Below are positions 1 to 64,000 of a DNA stretch of 64,000 bases, one piece after another (the first letter of the stretch is position 1; each line of letters begins with the position of its first letter). A program made the translations under genes and the position numbers. Under the pieces are notes generated by a model. It had not been told where the DNA came from, did not search any database, and worked only from the letters and a program-made list of their open reading frames with translations. The stretch spans positions 617,053-681,052 of the forward strand of contig JAECYW010000028.1 in assembly GCA_023014335.1 (NCBI GenBank), given 5' to 3'. Source of the DNA: Galerina marginata (Eukaryota; Basidiomycota; Agaricomycetes; Agaricales; Galerinaceae).

Positions 1-2120
1 CTAGTCCTCGTCGGAAACTAATATGAACTCGGGCGTTTCGTCGACGATCATCTCTGAACTTGCACGCGAAGAGGCTGATTTGCTGCGAGCCTTCTTCTTC
101 CGATTGACACTGGGAATATCCGTGACGGCTTTGAAGATCGGGACCCAGTGTTTCTCCACGGTAAGACTGCGGATTGTCGGCTTGAATCGACCAGCAACCA
201 GGACCTTGACATCCTTTGCCCTTCCGCCGTCGGCGCTGGGCTTCCTTTTGACGTTGTCACCATATTTTTCCGCAGAGAAATGGGAGGACTTATCTTCGAT
301 AAATTCTCCAGTACTCCAAAATGTGAAAGCAAGTTCCACCTGAAACGACGATGGTTAATTATCAACTTCATGTAAGACGTGTTAGAAAACTCACAGCTTG
401 CATCGCAAGTATCAACGCCCCCCCAGGCGGCTCCGAGGGGTAGAGGTCGCGTGGATCCGGAATGTCCTCGTATTCGGCAAAATAAGCATGAGCTAAAGAC
501 ATGATAAGCTCATTTTGAAGACAACCCTTTACGATTGCGAAATTTCAAGTCAATACAAGTAAGTGAATAGCTAAAAGAAATACCTTTTTTGTGATCTTGC
601 CTGTTTCCTCGTCTTCGTCCCACACTCGCCAGTGGAATGGGGCAGTAGGCGGATTGCCCTGGATCTCAGTGAATAAGCTAAGGTATTCGGCGATGTCAGC
701 CGGGCCCTCGACAAGTATCCCTTCTCCAGCTTCGAGGAAGTTCTTGACCGCGGTTCTGGCACGCGTAAAGAAGCCGTTACGCCAGTTGCTGAGGCGGTAG
801 CCAACCTACCACAAAGAGATGAACAAGGGGAAAAATTTGGACATTAAATCTTACCAGGCCGCCCCAACGTCGTTATCTTCAATGATGTGTCCATCCTCGG
901 GGAAAATAGCATCAACCAGATGTTGAATCTGGACTGACGAGAACCCTTCCCAGGCATCGAGAGTGCCGACCTTGATTTTTGGCGAGCGGGGCGAGAGACT
1001 CAGTGAAGGCAGCTCCAGATGGAAGGTGGTCAAGCTTCCACTTGGTAGCGCCGCCACGTTGTGCCCTCTTCGTGCTTTGGGCCATCGGTTTGGAGTCGGA
1101 AATCTTGATGTTATTCACCTACAGCCAAGCAGGAGTTTATCGTCCAAAGGTTTTAAAATGACAACTCACCACGATCCTCTTTCCTTGGAAACCGGACAGA
1201 GATTTATGCTCCACAACATCGGTCTCACCATCTGCCATGAATCCACCTGGTCTCACCATCGAATCGTCTTTCTCGCCGGCATCCTGGGTGCGAGATTCTG
1301 GTCCACTGATTGCGTCCCAACCGGCAGAACCCTTGACCTTTTTCTTCTTGGATTGCCGCTGGATTCCTGTCTGCCGGATTCCTGTCTGCCACTATTCAGG
1401 GACTCGTCAGCAAGTACAAGAGGCAAGACATCGCATCATGTAGAGCAAACCTATCATGTGCCTTGCGCTTGGTGAGCGGTCGAGGCGAGGGTGCAAATAC
1501 CGTTTGGCCCTGATGTCAGCTCTTGCTGTTTTCGGCTTCTTCCCTCTCTTGGGTTTCTGTGGTTCGGCTCCTCTCTCTACATCCCCATCCAAGTCGGATT
1601 CCTCGGACTCAACCTCACTCTCGTCTCCACCAGCATAGGTGGGAGGGGAATATTCCTCGCCACTACTATCTGGTCCTCTAAATGATCTGGATCCGTAGCT
1701 TTGGGGTCTTGGTTTACTTCCCGGCCTAACAAATGAGTACCTGATGTTTCGTTTCCAGAAAGTTGTAATTAAACTGACACACCTTTATCTTCAGCTCGTT
1801 CAGCGTCATCGACAGTGGCCACTGGTGTACGAAATGGATCCTGGCTTGTTGAGTGGCGATTGGAAGATCGACGGTCGATGTCTTCCTTCCGCAGCCGATC
1901 TTCAATCTTCAACATCAGCAGCACGTTGAATGTTCGCCGCGTCCTCCGTCTGTTTCTCCAGTTGCACACGAGCCTCTTCCGCACGAACCTTCGCCATTTC
2001 TGCAGGAGTCCAACGCCTTTGCATGGCATCATTGACGACTTGGCCAGCGTGTCGGGTCTTGTTACCACTTCGCGTCTCGATCGTTGGTTTGAACTTGGAG
2101 AGCCCAGCTTTTGGCGCCAT
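1..2120 (-). pseudogene. Decayed Plavaka-partner protein, copy 1 (DUF6532-like)
   Basis: The ATG at 2118-2120 opens a basic N-terminus followed by an E/K/R-rich coiled-coil stretch. Further downstream come an acidic Ser/Glu-rich linker with a KRGKKPK-type basic patch, then a globular part with motifs YRLSNWRNGFF, APFHWRVWDED and FTFWSTGEF, ending at a stop at base 1-3. The globular part resembles basidiomycete proteins of the DUF6532 type, a family without known function; that assignment is from memory and moderate. The reading frame is broken at least three times: a 7-base tandem duplication near 1900, a shift near 985 and a missing base near 870. The gene diverges from the Plavaka transposase remnant that begins 127 bases away, and the same pairing recurs at 18.5-21.8 kb. 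The protein might assist transposition, but no sequence feature proves this. Confidence 0.55.
1898..1911. repeat. 7-base tandem duplication that shifts the frame
   Basis: ATCTTCA occurs twice in direct succession. Removing one unit would join the upstream coiled-coil frame to the downstream basic frame on the minus strand, so the duplication itself explains this frameshift of the partner gene. Confidence 0.75.
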
Positions 2121-2247
2121 GAAGACAGTAATGTAACAACACATTATCGGTGGGTGATCAGCCGTATGTACATGCATTTGACCAACCTCATTTACTTTCC
2201 GTCAACGCAGCCTTCCCACCGTTTCCAACCATCAGCTTGTCTCCGCA
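2121..2247. promoter_or_regulatory. Divergent intergenic region between partner gene and transposase
   Basis: These 127 bases lie between two divergent start codons and must hold, or have held, the promoters of both genes. No individual element could be recognised. The equivalent spacer of the second copy is about 180 bases. Confidence 0.35.
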
Positions 2248-4290
2248 ATGCCTCGAACAATCAAGGCTCGAAACATTCCATGCCCAGTGCCACAATGAAT
2301 GGCATTTACGAACCGTGGTGGTCTCAACAATCATCTCAAAATACACCTTGCGTGTTCCAGAAAACCATGCACCTTCGCCACAAAATCAAGCTGCGGCCCC
2401 CGAGCAACAATTTATCAACAATAACGACCCTCCGAGTCCGAACACAGGTGCCTCTGGTGCTGAAGACGAGCCAATGGATACTACGGAAGATGGTCCATCG
2501 CATAAGAGAGGCGAAAGTGTTCGATATCACCCATTAATCGATGGTACGCCTTTCTTCCTCTTTTGAATTCAGTCTTATTTCACGACCTCTTTCTCCTGCA
2601 GGTCTTCCTTGTGATTCCAAGGGAAACTTTCTGTCCGAAGGGGCGTCGCCGCCACCCTGGGATCGACCACCTGCCGACGACTTTGCGAACCGTGCCGAAT
2701 TTGAACTTGCTTACTATTTCGCAAGAATCAAATGTCGGCGTCCAACATCAACGAGCTCCTACATATCTGGACTGCAACACTACCAGAGGACCAAGATCCC
2801 GCCATTTGTTAACAAGCAGGACTTGTACGACACTATTGACGCAATCGGCGTCGGTGATTGTGCTCCACAACCAACTCTCTAATCTAACGGACTTTGCGAC
2901 TGAGATCCATTTCGCAGCCAAGGAAGTCACTGATGAGCATGACCATCAGTCTTATATTGTACTCAAATGTACTCAAAGCTACCAAGGAGCACGAAGATTC
3001 AGACGGGTTCCGGATGTTCCGTCGCCAGCTTTTTCATGGATCAATAAATCGTATTCCTCAATCATTGAAGCCGGCGATGACGGAATCCAAGGTCGTACGA
3101 TATGCGGGTGGACATTATCGTCGAACATTTTACGGGCTTGGCCCTTACATCGCTGATTACCCTGAGCAGGTACTTCTTGTATGTATCGTTCAGAATTGGT
3201 GTCCACGGTAAGCTTGTCCTAGCACTGTGTTTTCTTGCAGTCCATTGATCTTCATCAAAGATGCGATGCCCATTGGAACAATCTTGATGGAGGTGTCCGA
3301 AGGTGTCATGACCTCACGGAGGCTCTCTTCAAGGCTTTGGGAACGAAGGCACTTTGGGACGACTACGGAATTGTTGACGGCATTATGGTACGTTCTCCTT
3401 GCGGTCTCCCTTGCCAATTATTATTGTAGCTAATGTAGATGAACATCTTTAGGCGTCTACTCATGGACTTCCCCGCGCTGACATCCATGAACTACTGTCG
3501 CCGGACCTCTTGCATCAAATTATCAAAGGAACATTCAAGGATCATCTCGTTACCTGGGTTTCGGATTACATAAAAGCTCTAGACACTGCGAGTGAAGCTA
3601 GTCGGATCCTAGATGATATTGATCGACGGTACGCTGTTTCAAATTTGCGAAAAAGACTGTAACTGAGTGTTGGGTTAAAGAATTGCTGTGGCTCCTTCTT
3701 TTCCCGGTCTGCGACGCTTTCCAGAAGGACGCAGATCCAAACAATGAACTGGTGACGATTCAAAGGCACTTATGAAGGTATTTGGAAACATTATTATAAG
3801 TATCCTTATGTTGACGACAACCACAGGTGTACCTCCCCGCAATAGCTGGGCATGTGCCGCCTGAAATTGTCCGTGCTATCAGCGCCTTTATGGAATTTTG
3901 CTATCTGGTGTGCCGTTCAGTGATCGATGAAGACGATCTCTTCAAAATCGATGCCCCCGTCACCGAATTCCATCATCTGCGCACCGCCTTTGATCTTGTT
4001 TGCCCCCATGGGTATTCACTACCGCGCCAACACTCAGTCTCACACTATACATATCTAATCAAGGAATCTGTCCCCAATGCTCAAGTTCTGCACTTTTCGA
4101 TTGGTTCCTCTGTCTCGGCCTCTGTCATTTCTTCCTCGCATGCTGGCCTCAGGCTCGAAGACTCTGGAAGCACTCTCGATAATCTCTCTTTAGTGACATC
4201 GAAGACATCGATCAGCTCCCAGAACTGCAAAGAAGACCCCCATCTTCAAATAACATCCCTCATCTCTGCTGGCCGTCGAAGACATCCCGC
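2248..4290 (+). pseudogene. Plavaka-family transposase remnant, copy 1
   Basis: The ATG at 2248 starts an N-terminal C2H2 zinc finger with the pattern CPVPQ, FTNRGGLNNH and LKIH. The second zinc-binding Cys codon reads TGA at 2296-2298. Downstream motifs follow the order known for Plavaka (KDZ-related) DNA transposases of Agaricomycetes: [121 protein letters not shown] and YSLPRQHS. The frame changes repeatedly and only some changes sit at plausible introns, so this is a decayed copy, probably missing its C-terminus. It is divergent from the partner gene on the left. Strong family call; inactive. Confidence 0.8.
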
Positions 4291-4384
4291 CTGAGATAAT
4301 TGCACCCTCTCAATTCAACTCAGTTTACGGCACTCGCTCCAACACCCCAACTGGCCATCCAATCTGTCTCTTTGGACTCAAATC

Positions 4385-5190
4385 GTGATGAGCCATTCTT
4401 CGGGGTCGTCAGCGACTGCGACAAGCCTGAATTTTGCTGTGCTTCGTGGCACTGCGGCCTCTAGATTGGGCGATTCTGCTCCTAGCAAGGCCGAGGTTCA
4501 ATGCCTGAACTGCGACGAGCACCCACACCCCGCTCTTGAGCCGAGTTTGAAGGACGAGCTGAACTGCAACACTTGCGGTTTGTACTTGCAAGCTGGTTGG
4601 TATTCTTCTATTTTTGTCTATATGATTCTATGATGAAACTGACTCACGTCGATGTTAGTTTTTGCACAGCACAACTGGCCTCACCCGAAAAGCATGCATA
4701 ATTTACATGGCAAGAGCCGTGCAAGCAAGTAGCACCTCAATAGGAAGCTGTAGACACTATAGGTACGGTCATTTGATATCCTATCGAGGTTCCCTGCCTT
4801 ATTGAAAGAAAGTTCAACCGTCAGTGGCAGGCTGCAGTGCAGCGCTACAACTGCCACACCACAGTACTCCCTCCACCAAACCTGGCGTACCTCTCCTGTT
4901 CTTGAGGCCCCACCACTCTCGCTCCTGACTCAAATAACTTATGACTTTGCTGAGGACAGCGAGTTCTTCCTCGTCGTCGGCCTCTCACTTCAAGCGTGCG
5001 TCAATGGTGTTGGCAATGTTCAGCACTGTCTCACGCCCACCATCAAACTTCCTCTCGATAGTCTCTTATTTAGTGACGACACCTCCAAGGACAGTACCTC
5101 CCACTCTGACTGGCTCTCAGCTATTACCGACGCGGCATCCAGTGCCATCAACATTGGTATCTCTGCCGAAACTACTGAAATTACTAACAA
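4385..5190 (+). pseudogene. Decayed GATA zinc-finger gene, copy A
   Basis: A type IV zinc finger of spacing C-x2-C-x17-C-x2-C lies at 4502-4576 and ends with the hallmark CNTCGLYL. The Trp that normally follows Thr-Pro is absent, so it may not fold or bind GATA sites normally. After an intron-like gap at 4600-4665 the basic tail RPKSMHN-like is recognisable (HNWPHPKSMHN), then a stop. A Ser-rich stretch with SSSSSASHFKRAS lies near 4960-5010. Copy B directly follows and repeats the same order of modules, so this is one half of a tandem duplication. Fungal GATA factors are nuclear transcription regulators; nothing here shows which pathway. Confidence 0.6.
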
Positions 5191-5204
5191 CCCCTCACCC
5201 AGGG

Positions 5205-6120
5205 TGGGACGGTCATGGCTTCCTCCTGCGGCGCGACTCACACCCCGCGCTGGGGGCACGGCTTGAACGATGAGCTGAACTGCAATGCCTGCGGCTTGTA
5301 CTACAAGCTGGTTCGTATTATCATCTTTTTATCTCTATGTTTCATTTCGAGTTAACTTATGTCAACCCTAATTTCGCACAGCAAAAATGACCTCGGCCCA
5401 AGAGCATGCACAATGCGCATAACAAAAGCCACACGCAAGCAGTGCTGCCGCAGGAAGCTGCAGACGTTATGAGTATGTTTACCTGATTTTCGATGAAGTT
5501 TCTCTGCCTTACTGAAAAAGTATTCTCAGTGGCAGCGCAGTGTGCAACTGCCACACCACAACTGAAGAAGGATGACGAGGGCACGTCTGCAATGCGTATG
5601 TACTCCACTATATTTGATTCTATTGTTATTAATGAAGTTACGACCATAGATGTGGTCTCTATTACAAGCCCCACGGCTCCGCCCGCCCCATTTCCATATG
5701 CATGGAGTTCGATGTCATTCGCAAGCGGTCCAGGTATGACGCTGGCCTTCCTGGTGCTGGCCCAGAGGAAACAACTCAACCACGCAAATGACATACGACT
5801 TCACCGAAGGGAGCGAATTCCGTAACGGCAATTCGTCGTCGGAACTCGTGGTGGCCGTTCGATCCATTCCAGCTTCCATACCACCCGGATTATCTGATGC
5901 AACTGTACACCGAAGCCCCACCGTTTCTGCGCCGTGGAGTCTACTGAGATCGACCTCAACCTCAGTCCGCATTCCACCAAGTGGCTAAGGATGAGCACCG
6001 ACTCCGCATCTGAGCCCCTGTCCTCCGCAGTCTCGTACAGCGCAGATTCTTTCGGCTTGTCCTCGTCGTCGGCCTCTCACTCCAAGCGCACGTCGGTGGA
6101 GCTCCTCTCGACTTCCTGAC
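5205..6120 (+). pseudogene. Decayed GATA zinc-finger gene, copy B
   Basis: The finger at 5218-5292 reads SSCGATHTPRWGHGLNDEL followed by CNACGLYYKL, so the TPRW and CNACGLYYK hallmarks are intact. The first zinc-binding Cys is Ala (GCT at 5218-5220). A GT intron follows the finger. The basic tail PRPKSMHNAHNKSHTQA is preceded by TGA where Arg is expected, compatible with CGA to TGA. The Ser-rich tail with SSSSSASHSKRTS ends at the stop before 6120. Order and spacing match copy A. Both copies look inactive. Confidence 0.6.
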
Positions 6121-6468
6121 GAGCCCAACAAGGGCGGTGTGGGCTAGGAGAGCTGCCATTTCCCCCTGCCTTGAATTTAGACTGACGGATGCGACACTGG
6201 CGACCAATTCTACTTAGCATTAATTTCGTTATTGTATACCTCAAATTGTATCCGTCTCCACCAATACCAGTGTAAATATAATGAGCTCAAACACCAACTC
6301 TAGAGACGAGTTTTGCCGTGCGAATTATCGGCCCGCAATCAAGGTTGATGTTTCACTCTAGTTCAACTTTGTGATTACAACTCGATTTTTTCGGGTTCGA
6401 TCAGCAACCAATCCTTCCCTCTCAAAGAGCAAACATAAAATAACGACCCCTGGACCCTCTCTTACTTT
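6121..6468. other. Spacer between GATA remnant and Tnp2-like transposase
   Basis: No coding sequence seen. It holds the shared 43-base motif at 6302-6344 and is AT-richer towards the transposase start. The left end of the transposon is probably in here, but no terminal inverted repeat could be paired with the right side. Confidence 0.3.
6302..6344 (+). repeat. Dispersed motif shared with 42.68 kb
   Basis: The stretch around GACGAGTTTTGCCGTGC, followed by ATCGGCC and CAAG, recurs at 42678-42716 in the same orientation with few differences. It looks like the edge or a conserved part of a dispersed element. Confidence 0.5.
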
Positions 6469-9400
6469 ATGCCGACCTGCTATTGTCATGTCTATCAGTG
6501 TGGTAGCAGCCCTAACGGAAGGGAGCTTGAACAAAGGGCATACAACAAACATGTAGTTGCCGACCGCCAACACCAAGCCCAAACTGCTCGCATGGAAGAA
6601 CTGCGGAGAACCGACCGCCTAGTGGAGGAGTTCGTGGCATCGATGTCACTAGCAGACAAGGCTTCAGGTCCAATGATGAACTCTGGTGGCCGACTTTGGA
6701 CCACGAATTCAGCTCAACAGACCGATATCGAAGTCCTTAACGCTCATTTGCACGAATCCAATTCTGGAGAGTGCCGGCCAGAAGCTGCCCCTTCGGCACA
6801 TGCACGTCGTAACCCCCTTCGATCCCCAATACAGGAGTTATTCGATCGCTTGAAGGGGATCGAAAAGGCATTTGGAGACCTCTCGCAATCCACCGATTTA
6901 AAGTATATGGGCGCTCCAACGCACCCCACCCAACCATTTCCTTTCGAAACGACGCTGCAATCAGCAAGGAACCTTCGATCTAGTTTGCAAAGTATCAAAA
7001 CTCGCTCCAATGAAGTACAAGCTGCACAGGGAAGCATTACAGAGCAAATCGACTTTTTTCTTGAAGAACTCCAGGATGCTCGAAAATTGTGGATAACACT
7101 TTGCAATAACCAAAAGTCAGCAGATCCAGGCAATGTTCTGGGAAGTGTTCCAGGCAACATTCCAGTATATGAGACAGGTAACATCTACTGCACCTTTCTG
7201 TCGCTCCAACTCACTGATTTTCTTAGGTCATCATCACCGCCCAATCTTGCAGAATGTAAATCCTGTAATCCAGGCCATGGTTTTCACCATTGCAACATTA
7301 CAGATTGTTTCAAAGTCTGCACGCTCCACTTGCCGATTTGTTCTTGAAATGATTGGCTTTATTGTCAAGCTTGCGATTTTGGGCTCACAATCTGAAATAT
7401 CACCGCAAACTCAGAAACTACTTCACGACCTTCCTGTTGATCCTGACTCAGCAACCAGACAGTTTGAACTTGATGGAAAGTCAACAATTTTGGCAGTCTG
7501 CCCGAACCCAAACTGTCATCACAATTATGAGCCCAAGTACCATGAAGGTTGTCCAATAGCCGAGTATCCAAAGCACTGCAATTATAGGAGATTCAAAAGA
7601 GGCCCAACCTGTGGTACTGCCCTTACTCGGTCCCGAATTGTGAAGGATGTTGAAATTCAAGTTCCCATCAAGACCTTTGTTTCATTCAGCTATAAAGATT
7701 GGCTTGCCCGGATGTCCTCAAGACCTGGGTTCGAGGAGAAGGCACGCGGTTTCTGGAAGAGGAAAAGCAACACAGAGGAAATGCATGACATTGTTGATGG
7801 GGAATATCTTCGCAATTTCAAGGGTCCTGATGGAAAACTATTCAGCAATGCCACTAATGATGAAGGGAGATTTGCTTTTACCCTCTGTATAGATTTTTTC
7901 AATCCCTATACAAATAAGCAAGCAGGAAAAAAGGCATCTGTTGGGATTATTTCATTGGCCTGTCTAAACCTGCCTCCCGAGGAACGCTACAAGCCAGAGA
8001 ACATGTTTCTGGCTGGAATAATCCCTGGCCCTAAAGAACCACCCTTGAATGCTTTGAACCACTACCTTACCCTTCTCATAAATGACTTCCTTGATCTTTG
8101 GACTGGTGTGTGGTTTTCACGTACCCACCTTTACCCTTCTGGCCGCCTTGTTCAGTGTGCTCTTATTGCTCTTGTCTGTGATCTACCTGGTGCCCGGAAA
8201 GCAGCAGGCTTTGCTTCCTTCAAACACCAACATTTTTGCTCTGCATGTCATTGTACAAAAGAGAAAGAAGGTTATGGTACCACAGCATATGATTCCTGGC
8301 GCAAGAGAACTGATTTTGAATGTCGGAAATCATCTCAAGCTTTTGCTGAAGCACCAGACGAGAAGACTCAGCAAGAAATCTTTGATTCTACAGGCATTCG
8401 CTTCTCAGAGCTATCTCGATTGCCTTACTTTGACTTGATCAAGTGCGTTGTTGTTGATGCTATGCATAACCTCTTTCTTGGCCTAATCAAAGAGCATTTT
8501 CGAAACATCATTGGTGTTGGCCGCCCAAAAACAAACGAGAATGCAGTCATTGTTGCTGTAATCCCTGACCCACCTACTGACTTTACCGATAATGAAAGGA
8601 AGAGCCTAAAACAACTTCAAAAGCTTCTTGAAGGTCCTCTGAATGAAGAAATTCAAGTATCTTCTCAGAAAGTAATGAAGAAGCTTCTTCGGATGCATAA
8701 CAGAGCCCTGGCATTTGCTTGCACCGAGCTTGATGTTGATGAAAATGTGACTTTTATTGATGATGATGGAAGTGCAGTGCAATCCAAGAAAATTTGTGCA
8801 GAAAAGCTGTTGTTATGGGTCAGTGAATTGATCAAATTAATAATTCAGTCAAGTGATGCTTATATGACAAAAGCGTTTTAATCAGATGGAACAGCGTGAC
8901 GCTGGTGCCAACACATCAACCAGGCTTGGACAAGTTTTGACTGAGGATGAACTCAGACAGATATGGTCTGATTTATCAGAAATATCAACACCAACATGGG
9001 TTTCTCCAGTTCCTTCAAATTTTGGAAGCTCATCACATGGCAAACTCAAAGCAGACCAATGGCGGACACTGGGCGTTACTCACCTTCCTCTTTCACTTTT
9101 CAGGCTTTGGGGTTTATATGATTCAGATGGTTCTTCTCGGTTACAGAAGTGCAGAGAGATATTAGAACTCACAATTCACCTCATTTCAGCTGTGGTTCTC
9201 GCTTCATCCCGCATCACATCACCTACGATCGCAACCGCCTACCTGCGACACATGCAAGCATATATGGAGGGACTGAAATGTATCTTCCCTCAGTACACAT
9301 TTTTGCCCAATCATCACATGTCATTACATCTGTATGACTACCTCCTGCTATTTGGCCCAGTACATTCGTGGTGGACATTTCCTTTTGAGAGGATCATTGG

Positions 9401-10290
9401 CATGCTGGAACGTATTCCAACTAACTTTAAATTTGGTAAGCTACAGCCATTTGAAGTTGGTGTTATGTTTTACCTTGCTTTTTATAGGCCAGTTGGAAAG
9501 GACAATTGCGGAAAGCTTCACGCGCTCTGCAAATCTTCGAGCCATTCTCCATAAGCCAAACCAATGCCCTCAGGCTATCCTTAATTCACATCCGATATTC
9601 AGCCGGCTAGTTGATCCTCGTATCCGCAACACCCTTACTTCTGACATTGCAAGTTTTACGTCTTTATTCAGTGGTGAAGAGAGTGGGCCTGAGTGGATGT
9701 GGAACCCTCGTCAAGCCTCCACACTACCACAGGAGCTTCAGAAGTTGCTTCAGCATTATACACCACCTGTTAAAGGCCAGAAAGCTCAATTCCTGACCTA
9801 TCTTGTTCTCCGAGGATTGCGATATACCACCTCTACCACACATTTTGGAAATTCATGCGTCTTAATTAAAGGAACGATGTCATCATCTTTCCCTGCCCTG
9901 ATTCAATCCATCTTGAAAGTACCAATCCTCAACAGTGACAGTGACAGCATCCAGACTCTGATTGCAGTTCGTCGCTACAAGAAACTGCCCATACATGTTA
10001 GCTGCCACTATCCATTGCTTGATATGTCTCTCTGGGACTCAGAACTTGGGGAACTTGAGATATTTGGCACTCAGGAACTTGACTGCCACTTTGCCTCCCT
10101 CTCATTTACATATCAAGAACACCCAATGCAAGGCCACAGAGTGATTTCTATTATCTCTCTCTCTCGGGTAAGTTTTGTACTCCTGAACCAACAGCTTTGC
10201 TAACCCCTCATCTATCAGGTCGCCTCTCCTGTTGAGTATTCAGTTGAATTTGATAGCGAGTATGTAGGCGATGATTTTATGATTGAGTAA
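6469..10290 (+). CDS. Tnp2/CACTA-like DNA transposase, apparently intact (1200 aa)
   Basis: Five exons join in one open frame: 6469-7177, 7227-8818, 8886-9435, 9488-10167 and 10219-10290. The introns are 49, 67, 52 and 51 bases with GT-AG ends, and the apparent stop at 8879 lies inside the second intron. The protein starts with a short Cys-containing segment and a helical region (residues about 20-230). Then come a Cys/His cluster (CPNPNCHHNY, HCNYRRFKRGPTC), the motif HFCSACHC, and the conserved VVDAMHNLFLGL around Asp647, typical of the Tnp2 transposase family (Transposase_21). Near residues 910-940 HMSLHLYDYLLLFGP and FPFERI resemble DUF4218, usual in such proteins. It would cut and paste its own element in the nucleus. 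The region is AT-richer than its neighbours. No matching terminal repeats were found, so mobility is unproven. Confidence 0.85.
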
Positions 10291-10387
10291 CAATAGCATT
10301 GGAATCCTGAAATGAAGAGCCACCATGATTGTTTGCAACCAGGAGTACAGTAAACACAAGGCTGCAGCAGTGAATGACGAGCATATA

Positions 10388-10435
10388 CTAGCTTTGTAGG
10401 CCACTGCATGGCATGGCCTGTATGAGTCCCCCCCT
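10388..10435 (+). repeat. Dispersed motif downstream of transposase, shared with 52.87 kb
   Basis: ACTAGCTT, GGCCA, TGCATGGCAT and ACGAGTCCC-like blocks occur in the same order at 52872-52920. About three quarters of positions agree by eye. Lying about 100 bases after the transposase stop, it may mark the right-hand part of the element or an independent insertion. Confidence 0.4.
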
Positions 10436-10771
10436 TTTAAATTTTCTTTATTTTACATACCATACTCTAGATAGAAATGCACATCAAATTGACCAACGCT
10501 CATTTCAGACACAGACTAGCATAACGTCAACAATGCGACTCATCGGAATGGAGCATCCCTTTTCCCCCTGCTCATTTAATATTTCCGACGCTATCCAATT
10601 GTTTCAACCCCTCTATACTCGCTCGTGTACCTTGGTTTGTGAGACTGCTACTAACTAGCCCAGAAAGAACTTGATGCGACCTCGCCCATTCCTCAGACCC
10701 TTTCCTTGACCATGTCGTCGCATCGACCTCTTCACCCATTCAGACGTATCGCGTTTCGCCAGCGCCTGCAT

Positions 10772-11132
10772 TCATGCGAGCTGAATAGGTGGTTTCAACG
10801 CCGTCAGGGCCACTAATCGCATCATCGATATGTGTGAAGCGTCCAGGACACGGACTACAAATTCAGTTATATTAACATACATGATTTGGCGATTAAAAAA
10901 TTGACCCACCTTGCAAGCGTAGGCGACAACCCAGGCACTGGTCTCTTCTATAACCATAGCATTCTCGGCCAGTAAGTGCACTGCCTTTTCCCTTGATCCA
11001 GACTTCATCCTCCTCAAAACGCCACCCCAAACCTTCGGCAACCGCTCTCTGAATCTCTCCAAGACACTTTGGCAGGACGAAACACATTGTTTTCCACGTT
11101 TCTTCCACCGAGCTGGTATCGATATCCATCAA
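10772..11132 (-). pseudogene. Unassigned coding-like remnant
   Basis: Two overlapping minus frames of about 80-96 codons are open here. A possible 53-base GT-AG intron lies near 10860-10910. One frame contains ETSAWVVAYACK followed after the intron by VRVLDASHI and ALTAL, faintly like the second half of an RNase PH-type exosome subunit. The match is too weak to name it, and no complete gene can be assembled. Confidence 0.2.
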
Positions 11133-11580
11133 CTAAACCGGGACTCGGACAATCGTCCAAGCCCTACTCCCAGCCTGGAACGGAGTTTCAGCAACAGCGA
11201 TTGGGCCCAAGTTGCGGCATAGCCAGCAAGAAGTCAGAGAGAGTGCCCAGGACAAGGACAAGGACCTCCTTCAAGAGACGTTGAGTGGGACGAGGCTGCC
11301 GTCCAGCCTTCTTTCCATTCCTTTTTTATCGTCGCCGCGGCCATACCCAGACCAGCCCATCCAGCCATATTACCCCACCCTCATGATCAACCAGCCGTCA
11401 TCCATTCACATCAAAGCTTCTGCACTTCACTTCCCTCTCCGTCCGTCGGCCAGCTCCACGGACAAGCTCAGCGCTTACATCAGAGCAAACCGCAAACCCT
11501 GATCCATCGGTATACGCCCACTGGCAGCCAGGGGATTTGGAGAACAACCCACGTTCAGATCTTGCTTGTTCCACAGTCCA
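11133..11580. other. Non-coding stretch with a dispersed repeat
   Basis: No supported gene. 11251-11308 (GGACAAGG, ACCTCCTTCAAGAGA, GGGACGAGGC) resembles 27484-27556 in the same orientation, so both are probably relics of one dispersed element. Confidence 0.3.
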
Positions 11581-11584
11581 CTCA

Positions 11585-12160
11585 GCGAAGGTGCTGTTTT
11601 AGGTGGTAGGAACTACTAGCGAGGGAAATCGTCGAGCTGGAGTCTTGCTTGAACTTCGAACTGTACGCTCGGATGAAGGTTGGTACCACCGGCAGGCCAA
11701 GGGTACGATGACGATGACAGGCCCATTTGAATTGAAGGGCAGGAACGGGGCAGTGGCAGACAACCGGGACGAGGTCGAAGGTACAGAATGTGTATTTGTA
11801 CTCATGATTGGCAGATACCCCGGGCCCAGAAGCAACTAGCACTAGAATGGTTCAGAAAAACCGAGCATGAGTTAAAATGTCGACTCGTACAGGAGACCGC
11901 TTACCTTTTTCATAACTTAAGATCTTGAAAGAAAAGGCGTCAAAGACGAAAGCACGATGTGCTCTTAAGAACGGCTGATTTGAGGATGAAAGTTTGCGAT
12001 CGCCGGCAGGTCAAGGGTATGACAACAGGTTTCTTTGACGCGCACGAGATTCGAATTGGAATGGGATTGCGCCATATGAGATGTATCGTAGCCCGGCTGT
12101 CAGTAATAGGGTGTTTCACAATCCGACCAAAACAAAACCAGCCCCTCCACTGAAACTGCC
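11585..12160. repeat. Diverged tandem direct repeat
   Basis: About 11640-11780 and 11975-12090 share the blocks GGATGAA, GCCGGCAGG, CAAGGGTA and GATTCGAATTG or TTTGAATTGAAGGG in the same order. It is an old tandem duplication without a convincing reading frame. Confidence 0.4.
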
Positions 12161-12239
12161 AACTATAAGCGTCGAAAAAACCCATCCACAAGGACGATCC
12201 AGCTTAAAAAGTCCAGATGCAGCCTGTAGCTCTCGCTCG

Positions 12240-13615
12240 TGCTCGTAAGAACGGCTGACTGGGTTTGTGAAGTGCGATGATTTTTTTCGAACGGCGCTGA
12301 GCCGGCTGTTATAGTGTCTGCTGTGGGCGGAAACCGAAACCGGAAGTGGGTGTGGTAGTCGACGTTGAGTTCGGATTCTTCGGAAGCGGAAGGCGACTTG
12401 ATGATGGCGATAACGACAGTGGTAGGCGATACTAATAACGTCCACAGTACCACGACGATCAGGGAAGAATCTTGAATCTTGGTGCACCTCCAATCAACAA
12501 CGACGCGGTGTCGGCTTGAGGCTTGAAGCTTGAAGACGAACAGGAAATGGTCTGAGAGGTCCAGAGAACTCGGTAGGTGGATGTTTGGGAGCTGAATTCA
12601 AGGATGGACTGAGATCGCCAGTCCACCATCGCCCGTCCACCATCATCCAATGCGTAATCACCACCCTCCTCCTCCTCCGCAGGATCCGCCCCCTGTACCA
12701 ATGCCAACAGCAGAGGCAAAAGCACCCGTACTGATTTTCTTGATCGCGACGCTGTCGTAACAACAACAACGACGAATCGGGAAAAAAAGCTCCTCCACTA
12801 CAGTCCGCAGTTGACAGGAGATGGTAGCGTGATGAGCAGAATATAAATCATAGGCAATTGACGTGGGCGATGGCCTGTTGAAACAAACAATAGCAGCGAG
12901 GAGGACAGACGTTGGGAACCGGGGATGAGGCAGGAAGGCTGCCGTGTCCGATGATCAGTTACAGAACCAGTCGACGATGCCTGCTCCGAAGGTGAAGTCG
13001 AAGAGACTGTGTTGGTCCTCATGTCAATTAATGTTCTGTGGTCGTATTCGCGTTCGTGGCCTGACCTCGTCCTGCTGCGACGGTGCGAGTTGGTGTTTGA
13101 ACACCAGCTTGAAGCCGAATTGGAAAAAGGTCCGACGGAAGGTCGTACCAGACGAATCGATAGATGGACGTCTTGAAGCTGACGTCGAGGATGGGCGGAA
13201 GTCGCCTGTCCGCTGTCCGCCATCGTCCAATGCGTGATCGCCGCTCCTCCTCCGTACCCGCCTCCAACTCAGACGGCAATGCAGTAAATCTACCGATCCA
13301 ACCTCTCACTCTGTAGCTGCTTCCGACACCAATACCAACACTGGCACCAATCAATGCCAGCGGCACAGGCAGAAGCACCTGTAGGCTGTAGTGAAATTCT
13401 CCATGTTCTGGCGTTCCTGGAATAACCACTACGTTGGGATAGGCCGTGCGCATATACTGGTCAGGAGGATTCAAATTGGCAGGGAAGAGAGGGTGGGGAG
13501 GGTGGCAGTAGTGGCGCTGTGCGCTTCGGCCAGCTGGCTGGAAAAACTCAAAAACCCAAGGCCAAGGTTCTGTTGTCCGGGGTAGAAGGCAAGAGGAGAT
13601 TGTCGTTGGCATTTA
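12240..13615 (-). pseudogene. Tandemly duplicated decayed gene of unknown function
   Basis: Roughly 12600-12730 and 13175-13390 are two copies of one sequence, sharing TCGCC, GTCC, CCATCGTCCAATGCGT, ATCACC or ATCGCC, GCTCCTCCTCC and AGGCAGAAGCACC-type blocks. The right copy keeps a 194-codon minus ORF (13028-13612) with a hydrophobic segment VLLPVPLALIGASVGIGVG that could be membrane-spanning. The left copy has the corresponding VLLPLLLALV but is frameshifted. No family was recognised. Confidence 0.35.
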
Positions 13616-16600
13616 AACTGGCCGCGCTATGATCCAAACCTGGACAGACCCCCAACTGCGCTGGCTTCTAAGGCGGAGGGCGAAGAGCGTAGAGTGTATG
13701 TCGGCTGAAATATACTAAAATTATCGCTTGCCATCGTCACCCAGACACAGCGCCTACCCAGTTTTCAGCCCCACGTGTCGCAGAAATTCCTTACAACCCG
13801 CATAATAGGCTAAATTCGAAAACTAGCTTTATGCGAGCCCAAAATCCATCGTAATGCAGAGCGCGAGTCTGTGCGAGGCCACACAATTGCTTCTGACAAA
13901 GCAGAAAGCCGAGTGATTTCGCAGGATGTCAAATTGGCGACACCAGAGTGTGATGGTACAGCTGCAGTAAGTGTTTAAAATGCCGAGAAGGCAGCTTTTG
14001 AGGGGGAGGTTGCTAAGTGTGATCGCGGCGAAAATTCGTTGACAGGGTGCTTGGGCAGGCGGAACGAGAGACATGGGACCGCCGTATGCCAATCATGATA
14101 ACAGCGCCGCATATTGGCAGCGCTTGGTGACAGCTATCAACGCCGATATGCAGACTCAAAATCATGGGTGGATACTTAACGAAATGTTAGCCATCCGAAG
14201 AGCAAATGGACCTGCGGAATTTTTTTTACCCACCTGGAGGAGTCAGTATCCTGTGTTCGACTCGGATTTTTGATGTAAAGAACGAGGCCGTGGACGATAA
14301 CGAGCGCAGCGAAGCGCTATGGGCGTCCTACTGGCAGGGTCCACAATTCCCTCTTTGGACCTAGCATGCTGCGGTTATCCTGCTGGAAATTTCGAAACAG
14401 GTCAGATAGATATGCAGCAATTTTGACGGGTTTACTCACCTTGGACAACCCAGCTTTGTTGTTACCACCTCCTGGAATTGCTCGCCATTATTCCGTTCCT
14501 ACCAAATTTGCTGCGAGATTGTATGTTGCTCAGATCATGTCATTTGTTGATATATTCGTGCTAAATTAAGCTTAAGAGGCCAGCAAATGTGGTAGTAAAA
14601 GAGCTGGATGTATGGCGACATGGACAGGACCCAGAGATGGTTGATGATCGATGATCCCTCACGGTTGCGGAGAGACCTGAATGTACCCGATTTCACAGCC
14701 ACCGGAAGCCATCACATAAGCTTTACTCTTTGTTTGTGACTCGGATGACCGAATATGTACTCCCGTCTTCTTTCTCCTCTATGACACCACTGCCTGAACT
14801 TTTGACAAAAGGTAAGTATACTGTTTTTCGTTATCATTTTCTTATACTAATACCTGACTAAATTTAGGTGATCTATGACCTGATCCGTCGCCGCGCCACT
14901 TCTGTGGGCCGTCACTGGAAGGTCATTGGATGGGGAGAGTGATAGGAAGAGAGCAGCGGAGAGATGAAGGAAGGTCGATAGAACAATGGCGGCATGTAAA
15001 TGCCCCACTCTCCTATCTGGGTCGTTTTGGTATCGTCTCCTTGTGCGCACCACTTATAGGCTCTGTGGACAGGCTCGGCGTCGCTGCTTCGAAGCGACTC
15101 CACCACCTTCCTGCCTGTGGGGGTACCGACTCGCCTCGCCACGATGTCCCAAGGCAGGCTCCGGCTCCCAGAGCAGCAGTAATGCGACCAGCCAGGGAAG
15201 CAGCAGCCGGACACGAAGGGGTGGCAAACATTTCGCTGCCCGCCATGTACAAGAGCACGACGGAGGCAGCGGCTCAGACTGGAAATGGTCGAGACCGCTG
15301 TCCATCGTCGTCTCGCGGGATGGGCAACAGTTTCGGTTTCCGCGGCGGTCTCGCTAGCGCCCCTGCCCACCTTTATGCAGTTCGAAGGCCAGCCTGGTTC
15401 TGAAAGCAGACCACAGCGAACGGCGCCGTCGAACGATATGAAACGAGGTGAGTAATCGCGCTCGTCATCCGAACTTCGAGGTGGCTGAGGCTTGGCCTAT
15501 AGTCATTATCCTTGGGGAAATGTATGCAAGTTTTCGACACGAATATGAATTGGTACTGACCGCAGTTAATTTCGGCAGCTCCTGCAGCCTCGACGAGCCT
15601 ACATATCGAGGTCAGGCATACGACCCAGAGCTGTCCAGGTCAACTTAGCACTTGAGAAAGAGTGCCTCAAGTCTCATCCGAGTTACGAGAAAACAAATCT
15701 TCAGTTCTCAATGGCAGCAAGTTTTTCCATTATTTTACCTAGCCTACGCCGTCAATTTGAGTGCCACTGCAGCCATTCAACCTCCTGCGGCACTGGAGTG
15801 TTTGGTTTGAACAACTGCTGCAGCGGGAAAAGAAATGCACTCTGGTAAGTTGTATTAACCGCATGGCAATCAAACAACTCACTGAAACACCACTACTCGA
15901 AAGGCTCGTGACAGCACGTTTTTAACCTATGATCAGTCCTGCCATCCTCATTAAGACACGGCTGCCACCACGTACCATCAAGCAACAGAGCAGAGAGCCA
16001 TTCACCGACGGAATTGTAGTCCGAGGTGTAAGTGGCGGGGTATTGCAAAGACGCCTGCAAAAATAGTTTGTGTAAGTCCTATGCAATGCGTCATTTCGTC
16101 GACTTCGTTGCCGCTGATGCGTCTGCCAATGACGCAAAAACCTTCCTAAAGGTGCTCTATTCCGATCTAAAGAACGGTTTACCTTCGAAGAACGAACTGG
16201 TTCGAGCGGAGATCCTTGTTTAGCAGTCGACAAATGCACGAATTTGGCGCTTTTGGAAGGAAGCTGGCGAAGAAGAAGCCAATTTCTTCAACAACATCCT
16301 CCATCCATCTGGCTGGCGAGGGATCCTTGACCTAAAGTAAGAATCTCCAACAAAGTAACATTTAACAGGTAGGAACATTCCATCCGTTTGAATTATATGA
16401 CAAGTTGGTAGTACTGGGATATGGATGCATAATAAATACAGGCATACATTTCGCTTGCTTTTGCTTTGAGTTTTAGTCATCACACGCGTTTTTTGCCATG
16501 GAAATCAACCTGGTTTTAAAAGATGTTTATCTTATACGGTAGATAGGGTTGGAGTACTGCAGAAGGAAGCATACGAAGTAGCTTGTAAAGGTCCAAAACA

Positions 16601-16944
16601 GAATACACAAAATCGACCAGGTAAAAAGACCTCGACAACGCCCGTCCATGCTAAGAAAAAAGTAAATCAAAGTCAACGTGGAAGATGAACAGAACACCTG
16701 GAGACACGAAATAAACGTCGACAATTGCAAGGATGGATCCGCGAGATGATAAAGTGCAATAATAACAATGTAAGGGAAGAAGAAAAGCAGGAAGAGAGAC
16801 ATCGAAAAGGGGGCGACTGGAGGTCCAAGGTGAAAGTGAAATTACACGCCGGCGAAACAAGAAGAAATAATAACAAAAAAAAGCTCTGGGTCGCCGTTGC
16901 TGTCAACGGGGAAGTTACCAGGGACAGTCATAGGCTTGTCGCAA
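13616..16944. other. Long stretch without a supportable gene
   Basis: Short ORFs occur, for example 14073-14273 and 16032-16223 on the plus strand, and a hydrophobic minus ORF at 16527-16802. None shows a recognisable domain or a consistent set of introns. Around 15070-15120 a GACAGGCTC, GTCGCTGCTTC, ACCTTCCTGC block resembles 41790-41850. The sequence looks like old, decayed repeat DNA. Confidence 0.3.
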
Positions 16945-18480
16945 TCAACATTTAACGACCCACCAACGACCTACGCCGCAGCGGTGTCTGGACAGAGTTA
17001 ACCCATTGGATGTAGACGGAGGATCAAGAGCTTGATGGTCAATGTTAGGTACACATCGCCTACGCCATCGTGAACACCCCCCGGACACGCCTGGCTTTGT
17101 ACGGGTATACGAAGCACTATTGAGGGTAGCCAGGCCTTGAATGAAGTTGAGCACGTTGTGTAGAATGGGCAACCGGTCGGAAAATGAGATCGCCTTGTAC
17201 AGGTTCTCACTCAAGGACGTAACCGTGCTGAGTCGATATTCGAAGTCAGGTTCATCCGTCCTCTTGATGGATGGAGTATTCCAGGAGTTCGGCAATTTCG
17301 ACAACTGTCGATAGTCGCAAGGCGATGAAATGTAGAGAAGAGGTTGCGCTGACCAGGCTGTGATCCAACCCATACGTCTTCTGGTATGTCGCGCTCGTCT
17401 TGTCTTTCATATCTGGAATCAAACATGCCAATCTCCAATAATTTCGAGAAGACCGACTTTCACTTATTTTCAGGTATAATCTTGGCAGGTCTTCGTAATA
17501 GAGGATGCCTGTTCCGAGTTGGCCGAGTATTGGGCAATCTCAGACAAAATCTGGATTTGACGCTGCGTCTTCAGCGGAGCAGTTCAGCAGGTTGTCGACA
17601 ATATCGAAGATCCTCTTTATGACGGAAGGCTTGACCGTTAGGGCCAATAAAATATCCAGGCGCGGAACAGCTACAACAGAGCAGAAGGGGGTCGGGCGAT
17701 CTCCCAATCAAGGGCTGGCAGCCTTGGTGTGATCAACTTCGCAAAAAAGGGCATATATGGTGAGAATTCAAAAAGAATGGGAATGCAGAAGAAATCCGCG
17801 AATCGTTTAAGGCCCAGCTGCCTTATCGACCGGATTGCCTTTGAAGCAGTCGTCGGCCCCTGTTTCTTCGACATAATGTCGTCTCCTTCAGTAATCCCCA
17901 TTTCCTTGTCAATCGTGCCATCTATCCGACCTTGTGAGGTTTCAGTCACATTGACCAACATTCCAAGCAATGCAGGCCAGGATATTTCAAGCCTTGAACC
18001 CAAGTTCTTCAACACGTCCCCAAGGAAGATCATATGGGGTTAAGCGCAGTGAACAGACAGATAGGATATGTTCTGAAGAGCGTGGTCCGATTGGGAAAGG
18101 TAGGCGATTTAGAATGATTGGAAAGTATCCGTTGTATAGTGTGCCTTGGGACTGGAGAACTTGGAGAATGGAGTCATGGTTATCCTTCTCTGCTAATGAC
18201 GAGCATTCCCTAGTGGTGAAAGGAGCTGATAGTCAGACTCCAGAGAAGACGTTGACTCCGACGCCGAAACATTCAAGTTGTGGTTCGGAACATCCAAAGT
18301 AGCCTTCTTTGGCTCCTTGAAGAGCAACCTCCACACCAAATCTCCGAACCGCTGCGACAACGACCCAAGTGCAACGGCAGCCGGCGTCCATAGCGGTCTC
18401 AGGTTAACTTTCAGCTGAGCAATCAACCACCTCGCACAGAGGTCCGCTCCTTTCTCGTCGCCCACAGCCTGTGTCCTATC
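16945..18480 (-). pseudogene. Utp20-like (U3 snoRNP HEAT-repeat protein) fragment
   Basis: Reading from 18465 downwards, separated blocks can be followed on the minus strand: LCARWLIAQLKVNLRPLW and LGSLSQRFGDLVWRLLF, then ILKD-type VLKNLGSRLEISWPALL, IRSIRQLGLKRFADFF, MPFFAKLITPRLPALDWE and RPPSALL, then LALTVKPSVIKRIFDIVDN and LLNCSAEDAASNPDF. This order suits the large HEAT-repeat protein Utp20, which acts in 18S rRNA processing in the nucleolus. Only a few hundred of the roughly 2500 residues are present, and frames shift between blocks. It is a truncated, broken copy that abuts the truncated Plavaka copy. The family name is from memory of conserved blocks and is moderate. Confidence 0.45.
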
Positions 18481-18499
18481 CTGATCACTCTCTGTCTGA

Positions 18500-19925
18500 C
18501 GCCTTAGATGTCACGAGAAACCTCTTCGCTTTGCAGGCACCGCTTGAGCACCTCCACCTGGTCGTGCGATGAGCCTGCTATAGTCGGCGCCCAGGTCAAA
18601 GATAACATGACGAAAATGACCATCGGAACATCTATAGACAGTAGGAGTTTTCATAGCCGGTTTTAAAGTTGAAAGAATCGCGGAAATTGACAAATGGTAG
18701 AGCCGACGTTTGAATTTCAAGTCGTTGTCATATTTCCGATCATCTAGAATATAAGTTCCATCAGTTGACTGTAAATTATGCTTGGTTGTGAACAAACCTT
18801 TTGGGATTGCTAGAAAGCCGATCGGAACTACAGCATTCCGATGCGCACGACGGACAGAATTATGGACAGTGCCGGTAGAAAAATATAATGGGCGGTATTC
18901 GATGTCGCTGGTGCCGACTGAGACAGTGGTCTCCTGTATTCCGAGCTAAGAATTGACCCACAAAGTTAAGTGTAGAACAAGACTTACGCTGTGGCGCCAT
19001 GCATAATTGGCTGACATGAAATCAGCCCATCGCCGTTCCCATCCTTATCCACTACATAAGCTGCAGTGTCAAACGTGATCGAAATCTGGATTCGCGAGCA
19101 TATTTCGAGCGACAACCTCTGGGTCACGGAACCAGATCTCGTACTCCTTCTGCTTCCAGTTCGGCGCATCCTCCTCAACTTCGTCGAAGGAAGTTTTAAA
19201 ACACTGCCATGGTGCATCGCCTGCAACCCATAATAATGAGTTCATTTTCCCCTGTAAGGTTTGAGCGAAGACTCCATACCTCCTTCAATTGCGTCAATTG
19301 TATCATAAATGTGTTTATAACTTTCATACGGGCCAGAACTTCCGTGCTCCATTAACGAAAGACCCCAAAACTCAAGCAGGTGATTGATATTCCCTTGCGA
19401 CATTTCCTCTCTATGGTACAGAGAATCAGCGACTTTAAATTGGAGTTGACTCTCAAATGGCGTCCAGTCGTCGCGTTTCTTTTCGGTTCGAGGAGGCGGC
19501 GGTGTTCCTTCAGGGAGAAAGTTCCCGTTTTCGTCACATGGCCGACCTTACAGAAGCGTCAGCACACAGTTCCATTCACAAAATGGTATAAGAGCCCGAC
19601 AAACTATTTATAAACGGATGGTAAGTCCGCTTCAATTTCGGTTCAGGCCGAACTTGTTCTTGGGCCGGGGAAGGTGACTGCAACGGCGATGGTGTCCCTT
19701 GCATCATGGGAGAGCCTGCACGGGAGAAACTGGCGAGGGGGTAGGAGATTCAGAGATCGAACCCTCGAGATTATGTGGAAGCTGATGGCCATTAAATGTT
19801 GAGTGGGCAGTGCGGACATGATGAGTCCGACCAGATTCCCTCCTGGAAGTCCTCGGGCAGCCTCTGTGTGTACACGGCAGCTGAGCAGATAATGCACGTC
19901 GTTTTGACCCGCGTGGCTTGGTAGT
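18500..19925 (-). pseudogene. Plavaka-family transposase, N-terminal half, copy 2
   Basis: Minus-strand motifs run in Plavaka order: a C2H2 finger (PCTHRGC, HHVRTAH) near 19790-19860, YHPFINR, LPCDENGNFLPEGTPPPP, FKVADSLYHR, NINHLLEFW and YDTIDAIE. They continue with APNWKQKEYEIWFRDPEVVA, MLANPDFD, RKYDND and HLSISAILSTLKPAMKTP, then GHFRHVIFDLG. Here the finger Cys and His are all present, unlike copy 1. The protein stops short near 18510, where the catalytic-half motifs should begin and a Utp20-like fragment starts instead. At least two frameshifts are visible. It is inactive and truncated. Confidence 0.75.
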
Positions 19926-20106
19926 GCAGAAACTGGAATAAAATTGAGGGGAAGAGAAACCGTTACAAACGGAAGCAGTACTGGGTCATCAACAAAAAAA
20001 AAAAACACATGACTACATAGTTGAAATTCAACATAAACGTGATGCCCTGGTTGTTCAACAGCATTCCTTTCTACCGCCACGTTCCGACTAAACACCCTCA
20101 ACATAC
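19926..20106. promoter_or_regulatory. Divergent spacer between transposase copy 2 and its partner
   Basis: About 180 bases separate the transposase zinc-finger start on the minus strand from the partner ATG at 20107. It has an A13-type run near 19990. By position it should hold a bidirectional promoter. Confidence 0.35.
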
Positions 20107-21790
20107 ATGGCTGATAACGAGGATGAGGAAGCGGTGGTGAAAAAGCGAAAGACGACTTACAACCGAGAGCATCCCACAGACAATCCCAAAGCACCAAAGC
20201 GTTCCAGGGCAGAGATTCAAGCAGCTGCGACGGAGAAAAAGGCCGCCAACGTAGCCAAGAAAGAGGAGAATGCCAAGCTCCGAGTAGCAGCCGAACTCGA
20301 GAAACAACAAAAGAAGCAAGCTTCTATGAAGGTGGTCGCAGCCGTGGAAGGCGCTGTTCAACGCCAACAAAGGCAGCGTCAGTTACAAGCTGAGCGTCCT
20401 GATATACATATACAAACAATGCAAACTTACCAAAAAGCTCGTATCCCTCTCGAAGCAGCCGAAGACAATGCCACACCTGTTGGGGAGGATGGTGCCGAGT
20501 TGGGCGACGTGGAAATGCCACCTCAGTCTACCATCGACACCGACTCCGATGGTGGGCTAGTTGGGGTGGACAATTTCCTCGAGGAATCTGAAGACGATAG
20601 CGAGTCGTATGAGCCAGCTCCGAAGGATGATGTCGATGAAGAAGAACCTACATTCTCCGAGCAGAGTACGGCGGCTAAGAAAAAGCAGCGAAAAAAAGAA
20701 GGTAAGAGTTCACGGTAATCTTATCAATTGACAATCTGCGTACTTATAACTGGTCCACATTGGTACAAGGACCCGAGGAGCAAACTTCGTGCAGATATTC
20801 AAACCCATCGCAAGATCGTCGGGCCGACATACACACCGACATACGCACCAGGAGATGCGCAAGACAAGGTGCTGAGTGGAAAAGAGAGGTGAGTGTAGTT
20901 CAACAAGCCATTTTACACACGCTGACACTTCATCAACACGAGGTGGGAAACTCCCGGAAACTGTCGGCTTACATGAGTTCGTCAGAAACAGAAAACCACT
21001 TCCAACGCGAACACGACGCCGGCCCAAAGCAACCACCGAGAGGGAACGAAGACGGTATTACCTGTCAAATCATTCATACCATGGTCCTCCGAGTCCAAGC
21101 TAATGAGCACCTTAGTCAGGGATACAGCTCCGCAAAGTCGACCCCAAAGACACTGTAAACTCGAAGTCCGTGCGGCGGTCAGCGAAACCTCGCTATAACA
21201 ATAGCCATATTCCATTCAAAAACTTCAACCGTGACCAGACCTGGGGCGATCCAATAATACCTCCGATTATCGATTGGGCTGGTACTCTCGAAGATGGATT
21301 TGGGGTTAATGCACATCCTGAGTTACCAATGGTCGTGCAAGATAATTGAATGACGAATTTTCGGATATTGAATGTGATGACGCGGTTCTCTCTGTTGTAA
21401 GCGATCTTTTCGGTCTTTTCGTAAAATGACCTTGTTTACCCTTTTCTTTTTGTGTGGGCGAACTCTGCAATTAGGAACTGGCGTAGCTCTATCGGCGAGT
21501 ATGATCTACAGCGGCTCACGAAACTGATGGAAACTGAGCCTTACAAGAATTCGCGGGAGCAACGAAAGGAGTACGTCGCAGACCAGCTCCGAGACTTGCG
21601 ATACATCTATCGTGATCCGGGCACCAAGGTAAGCTCTTCCTAGCGTTTTGCTTCGTATTTCAATCTTTTCCATTAGTCCGGTGTCTACCGTTCACCAATC
21701 GTCATGGATCTACGCCGTGCATCACCAACTTGTCATGAAGATTTACGGCTATTGCCATGGTGCGTTATTGCTGTGTGCTGCTGCGGTGTG
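20107..21790 (+). pseudogene. Decayed Plavaka-partner protein, copy 2
   Basis: The first 203 codons are open. They encode an acidic start, a basic KKRKTTYNRE patch, a long Glu/Lys/Ala coiled coil (residues about 35-105) and an acidic tail before a GT intron-like break at 20704. Later fragments in changing frames give FKNFNRDQTWGDP, PPIIDWAGTLEDGFGVNAHPE, NWRSSIGEY, then RDLRYIYRDPGTK and, after a short intron, SGVYRS. This parallels copy 1, where GTLDAWEGFSS, YRLSNWRNGFF and HWRVWDED occur in the same order. The partner is divergent from a Plavaka remnant in both places. The C-terminal part is missing, and clathrin sequence starts about 190 bases on. Confidence 0.5.
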
Positions 21791-21979
21791 TCATTTCTTC
21801 TGTGATAGACTCTTCCCTTCACTGACGCATACTGTTTATCATTCTAGCAAGAACGTGCTCTCCAACTCTGGCATTCCGGTGACCCTCTGGACAAAGATAC
21901 AAAAACCAGCTTTGTTCGTAAACCATGGGCTACTCCGGCCACCTCCCACTTTCAAACCATCCAGAGACTCTCAGAAAGC

Positions 21980-22800
21980 AAATGGCAAGACATTCCCAGT
22001 CGCGATGCAGGTGTCCAAGAAGCATGGGATCGTGTTCCTCGTCACGAAATTTGGTTTCATCCACCTCTACGACCTCGAATCCGGTGCCTGCGTATATATG
22101 AACCGGATTTCTGGCGAGATGACTTGTACTTAAAGCAGTATCAGCAACTCTTCCGGTCAGGTCAGTTCGGTGAAACTGCGAAGGTAGCTGCCAACTCACC
22201 GAGGGTCAGCATATCTCTCTATTTCCTCCTCTTTCTGCACTTAATTGGTTGGTACCATGTAGGGTATTTTGCGGACAACTGCGGTTATCGAGTCATTCAA
22301 GAAAGCACCTGCTCCTCCTGGCGGCCTTATCACCCATCCTTCAGTATTTTGGTATCCTTTTGGAGAAAGGCGAACTCAACCACCTTCAATCTCTTGAACT
22401 TGCACGGCCCGTTTTGCAACAAGGCAGGAAGCAGCTCCTTGAGAACTGGTTAAAGGAGAACAAGGTAAGCAGAAGATCTTTTTTGTTGCGTAATTTAAAT
22501 TCCAGAATTAATAAAAGTTGCATAGTTAACCTGCAGTGAGGAACTTGGGAATATCGTTTGCCTTCACGACATGACACTTGCCTTAAGTATATACCTCCGC
22601 GCTAACGTTCCCAACAAAGTGGTTGCTTGCTTCGCCACGACCGGTCAAGCCGACAAGAGTGTCCTGTACTCGAAGAAAGTCGGCTATCAGCCCGACTTTG
22701 TCGCTCTCTTGCAGCATATCATGCGAACCAACTTCGAAATAGGTGCCGAGTTCGCCACACACAGTTGGCAAACGACGATAGTGGAGCACTTGTCAACATC
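21980..22800 (+). pseudogene. Clathrin heavy chain fragment, middle segment
   Basis: Translation gives [40 protein letters not shown], then at once [16 protein letters not shown] and [11 protein letters not shown]. After an intron come [39 protein letters not shown] and [19 protein letters not shown]. These match clathrin heavy chain from the end of the N-terminal propeller to about residue 565. About 110 residues are missing at the 22105-22117 junction, and frames shift near 22300. The natural continuation, about twelve residues later in the protein, is found only at 31.5 kb. Introns are retained, so it came from a DNA copy and not from mRNA. Confidence 0.85.
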
Positions 22801-22961
22801 GCTGTCTCCTCGACTTGCCTCCCTCATACCTTGGACATCCGCCGGATGTAGGCCTTGTAATAGGTTGAAAAAGGCTGTCACGGCCGTCATATCCCTCCCA
22901 AACGTCGTAAGCCCTCCTTTTCTCTTTTAAACTTTTGAAATTTAATTCTACAGTTTTGACA

Positions 22962-23510
22962 GTGTACTTGAAACTGGCACCGACCATCGATCCAGCCCCG
23001 CGGTGGGTGCCGACACCGCGCCACCTCGCTTAATCGCTACCCTGTCCACCTCCACCCCGTCTCGCGTGCCATCCACCCCGTTTGCGGGTTCCAACAACCA
23101 TCGCGAGCGCGGCGCGCCTGGAGTCGAATCCCACCCGACCACTGGGGGACAAATGGTGTGACACGAATGACCACGGCGACGATGGAGGCGCCGTCTTTGC
23201 TCAGTGCTGCGGCTTCGAGGAGTGAGAGAAGGCGAAAGGAGGAAACTGACATGGGCGGTCAAGAATGGGCCGCCATGTAGGTGAGTGTCTGGAAAGCGTT
23301 ACCTATCAAGTCCGTTGACCCGGCGTCGCAGAAAAATGGTACAGGTCGCAAGAGGACATCACGGCTGTCGATCTGTTCGAAGAGAATCGTATATAGTATG
23401 TCCCCTCTCTTTTTATCATCAAAGATTTTTCTGATTAATTTCTTTGGTAGCACCAGACACCTACTTGAAACCATATCATGGGTGCCTACACCGCCCCACC
23501 TGATTTCCTG
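22962..23510. repeat. Diverged direct repeat pair after the clathrin break
   Basis: 22962-23030 and 23459-23510 share CTTGAAAC, GGGTGCC, ACACCGC and CCACCTCG or CCACCTGA in the same order. They are probably part of the sequence inserted into the clathrin gene. Confidence 0.4.
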
Positions 23511-23906
23511 CAGTCCGGGTGCTGCTAGTCCTCCACTTCAATGACGTGGTGACATGATCTCTCCACACTTGCCGACTTCTGTCAAATCTGTGTATGTTTC
23601 GGCGTCGGAGGCTTGTTCTCAATCCCAAATTACGATACCCGCTGAAATGGCACCATATACTCCACTCTTTTCCACTCGAGCTCCGAATATTTCAGATTTA
23701 CAACAACACACCCACAAAAGTCCCATTAGAGTTCACTGTGTAGATTATACATATTAATGTAAATAGGAGACTAGCATGCCCCCACAGGCATGCCCGTGCG
23801 TCTTAGTACCGTCTTACTTGTACAAACACGTGAACCATGCGACCCAATTGGGACAAAAGTTAGCAAACATAAGTGTATTCCGTTTCTGTTATCTCACCCA
23901 TCTGCC

Positions 23907-26900
23907 ATGTCTTCTTCGACTGCCTGGAACCCCATTGTACAGCCATTGTCTGACTTTTCTCCGGATCTTGATGCTAGGCTCAATGCCTCATTTGTGCGAC
24001 TAAGGCAGAAGACAATGACTCGCAGATCAACGCCAACCTGGGAACATGAACTGAAAGTTTCCCTATCTGCAACCGATGTGCGTCTGACCCCTTCTGCTGC
24101 AGTTCTGCGCATCTTAGGCTAACACAATCCTAGTATTCTGCTATTACTGAATGGCTCAATAAGTCAACTGCTATGGATTCCTCCATCCTGCCACTAGAGA
24201 CAATTGTCCAAACATTTCTAAATGTGCAATTGCTCCACCACTATCAGCAAAAGTATTCAGCGCTCCAAGAACTGGCTCTGGTCCAAAAAAAAATTGATCA
24301 ACTCAAGGTGATATCTGTTGGATTTATCTGAAAGACATACGACTGATCTCAAGTTTTTTGATTTTTGATTTTGTCTGGGAAGTTTGGGCTTAATGGCATA
24401 CAGCAGCATCAACATAATCTCTTTGAAGACCTATCTGAAACCCTGTCTGACAGTGAGGATGAGGAGGAATTGGATGAGGATTATGTGTCCACTCCTTTAA
24501 GCAAAGATTTGCATCCTTCCTCATCCGAACCTCATTCTCCTGAGCACAAAAAGCAGAGGATCTCTTCTACTCAAGACACTATCAAAGATGCTTCACAGAT
24601 ATCTGCCTCTTTGCCGCCAATGTCGTTTGAAGAATTTGACGGACTTCCCATTTTAGCGCGTAGCAAGTCAAAATGGAATAAACTTCTGCGAAGTACTCCT
24701 AATTTTTGGTTGCAAAAATGTGTTAGCTGGCAAAAGGCTTTACAAATTGCATTTAATCATCGCCTGGATATTGATGTGAGTTTGAATCACTAATGGTAGA
24801 ACTCTGTACTGAATAAATCATAGGATAATGATCGGCAGCAATTTTATCAAAGTGTTGTGGATGTTCTGCGTGAAATGCGTCAGGTACAGCCATCCATTTA
24901 TCGGGATAAAGCTTGGAAGACAGCAGTAAAGGTAGAAATGTATCAATTCTATAAACTGGACCTCACAATATTTCAGACTTCAAACCTCTATGACATGGTT
25001 TATTCTTGGAGTGATCCAAAAGGCCTAGTCCTATGGAAAAGTGACTTCATGCAAGTGCTCATGAGAAAACACCGTATCCATGAGAGCCTTGGTCTCGTTT
25101 TATTTGACTGGATATCTGAAGAAGTCACATCTTCTTGGCAGGAGCAGGATTTCTATACATCTGTTTCATTTCAGGTGTGATTGTTTTTAGAAAAAGCAGT
25201 ATAATGACTCAATGACCAACTTTATTGCAGAACCATGGGAAAAAAATTCGAAAAAGCAAAGACCTAATACATGCTCTTAGAAAGAATCCAGAAATTATTC
25301 CTCGAAGAGCATATCCTTCCTCAGTTTTCTTTCTACTCAGTTTTGAAAACTTTGAACTGGCCTTGGAACAATGGCTGATTTATGGGCTGCAAAGCTTGAA
25401 TTATGATGTAGGATTGCAAAATCTTCATTATATATTTGCTAATGTTTTAAAATTTTAACAGGTCTCTTATTTCAAAGAAAAACAACAAAGAAAACAAGTA
25501 TATGACAATATTTGGGAATATCTTCAAGTTGTCCACAAGCTTCCAAACTTCTTTGAATCAATTGATGAAAGCCTGAGAATCATTCTACAACGTTCAATGA
25601 AATTTCGGGAAATCAAGAATGAACCTGCCCAGCATATATTGCAGAATAAAACGGTATTTGATTTCAGAAATTTCTATTCATATTATTGATTTACATATGT
25701 CAGACACTAAATTCAAGCTGCACTAAATGCTCTCATCTTGATCCTAAATATCATTGCATGCAAGATATTATGGTTACCCCTCAAAAACTAGAGGATAAAT
25801 ACCTTGGTTATGGTGTTTCACTTGCAGAGCCTGATAGTCAGATGAAGGCCATTCCAGTACCAAGTTTTTGCTTTTCTAAAAAGAAAATACTCAATATTGT
25901 TGTAGATACCACATTCCAAACCTGGATCTAAAGTGATCCAACCAATTCTACATCCAAGTGCACTTCATTTTACTAAGCAAGAATGGAATGATGAAATCCT
26001 CAATAATTGTGGCATGCAAGTTTTCCGAATAGTTGAAGAAGGAACCAAAAAAATTGTATGTGTAATTATACTGTGCAATTATATACTAAAGCTATATCCA
26101 GCTTGATTTTTGGATTTATAATGCCTTTTCCCAGAAGACTTTTGATCGACTTGTCTTGCATCATTCTGCACTCCAAAGAGTTAAAGCAATCTCACGTGGA
26201 TCTCAGTTTAATTCATATTCCCAAGGAACAATGATCCCAAAGGGTGCACGCAGAGCTATGGGTGGTGCTCCTGGAGATGCTTATACATTTTATACTGGAA
26301 TGGAAGCTGTCTCTCCTGGCGATATTGAAGCTCTATTTAATGATGCAGAGGTATGGCACGACTTGCAATTCAAAATATTTACTTAATAATCTCTTCAGGA
26401 TTCCATGATTCTTGCTGAAGCTGGCCGTTTGATTTTATACCATGTTTACAACATTTCACGTGAAAATTCTGCCCATGGTGACCGCCTTGGAATATCAGGC
26501 AGTAACACGTATTACTGCAACAATTACACTAGCCCTCTCCACCGTGATAATGATGCTGGAGCTGGACTTTGTGCTCAGTTTGAGCTCCAAGCCAAATCTG
26601 AGTTATGTGAATATGGTTTCACATATGCAGATTATAGAATTTATTTTGCGTCTAGGTCCAATTCCCTTTGGTATGCATACTTGATTTCTATAGCTTTTTC
26701 TCACTCACAATAAATTTAGGTCTTTCAGTGGCTCTGATACTCATGGCACCATGCTTCCATCAATAATTCCACTAACAGAAAAAGACAGAACTATTGCCCA
26801 TGAAAATGGACAGCCTAATGCAGATGGTGTTCCACCAAGAGTGTCTAATGGAGTTCACATACCTACAACCAAAAAAAATGCAGCAGCAGCAACTAAATAT

Positions 26901-26960
26901 CACAGGGTAAGAAAGACACGTCGTGAAATTTATAGTTATTGGCAGCAGCAGCAGGAGTAG
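23907..26960 (+). CDS. TET/JBP-type 2-oxoglutarate/Fe(II) dioxygenase, apparently intact (840 aa)
   Basis: Eleven exons join in one frame: 23907-24077, 24134-24307, 24383-24775, 24824-25174, 25231-25407, 25462-25653, 25704-25856, 25906-26055, 26102-26350, 26399-26670 and 26720-26960. All introns are 46-75 bases with GT-AG ends; 24931-24975 may be a further in-frame intron. The C-terminal part carries the iron-binding signature H718-R-D720 in YTSPLHRDND and H769 in SDTHGTMLPS, with the surrounding strand pattern of fungal TET/JBP proteins. Such enzymes oxidise 5-methylcytosine in DNA and in mushrooms are amplified with KDZ transposons. The N-terminal two thirds has a coiled coil, an acidic segment (SDSEDEEELDED) and no domain I know. 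The gene is AT-rich and sits inside the scrambled clathrin locus. Confidence 0.85.
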
Positions 26961-27124
26961 TGGAAATTCTGTATTAGAAGAATAGCATGTTGATGGAACC
27001 TGTAGAAAATGATAGAAGTCCCAGGCCTAATAAACCCCAATCTTACCCCAGTGACTCTAACACAATGCAGCATCCATGGTCTTGGCAGTGTGGAGTTTGA
27101 CTGTACAAGATGACTGTGTTTGTA

Positions 27125-27475
27125 GCTGCACTGCTAGAGGGAAAAGGACCTGGGGCAAGGACGTTCTTCTTTGTGAATGGAGGATCTGGAGCTTGATGAT
27201 CGATTTCAACAATGTGTAACTGCATCAGCCTCTATTAGCTTTAGTCAACGTAGAATGGTTTTCAATTACGAACCTTAGCCCCGGTTGCATTTCGGAGAGC
27301 AAATGTGAAGAGCTTTGTGGGCTTCTGATGGCTGTCCAGCTTCATTTCTGCGAATGCGGCTGCATGCCCTTCAATTGGTTGGCTGACGCCGCGTTCTCTG
27401 CTATTAAGTTGCATGGAACCCTTGATCTTGACAGCAGAGGGGTTCGTTGAATTCCCGGAGATAAATGGCTAGAAG
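27125..27475 (-). pseudogene. Clathrin heavy chain fragment, inverted propeller segment
   Basis: The minus strand reads [37 protein letters not shown] and [14 protein letters not shown]. After an intron (about 27230-27275) it continues with LHIVEIDHQAPDPPFTKK. This is the part of the clathrin N-terminal propeller around residues 165-245. It lies on the opposite strand from the middle and C-terminal pieces and downstream of the former although it precedes it in the protein. Confidence 0.8.
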
Positions 27476-27479
27476 CTAC

Positions 27480-28400
27480 GAGGGAACAAGGACGAGACAG
27501 CCAGATCTAGACCTCCTTCTCAAGAGATGTCAGGTGGGATGAGGCGGCCGTTCAGTCGTAGCAGCCTGATGCAGAGACGCTGGGTAAGGGAGGCCGGGGC
27601 ATGAACGAACATCGACGAGTTCTGAGAATAATGAAAACATTGATATTGAACGCCGAATCGCTGCTGCCGGTAGCAAGAGCACCGGCGTTGGCGTTGGCGC
27701 CCGCGACGATGAGAATGCCCAAAGACGTTCTGACGCGGATGCATGTGCGAGAAGGCAAAGAGACAGAGGTGGTTGGACTTTCGTCGCCTGGAGTCTGGGC
27801 CATGCTTGACGACGTGCTGCCGTTGACCTGGATGGCGTGGCCAGCATTTTCTGACGGATGCTGAAATTTTTTCCAACCTCAATTTCCATTCTTCGAGCTC
27901 CATGTACTCGTCGTAGTAAACTGGCATTTTTCGTCTACTAATAAGTCATTGGCTCGTTCGTGATCATCAACAGGCAAAGAGAAAGGACGAACATACCTTG
28001 ACATGCAGCTTGATATCCCAAGACGGATCAGTAAGCTCAAACGACCCGCTCCATCTGAATCTGCCTCTGCCTCCTCTCTCTATAAATCTCGGTACATCCA
28101 CACTTAAAGACGCTCCGCAAGCGTCCTAACACCATCTCTTGCCAGCACAGATACAGCAGACACGGCCAGCTCGATGAGCCACCTGGCACCGACCTGCGGT
28201 GTACACATTTTAGGATCCCACCTAATCTCCTCTCTGCCAAATTCCTGCTGCGAAGTTGATTGAGCCAACAATGGGGGTGGACTGAAGGAAATGGTCAAGA
28301 CCATGTGTGGGTCAGCTGGTCCATCAACGGTAGGTAGCCCTCGCTCAGTTTTCCGCCTCGAATTCGTGCTCAGGGATAATCCATACATGCCATGTAGAGA
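27480..28400 (-). other. Unassigned stretch with coding-like minus ORFs
   Basis: A minus ORF from 27927 begins with PVYYDEYMELEEWKLRLEK and soon loses any conserved look. Another, 28104-28388, is open for 94 codons (DPHMVLTISFSPPP, RWLIELAVSAVSVL). The first start resembles GIYYDEYMEHEKW on the plus strand at 31042-31083. No family was recognised. 27484-27556 is a dispersed repeat shared with 11.25 kb. Confidence 0.25.
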
Positions 28401-30111
28401 CGCGATCGAGTCAAAAGGGCCGCGGGGTGCCGTGGTCGTCGGCGTCAGATGCAGAGCTGGCGGTTTGTCTGTAAGTAGCCAAGGCTGCTACTATCTAGCA
28501 GTAAGTGAGGGCGAGCTACAGAACGACGAATAATGTTCAGCTCCGACTACAGAAGAAACCCGAACTAAGAAGCACGTACATAATTGCCTCGTTGCTCTAA
28601 TGTCGAGTCAATGACGGTGCAAGCAGCCTGATCAGCGCGTTAGTGGGTCTTAAAAGTTGCAAGCACGGAAGAATCGCAGGCCAGTGTAGCTCGTCATAAC
28701 ACGAGCTTCGTTCTTGGAAAAGATCAGCAAAGTGTTTATTCAGAGAAACTTGTTTGCTCACTTAGAACCTGCATTATGACATCCAGCTCATGAGGAGCAA
28801 GGAACCTGGAAGAGAGGCGACACGCGAAAGACAGGCGGCATCGTATGAGTCGTCGATAACAGGCCTGTACAGAAGAGTTATCAGTGGGGTCCAGGGAAGA
28901 TGGAAACTTGATTCCAACACTCACATGACGGACGCGACGCGTCCCTATATTTGCAGCGCTTTTGACGCAGTGGGCACTATTTCAAACTTGTACAACCCAT
29001 GAAATCAATGGTCTATTGGACTATCGAGCACACAAGAATAAATGAATGGCAAAATGGGCCCAACGATGTGTAGTATCGAAGGGAGATGTGACCGAGAGCA
29101 CAGGAAGCACGCCGAAATTGAATATGGTTAGCCACACTGTCCTGACATCAGAAAAAGCATGAATTCTGGTATAATTTCATTTTTTATTATTCAAAGGATA
29201 CAAAACTCAACATCGCCTACAGCTTCATAGCGTCGTTGACACTCCATCTTTGCCCAAACCCTGAGGCCTGAACCTCCAACATGGGCTGCGTAGCTAACAC
29301 CCACCTCACAGCGCTCCTTCTTGAGCTGGGACACACTACCAGCACTCCACTCTGCAGACGCAGCCGTCAAACAAATGAAAGAATAATCAAGGATACAGCA
29401 ACGGTGATGACTACATGACATGCTGGGAGATGCTGCAAGCGGGAGCGGTAGCAGGCCGTCCGGCTGCTCATTTCGCGGAATCGCGGTGAGTTACTTTCTG
29501 ACTTCATTCTCTAATTGTCGGCTGGTCTCCACGCAGCAAGGACTATGCCGCAGCTTTGGGGATGTAGGTGGCGTCGATCGCAAGTCGGGAGTCCATGTAG
29601 GTGGGCAACGGCGGGTCTTTGGATTGAAGTTCGGACCTTGTAAGACATTAAACAACGGTGGTTTGGATTTCCCGTTCAGGCGCGAAGGGGGGTGGTGGCA
29701 CGAAATATGCGTGGTCTTCGTACACGCCGTGGGTGTGCTGGGTTTGGTCCCCGTTGTCGATGTGAGATGTATAGGTCTTCAAGACTGAGAGGGTAGCCTG
29801 GCTTCTTTAGGCAACTGGCGCCTCCGCGACCCAACGGTTGTTCTCGACCAACCTTTACATCCAAAGACGAAGAATGTAAGCACCTTCTGTCCTTTCTTGT
29901 CATTTCACTGCTTACCCCAGGATTTCTTTAACTCCCCTTTCCGATGCGCAAAAGTGATGAGCTGCAAGGCAATGGCTTCCCAAACCAGTCTGCAAACCCT
30001 CCGCATTGGTATCCATAAAGAAAGTCAACAGAGTCAAATAATCTCTTTACCCCTCACCCTCAACCAACGCGCAGCCCGTAGCATCCTCCCGGACCACTTA
30101 TTCGTTTCATC
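28401..30111. other. Stretch without a supportable gene
   Basis: Short ORFs on both strands (for example 29420-29788 plus, 28736-28924 minus) lack domains and consistent splicing. The last 200 bases before 30112 are pyrimidine-rich and could be the old promoter and leader of the clathrin gene. Confidence 0.25.
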
Positions 30112-30590
30112 ATGGCTGCAGTAGACGCCTCAAAACCAATTTCTTTCTGCGAGCACCTTCAACTCTCCAGTTTAGGGGTTCAACCAGCTTCCATTTCTTT
30201 CCAGGTGCGTTGACGCGACATTGGTAGTTGCTTCTGTGTACTGACGACTGCGCTTCTATTTGGTATATTTGATAGGGATGTTCTGTTGGGCTGAAAAATA
30301 TGATTCAACCACTTACTAGGATTGCGAAACGAGACTTTGACATTAGAATCCGATCATTTCATTTGCATCCGAGAAAAAGTCAACGAGCAGGGACAGGTTG
30401 TAATCATCGACTTGTCCGACGCCAACAATGTTCTCCGGCGCCAGATTTCTGCTGACTCTGCAATAATGCACCTGAAGCAGAAGATTTTGGCGTTGAAAGG
30501 TGGGTCCACATTGCTTGATCAGTAGTCACCCTGATATTCCTGCGTAGCTGTCCACACTCTCCAGATTTTCAATATACCAATAAGTACTAG
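30112..30590 (+). pseudogene. Clathrin heavy chain fragment, N-terminal exons
   Basis: The ATG at 30112 starts a clathrin heavy chain N-terminus: PISFCEHLQLSSLGVQPASI, then an intron of about 115 bases. Next come [20 protein letters not shown] and VVIIDLSD with [11 protein letters not shown], a 47-base intron, and LSTLQIFNIP. It stops after about 95 residues at 30590, where sequence from the opposite strand begins. Clathrin heavy chain forms the triskelion of coated vesicles. This piece alone cannot do so. Confidence 0.85.
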
Positions 30591-30597
30591 CTATTTT

Positions 30598-30752
30598 CAT
30601 CTGGAGTAACGCGGTAGTTGATGATCTGAGCGCCAGCGAGGGTCGGATGTCGGTCGAATATCTTCTGAGGCGTGGAGGTTGGGTCGGCAATGGTCCAGTG
30701 GTAGACCGAACTCTCTGTCACCATTCCAATCGTGGTATTGGACACCTACTTT
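30598..30752 (-). pseudogene. Clathrin heavy chain fragment, inverted, next propeller exon
   Basis: The minus strand reads VSNTTIGMVTESSVYHWTIA, PQKIFDRHPTLAGAQIINYR and VTPDEN, that is clathrin residues of about 113-160. It abuts the N-terminal exons tail to tail within about 10 bases, so an inversion breakpoint lies near 30590-30598. Confidence 0.85.
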
Positions 30753-30807
30753 CAGAAAACTATGTCTTCATTGTTGATAGTGACCTAACTTTCTGCTTCG
30801 TTTCGAT

Positions 30808-31270
30808 GCCCCAATTCGGATCGGACCCAGCCTGTAGCTGAGACTCCAAGTAAATGGCCTGGTTCGGAAGGAAGACTTGGACTTTTGCCTGAGTTTAGGT
30901 TTGGGGTGGATGGACGGATGATTGAGATTTGGCGCGTCGTCTGAGCTGAACGTGATCTGTTTTGTGGTGTCAAAGTACGTTATTCTTGCTCTTTGGCTGC
31001 TGATGATCACGAATAGGCTGTTGATTTATCAGTAGATGTAAACTGGCATCTACTACGACGAGTACATGGAGCATGAAAAATGGGGATGACGATGGCTATA
31101 CCCCAATTTGGTTCCTTCCTCCCTTGCTGAACCTTCATACACATAAAATGTCCTGGCTCAGAAGGAGGACTTGGACTTTGATCAAGTCTGGGTTTGGAGT
31201 CGATGGGCAGATGCAAGAGGCTGATTGAGCTTGTTGTCTGAGCTAAATGCGATCTTGTGGTATGCCCTTG
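30808..31270. repeat. Diverged direct duplication inside the clathrin locus
   Basis: 30808-30975 and 31100-31270 share CCCAATT, TGGCCTGG or TCCTGGC, GAAGGAGGACTTGGACTTT-type and GTCTGAGCT blocks in the same order. Neither copy matches clathrin. Together they fill the place where clathrin coding sequence should continue. Confidence 0.45.
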
Positions 31271-31534
31271 CGCTTTCTTTGCTTGTCGACGATCATGCAC
31301 GAACTGCTGACTTATTAGTATGTCAGGTAGCATTCAACCTGACCAGGAGGTAGAAACAACTGTTGCGGCATCACTACTGTGTCAGCATCAAATGAGATCT
31401 GGTTCAATGAAAGCTGTCATTAGCAATGCTTTTATCACAATTCGCATCAAGACCAGCACTTTGATCTGCGTCATCCACACGAGCGGGTAATTAAAAGTGA
31501 ATAATACAAATTAAACAACTGCTTACCTTCTTAC

Positions 31535-34500
31535 CATTCTGGGTTGTTGATATCTTCATGTCTCAAAATATAATCCAGCCGGCAACCTCATTCTTGCTCG
31601 ACGCCCTCAAGGACGACAAGCCTGAACAAGGCCATTTGCAGACGCGCCTTTTGGAGCTCAATCTAGTTCACGCCCCCCAAGTTGCGGATGCTATTCTTGG
31701 CAATGAAATGTTCTCGCACTATGACCGTCCGAGGATTGCCAACTTGTGTGAGAAGGCTGGATTACTTCAACACGTGGGTTTTATCATTTATTCATTCCAT
31801 ATGCTCATTCTTCTATCAGACCTTGGAACACTATGAAGATATTGCAGATATCAAGTGAGCCATTGTCCATACCACTGGCCTTCCTGCTGATGTGAGTACA
31901 TACCATCTGTTCTTTGCTTGCTTTGTTGACCTGTGTTCAAAGTGGCTCGTCAACTACTTCAGCCGCCTGACAACTGAATAGTCCATGATCTGCCTCCAGG
32001 GGATGTTGCGCATCAACATTTGCCAGAACCTGCAGGTCGTTATTCAGATTGCCACCAAATACTCCGACATTTTAGGTCATATCAAGCTCATCGAGATGTT
32101 CGAAAGCTTCAAGACATTTGAGGGTCTCTACTATTATCTTGGTTCTATTGTGAACCTCAGTGAAGATCCCGAGGTTCACTTCAAGTACATCCAAGCTGCT
32201 ACTTGTACAGGTCAAATCCGTGAAGCCGAGCGTATTTGCAGAGAAAGTAACCATTACAACCCCGCGAAGGTCAAGAATTTCCTCAAAGAGGCCAAACTCG
32301 CCGACCAGCTTCCCTTGATCATTGTCTGTGATTGTTTTGACTTCATTCACGACCTCGTACTATACCTGTATCAGAATGGGCTGACAAAGTTCATCGAGGT
32401 CTACGTTCAACGGGTTAACTCTGTCCGGACGTCGCAGGTCGTTGGTGGATTGTTGGATGTTGACTGCGACGAGGCTACAATCAAGGACCTATTGATTTCT
32501 GCCACTGGTAACTTCCCCATCGATGAGTGAGTCCAGGCAGCCAGGACCCAGCAGTCTTTAATGCTGTTGCCAAGATTTACATCGACATCAACAGCAACCC
32601 AGAGCAGTTCCTCAAGGAAAACAACGTAAGCAAACCTTTGGGTCTTCTTTCACCGTCGCTTTACCTTCCTATTACCTATAGCTCTACAAACCGCTGGTCG
32701 TCGTAAAATTTTGCGAGGCACGCGATCCATATTTGGCATACATCGCTTACGCCAAAGGTCTAAATTGCGACGATGAACTTATTGCAATCACACTGGCAAA
32801 CGGTAACTCGATGTTCAAGCAACAAGCATGTTACCTCATCAAACGTCGTCAGCCTGACCTTTGGGCCCAAGTTCTCCTTCATGACAATGTTCACCGTCAA
32901 TCCCTCATTGATCAGGTTAGCTTGATGCATTTCATGCCTCTTTTTATGTGTCTTACATATATTTAGATTGTTGCAACTGCGCTACCTGAGTGCACGGATC
33001 CCGACGATGTTTCAATCACCGTCAAAGCCTTCTTGCAAGCCGACCTTCCGATTGAGCTAATTGAGCTTCTGGAGAAGATTATTATTGTGCCTTCACCATG
33101 CAGTGATAACAAGAATCTTCAGAACCTCCTCCTTCTTACTGCCATTTGCGCTGACAAGGGCAAAGATGTTGGTTATATCAACAAACTCCAGAACCATGAT
33201 GCTGGCGATATTGCAAGGATTGCAACCGAGCACGGTCTGTTCGAGGAAGCCTTGACGATCTACAAGAAGCACGAAAAACATGCCATGGCCATCAATGTCC
33301 TCGTTGAACACATTGTTTTTATCGATCATGGCCTGGAGTATGCCACAAAGGTCAATTTGCCTGAAGTTTGGAGTAGACTGGCCAGCTTGATGGTCTCTGT
33401 ATCAAACATTCAGTCGGTGCGTCTTAAAAATGACTAGCTCCTTTTATATTATTTGTTAAGCCTACTTATTTTAGAGTCCTACATTAAGGCCCAAGATCCC
33501 TCCAACTTTGCAGAAGTCATCGAAATTGCCAACCATGCTGGTAAACACGATGAACTTGTCAGATACCTACAAATGGCTCGCAAGACTCTGCGGGAACCAA
33601 AAATTGATACTGAACTTGCATCTGCTTACGCCAATACGGATCGTCTTCACGACATGAAAGACTTCCCCGGCATGACCAATGTTGCTGATATCCTCGAAGA
33701 AGTGCTTCGAGGACGAGCGTATCAAGCTGTCAAACTGTCAAACTCCTCTTCGTTAGCATCTCCAATTGAGCTCGGCTAGCAACAACGCTAATCTACCTTG
33801 GTGAAAACCAAGCTGCCGTCGAGAGTGCGCGTAAAGCAGGAAACACACAGTACGTTGTTTATTGATTTTCCACTCCCCCTCTGTCAAACTGATGGTTATT
33901 TAGGGTTTGGAAACAAGTGCACGCCACCTGCATTGAGAAGTCGGAATTGCGTCTGGTATGTTGTCCCCTCCTGTATATTCCTCACTGAACTCATCATGAC
34001 TGACCCTATCTATCTAGGCTCAAATTTGCAGTCTCCACATCATTGTTCATGCTGTATGTTCATGTGTTATAATTGCCAGGATCTTGCCTCACGATTGACT
34101 TTTTAGGAGGAGTTATCAGCACTTATCCAACTCTACGAATGACGAGGACATTTCGAAAAGATCATTAGTCTTCTGGAGGCTGGTTTGAGCTTGGAGCGTG
34201 CTCGTATGGGAATATTTACCGAGCTGTCGATCCTCCTCAGCAAGTACAAGCCCGTCAAACGTAAGTACTGTCAACAAGTGTTGATTTTATGTCTGGCCAG
34301 TCATGGAACATCTCAAACTCTTTGTCGCCCGCATCAACATTCCCAAGGTGATCAAGGCCACCGAGAAAGCTCATCTCTGGAACTCGTGTTCCTATACATC
34401 AAATATGATGAATTCGTCCGTACACCTCTTGTCCTTGAGCGCTCTGCCGATGCTCGGGAGCACAACCAATTCAAGGATGTCATTGTTCGCGCAGCAAATG

Positions 34501-34735
34501 TTGAGATGTGAGTTCAGTCGGCCTCAGTCTGCTTATCCTCGATCATCCATCCACTAAACTTGGACCAGTTATTACAAGGCTTTAACATTCTACCTTCAGG
34601 AACAACTCACGCTCCTGACTGGCTTGCTGACTGTCCTCCTTTCTCAAATTGACCACAGTCGGGTGGTGCGCACCTTTAGACAGATGGTTCACATTTGCTC
34701 TTATCTCATTGCTGTCCAACATCTATGCCGCTTGC
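31535..34735 (+). pseudogene. Clathrin heavy chain fragment, leg (C-terminal) segment
   Basis: From [20 protein letters not shown] through [26 protein letters not shown]-like [107 protein letters not shown]-like blocks, GIFTELSILLSKYK and HLKLFVARINIPKV to SYLIAVQHL near 34730. This covers the clathrin leg, about residues 578-1530. Introns are retained. Stops occur at 31856, 31979 and 32528 (the first fits CGA to TGA), several frames shift, and the C-terminal end is absent. Pseudogene without doubt; clathrin identity very strong. Confidence 0.9.
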
Positions 34736-35459
34736 ACATGGAGACACCATCTCCCCCCTCGCACGCTCCCCGTCACCCCTGCCATCTGTGTCGTCACCCT
34801 CGAACTCGGGAAACCCTCCTCTGCAAACCCAGACAATATCCCTCACTACCTCACTACCTCCCATCACCTCTATCAACTTCTTCCCCAAGGGTGTTGAAAT
34901 GCGTGGGCGGGGATGGACGAACCTGGGTTTGGGAAGCGGAGTTCACCCATGCCGTACCGCGTTGGGAGTGGGAGTCAGTCAGGGAGCGCATCGTTTGGAG
35001 GACTGGATGACGAGCGGACGCCTGCTAAAAGGAGAGCTGGGGCTCCTTGACGACGCTAACAACAGCATGTCGACAGGCAAGACAGATTCCGTCGTCGAAG
35101 CCTCTGGATATCGTCAGATTTGCTACTTGATAATAGCAGTCTCGACTACTTCCAGAGTAAGTTACATTTGATTCAATGCAGAAAATGAGCGCTTACCAGT
35201 CACTGTAGGTTGTTCTGAGTCAAAATACCAACTTGGACACCGGAAGGCGACACCGAAACTGTCAGAGTGATCTTTCGTTTCAGCGGTCTCACCAAATAAC
35301 AACCACAACCTCATTTTTTCCCTCCTTCGAAGACGCCGGTTTACCGTCAGACTTGCTGATGGATGAAGACTTCTAGTACAGGTAAGCGTATGTCCTTGTC
35401 AATGCGAAATGAGACATTTTCTTGAATCTGGACCGCGCCGAAAAATGTCGACTGTTTGA
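34736..35459. other. Non-coding stretch after the clathrin remnant
   Basis: Pro/Ser-rich overlapping frames without domains; no gene supported. Confidence 0.25.
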
Positions 35460-36345
35460 CTTGGCGACTGCAGTGTGTGACGCTGGCTTCGACTTTAGGA
35501 CACAATTTGCTAACGACACATATGCTGATGATGCAGCTAGTGCAGTCAGTGACGGCTCTGAAGGAGAAGCCGTAGAGTTCATAGAACATCAACCCTTCTT
35601 GAAAATATCACACCCGTCTCTCCATTAACTGGAACCACTCGAAATATGTCAAATTATTTCGCCCAAGCCGACTTGCTATTAAGACATCCTCATCCAACTC
35701 CACTTTGTACATTCGCTACCCCTCAAACTGCTTTTCACCTCGGGCGTGATCCTAGGTTTAAACGGGAGTTAGTTGACGAGGCAGCTCTGCTGCTCAAGCT
35801 TCCCGATTTCCGACCTGCCTTAAACGACTATATCGTGAAGATGGATACAAATATCTCGGCCCAGGTATCATCAATTGGAGGCCGCCGTTTTGCAACTAAG
35901 GACAGACCTCTTCTATTTACCCATAGAAATATGGACGAACCTTCGAATATAAGAGGCATATCACCATCCGCACAACATTCTTCCTCCTCAGACGCTCAAT
36001 GCTCGCCACTCGGACAGTATGATGCGGTTATCGCGGACACCGACCCAGCTAGAAAATGCACATAGTGGGATAACAGGTAAGTTTCTTACCTTTTTTGACC
36101 TTATTGACCCGTTCACTGATCTTTGAAGGGCATTATATTATTCAACTCCTTATGATCCCACCACCAAGCGGACGGCAACAGCCACTTAAAGTGGATCGAT
36201 TTCTAGTATATGTCCGGCGTTTTGATGTCGTACGCCCCAAGTTAACCGGCTCTCCTACTCTATGTGGACTTTACCCTGAGCCTTCAGCTAAAACGTACAT
36301 CGTGCTCCTCGATTCCCGAGTAATCTTGTCATTTGTTACCTAGCA
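35460..36345 (+). pseudogene. C-terminal remnant of a Plavaka/KDZ-like transposase
   Basis: Frames contain FDFRTQFANDTYADDAASAV, RFKRELVDEAALLLKLPDFR, then in another frame HNILPPQTLNAR-type and QYDAVIADTDP, GHYIIQLLMIPP, and FLVYVRRFDVV ending with GLYPEPSAKTYIVLLDS. Such a tail (nucleotide-rich motif PPQT/LNA, DTVIVNTDP, HSG, FLAYVQRFDVV) is common at the end of large basidiomycete transposon proteins. The N-terminal and catalytic parts are not present nearby. The call is from memory of the tail motifs. Confidence 0.45.
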
Positions 36346-37081
36346 ACTCCATGACCACTGGGACTCGCACCACTTTGCAGGCGCAAGCGCTTCGCGGGTT
36401 TCGCGACCTCGCTGGCCAACCATTTCTTTCCCGCACCATTGTGATTCCCTCCCGCAATCTCAACGCTGCCACCGCACTCCCTGCGGCCCCACGCCGCGCA
36501 CACCTTCTCCAATCGCGCTTTTGTTCATGCCTACGCTCGTTGTTCTTAGTTTCCACCACATGCTACCTGTCGCGTCAAATGTTTTCTCAACACCTACAGC
36601 ATCACTGGCGCTAGCCACCTTGCCCCATCGATTCCCGATCCTACCAGCAGCCTCCTTTTGCACATCCCTCACCTAAAAATCCATATGGATTTTGATTAAA
36701 CAACGGAGCATCTGAACGAGATAGGAAGCGAGTTCCGGAAGGAGGGTCGTTGGAGGTGGTCAATATAAGACGTACCGTGATTAGACACGACATTTCGAAT
36801 GTAGGGCGAAAGGAATTACAAGGGTTCAATTCCCATTCGTTTTAATGGCAACACCTCGATACAGCACAAAACTGGGTCAACACAAGAAAAGCGAACTCGA
36901 CAATGGTAGCACAACAATGGGTAGCACAACAATAACCAGGCGATTGTAACTTCAATGCAAATGATATACAAAACTACAGTAAGAGCCACAAGATACAGAG
37001 GGAACATCATAAGATAAATAGCCGCAGTACAACAAAGAAGGAGAAGACGTCAGGAATACTGAAGAAATTACTGTAGACTCA
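36346..37081. other. Spacer before the nuclease-kinase gene
   Basis: No gene supported. 37000-37081 is the likely 3' flank of the minus-strand gene that ends at 37082. Confidence 0.25.
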
Positions 37082-39441
37082 TTAACAAGCAGGTACATAC
37101 GTGAGAACAGCTGGAGGGCCCGGTATCAACTCAGTGCCAAGCTGCGGCCACTGCTTGAGCCAGCTCATGACCATCCCCAAATCATGACTTGGTAAAATCA
37201 TCAAGTCCCCATTCTGCGATGATAGAGGCCAGTGGACCGAAGGATCACGGTTAGCAGGGTAGTAAGCTTCGCCGACCTTCCCGGCCCAGCTGAACTTGAT
37301 AAGTTTTAGATATGGCAAAGGCAGTTTGTTGTCCTCTTGCTGTTCATCCTCCCCTTCATCATCATCATCATATTCAGATTCGTCATCGTCACTGTCACCT
37401 TCAGGTTCATCATCGGTATCTTCATCTTCATCTTCGTCGTCTTGTTCATCCTGGTCTGCAGGGCAACACTCCAGGAAGCATGTATTGTCAGTTTTTGCCA
37501 GTGTGACTTTGACCATGAAGTTTTTGGGCTGAAGATCACCGTGAACAAAGCCCCCTTGGTGAATAACGGAGACAATCTTCCGAATAGCCATCTTGATCCT
37601 ACCACAATGAGCCCTTGCCACAGAAGGAAACTCCTGACTCAAATCCTCCAAAGTGATCCAACCTGTGTTCTTGACGTTGTCAGAAGGCGGCTCCAGGTAT
37701 TCCATAACGCAAATTTGGGCAATTGGAATGCTAGTCGGTTTACCCTGGATTGCTGGAGCTGAATAGAGAAGAGGTGCCATATTTTGTTTTGCCAGGAACT
37801 GGTGGAGTCCAAAGCCGTACCGATCAACCCCATATCCCGAAGCGACAATCTTTGTCATAACTGTCGTAGGTCGGTCAGGTTGGGCGGGATTGCCAACACT
37901 ATCGTTCATCATCTGGAAATGTCGCTTATCCTGGGCTAAGCGCTCTTCGGCCTGTTTCAACTGCTGAGTTAGTCGCTCTATCTGAGCTTGTTGGCTTGCC
38001 AGCAGAATGTCGTTGTTTGTGGTCTGGCGTCGTGAACCCATAGTTGCTTTGAAGAGGACGCCTGGAGATAATGCTTCCTCAGGCTGAATATGCGAAGGGT
38101 AAATACGGGGTAAATCGGGTTTGTCAGGGACTTGATGCTCTGCTGACCGGCGAGCCCTAGTAATGGATATAAGAACCAGTGAAACAGTGATAGAAATCCA
38201 CTTACCGGGAAAGAATTGGGAGAGCCTCTTTTAATGCATAAAGGGTTCTTGCTGTTTCACTGATATTCTGGCCAGAATCAAGCTCTAAGTGAACATAACC
38301 GCCATATTGATGGGTAACTGGAAGGCCATCTTTGGTATCATAAATACCACTAGCAACACCCAGATGGGTTCCTGAAGAAACATAAGAAGTCCATTTGTCA
38401 AAAGATATAAGATGAAACCGAACCACAGAGTTGTAAGAGGAACGCTGGGGCACCAGATTCTCGTACTGCCTCTTTACTGTCCACGTCCATCTGGTAAAGT
38501 CTACCGTTTCGGTAGAAGGGGTCTCCTCCAGTACCAAACTCCGCCACAACATCGACCATCAAGAGAGGAGCTAAGGACTCGCAGTGGCGAAATACCATCT
38601 GTGAGCTACTGCTGCCGCCCGAATCGTTATCGTCATCATCCCATTTGCAATCGAGATCATCGGGGATGATCAGGGTCAAAAGTTTCTTGAAGTCATTCCG
38701 CCGTTCGCTGTGGGAGGTGTAGAATTTTGCCATAGCTTTAAGTAGCTTGAAAGAGACAGCTGCGACCATATTGAACTTTTCGTCGTTTATGGGAGGAGGC
38801 TGCTTGAGTGTTTCCGAGAAGATATAGAAAGCTGGGTGGTAGAACTCGATGGCTAGGGTTGGTGGATTTGGACCGCGCCGGGTACGAGGGCCCGCTCCTT
38901 TCTCCCAGATGAAGGAATATCCGAAATAAGATGGTGAAGATATTCCACTTTCCAAGTTTCTGCATAGATCGGAGCGGAGCCCCTCCATTGTCTTAAACCT
39001 GCCACAAAGATTGGGGTCGACACAATTCTCTGGCTCAACAAAAGGTTGATAGATGATGCCGTAGTTTAGGAGCTCTTGGCGTGTAGAAACTTTGGTGGAG
39101 ACGTCTTGGAACACCTCCAATTGATACGTCAGATCTTCGTACCAGGATTCTTCGGTCGAATTGGTGTTGAATTGTAGGATCTGACGAATTTCATCCAGAA
39201 CAGGTTGGCAGAGTTCCAGGATGTCTCGTTTCTGGATTCTGCCCCAAATTTCTTCGTCTCGGTCGATTGGGGGCGGAGGTAGTAATCTTGGACTGGCTTT
39301 GGCTTTGTCCGAAGTTGATGATATCTTCGGTTTGGTGGAAGCACTTGGCGCAAGAAACCTATTAGAAGAGACTAGGGCTTCTGGCTGGTTTTCTTTCTGT
39401 TGCCTGTTAGAAATATCCAAGGCACGAAATGGAACGGACAT
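37082..39441 (-). CDS. PD-(D/E)XK-like nuclease fused to kinase-like domain, catalytic residues lost (752 aa)
   Basis: Three exons, 39441-38424, 38371-38206 and 38156-37082, join in frame with introns of 52 and 49 bases. Residues about 75-395 align with the nuclease-like half of the paralogue at 58-60.3 kb. At the PD-(D/E)XK positions this copy has Gln281, Asp297 and Val299 instead of Asp, Glu and Lys. A coiled coil (about 410-470) leads to a kinase-like half. HGDLQPKN is kept, but the metal-binding Asp motif reads LIKFSWAGK, with Lys for Asp. A long run of Asp/Glu is inserted between these motifs. Nuclease-kinase fusions are known among Crinkler-type effectors and transposon-derived proteins. 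This member is likely a non-catalytic binding or decoy protein; role inferred. Confidence 0.75.
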
Positions 39442-40573
39442 GAGGGAAATAGGATATGTAAATGATACTCGGTGGTGGTGGGTACTAGGAAACGCTCCGC
39501 GGCAACCTACGGATTTCGGAAGTAGGTCTCATGATCGCTGACTCACTGCTCCAAGTATAGGTTATAGGTCCTCAATATCTTACAACGCAACAACTGAGCA
39601 CGAACGCGCGGTGTTTAAAAAGTAGAGGCGCCATCTATTTTGGCCTAATTTCGGAGTGCACCCACTGGCGCCGGTTGGATGGGCGACGACGATGGGCGAT
39701 GTCGGTCTAACGTGCCATAATATTTTAGCATCGTTCATGACGAAGTTGGTTAGTGAGGTGGTGTGCATTGTGCCCATGGGTATCGTTTGTGCTGGGGTTA
39801 CTGGTTGGCCGCGCCGGCTCAAATTCGTCGAAAGATTTTGTCCTTCAGTGCGTCCTTTTCTTCATCTATGAACTCAGTTCTAACCGTCCTGATCGTTCTT
39901 GTCCTCGACCTCGACGGTCATTTCAAGTTCGCGTGTCCAACCCATGTCTGTTCCAAACCACGCATCAACAAAATGGGGAAAAAACGCGGCTTGCCACCGC
40001 CTCCTCTTCGAGACCAAGCTACGCTTACAAACTCAGGCGCAGCGCCAACTGCCAAGTCACCCCACGCCGACAAAATCATCAAGAAGAGCAGGATTGATGT
40101 AACCCACTCATAACCACAAACATGTCGGGACTTACAGTCCCCACTCAACAGCTCAACCAACACCCACAGAGTCAGTCACCCCCAAGCCACCTGTATGGAG
40201 GAGAGGTTCGTAGGCCGGGTGTCAATTCGGGGCTCTCGGAGGAGCGCCCTGCAATGAAGGGGCGATCCACGATCGGGCTCGAGAGCCGCATGAGCTGATC
40301 ACAGTGCTTTCGGGGAGAGTCGCCCTTGTGAGCCAACTTCCTATATTCTCGTTCCCGACGTTGTAGGGCACGATCTCTGCATCTCAGAGGTGGTACGGGT
40401 AGGCGGACCGGCGGAGTTTGGAGTCGGAGGCAACACGGTTTTGTTCAGGTTTTTTGACTCCGATTTTATTCTCCGCCGGAACTCTCCCGAACATCTGGAG
40501 CCGAGATTAATATTTTAACCGAGTATGCCCTTGAAAACAATTTACTGCGGTGATTATAGGCTGCACATTCTGC
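39442..40573. other. Spacer without a supportable gene
   Basis: Overlapping short plus ORFs at 39753-40113 contain a Lys/Arg-rich stretch but no domain. The stretch ends at the target duplication of the small transposon. Confidence 0.25.
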
Positions 40574-41235
40574 TATGGAGTAGGACCCCCGAAAGCCCCC
40601 TAAGAGGTATGTATCGAATCCGGTTACAAATTGCCCGCCGCAGGCGAAGGTTTGTACCTAGTCCGGGTACAAATGGCCAATTTTGGGACCGATGTATGTC
40701 CAAAAGTCCAGGTACAAACACCTCCACCACCGAAGGTATGTTTTACAGTCCGGGTACAGGACGGGTCCTGGAGAACCGAAAATAAGGGTCCTAGGTACGC
40801 CTTTTGGCGCTGATATTGAGCCCAATTTTGCCTTTATTGAGCATAGTTAGGACGATTTGGCCGCTAGTTCGTCTCCAACGCGAGCTGCGGCGCAAATCGC
40901 GGCAAAAATAAAGTCCTGTTGAATTCTTCGATTTTTTGGGGCCTAAAGCTGTTCAGCAATCGACTGGAAGAAACTAAGGAGCCAAAATTACGCTTGCTCA
41001 GGTCGCCCCCAGCTCGAAGAGCTCGAAAAGAAAATTTTGAGGATTTTTGGGATTTTTGATGCGTTTTTAGAGCTTTGTATCGAAAGTCCGGGTACAAATG
41101 GCACTCGGAGAGTCGGAGGAGGTCTGTACGAAAGTCCGGGTACAAAATGCCTCGCAGAGCCGAAAAAAAGTCCGGGTACAGGACCTCTGGGCGAAAACAT
41201 ACCTTCTAGGGGACTTTCGGGGGTCCTTATGGAGT
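40574..41235. mobile_element. Non-autonomous TIR transposon (MITE-like) with 8-base target duplication
   Basis: The element 40582-41227 (646 bases) has 31-base terminal inverted repeats, 40582-40612 and 41197-41227, beginning AGGACCCCCGAAAG and agreeing at about 28 of 31 positions. TATGGAGT directly precedes the left end (40574-40581) and directly follows the right end (41228-41235), a perfect 8-base target duplication. Eight-base duplications are usual for hAT elements, so hAT is the likely superfamily, though P and Merlin elements are alternatives. It encodes no transposase. Confidence 0.85.
40660..41180 (+). repeat. Subterminal direct repeats of the small transposon
   Basis: The 14-mer AGTCCGGGTACAAA or close variants recur near 40659, 40705, 40750, 41084, 41129 and 41168, all in the same orientation, plus a weaker one near 40619. 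The left and right sets are arranged alike (two ending ACAAA, the third ending ACAGGAC). Subterminal repeats of this kind are typical transposase-binding sites; binding here is inferred. Confidence 0.7.
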
Positions 41236-42075
41236 GATCTTTAAACCTCATCCTGAGATGAACTTTATATCGCCCTTTCATAATCCAACAAAAGCTTAAC
41301 ATTAATCAACCTATACAGTGTACATGTGCGCCTACATGCGCCGTCCCAAAAAAATCCCTTTCTTGTAATGTCGCTGACAGTTGTTGCTTTTTGAGGTAAT
41401 GTTGCTTACTCTTTGACAAATTCCGCTTACGCTCGCCTCGTCGCCAAGCACCACTATCATCTTCGCCTTCCCTCACTTCGCACTCCTCCACCCCACTGCT
41501 CCAATTCTTAAGAAAAGGTATATAATTAAATCTGATATAGTTCCTCTTACTAATATTAACTCTTATCAAGGATAATCCTCGACGCGAGCAAATGCAATCC
41601 GTCGCCGTGTGCGCCTTGCCTTTCGCTGCCAAAGCATGTGGGCTGCCAGTAGATGGGTATACGATAAAGGTAACATCTGAAAGTCGGCGAAAGGAGACCC
41701 TGCAGAGATTTTCCGGGTGCGTCACGAAAAGAGTCAGAACGCGATTCATACTCATTGCTATTTCTTAATCCCAGCACCCATACTTATCCGCCCTGCGACA
41801 GGCTCAGCAACGTCGTCGCTGCTTCTAAGCCCTGCCAACACCTTCCTGCTCCGCAACGCTTAGCAGCATCGGGTTGCACTCATGCTGTCTCTTTGCCGAC
41901 TTTGGCTCCAGTATGACTCCCTCGTGATTCTCTTCCGAGCTCGCATATGGTGACGACCGCGAAGGGGATAGCCGGGACACTGACGTGCGAGCTGTAAGTT
42001 TTGTCAATGCCACAATGCCCCTGTTGTTTATCTTCACCATTTGGCGTTCTTTAGGCTTACAACATTTAATCATCA

Positions 42076-42510
42076 GGCCACAAGGAGCCAACCAGACATT
42101 GGCGACGAATGTGGCGCCTCCTTCCTTGTGCAGCCGCCGAGAACGTCTGCAAAATACCTCGGTGCGTTCATGAAGATTTACTTGAGCTAACTTTAGCCTT
42201 GTCACCTGGCCGCGAGGAGCCAACGGCGATGAGTGTGAATGTGGGCAGCCATGGGCTCTTGGTCTGAGAACAGCTTGGAGATCAAGCAGTCTGGAATAGG
42301 TGAGCTTTCATGTAGTTGTTTCTGCGATGAACAAAGGCGCAGTCGAATTCTGGATGACAAAGGTTGCCTCAGTAGGGTAGCCGTGTATATTACAGTAAAA
42401 TATGTTATTGGCTTTTATGCATTCAGTGAAGCCAAGATGAAGTACAGCTGCCATTTGCATAGTCCCGGGCCACGAGGAGCCAACCGAAGGTTGGCGATGA
42501 GTGGCGCGTC
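42076..42510 (+). repeat. Three spaced direct copies of a GAGGAGCCAAC repeat
   Basis: GGCC, A/G-CGAGGAGCCAAC, TTGGCGA and TGA-GTG blocks occur at 42076-42119, 42208-42238 and 42468-42510. The middle copy lacks the internal block. Spacing is about 130 and 260 bases. Confidence 0.6.
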
Positions 42511-42677
42511 AAATGGGAGCTAAATACTATGTAATTTACATTCAACGCGTGCTGAAACAGCATAACGAAGAAATCATTCCTGAAATCATCGGAAATGTTC
42601 TCTAATCATAAAATATAACCGCGGAAAATACCTAAATCTAAATACAACACATAGCGAGAAATAAAGTAGACCCGACT

Positions 42678-42716
42678 AGGGACGAGTTTTGCCGTGCAAA
42701 GCATCGGCCTTCAAGA
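42678..42716 (+). repeat. Dispersed motif, partner of 6.30 kb
   Basis: Second occurrence of the GACGAGTTTTGCCGTGC motif with following ATCGGCC and CAAG. No coding gene adjoins it. Confidence 0.5.
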
Positions 42717-43431
42717 CCATGGCCAAGTAAACAGCGGAGGAATTCCGCGAGAACTTAATTTAAATATGACAAAAGACTTTTCAAGGGTTATCTATCTGTG
42801 TAGGGGCGCAAAACTGGATATTTACTGAACTTGACACTTGAAAATAAAAATATTCAATGGCGGAAGGCGAAATTTGGGGTTGTATAACAAGTTAATGGGC
42901 TTAGAGCCTATAATTCATAGGTACATAATTATTTTCCTATTTTTCCTATTTTACAGCTAGGCAGGGAAGGCAGTTTAAGGCAAGGAAGCACATTGGCGCT
43001 GCCGGAGCAGCCGGCGGGAAGGCGGGAGCCAAATCAGGAAAACGGGACCTACCGAGATTGGATCGAGTTGTAGTCGTAATCTCAAATTGGAAAGTCATTG
43101 CAAAACGCCGCCACGCTCGGGAAACCTAACTCCCTCTTGACGCGCCAGGCCCTCATTTCCACAGCTGGGCCAACTCACGCCAACCCCACGAAATGGGTGC
43201 CGCCATAACCATTGACAGCAGAGGATACGGCCGCAGTTTTGGAAGGGCGGGGGTTGGAGAACGTTTCATGCGAACCCAATAGGTAAGTGAGCTCACCGCC
43301 ATAGTGAAGAAACACCTTCCTCTGCTGGTGGGGGGATAGGGTTTGTTGGAGGAACAATTGCATTTCAGGATCTCTCGATTACACTCCGACGGGCTACACT
43401 TCTTTGTCAGGCTCTTAAAAAACAAGTTTTG

Positions 43432-45457
43432 CTAGTTTTGCTGGCTGAATAAGTCGCTCAGTCCATAATCGGAAATCTCATCCAACCCATATGCGTCCTC
43501 TTCCCAGCCTTTTGCGTCAAGAGGTTGGAAGCTGCCAGTGAGTAGCTGTTGTCCGGGGTTCCTTTCCAAAAATCTACATCCAGTGAGCCTGCCCACATAA
43601 TATTGGGAATGAACAGGATTGTCCTACCTTATGGGGCCGCGTATGTACTTGCTCGACTCAGAGGCTACAAGCTGTCTTTCGCTCTCATTACTGGGAGAGG
43701 GGCATGCCTTGACAGATAATGAGAGGAAGCAGCCAATGCTGAGTAAGGCTTTGACTTACTGGACAGAAGTCTTCTATGCAGGCACGCATAGAACCAGCGT
43801 AAAGTGGATGGCGGTGGAGCCGGCGACCTGCCTCGGTAAGTGGCCACGATCCTGATTATACAGGTGCATTCATAAAAATGGTTTATCCGTTCAAGATACA
43901 CCCACCGTTCAAACGATAATTCTAGAAAAGTTGGTGAGCAACTCAGAAAGACGAACATTAGATAAGAGAATACTACTTACAATCATTGCAACCGATGTTG
44001 CTATCTTATCCGCAGTCCAAGTGGGGCCATATGGGACAACCCATGCGACATCATAGTCACTGGATTGAAAATTGATGTTGAGCCGGCGCCCTGGACCTGC
44101 ATATGCAGCACCTTGGAAAATGACCTTTTTCCATGGGTAATCTAGGACATTTCTGCGCTCAGAGTCACTAAAGTACAGCCGTTCAAGAACCAATAATTGC
44201 GCAAGGCCATTCGGACGCTTGGGTGATGGATGGTGAAAAATCTACAAAGTCTAAGTTAAAGTATAAATGAGTTAACTACTAGACATACCGAAGGGTCAAT
44301 TCTTTGGCGTGAAAGGGAAGGGAGGTAGACCTCGTAGCCCCGTTCCGCATATTTTGCCAGACGTACTTCATACGAGGGAGACCTTCTTGTCAGGTCCACA
44401 GTATTGGCTTGTCTAATGCAGGATGCCAAAGCTCTTGGATTGGTCCATACACGTCGACCTGAAGGCAGGAAAATAATTTAAAGCTGTATTTGAATTTAAA
44501 GAGGTGTTCTCACCGTCATAGGCAAAACAAGCTGAGTCAACATCAAATCCTGCTAATATTTCTGCAGGAGAGAGGTATAACCTCAAGACAATTTGCACAG
44601 GTCTTGCTGGGAAGAGTGCTACCGATAGAGTGAGACAACTGGAAATCATTTTGATAAAGGACATACTGTGAATGGAGACCACGTTTGCTTTGCGGACGCA
44701 AATTACTTTGAAAGGAGTGGCGTTGCTGATGGTTTTGTATATTTCGGCCATTTTTGCCTTTGCCTAAGATGAAGAATATCAGCTGAGCATCCAGGGAAAA
44801 AACAGATACAAATTGATTTACTTGAGTTGCGTTCAACCCGTAAAGGAAAAGATCGATGTCGGAGGCGGCAAAAACGGATTGATATCGATCGTTTCTTTGT
44901 TTAGTGGTGGAGTCACGCTCGAAAGGTTCTAGGCATGCCAATACAGAGCCTCCAGCAACGATAACATTGTTCCAGGATATGTTTGAAAGTATGTTGTTGG
45001 TGAAGATATTCCAATTTCTTTCAAACTCGCTCAAAGTAGGAACGATAGACAGACTTCCTGGTTTCTTTCGACGGTGAGATGCCAATGGCATAATGAAATG
45101 CTCGTCATGGTGTTCACCAAATGGCCTTCCGATTACCTTCCAGATGTCTTGGTCCTGAGCGAAGACGTCAAAAAGGCCGGCAAAAGGATCTACGAGGCCA
45201 GGGTGCCTTTGGTCGCCAGCAAAAATCCTTCTAAGGTCTTCTTCCTGGTGAACTGCAGTCTGTAAGAAGGGGTCTAAACGTTGACCGGCTGGGAGAGCAA
45301 GAACGGCTTCAAGAAATAGCTGCACATTGTCCGGGTTGAGATTGGCCTGCTTAGAGAGCGACACGGTATTAGCGGCTTCTCGAGCCCCGTCGACCACTCT
45401 AGAATTCGACAAGGGAAAGAATTGTCGCAAGCACGCCATTAATGGTTGAAAGCACAT
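43432..45457 (-). CDS. Basidiomycete protein with nucleotidyltransferase-like motif, intact (540 aa)
   Basis: Eight exons join in frame: 45457-44822, 44763-44514, 44458-44289, 44241-43981, 43921-43906, 43827-43760, 43707-43628 and 43573-43432. Exon 5 has only 16 bases, and a 48-base in-frame intron may lie in exon 2. Residues 167-204 read VIVAGGSVLACL and, after a variable loop, ASDIDLFLYGL. This GGS plus DxD pattern is like the active site of polymerase-beta-type nucleotidyltransferases. Later blocks are PVQIVLRLYLSP, GFDVDSACFAYDG, RRSPSYEVRLAKYAERGYEV, a Cys-containing LHRHPLYAG and EDFCPACP segment, and NPGQQLLTGSFQPLDA. I know this block order from uncharacterised mushroom proteins. The enzymatic reading is inference. 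Confidence 0.75.
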
Positions 45458-46766
45458 GTTTCAGTTGTAGTAAGTGTTGGCGAAGACGCAGAAGACAGCG
45501 GAACAGTAGCTCTAAACCCCAGTCATTAAAAGGCTTGGGCTGTAAAGTGCTAAAGCCTACGTCGCCGAAGGTTGCGAGTCACAGATATGAGAAGCCCCAT
45601 TTGAATCCTATAGCTACAGAAAGCGAGTACCGAAATTCTGAGTGTGGGGCAAAACAAAGAGGTGAGTCAAAAGCGCCTGTTTTGGATCACGGGAGTCCAA
45701 AACCAGGAACGGGATAAGCTTTCCCTGAGCTGAGGGACGCTGACAGAGTCATTACTACGGAATGTGAGCCGCCTTTCAGAGGACCGACCTGTGAGGAGAA
45801 CCAATTCATTGAGTACCTGTAGCAGCACTTATTATTGCCCTCTTAGGTCACTGAATGCGCCCTGCCATACTGCCACATCCAAAAATAGATTTCAAGCCAG
45901 CGCAGGTGAGAAGATAACATTTGACTCACTATCATACCGTCTGCACAGCCAAGCCGCCGACCGAGCGGCGAGCTTTGTCGCTGGCCCGGGAGGGCTTAAG
46001 CTTGGGGAGGGCGGGCATGACACCTTGTAGGGTTCTTTGACATGAAAGAACCCTTCCAAGGGGGACTTTAACACCCGCTCCCTTCTCCCTTTATGTCCCA
46101 ATTAGGATACTCTTACTGTGCGAATGTCGTGAAGTATACTGTAATGCAATAGGATGGAATACTAACGCGCTTTGTATGATAATTGGCTAGAAACCCGCCA
46201 AACCCGCTCCCTGTGTTGACATTGCAAGAAACACGCAGCCAAGAGTAGGTCAGGTTAACAATAGAATTTCCGTGTATCTTTATTGAAGGCGTCGGCTTTC
46301 GAGAATGATGGAGATCAAAATACCATGGGGAGAAGGCGATTAAACCTCAAAAATATAATTTCTAATTTGGGCGTTGTGGGCGCATGCTGATATCGATTTG
46401 GGACTACAAATTTATGTTACTTAATAAACCCTAATGAATACAGAGCTATAGACACAAGCAGGCGGGCAGGCGGCGCCAGGCGCGGATACGCGCGCTGATC
46501 TCGATCCAAGCTCACAGCCCTGCGAGTAAAGTTTCTCTCACTCACCGGTAACGGCATCATGCATGGTCCAGTGACAAGTGCTACCCTGACCTTTGTTCCA
46601 GACTGTTTCACAGACCGATGCTGGTTCTTGGATTAGTTCCCGTCTGAGGGTCGACTCGGACGATGACTCGCCCTCTGACTCGCTGCTCTGGGGCTATTTA
46701 TCATGAACTTTCAAACGGGCGGTTTCTGTCCTCGCCCGCTTCCGCTTCTTTGTCGCCTTCTGCAAT
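45458..46766. other. Spacer with a strong hairpin
   Basis: No gene supported. A perfect 10-base inverted repeat AGGGTTCTTT / AAAGAACCCT with a 6-base loop sits at 46029-46054, and the stem can be prolonged with CTTG/CAAG outside it. Its role is unknown. Confidence 0.35.
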
Positions 46767-48667
46767 ATGTGTTTGCAGCAACTCTGGAACTTCGTCCGCC
46801 CAGGAAATGTATGTTCAAACCTGAGCATTGATCTACAGCATCAACTAACTTCGGTTCATTAGAGTTACTTCCTGAGGGCCCGACTTAATGGTCATCGCGG
46901 TCCCATAAATTGTTTTGCTGTCGTAGGCGAGTATGCGCTTCTCGCCAGTGGAGGTCGGTCAGCGTCTTTTTTGCATTTTCCATGTCTCAGTCTCTGGTAG
47001 GCGATGACGAATGCGTCAATATCTGGGATCTGAAGACCCTACAGTGTATTGAAACTCTCACCGACTCTAGAGGCCGTTGGGGACAGATTACATGCATGCT
47101 TTGGATAGGCCAACCAAACGGTGGGTTGCTGTGCTTAGGAACAGGACGAGGCAGACTGGCTGTCTATCGACGCAAGCGAGTATGTTCGCATTCTATTCGC
47201 TTGTGCAATCGTCTACTCATTGTGCGGACACCCAGAGTCACTTTGTGGAAGTCCTAGACGAGGGAATCTTTGACGCTGGCTGCAGTGTCGAGGCAATCGC
47301 ATTTGATCCTAACCAACAGCGCCTTGCCACAGCTAGTCACAGCGGGAATGTGAAAATGTTTCGCCTTAACAAAGAAGGCATGTCAATATTCAATCATTCA
47401 ATTTTGAGATACAACCTAATATAATTCCTGCGCCAGGGAGTCTTCCAACCCCACCAATTGCAGTGTGGACTGCTGACCGCAGTCCAGCAATTCCACGCTC
47501 TCTCCACTTTTTTAACAAGGGGGAGGATCTCATAGCCTTCCACCTCGAATCCGGAGAATTGTGAGAGCCACGAAACGTTGACCAGCCTTATGACTGACTG
47601 ACTGAAACAGACTCTGTTACGATTCTCAGACAGCTAATCTAAAGTATTCAAAGACCGTCAAAACCGCAATGTACGCACTTACCTTTGTTTATCGACTTGT
47701 AATTGAGAAGGCCCTGCAGCGGAAATGCTGACCTCCATGAAGCGGATAAGATCATTGTAGTTGACAACATTTGCACGGGGTATGACGTGTATCCTGCTGG
47801 GCGATCTATTCCAACGCACTTTTTGGAGGTGCCAGCAACTCGTAAACATATCAGGGCAGTGGCGTTCTGCGAGAATGGGCAATCGGTTGTTGGGGGCAGT
47901 GACCATGGAAAGGTCTATCTTTTCAACCTCAAATCCCCACAATCGAACCAGATATTGACTCATGGCAACCAATCGACCCTAATTCAAGCGATAGTGGTAG
48001 GCCGTTTTTATGGGTTACTCGATCGGGAGACGCTTACATCCTTGTATAGTCCATGACCTCTGAAGAGCGTCATTTAATTATCAGCGGCTCTTCTGACGAT
48101 AAATCCCATATTTGCATTTGGGAAAAGCCCGTGAGTAGCGATCAGAAGTAGCCTCAGGCTGAGTCAAGCTGATGAGCTACCCTTAAAGACCAATAGTGCG
48201 TTACAACGCAGAAGGCGTGAAGAAGAGCGGAGAGGAGAGCGGATCCTCGTATTCAGCCTCCTTATTCTCAACTTTGCATTGGCAATCACATGGCACGCAT
48301 GGTTTCCGGCTTTTAAATCGGTAGGACTTTCTTTCCTGTCCTTTGGTCTGACTGATATGTCCTATAGGAGTTCACAAATTTGCCTCATAACTTTCAAAAT
48401 GGTTTTAGGGATTTGCTCCCTGTTACTAGGCAGGGTGCTATTGTGAAGGAAGGTGGTGTAATGATCAGCACTAGCGGTAACAGTTTCAGCAAGCCGAGTG
48501 AAGTTGATATTTTGGACTTGGAGGACCGCATTCTGCGGAAGATCCTTCGAATGCCTCCTCAGCTGATCGAGAAGGGTGGGAAGTTGCAAATTGATGAAGC
48601 TGAAGTTGGAGATCAGGAAGTGGAAGAGAATCAGATTGGGGAGAAATTGATTTCTAGTTTGATCTAG
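46767..48667 (+). CDS. WD40-repeat protein with C-terminal membrane segment, intact (475 aa)
   Basis: Ten exons join in frame: 46767-46808, 46863-46953, 47001-47179, 47236-47377, 47437-47560, 47611-47670, 47720-47996, 48050-48130, 48189-48320 and 48368-48667. The fourth intron starts with GC instead of GT. WD40 blades are seen as LNGHRGPINCFA, LLASGGDDECVNIWDL, VEAIAFDPNQQRLATASHSG, HIRAVAFCENGQSVVGGSDHG and LIISGSSDDKSHICIWEKP. A basic stretch then precedes one hydrophobic helix (ILVFSLLILNFALAITW) and a charged tail. The start in exon 1 is the likeliest because SYFLRARLNGH follows as in relatives. Expected role: a scaffold anchored to a membrane. Substrate and partners cannot be told. Confidence 0.75.
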
Positions 48668-50075
48668 TGCAAACCAACTGGATCCCCAGTCTTTGACGTC
48701 TCAAGAGTCAAGCTCTGTAACAATAATGCAATCCTGTTGCACAAAGGACCGCTCGCCGCACTGCTATTCGACGGTATGAGCGCCTTGGTTTTCCATCTCC
48801 GGAGCTATCTCATATGTTTGTAGTGTGTACAATTCAATGAAATATTTTAACCACATATGACATGCCAAATTTCAAATGGGTTCTATTATAAATTTATTAA
48901 CCCGACTTGGTACTCCAGAATTGCAATCTTATTCATGAGTTCTTCCTTGAACACATTATCCCCTGCCACCGGAGCACTCACAGCGACGAGCAGAGGCTGG
49001 AGCGATGTGTCATTCGCAAGCCACTCGAGGGTGCGGAGGTAATCGAGGGTGGGCTTTACCGTCGGGTCAGAGAAAAATAAAGTCAGGACATGCAACAGCA
49101 CTGGCCCACGCCTCCCAAGTTCCTAGTCCTTCCTCCGTGGGCGATAGGTTCTAGGCCTGAACAACGCCGCGCCTTCCAAACGCGAGCACTAAGACTGGTA
49201 ATTAGTTAAGTTATTTGACAATTGCGTGCCGCCACCTCACTGACCTCCCATTTCATTCTAGGTTACAAATACCCCGCCGACTATTGTCCTGGACCTGCTG
49301 CCGCATGTTCTTTGCCTAAAGCCCACGTAACAACTGACGCAGGACTACCTGTTGCTGGCGTGCATCTTGGCCCTCCAAACGTTCGCTAGTTTATGACGAG
49401 GAAGAGTATGTTTGTACTTGGCTAGTGTAAGCCAGTGCTATTCGCATGGCAAGAACGAGTCTTGAGCTTGAGGTACTCGAGTATGAAGTTATACGATTGA
49501 AGATAGTTTATTAACAGGACTTACCACAAAGATCGTCGGGAGTGAGGCCTAGGTCCATTGGACTAGACCTGGCCATGGACTAGACCTTGTACCTGCACGT
49601 GAGGTGTTCCCTTATCTAATCCATTCTCGGTCAAGTCCAACACCAGTCCAAGCCAGTCCCCCTAATACCTCATGTATGATCCCGACGCCCGCTTCGTTTG
49701 CGATTGGGCCTTATTAATATTAATTATTGTCTGGCGGTTTGATCCCGCCTATCATCATCTCATCCTCTTGCATCCGCATCCTTATGGTTTTCAGTTCCAC
49801 CCCATTGATATTGCCTGCCGGGTCCCGCCGCACCCTTGTATGATCTTTCTCTACGGATTATTGTCTTACCTCAACCTGTTGTTATTGTAGGAGCGACACC
49901 ATTCATCTCTGAAATTTGTCCTCGGCGCGCTCTTCTTTGCTGGCCGGCAATCAAACACCCCATGCGACACCCTTCTCGAACATGACGCCTTTTTTCTATA
50001 AATTCCTCGACAGTGGTAAGCTGATTTCAATATCGTCGCCCACCATTTTACCTCACTTAAACTTCCAGCTTAGCT
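48668..50075. other. Spacer without a supportable gene
   Basis: A minus ORF of 71 codons at 48886-49101 (TVKPTLDYLRTLEWLANDTS) looks coding-like but stands alone. Nothing else is supported. Confidence 0.25.
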
Positions 50076-52344
50076 ATGGACTTCCTTACGCTTGCCGACA
50101 CGCTTAAGCAAACGCCAGAACTATGCTCGGTCTTCGACTATAAAGCCGTCACTACTTACATCGAAGTCGTCAATCTCCACAAACCGAATCTGGAGGCCTT
50201 AATGGCTTCCTATCAAAGCTTGCTTGGGAGTCGTTCCGCGAACTCGCTTGGGCTACGCCGTTTGCTGGTGAAGTCGAAATCCAGGCTGCCGTTCAGAAGC
50301 ATCTCCCCCTCTTTTTGGAGCACGGTATTAGCTGGGAAATAGGTGCGAAGTTGTTCAGCACGTTTAGCAAAATTCTTACATGTCCGATTTAGGTGTCTAC
50401 AATCTACAGCCCCCCAACCGCGTCTGTGTTGACCCACGATACGCCGACCAGTTACACGCCAACCCGAACGTGCTGCGAGACAGGGAGTTAGTGGAGAGGA
50501 AGACATATCCGGTTACTCTCTTCACCCGCGACTTTGGGGCGATTCCGGCATATGCATCTTCAATGTACTGCCGCAGTGAGTACTTTCTTCTTCTTTTCGG
50601 CCAAATAACGACACTACCTGGTTCCAGAGTGCAATACGCGCTATTATCCCAACTATTTTGTCCAGAATCGAGTCAACACACGACTACTATTCTGCAATGC
50701 CGCAATTCATCCAATCTTCGCAGCACTTCTACATTTCGATTGAGCTTTGCGAGTTGTTTTCGACAATGCTTTTTACATCTTTGTATGAGTTTTCGGCATT
50801 TCAATTGATCTCTGCTGACTGTCAGTCTCCTTTTAGCACTTCTGCGACGAACTGCGCCCATATCTACAATCAAGGTCTGAACAATGAGGCTTTTGCTCCG
50901 CTTCTTCCAGCAGATTGGCAAACAAGTCTCCAGATTTCTGTCGATGATGTCTGGAATGCCTTCTTTCTTCACTCCCTCATCCTCAATAATCTCGAGTCTG
51001 GCGCCACTCTTCAGCTCCGTCACCAAGCCGTATCCCAGGCACGCCGTCTGCAGCCAGCCCTTCGCATCAGGAACACAAGGACAGCGGGCCCTGGTCAGGA
51101 AGCTTGGAATCATGCATGTAATTGTTGCTGTTAAGTTTACGAGGGGGAGTCCGGCCAGCAATGTAAGCTATTCGACGCCTTTTTCATGCTGTTTGTTGAT
51201 GTCGTTGAAAGATCAAGTTCGTTCCGTCGTGACTGACGGGATCACCATCGGGCGTCCGACCTGCAGTGTACACGACTGTACCAACCCACTGCCCAACGTT
51301 CGTCATCACTATTGTGGTCCGCACCATGGATTATTTACGCTGTCATGAAGTGCGACAAGGAAGTCGAGGAGGGCTTTCGCACTTGCCCATCCGAGGACCA
51401 TCGCAAAATCGAGCTCTACCAATATCAGAAGGGAAAGGCGACGTTTCAGCTCAAGAAACGCCTCGAACATGTTAAGGTCACTCACCCCATCGATTCACTC
51501 TCGACTAAGCCAACCACTCGACAAGCAAGGTTTTCAACTGACGAACAAGATTATTTATCACCTGTCGACAACCTTCAACCTATTGCGGCTTCGGACTCTG
51601 ATGAAGTCGACAGCGGTGTCCTCGAGGGGCCTGGTGTTGATGACGATGAAGAGTTGGCCCTTACATTGGACGGAACCTGCGACGGCAAGCCTGAAACTGG
51701 AAACCGCAGTGTTCGAGCAAGGTTCGGTCGGCGATGGACTCACAATGAACAACTCTGCGTGGCCTCATGTGGTGTCATCCTTGGGCGTGCCACTTTCTAT
51801 GGGTCTGAGGCTCCAAACGGTGTTCGGGTATGTAATTATCATGTTTAAATCAAGTTTTCGAACTGGTTCTGATTATTATTGCTAGACATTTTGGAAGAGA
51901 TTATTCCCAACGAAAGCATCACTCCCTTTCGTCCTCTGGCATGACAACAACTGTCGAGTCATGGCGATGCTACAGAACGATCCTGACGACCACATCCCAA
52001 TAAGGGCTACTTCGATGGGTGTGCCCTTGCAGTCGACGTTTTTCATTTCAACTGCAAACACAAGGAATCGGATGAAGCTTGCAATAGGGATTGCAATCCG
52101 TACAAATGGCCCATCCTACGAACACCTGAAGGAAATTGGCGGTTCAACTCATCAGCAGCCGAACAGGCAAACGTGTGGTTTGGGGGCTTTCCAGGCCATC
52201 GTTCGAGAGATGCAGGTGGACAGGTACGAATTTTTTTTGGACGAGATGATCAAGCGGAGGAATCGTATGATTATAAAAGAGCTCAAACGCAAGGGAGAGT
52301 GCCCGTATTTGATTCCACGAGAAGAGCTTTTGCGTGAGGACTAG
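50076..52344 (+). pseudogene. CxC5/CxC6 protein associated with KDZ transposons, frameshifted
   Basis: The protein can be followed from FDYKAVTTYIEVVN and LAWESFRELAWATPFAGEV to VYNLQPPNRVCVDPRYAD, YPVTLFTRDFGAIPAY, YCRKCNTRYYPNYFV and IQSSQHFYI. It goes on through TSATNCAHIYNQGL, VWNAFFLHSLIL, TAGPGQEAWNHAC, VVTDGITIGRPTCSVHDC, FRTCPSEDH, RARFGRRWTHNEQLCVASCG, WHDNNC, DVFHFNCKHKESDEACN and YEFFLDEMIKRRNRM. This is the CxC5-CxC6 cysteine-cluster arrangement known from KDZ elements of mushrooms. Breaks occur near 50198, 50675 and 51345, and a +2/+1 pair frames 52000-52190. One CxC5 Cys is Tyr (VCVDPRYAD). Probably inactive, left from a KDZ transposon. Confidence 0.7.
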
Positions 52345-53762
52345 CACAACTTCGGGACATATGTATATAACACTTAATTTTGGCATTTCTTTCTACCTCC
52401 AAGTTCTACATTCGAAACCGATTTCAGTGATCATGAGCACACTTGTGCGCTTACCTACCCAAGTATGTCCCTCTATGCAATGAGTCTTTTGGAGGGGTTT
52501 TTGGTTGACAATAAATTAACTACTCGGTATGTACAGTGGTAGCTATACCCCACATTAGGAATTCTCTGGCCGCATCCATTCTTGTTGACGATTTCTTCAG
52601 TCTTTTGTTTTGCATCAGTGTACATTGTATCACTATCTTCATGGACTCTTTCCGGTTCATGACTTCCTTATGACTGTCAATGTATGTATTGAAAACTTTG
52701 GGCTGGCTGGCCAGACAGGCTCTGGCAAGTTCTATCGTCTTCTCGTCGTGACGCCAGAAAAAGAAAGCTGATGAGAAAGAATGAGGATACAGTATTTAAC
52801 GGCTACTTTGTACATCAAAAACAGTAATCCACTCACAACTCACCGATAATTTCATCACATGTTCTAAAAAAACTAGCTTGAGGGCCATTGCATTGCATGG
52901 CATTTACGAGTCCCTCTCTACTTAATTTTTGGTCTTTAAATTTCAGACAATTTAACGTAGATTAGCTCCGAATACATTACATTATTCTTGAAAGGCTACC
53001 TTATGCATCATGACATAGAAATATGTGTATATTCCTATGGACCATTGAAGATGAGCACGGCAAGGACAGTCGTGGTCACTATTCCGACCCAACTGAAGAG
53101 TTGGTGTAACTGTGTCAGCTCCCCATCGAAGGCAGGGCACAGGAGCCTGTGGGAGCCTGTGGTCAACGACGACAGCCGGGGCTTGCTGATTCTTCCTCCA
53201 AGGCCCATCATGAGCCACGCTGGCGGAACACACCGAGAATCGTACCGAACAGCTCTTCGGGCCTGGTTATATCCGACAATGCCTCTCCCGAGCATAACGC
53301 AGCCATCGGGTCGTTATCCAGGCGGCGAAAACAATCCCCGCATTCGGAAGGAGACCATCCAGGTCATAGCAGGTGTGTGTGTGTCATGCTCAGGTGCCAG
53401 CACAGCGGAGGGACACAGAACCGAACATGATGAGCGGCACGGGTAGATAACCGTCAGGTACATTGGCTCATCGAAGGCAGCGCTCGGGCCTGTGGTAAAT
53501 GACAATAGGGCTGATGAAATTTCTCTGATTGCCAATCGTGAGCAGCGGTGGCGGAACGTTGGGTCGCGCTGGACGATGGGATGTTGAAAAGCTAGAAATG
53601 ACATAAGTAATAATTTAACACAAAGGGGAACCTGAACCCACCTGGGAGTTGTGCTCATCAGCGCTTTGGGCCCGACCACCTCAACAGTACCTTCTCTAGC
53701 CTTGTGCATAAGGACCATTTAAGACCAGCGGTTGGTTTGGAGCTCCCACTATCGGGCAATTT
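52345..53762. other. Gene-poor stretch with three repeat relics
   Basis: 52787-52816 matches 63085-63112 (ACAGTATTTAACGG, then TACTT and GTACA). 52872-52920 matches 10388-10435. 53123-53184 and 53469-53516 are a diverged direct pair (CATCGAAGGCAG, GCCTGTGGT, AACGAC or AATGAC). The minus ORF 53314-53718 (134 codons) spans these repeats and shows no domain. Confidence 0.35.
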
Positions 53763-54707
53763 CTATGGACCTAAATCGGCATGCACTTGCTGTGTGTCTG
53801 AGGGGACACGTGGCCAGATAAAGTCATTTATGGCGGTTGAATCAGTTCCCGTTCGTCTACCCGTGATAGAAAGTCTTCCTCCAACCCTGTGGGTTTGGCC
53901 ACATCCGACAGAAGGTTCGTCATTGACTGACCGTTCTTGGCAACCTGTCCAGGTAAAATCCCCTTCGACAAGGTCACGCAAGTTTTGAAGAATGTGCGGC
54001 CCACAAGCAAGGCTTTTAAACTCCCAGACGAGAAAATTTGATAATCCATGTTTTTTAAGAAGGTCCAAGTCCTTTCGCTGCTCCTTCGATAGTGATTCTG
54101 GATTGCTCGGGAAGAGGTATCCGTCCGCTATTCCGAATTTTCGCTGAGGACCAGGCGCAACGGCATTGATCTGGAACCGAGATTCCCAAGAGTCTTTGAA
54201 GCATAATCCCGAAGCCACCCGACAATAACAGTCACTGACTGTTAAACAGTGATCTTGCAGCGTTTTCTCGTCGAGAATGTCGTCGCTTATTGGATAAACA
54301 ACATCGAATGAGTCGGGGCCGGCATGAGGCAGCTCCGAAGGGTTCTGGAAAAGTCCATCACAAAAGTTAGACAGGGTTTCTGGGAGCTCGTCGAGAAAGA
54401 CGACGCGTTCTAGGCGTAAATCTGAGTGAAGATGCATATCGAAAAAGCTCATCTCCCGTGTAACTGTAGACATGGTATGTCCGAATGCCTTTTCCATATG
54501 GGGAGGTCTGCTTTGGAAAAAAGTCTGTATACCATCCGGTAGGACGGTGGTCGTTGGGCAGGGATTTATTGAAGTAGCAGATGAGCGAGGAGGCCACACT
54601 GGTTGCCTGTTCGAACCCGAGGCGGTTTGCGAATGGGCGTCCTGACCAAGTACTGGTATACGTTGGGGTCGAGAACTACCCCGAGATGATATTGGTATCC
54701 GATGCAT
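53763..54707 (-). CDS. PD-(D/E)XK nuclease-like protein (314 aa)
   Basis: A single uninterrupted ORF starts at an ATG. After a Ser/Pro-rich N-terminus (about 60 residues) come FFDMHLHSDLRLERVVFLDE, FDVVYPISDDILDEKTL, VSDCYCRVASGLCF, then KFGIADGYLFPS and FLVWEFKSLACG. The last two fit the Asp and Glu-x-Lys of PD-(D/E)XK nucleases (IADG and EFK), followed by FTWTGC. Similar proteins are numerous in mushroom genomes, often beside transposons. The final 60 residues look less conserved, so a frameshift or unseen intron near 53900 is possible. It is the third restriction-endonuclease-fold protein in the window. Function inferred from motifs only. Confidence 0.5.
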   Translation of the reverse strand: MHRIPISSRGSSRPQRIPVLGQDAHSQTASGSNRQPVWPPRSSATSINPCPTTTVLPDGIQTFFQSRPPHMEKAFGHTMSTVTREMSFFDMHLHSDLRLERVVFLDELPETLSNFCDGLFQNPSELPHAGPDSFDVVYPISDDILDEKTLQDHCLTVSDCYCRVASGLCFKDSWESRFQINAVAPGPQRKFGIADGYLFPSNPESLSKEQRKDLDLLKKHGLSNFLVWEFKSLACGPHILQNLRDLVEGDFTWTGCQERSVNDEPSVGCGQTHRVGGRLSITGRRTGTDSTAINDFIWPRVPSDTQQVHADLGP

Positions 54708-55189
54708 TTGGAGATGATATAACGCAGCCTTTGATGAAAGTCAGCGGGCGTTGAGGATTAGGTTAGATGCCTCAGCCGTCGCGGTTCAAGGTGACGAAGA
54801 GCAGATAAGAGGTGAAAGAGCTGTGCGGGATGGAGCAGCAGCCTTGTGCTGTTCATTGGCTGCGCGGGTGGTGCAGGCAGAAAGGTGAGCACCAGCAAAC
54901 ACACTACCACCACCGAGTTGTGCTATGCGCTCGCACCTGGAATGCACCCCACGAGAGGAGAGTACAATGAACATCAGTTTGTCTCCCCGTCTCCTGGCGC
55001 TCGAAATTTCATCTTCCCTACAAAGACGACAAGAATGGGAGTGCTGACAAGATTGTGATGACGACAGCAGCATTTCCAGCCTCTCATGGCTTACAAGAAC
55101 GAGTTCTCTTTATCACCGTCGAACGGGTGTGGTTCTGCACCCTACTTTGCCGCTTTCCTCTTCCCACCATTGTTCCTTTGCCTTTAGTC
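54708..55189. other. Spacer without a supportable gene
   Basis: Short frames on both strands only. Confidence 0.25.
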
Positions 55190-56051
55190 TAGCCTCGTAT
55201 ATACAGATCACTTTCGAGAAAGATGGACATGATGATGGGAGGCAAGAGAAAAATATACGACCGTTCAAGAGTGGGGTCTGGATGCAGCGAAGGCAGATCT
55301 GGTGTAAGAGCTCGGACCTGCTGGCCCAGATGATGACGAAGTAGGCTGTGGGTATGAACTGTTTTGATATGTTCCACTACCTGAGGACTGGAAGAATCGG
55401 GTTGGGTGATGATCGATGATCTTGCGAATGGTTAAAATAAATAAAATGAGGGGTAATCTCGATATGAGAAATAAACATACCAAATTGTTCCAATGAGGCA
55501 TGACGACAAGACGTATCGTGGTTTGGGCTGCGTGATGTAAACGTTGTTCGGTTTGCAAATCGCAATGTGCGTCGACGAACTGGGCTCATGCAGACCCTCC
55601 GCGAAATCTTCGAGGTCGCGGACATTTCCAGAAACACGGGGGGGCAGCTGAGTGGAGTCAAGGGTGATATCCGACACTCTAATGGAGCTACTACACCGCC
55701 GAAGCAGCTCCCCCGCCTTCCGACCATATTCCAGAGAAAACGACGGGCGAATGTTGTTAGTTAATGACAGGCTGGGTCACAAGGCATTGGCGAGGAATTG
55801 GCGAGGAGCCGGTGCAGTTGACCAGACGACGAGATGCGGAGAGTGGTACAAAATGGGTGATGACATCCTGTAGAACGCCTTGCACACAAGGAGTGGGGCC
55901 AGCCGTCCGCGAACAGGCAACGAAGTTGCGAGGGCCGATGCCATGAGGGTCGGGGGTGTTGGATGAGGGTCGCCATAACACAATGCACCAGAATGCCTTT
56001 GAGGAGCTCCTCTGGAAAGACAGGGAGTTCCAGGACTTGGATGGGGACCAT
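55190..56051 (-). pseudogene. F-box/LRR-like basidiomycete protein, frameshifted
   Basis: The minus strand begins VLELPVFPEELLKGILVHCV and HPRPSWH, as in F-box-like proteins of mushrooms. In the next frame it goes on as APLLVCKAFYRMSSPILYHS and PAPRQFLANAL. A third frame gives EYGRKAGELLRRC, SDITLDSTQL and AICKPNNVYITQPKPRYVLS, and a 3' exon follows an intron at about 55435-55495. Relatives have one continuous chain from F-box-like start to leucine-rich repeats. The two frame changes near 55880-55740 cannot be introns, so the copy is broken. Confidence 0.5.
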
Positions 56052-58038
56052 TACCGGTATTGAGGCGGTTGGAATGGCGAAAAGGTGGGCTATTATGCTG
56101 ATTTACGCGGCGGAATATTGTGCTAAAGCTTGTATAACGGCTCGCCTGAAGTGACTCGGATGTGCGTTAAGAGGACGGGTAGAGGGAATTCGAAGCCTTG
56201 GAAGGTGCTTTTAAGTTAATGGCGAGTTTCCAACGAGGTCATAAGGTCATGATATGGACCGGATAGGGTGGCTGAAACCTGGATTTCGATGAGAAGCTGC
56301 TACTGAGTAAGTCTTGTGGCCTAGCAGTCTGAATCCGTTTACTCCTGCAATAACCTCTGCTGCCGGTAATATATTCGCATAACAAGCCAGAGGTTGACTT
56401 AGAGTGCTTGTGGGCGTTGGTAGGGCACGTCGGCGAAGCCGCGAGAAAGCTTTCCGCAGGTCGAAACCAGCCCTAATTTTTAGGCGATTTACAGACACTC
56501 TAACCCCAAATTGAGAGCGGTGGCCTATGCAATCGATATTATGGAAGTGATGCGCCTAACTCTGCCGGTGAGGATGATTGAGCTGCGAAGGACCTGAAAC
56601 AAGAGGTGGTGTCCGCCAACGACCCTGATCATCCATCAATCTTGAAGAGAGCTTTCAACTGGGACCTCATAGATTAGTACTCTTCTACCCTGTTCTCTTT
56701 TCGAACGACATTTTCCGGATCTGTCTACGGAAGAAGGAAGAATCTAGAGCTTATTGGGGCCGAGCCATCCGGGGCGACGTTGAAGGTGGAGGTGATGTGG
56801 CAGCATCGTCTTCGTGGGCGTCGATGTTATGCTGCCTGAGGTGATGGATGCGGTATAGTTTTGCCACGTCGAGGAGGAGGTGGGGCGGTGTTGACAATAT
56901 CCGTAAAGGTGGATGCAGGTTCTTCGTTGATGTGACCTGGCGTGAGTTTCCGCGTGATGGACGGTACAGATGGCAGGTAAGGATTCCTGCCAGATGGGTG
57001 TAAGTGGCAGCAAACGAGGGGAGGCTGCATGCTGACGGGCACTGGAATGTGGTGAAATGTCAATTAGCTGTGCAGCGGGGATCGGTTTTGCGACATACCT
57101 TGTGAATTCCTCACCCAATTTTCCCCTGGCTACATCCCACAACTCATCATTGCTGTACATGCTCTCATTGATGAGCGTGGGCTTGACATTGACCCTGCGC
57201 CTGTGGTCGACGTGCTGGGACTGCACTGCCTGTGAACCCGTGGTTGTGGGGCAGTGGACACTGTAAGAACTGGGATCAGTGCCAGCGCTAACAGTGGTGA
57301 TACCAATTTGGCCTCTGATGTCGGTGAGGACGAAATCGATGAGGCTGAGAGCATCGGTAGCTCTTATCGTCCCAATATCGTGTTGCAAGGCCAGCATGAG
57401 GTGATGACTCTGCCTGTGAACAATCATGTTTGGTGTTTGCCAAAGTATAATCAGGAAGGTTGGTCAGAACGGGAGAAATGGACATAGACTAGCGGAAGGG
57501 GGAGTCAAGGGGCATGGGAAATAGAGGCGGCTGATGGAAGTGGAGGGAAGAGGAATACAGAGAGGTCGTAGGTATGCTTCTGTCGAAGACCAACAATTGA
57601 CTTCCATGGACGTCGGGATGGCTGGTGATTATTGAGGGAAATATTGGGCAAAGGAAAAATAAAATCTGTGAAAAAAACGTTAAGACCGCTGGCTGGCCCC
57701 CCGCAGAGGGTGCACTACTAAGTTCCTCCAAGTCAGCGCGTAAGGAAAAGACTGTCACGCACGATCACTTGGTCTTGTACAAACGCGAAAAGTAACACCG
57801 ACACTCATGCGTCACGCTGGCTAGTCACTTCGTCCTGATATGGATGTACGACCCAGTACCCATAATTTAACTCACATGTGGACAAATCGGCGAATTCTTA
57901 CAAGTAGTACATGCCATGCTTGCAATGGCCTATAAAACAAGTTATCCTATTGTGCATCTGTTTATATTGCATTCAAGAGTAAACAATGGTATCAATTATT
58001 ATCTGTCAGGAGAAGAAATAACAACAACTAAGTGCGAG
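56052..58038. other. Stretch with one doubtful ORF and a repeat relic
   Basis: A minus ORF of 227 codons (56744-57427; ALSLIDFVLTDIRGQIGITT, SMYSNDELWDVARGKLG) is open but has no known domain and may be part of a spliced unknown gene. 57691-57734 (GCTGGC, AGAGGGTGCACTAC) matches 62974-63013. Confidence 0.25.
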
Positions 58039-60321
58039 TCAAGGAAGATAAGTGAGGGTAGCTTGTGGAGTTGGCTCAGGCTTAGCAGGAGGCCAACCCT
58101 TCAACCATGTAAGGACCAAACGTCGGTCATGATCCGCACCAATTGACATGTCATATGGCCTATTCGATGATGGCCAAGGGACTGAGGGGTCACGATTAGG
58201 CGGGTAGAACGTCGTTCCGACCTTTCCTCCCCATTTAAAATCAACTACCTTTAGATAGGGTGGGTCGCCAGCTTTGTTGTTCTCCAAGATACAAGTCGGA
58301 GGGCCATCTTCTACCTTAACAATGGAAATATTGATCATGATGTTGTTGGGTCGTAGGTCGCCGTGTACGAAACCCGCTTCCTCCAAGAAACTGACAATAT
58401 TTAGAACGGCAGTTTTGATCGCCTCATACATAACACCCGCCTCATTGGGAAAATCCAGTCCCAGTTTCCCCAAGCTTATCCAACCTTTGACCTTTCCGGC
58501 AGCGACATCAGGAGGGTCAAGCAATTCCATGACGCATAACTTCGCCACAGGAGAATTTGCTTTGCCTTGGATAGTAGGGGCTCGCAATAGGGCAGGAGCT
58601 AAATCGACCGCCGCGAGAAATGAATGGAGTTCCGTGCTATAGCGATCCTTCCCATCGACTAGAAAGATATTTCTAGTGAGCACCAGTCTGGGCTCATCGA
58701 AATCACTGTCCTGAACTTCATCGCGATGAATGGCAGCACGAGTGATCTCGGAATTCCTTTCAGCCTTTGCCAACTCTTCCTTTAATCGCTGGATCTCAGC
58801 ATCCTGTCTGGCAAGCAGTTGCTCACGAGCTACCGATTGAGCTTCTCTAGAGGCGGTGCTCTGAGAATCGGGGTATAAGATTGCTCTGTAGAGACTGCCC
58901 GACGGAGATTGTAGTCTTCCTAGAGGCTTGAGGTACGAAGGGTATATGTGTGGTAAGTCAGGGATATTGCCAGAAACTATACGGTCTTCCTCAGGAGGAT
59001 GGTGAGTTCTATGTAACAATAGGGCATAAGAACCAGTGAACTAATGATAAAGATGTACCCACTTTGGAAGATAAGCGATTGCCTCTTTTATAGAATACAG
59101 TCTTCTGGCCATTTCCTCTAGATTCTGGTTGTAGTCATCGGGCTCCAGAGTAACGTAACCACCGAACTGCTGAATAACTGGGCTGCCAGTCAATGTATCA
59201 CAAAATCCACCACCGACACTGAAGGAGGTGCCTAAAGAAAAGTAAGAAAGTCTAATCATCAAAACTATGATGTGAAACGAACCGGCGAGTTGTAACAGAA
59301 ATACCGGCGCTCCACTTCCACATTGCCGTACTCCCTCCTCCTCATCTACATATAACTGATATAAACGCCCATTTTGCATGAAGGGGTCTCCTCCAACACC
59401 AATCTCCAGTTTAACCTCGACCATAAGCACGGGAGCATGGGTGTCTTTCCGTTTGTATACGAGATCAATGCGAGTTCGACTTATATTGGCGGGATTTTTA
59501 TCCGGCGTTGTAGTCGTGTATGGTTTCTTCTCGGAAAACCATTGGAAATTTTCGTCGTTCGGAAAGATTTCCAGAATCGGGATCATGAAATCGATGACTC
59601 GATCGCTGTGTGATTCGAATATTTGAGGCATTTTTTCAAGTAGCTTGGCAACCCCAATGGCTACCATATTGTAGGTATCGTCGTTCAGTGGTGAGCGCTG
59701 GACCATCAGCTCCTTGAATACTAGAAATGCCCCGCTGTGAAACTCCATGGCCAGGGGCCGCTGATCTGCTTGGTCTCGCGATGTACGTGGGCCTCCAGGT
59801 TTACCCCAGTTCCAATAATAACCATAAGCTGAGGGGATAGGTAGCCCTTTATTTAGAACTTTAACAAGATTCGTGCGTATTGCCTCCATTTTCTCGAACC
59901 TTTCGACCACTTTAGAGTCCATATTCTCGACCTGAAGGAAAGGACGATTGATAAAATCATGGTTAAGGATGTCTTGACGATTTGTGATATTCGAAAAAAG
60001 GCCAGAGTATGAAGTAGCCGTTTTCTCCAAATCCTCGTACCACCTTGTCTGCGAGGCGAAACTGAAGTGACTCAATACCTCTGATATCGCTATCATCATC
60101 GGGTAGAGGAGGTCCTGAGCCTCAGTTTTCAGAAAATGTTCTTGGTCCGGATCGTTGAAGGTCTTCTTTTTGCGATAAGGGTCCTTTGACTTGGCCTTTC
60201 TTTTCGAAGGAGACGATGCTCTTGAGGTAGCAGTGGGGGGAGCCAGAGAGGAAGAGGGAGTTGTCTCTGGATGACGCTCGTTTTCATTTGGGGTGCGTCG
60301 AATTGAATTATTGTGCGCCAT
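58039..60321 (-). CDS. PD-(D/E)XK nuclease fused to kinase-like domain, catalytic residues kept (725 aa)
   Basis: Three exons, 60321-59283, 59231-59063 and 59008-58039, join in frame. Both intron positions and phases equal those of the paralogue at 37-39.4 kb. A Ser/Pro-rich, basic N-terminus (KRKAKSKDPYRKKK, possible nuclear signal) precedes the nuclease part, with Asp286 (RIDLVYK) and Glu302-x-Lys304 (VEVKLEIG). FLLQLAG follows, then a coiled coil at about 450-495. The kinase-like part has HGDLRPNN (Asp620, Asn624) and VVDFKWGGK (Asp659). This architecture is known for Crinkler-type effectors and related fungal proteins thought to derive from transposons. Both activities look possible. Target unknown; a nuclear or cell-cell conflict role is inferred only. 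Confidence 0.8.
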
Positions 60322-60331
60322 TGAATGGGTA

Positions 60332-60360
60332 GAGATTGAGATTGAGATTGAGATTGAGAT
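60332..60360. repeat. Hexanucleotide microsatellite upstream of nuclease-kinase gene
   Basis: About five units of GAGATT lie 11 bases before the start codon of the minus-strand gene, in its presumed leader. Confidence 0.8.
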
Positions 60361-60809
60361 AGCGATTGAAGTGAGTAGCGTAATCCTTGCACGCCTAAAC
60401 CTGCCATGCTTGATGAACTCTAAATATCCAAATTTAACCTATGAGAAAGACGAGACCAGTGCCACTGGCCACAGAATGCACAACGAAGGAGATGCAACAA
60501 TACTCTGGGTTATCCTGTCTGTAACTTGCATGCTTTCAATAACTTGGTGTTGCATGCATGGTTGGTTCATGGTTCAAGTTTCATAGAAACGTCGGATCAA
60601 CATATTAGATAATGTGCAACCTTATATTTCTTTTTGGAATGCGTACCCGGTACCCTATACAACACTCAATTTTCCTATCCTTGATTACTGAAAATATCCT
60701 TTCTTCCAGTTCTTAATGTACCAGTTAAACAAAATCTACCACTAAGTAGCATGCATTAGTTTAGAATGGGGCAAGAGGGCACCAACATCATCAATAGCCG
60801 CACAAGGTT

Positions 60810-60923
60810 GTTGGAATATGAAAAGCAAGGTATCGCATAAGCGTGCTACGACATGGTGGTGAGAGGTAGAGAAGGAGAACGAACGAGAGGAATGACAATG
60901 ATAACAACGGTAAATACCCGAAT
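60810..60923 (+). repeat. Near-identical direct repeat, left copy
   Basis: It runs from GTTGGAATATGAAAAGCAAG to AAATACCCGAAT and is nearly identical to 62731-62838, differing mainly by a small gap near GAACGA. The two copies flank about 1.8 kb. Confidence 0.85.
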
Positions 60924-61100
60924 GGGGATCCTGAACTCCACGCCCCCTCAACGAGACAACGGGAAACGGGTTGAAGGTGGAAAAGGGAGAGAGATCGATG
61001 AAGGGAGTAGGTAAGAAATTATTGTAGAACGAGTCGAGGCAAGGTAAATGAGGTATCATGGATATAACCGATGGCGTGACAATGCAGGATAATGGAGCTT

Positions 61101-61241
61101 GAGGTAAGGCGACAAAAGTCGAGGTAAGGCGATCGAAATCGAGGTAAGGCAACTAAAGTTGGCGAGGTAGGGCGATCTGAATCGGCGAGGTAGGGTGACC
61201 AGAGTTGGCAAGGTGGTAGGGCGACCGAAGCCGACAAGATG
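61101..61241 (+). repeat. Minisatellite with 20-23 base units
   Basis: Units of the form GAGGTAAGGCGA-YCGAARTCG start at 61101, 61121 and 61141. They are followed by variants with GGCGAGGTAGGGCGA and lengthened units up to about 61241. Confidence 0.75.
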
Positions 61242-61419
61242 GGGTTCTGCCTAGAATTGGCGAGCCTGGAAAAACTTGAATATATGCACAACATTGCGGG
61301 TGATGTGGTGACGATGGACAAGCCGGGCGAGATAGCGAGGTTTCGCAAGAGAATTCAATGGCGAGATCTGGAGATGAGATGTAGGACCAGAAACTAGCAA
61401 TAGCGTGTTGTTGATATAC

Positions 61420-61500
61420 AGGAGGGGACAACATACCAGACGCAATTCCAACTTCTCAATGCAGGCGGCGTGCACTTGTTTCAAGCGTCTCCAAAAGGGA
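61420..61500 (-). pseudogene. Stray clathrin heavy chain exon with intron start
   Basis: The minus strand encodes KQVHAACIEKLELRL followed by the donor GTATGTTGTCCCCTCCTGTA. The same exon (VWKQVHATCIEKSELRL) and the same first 20 intron bases occur on the plus strand at 33915-33985. The identical intron shows DNA-level copying. Flanking sequence on both sides is unrelated to clathrin. Confidence 0.75.
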
Positions 61501-61619
61501 TATAAGTGCTTGTGTGGATATATCGTGTGGCAGAAGGGCAGACGGGTTTTCAATAATGAGATGTAAATACGCGAAAGGAAAGTATGGTGCGGAGACCATG
61601 GGCCATTGCAATAAACTGT

Positions 61620-62700
61620 AGGAAAAATGAGGGGCGGATAGAGCATAACAGGAAACAACTTACTCAAGCAGTGCTCTGAGGCCTTCATCGTCTGCGAACT
61701 TAAAGGCCGCCGCCCATAAATCGCATATAGACGCAGATAATCCAGTCACCTTGCTTGCAAATTGAAGGAAGCTAGGCGTAAGAGATTGAACTGCCTCAAG
61801 TGTTCCAAAGCTTCGTGACAATGCGAGTCGTTGTCTTCATTACTGGTCGAGAGAACGCCACCAAAAAAAAAAGGGTAAGAAACTACATGATCTGAATGAG
61901 TTTGCTTGAAAGCGGACGGTAGGTGAACGCAATGTGCCTTGGGCGCCGGCCGGCGAGACTCCCAGACCCGGACGGTGTGCACTCCGCAGGGGGCGAGGCG
62001 GTGGAGGAAGGGAAGTTGGCGTTGGGAGGGAGAAGGAGTGTTTGAGAGAGCTTGTGTGTGTGGCTGAGGTCGGTGATGTTGCTGAAGTTGATGCAGATAA
62101 CGCTGCTGGTGATGCTGGATGAAAGGTAAGATAAAATAAATCAGCTCAGGAATTGGTGCACAACAAATTAACGTACGAGAAACTGGCCCTATCCCACCAG
62201 CAGAATGTGGATGCGGCGTTGACGGCGAGCTCCTCGCCTTGCTTGACTTGGAAATACTCGATATCCTCCGCGAAGGAAAAGCATTGACGGCACCGGCAGT
62301 GGAGAACGAGGGAATCGTAGGCGACTCAGATCGATCCATGCCCATTCCTTCTAGGTCTCTATCGAAGTCGAAATCAACACTGAACTCGCCAGCACGGACG
62401 GGGCAGAACGGTAAGCTGGGTGGCGACCCTCCTCCCAGTGCTGATGGTGGCGAAGAAGATGCAAGAGGCGAAGACACCGCAGGAGCAGAGTCATTACCGG
62501 AAGTCGACAGAGAAGCAGCAGCAGCCCGAGCCCTCCTCGGCGGTAACGTCAGCAAAGGCAAATCCACCGACGGCGAGCGGACGATCATACAATCCTCCTC
62601 AGACAAGTCGCGCGGGCTGGGCATAAGAGGTAAAACTTTCGACGGCGATAACAGACTGAGAGGGTGTTCCGGTGGAGGATGTTCAATATTTAGAGAGAAA
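61620..62700 (-). CDS. Ser/Thr/Pro-rich protein of unknown function, partial model
   Basis: From about 62690 or the ATG at 62624 the minus strand is open with MPSPRDLSEEDCMIVRSPSV and LTLPPRRARAAAASLSTSG, then FSVDFDFDRDLEGMG. A likely intron starts with GTACGT near 62175 and ends at 62113, followed by a Ser/Thr/Pro-rich exon. After about 61860 frames change, with NEDNDSHCHEALEHLRQF and SASICDLWAAAFKFADDEGL being the most protein-like, the latter before a GTAAGT donor near 61665. I do not recognise the family, and the full splice pattern is uncertain. The stray clathrin exon follows directly downstream. Confidence 0.35.
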
Positions 62701-62730
62701 AGAGATGGCGCAGAGCGCGGGGCCCATAAC

Positions 62731-62838
62731 CTGTTGGAATATGAAAAGCAAGGTATCGCATAAGCGTGCTACGACATGGTGGTGAGAGGTAGAGAAGGAG
62801 AACGAATGACAAATGATAACAACGGTAAATACCCGAAT
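62731..62838 (+). repeat. Near-identical direct repeat, right copy
   Basis: Partner of 60810-60923. Because the two agree almost base for base while nearby DNA is decayed, the duplication is recent or maintained. Confidence 0.85.
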
Positions 62839-63689
62839 CGGCCGGGCAGTGCACAGCGAGGGTCGCCAACAAAGGTGGCAGGCACACTGACGTCACAAAG
62901 AAACCCTCCAAGACTGAAAGTTTCGTCAGGAATTACAACAAAGCGTGGAGGAAGACCTGTGAAACAAATATTAGGCTGGCCCTAGAGGGTGCACTACCAA
63001 GCTCCTCTGAATCTTCTAACTTGACTGCTATGTCAGCAGATCAGATCCCACGCTAAGTTGACTGCTATTTCAGCTGATCCCACGCTACAGTATTTAACGG
63101 GTACTTCGTACACTATGGGTGCTTAAACTATGGGTGCTTTGTACACTTTTTGTGCCATTATTTTAGCAACGCTGCCTTTCCACATCTCAAAAAAAATTAC
63201 ATCACTTTATACTAATACTTCGAAACTTGCAATATACTAATTTTTAAAGCAATAGAGGGTGATTTGAGGTCGTAAAAAATCGAACAAGAAGGGGTCAATC
63301 TGAGCGGAGTTTAAATTGATAATTACCGGTACTTTGTACACTTCGTGTCGCGTTGCCACTTCCCCTTATCCTCCCGCACGGTTTTCCTTTCTCGAGCATC
63401 AAATATTGGACCATGCCCACCAATGTAAGTCTTACAGCCCCTGCGACCTGCGTCACGTCTCATACCTTTTCCTTCAGACCAACCGCCCTCCTTCTCACCC
63501 CCCTTCACCTTTCATGTCAAACGAGCAATGGTTGATGCTTCGTGTCGCGCTGCACTGACACCGTCCAGCTGTCGATGAATCTCCCGTCAAACCTCAGTGA
63601 ACGTCGACATCGCTCGAGCATGACTCATCACCCTCGGACCACAGCAATGGTGTTTGCGGCCTGGATAATGACTTGGAGCATCCGACGCC
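62839..63689. other. Gene-poor stretch with repeat relics
   Basis: 62974-63013 matches 57.7 kb and 63085-63112 matches 52.8 kb. The rest is AT-rich, and no gene is supported. Confidence 0.3.
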
Positions 63690-64000
63690 CACGACAACGA
63701 ATGCAATAAACGCCAGAAAATATCCAGGGATATCACAAACAAGGCTACTGTATATGCTGACCAGAAAGCCTACGACCGAACAGACGCTCGGAGAGTGATT
63801 CAGCAGGTACTTATCGGTCAATTAGCGTCCTTTAGATGGTTCACTGATTGGGATATCACAATAGACATGGTCAGAAGCTGTCGTCGAGGATGCGACCTTT
63901 CTTATCATCAGCGCGGGAAATGAAGAGTACATCGGCATTCGACACCGAGAGACCCAGACTTTATATCTCTCTCGTCTGATAGGCCAAGCAAAGACACTGC
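63690..64000 (+). CDS. Partial unknown gene running off the window
   Basis: One exon ends at 63806 (ADQKAYDRTDARRVIQQ). A 58-base GT-AG intron follows, and the next exon from 63865 reads TWSEAVVEDATFLIISAGNE, EYIGIRHRETQTLYLSRL and stays open to the window end. The phrase YIGIRHR-TQTLYLS is familiar from uncharacterised mushroom proteins. The true start was not identified. Confidence 0.4.

What the first reader, a model, noticed from the sequence alone, without database searches (positions are those of the whole stretch)
23907..26960. Intact TET/JBP DNA dioxygenase gene inside a broken clathrin gene
The eleven-exon model is open throughout and keeps H718-x-D720 and H769. Its neighbours are decayed. 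Clathrin pieces lie on both sides: protein order is interrupted at 22.8 kb and resumes at 31.5 kb. Fungal TET/JBP genes are known to be amplified with KDZ transposons (Iyer et al. 2014), but no KDZ transposase adjoins this one. It may be a solo, selfish or domesticated cytosine-oxidising gene whose N-terminal 650 residues have no known domain.
Basis: partly seen in the sequence, partly recalled or inferred. Interest (0 to 1): 0.85.

Follow-up and report, generated by a model that had tools for sequence, protein, structure and literature searches.

The report
Solo TET-like gene in scrambled clathrin
An intact mushroom gene, probably for an enzyme that oxidises DNA bases, sits in a scrambled spare copy of a clathrin gene; its sister genes belong to a large multi-gene mobile element, for which I found no description, that also carries a histone-methyltransferase-like gene and gathers in one block per chromosome piece.

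Summary
Its eleven-exon model (840 aa, H718/D720/H769) reproduces exactly. Relatives show one more in-frame 45-nt intron: 12 exons, 825 aa, H703/D705/H754. It is open throughout and codon comparison with two other copies indicates purifying selection (dN/dS 0.14-0.15). The clathrin break is real: two paralogous sites show the junction unbroken. But it is a rearranged duplicate, with more clathrin-locus DNA, partly inverted, from 27160 on.

TET/JBP membership is not shown: Pfam Tet_JBP misses it and the structure models of two relatives fail over the catalytic part. Invariant HxD, H and R-x-S residues and a TET-like motif around HxD favour an Fe(II)/2OG oxygenase.

The larger find lies outside the window. 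A sister subfamily sits in a multi-gene element of at least 14 kb that also encodes a SET protein (best solved match KMT5B) and a weakly F-box-like protein and ends in a 29-bp hairpin. These genes form one block on each of 12 contigs, plausibly centromeres. The window copy is a solo gene far from such blocks.

The parts
23907..26960 (+). TET-like gene, 12 exons: 23907-24077, 24134-24307, 24383-24775, 24824-24931, 24977-25174, 25231-25407, 25462-25653, 25704-25856, 25906-26055, 26102-26350, 26399-26670, 26720-26960 (stop codon included); 825 aa
   Evidence: open chain with GT..AG introns; relatives 66% identical over the full length; alignment
24932..24976 (+).
   Evidence: absent from relatives covering the stretch; GT..AG at the same place in both other full copies
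26540..26548 (+). H703-R-D705, putative iron-binding HxD
   Evidence: sequence; H and D invariant in 8 of 8 catalytic regions
26742..26744 (+). H754, putative distal iron-binding His (HGT)
   Evidence: sequence; invariant in 8 of 8
26838..26846 (+). R786-V-S788, possible 2-oxoglutarate-binding Arg
   Evidence: R and S invariant in 8 of 8; 32 residues after the distal His, so assignment uncertain
22802..27159 (.). 4,358-bp segment that holds the gene, between two breakpoints of the rearranged clathrin copy
23614..23822 (.). dispersed repeat of about 200 bp just upstream of the gene; four further places, 83-85% identical
21986..22801 (+). clathrin gene piece upstream of the break
   Evidence: 98.3% to L055, 91-94% to L056
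27160..30807 (-). clathrin-locus DNA: 27160-27463 and 30574-30807 inverted against L056, 30013-30575 direct; 27160-28701 99.4% to L055
31482..34262 (+). clathrin gene piece downstream of the break (repeat hits 31543-34262)

Best explanation
The gene is an intact solo member of a mushroom protein family (about 820 aa) with a helical N-terminal part, conserved C-x2-C...C residues in the middle and a C-terminal HxD...H...R-x-S domain that is most likely an Fe(II)/2-oxoglutarate oxygenase related to, but outside, the recognised TET/JBP profile. A sister subfamily (B) in the same genome is part of a multi-gene mobile element of at least 14 kb with a SET-domain gene, a weakly F-box-like gene and a 29-bp terminal hairpin, gathered in one block per contig (candidate centromeres). 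Proposed mechanism (inferred): the oxygenase oxidises a methylated DNA base, most likely 5-methylcytosine, on or near the element, and the SET protein sets a matching histone mark, so that the element stays usable inside silenced chromatin. The window copy belongs to subfamily A, whose three copies here stand alone and are kept under purifying selection; it reached its place through rearrangement of a duplicated clathrin locus. Shown: open frame, family, selection, element anatomy apart from its left end, clustering, unbroken paralogous sites. Inferred: enzyme activity, substrate, benefit to the element, centromere identity, mobility of the window copy.
For: Open 825-codon chain and dN/dS 0.152 and 0.143 against two other open copies. 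H, D, H, R, S invariant in 8 of 8 catalytic regions; HxD in 16 of 16 distinct cores and HGT and RVS in 14 of 14 distinct tails found by tblastn in this genome's loci, family relatives only. N-x-x-[TS]-P-x-H-x-D in the family and a similar stretch before HxD in this genome's Tet_JBP genes. Element: 96.8% identity over 14,280 bp between C12 and C42 copies, same right end with different flanks, SET match E 7.5e-10 with KMT5B the best solved match, one block per contig on 12 contigs, hairpin downstream on the same strand of 24 of 28 F copies.
Against: No Pfam Tet_JBP match; weak profile comparison; no PDB sequence match to an oxygenase; low-confidence models and empty fold search. The conserved Arg is 32 residues after the distal His, about 8 in this genome's clear Tet_JBP genes. 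Left end, target-site duplication and transposase of the element were not found. No expression, methylation or CENP-A data.
Confidence: 0.5

Rival explanations
1. Subfamily A, including the window gene, is an ordinary host gene (old or domesticated) with its own chromatin role, and the element carries a relative of it.
For: Purifying selection; the A branch runs Phlegmacium, Flammula, then Galerina, as expected for vertical descent (species order recalled); the A copies are not joined to SET or F-box-like genes.
Against: Of the three A copies here, only C40:2668k has a near-identical protein among the Galerina marginata CBS 339.88 proteins found (P0003; P0004 and P0006 are more distant), which looks like gain and loss; protein lists and searches are incomplete. 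The window copy is absent from both paralogous clathrin sites.
Confidence: 0.25
2. The HxD...H pattern is accidental and the protein is not an oxygenase, for example the element's own transposition or replication protein; solo A genes would then be minimal elements.
For: No known domain in the protein, no known transposase among the 9 element ORFs scanned, and no oxygenase fold recovered.
Against: H, D, H, R and S invariant; TET-like residues around HxD and a suggestive profile score.
Confidence: 0.2
3. It is a standard AG-type TET/JBP gene that lost its Kyakuja (KDZ) transposase.
For: KDZ-associated CxC5 and CxC6 domains lie about 23 kb downstream.
Against: This genome has separate genes that match Tet_JBP (18 hits, 8 marked over the cut-off), none of them in the window; this family does not match it, and its sister genes sit in a different multi-gene element.
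Confidence: 0.05

Closest known systems
AG-type TET/JBP dioxygenases of Kyakuja and Zisupton transposons, with CcTET (Kojima 2025, PMC12730594)
   Same: HxD and a distal His near the C-terminus; T-P-x-H-R-D-type motif; multi-copy in a mushroom; sister genes in mobile elements
   Different: no Pfam Tet_JBP match; long N-terminal part; Arg 32 residues after the distal His; no KDZ transposase alongside; SET gene in the element of the sister genes
PE-type TET/JBP dioxygenases (same paper)
   Same: distant from classical TET; found in Agaricales transposons, Laccaria among them
   Different: PE hallmark is HxE; this family has HxD in the 8 regions aligned
HarbingerS transposons with a SET-domain methyltransferase (title only, in the reference list of PMC12730594)
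   Same: a mobile element carrying a SET gene
   Different: here a SET gene together with a TET-like gene, no Harbinger transposase seen
Helitrons (features recalled)
   Same: hairpin near the 3' end, no terminal inverted repeats found
   Different: no CTRR-type end; no Rep-helicase among the ORFs scanned; left end unknown

Membership tests
TET/JBP dioxygenases | match to the curated Tet_JBP profile | tested here: not met
   no match at E<=1 or, for 8 catalytic regions, at E<=5
TET/JBP dioxygenases | HxD and distal His | tested here: met
   invariant in 8 of 8 catalytic regions; 16 of 16 cores and 14 of 14 tails
TET/JBP dioxygenases | 2OG-binding Arg soon after the distal His | tested here: inconclusive
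   R-x-S invariant but 32 residues after the His
TET/JBP dioxygenases | double-stranded beta-helix fold | tested here: inconclusive
   models of two relatives have pLDDT under 50 over this part; fold search without significant match
TET/JBP dioxygenases | oxidation of 5-methylcytosine | not testable with these tools
   needs purified protein
PE-type TET/JBP | HxE in place of HxD | tested here: not met
   HxD; criterion from PMC12730594 section 3.4
TET+ Kyakuja (KDZ) transposon | KDZ transposase alongside | tested here: not met
   nearest KDZ-associated domains found are about 23 kb away, in separate ORFs; not every ORF of the window was scanned
Mobile element (B copies) | several near-identical copies with a common end and different flanks | tested here: met
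   right end only
Mobile element (B copies) | target-site duplication and left end | tested here: inconclusive
   left end not reached
Helitron | Rep-helicase gene and CTRR 3' end | tested here: inconclusive
   no such domain in the 9 ORFs scanned; end reads CTCGTAA; left part not fully examined

The most novel reading that the evidence does not exclude
A previously undescribed kind of mobile element: hairpin-ended, gathered at centromeres, without a known transposase, pairing a TET-like base oxidase with a KMT5-like histone methyltransferase so as to write its own chromatin state. The window gene is a solo member of the oxidase family living away from those sites.
Probability: 0.4. Interest if true: 0.87.

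Novelty: new variant of a known kind. Interest (0 to 1): 0.68.

Why it matters
Fungal TET-like genes on DNA transposons are known. An element that pairs one with a SET gene and clusters once per contig would tie base oxidation, histone methylation and centromere-like regions together in one selfish unit. Passages of two papers report oxidised methylcytosine at centromeres of Coprinopsis cinerea, so the idea can be tested directly. The solo copies offer a case of such an enzyme kept under selection outside the element.

Tried and rejected
Rejected: a single element inserted in clathrin (the 8,680-bp stretch contains clathrin-locus DNA, partly inverted). A 9-bp target-site duplication, suggested by overlapping BLAST ends, did not survive reading the junctions (at most CG is shared). 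No convincing terminal inverted repeats around the 8,680-bp stretch or between left and right regions of the C12 element.

Led nowhere: fold search on a poor model; viral contigs (59 stretches matched a pattern, none confirmed); PDB search with the family profile (3 matches, E 0.34 or worse); left end of the element.

Rows left out: one search used all 76 pieces, all 36 and 30 of 45 (dropped: 12 at 26-33% identity and 3 short pieces). One search used 28 of 45 F rows, 26 of 36 SET rows and the 100 hairpin places listed of 1,122. One search scored 55 of 143 candidates, so its counts are lower bounds. P0014, P0017 and P0018 were left out of the tree. One search kept hits covering over 80% of the query.

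Full report
Observation. Aligned with ten relatives, it has 15 extra residues in exon 4. They are a 45-nt in-frame intron (24932-24976); both other full copies in the genome have GT..AG at the same place. The better model is 12 exons and 825 aa, with H703, D705, H754 and R786-x-S788. Best outside match: a Flammula alnicola protein, 66% over the full length.

Family. Three protein searches gave 19 proteins, from Galerina, Flammula, Gymnopilus, Phlegmacium, Laccaria and Infundibulicybe (all Agaricales, recalled). They are named hypothetical, predicted or uncharacterised, and no precomputed Pfam domain is shown. A scan of viral contigs found none. The copy at C40:2668k is nearly identical to Galerina marginata GALMADRAFT_57184 (branch lengths 0.0056 and 0.002), so I take the genome to be a Galerina (inference).

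Selection. The window copy and the two C40 copies are open over 825, 821 and 819 codons. Pairwise dN/dS is 0.152 and 0.143 for the window copy and 0.171 between the other two; synonymous sites are near saturation. These values average over long times and do not prove present function.

Is it TET/JBP? For: H, D, H, R and S are invariant in 8 of 8 catalytic regions. HxD recurs in 16 of 16 distinct cores, and HGT and RVS in 14 of 14 distinct tails, found in this genome's loci (one tail carries a stop codon). The stretch through HxD (NYTSPLHRDND) resembles that of this genome's own Tet_JBP genes (NRITPVHRDSN). A loosened profile comparison aligned the two HxD motifs, though not the distal His or the Arg; its score, 20.1, was reached by 1 of 100 shuffled decoys. 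Against: no Pfam match, probability 0.3 in the first profile comparison and 1.2 in the second, no oxygenase in the PDB sequence search, low-confidence models of two relatives and no significant fold match. I rate an Fe(II)/2OG oxygenase as likely and TET/JBP membership as open.

The clathrin setting. L055 (C21:592-595 kb) and L056 (C5:41-44 kb) hold the clathrin junction unbroken...ACATCG|AGC.GG..., where the window has 22802-31481. Window and L055 are 98-99% alike; window and L056 91-94%. Inside the interval, DNA from 27160 on belongs to the clathrin locus: 27160-27463 and 30574-30807 are inverted against L056, 30013-30575 is direct. Read by eye, the L056 stretch at that breakpoint codes for clathrin N-terminal sequence (motif recalled). 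The gene thus lies in a 4,358-bp segment (22802-27159) between two breakpoints of a rearranged duplicate. As neither paralogous site has it, it probably arrived after the C21 duplication (inference). Nine PF00637 hits run along C5 at 43.6-47.3 kb, which suggests an intact gene there; I did not read it in full.

The element. A search with the Flammula protein gave 76 pieces, merging to 27 places: three of subfamily A (window, C40:1645k, C40:2668k) and 24 of subfamily B. B copies on C12 and C42 are 96.8% alike over 14,280 bp. Order in these two: TET-like gene, 31-bp tandem repeats, SET gene, minus-strand ORFs, plus-strand ORFs ending with a 341-aa one whose F-box match is weak (E 0.04, below cut-off), right end. 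The SET protein, one intron removed, matches Pfam SET at E 7.5e-10; its best solved relatives are KMT5B/SUV420H1 (E 1e-5). Both copies share their last bases, the hairpin ACGAGTTCTTTTACTACGTAAGAACTCGT and then AA, and then differ; the C12 right flank reads as copia by eye. In C14 and C39 copies the order is TET-like, F, SET. The left end was not reached: upstream DNA is related but diverged. None of the other element ORFs matched the window.

Clustering. TET-like B genes, SET and F-box-like genes form one block per contig, 9-159 kb long, on 12 contigs. Exceptions: one F copy on C10, one diverged SET on C13, and the A genes. The hairpin occurs 1,122 times with up to 3 mismatches (reversed control 0). 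The 100 places listed fall in one region, 52-512 kb wide, on each of 15 contigs; the other 1,022 were not shown. The window has none. A hairpin follows 24 of 28 F copies on the same strand within 3 kb (2 of 28 have one in another position). Of 26 SET copies, 4 have one, at 656-660 bp; three of these 4 are in the order TET-like, F, SET. In a copia search, all 18 of 67 rows at 91% identity or more lie inside, or within about 31 kb of, these regions; weaker rows are spread widely. Centromeres are the simplest reading, but nothing here measures them.

The window copy. Similarity to the C40:2668k copy starts at the ATG and stops near the stop codon. The flanks showed no match to either C40 copy in the loci held. 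Its left flank holds repeats of 66-85% identity. The window begins about 350 kb from the hairpin places listed on its own contig.

Novelty. Kojima 2025 (PMC12730594; abstract, sections 2, 3.2 and 3.4 and searched passages read) describes PU, AG and PE types on many transposon lineages. In what I read, this family and a joint TET-like/SET element do not appear; Galerina is not mentioned. Eight paper searches (listings only) showed no description. Iyer et al. 2014 is not held and may treat members of this family; what is said of it is recalled. PMC8889193 was read in passages only.

Noticed in passing
G000:C23:2791967-2870203 (L005-L008 hold four of them): Five Tet_JBP hits spaced about 19,463 bp apart: a tandem array of large units each with a TET-like gene.
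   Followed up: no
G000:C40:2730728-2811647: Five copia fragments spaced about 20,170 bp apart: another tandem array of large units.
   Followed up: no
G000:C1:338685-343168: Six hairpin variants exactly 891 bp apart, a tandem array of short hairpin-bearing units.
   Followed up: no
G000, 15 contigs: The 29-bp hairpin has 1,122 matches, far more than the full elements, so many short relatives probably share this end.
   Followed up: partly
window:50368-51848: Broken ORFs with KDZ-associated CxC5 and CxC6 domains.
   Followed up: partly
window:7097-9554: tnp2-type (Transposase_21) transposase ORF with a weak Plavaka match, followed by an ORF with a weak DUF4218 match.
   Followed up: partly
window:37082-39528 and 58039-60438: Two pairs of long minus-strand ORFs of similar layout; the downstream member of each pair has weak kinase or APH matches, below cut-off.
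   Followed up: no
L066:9385-9999: Minus-strand ORF beyond the right end of the C12 element, looking by eye like a ubiquitin-protease-type protein; Pfam gave only a weak zinc-finger match.
   Followed up: partly
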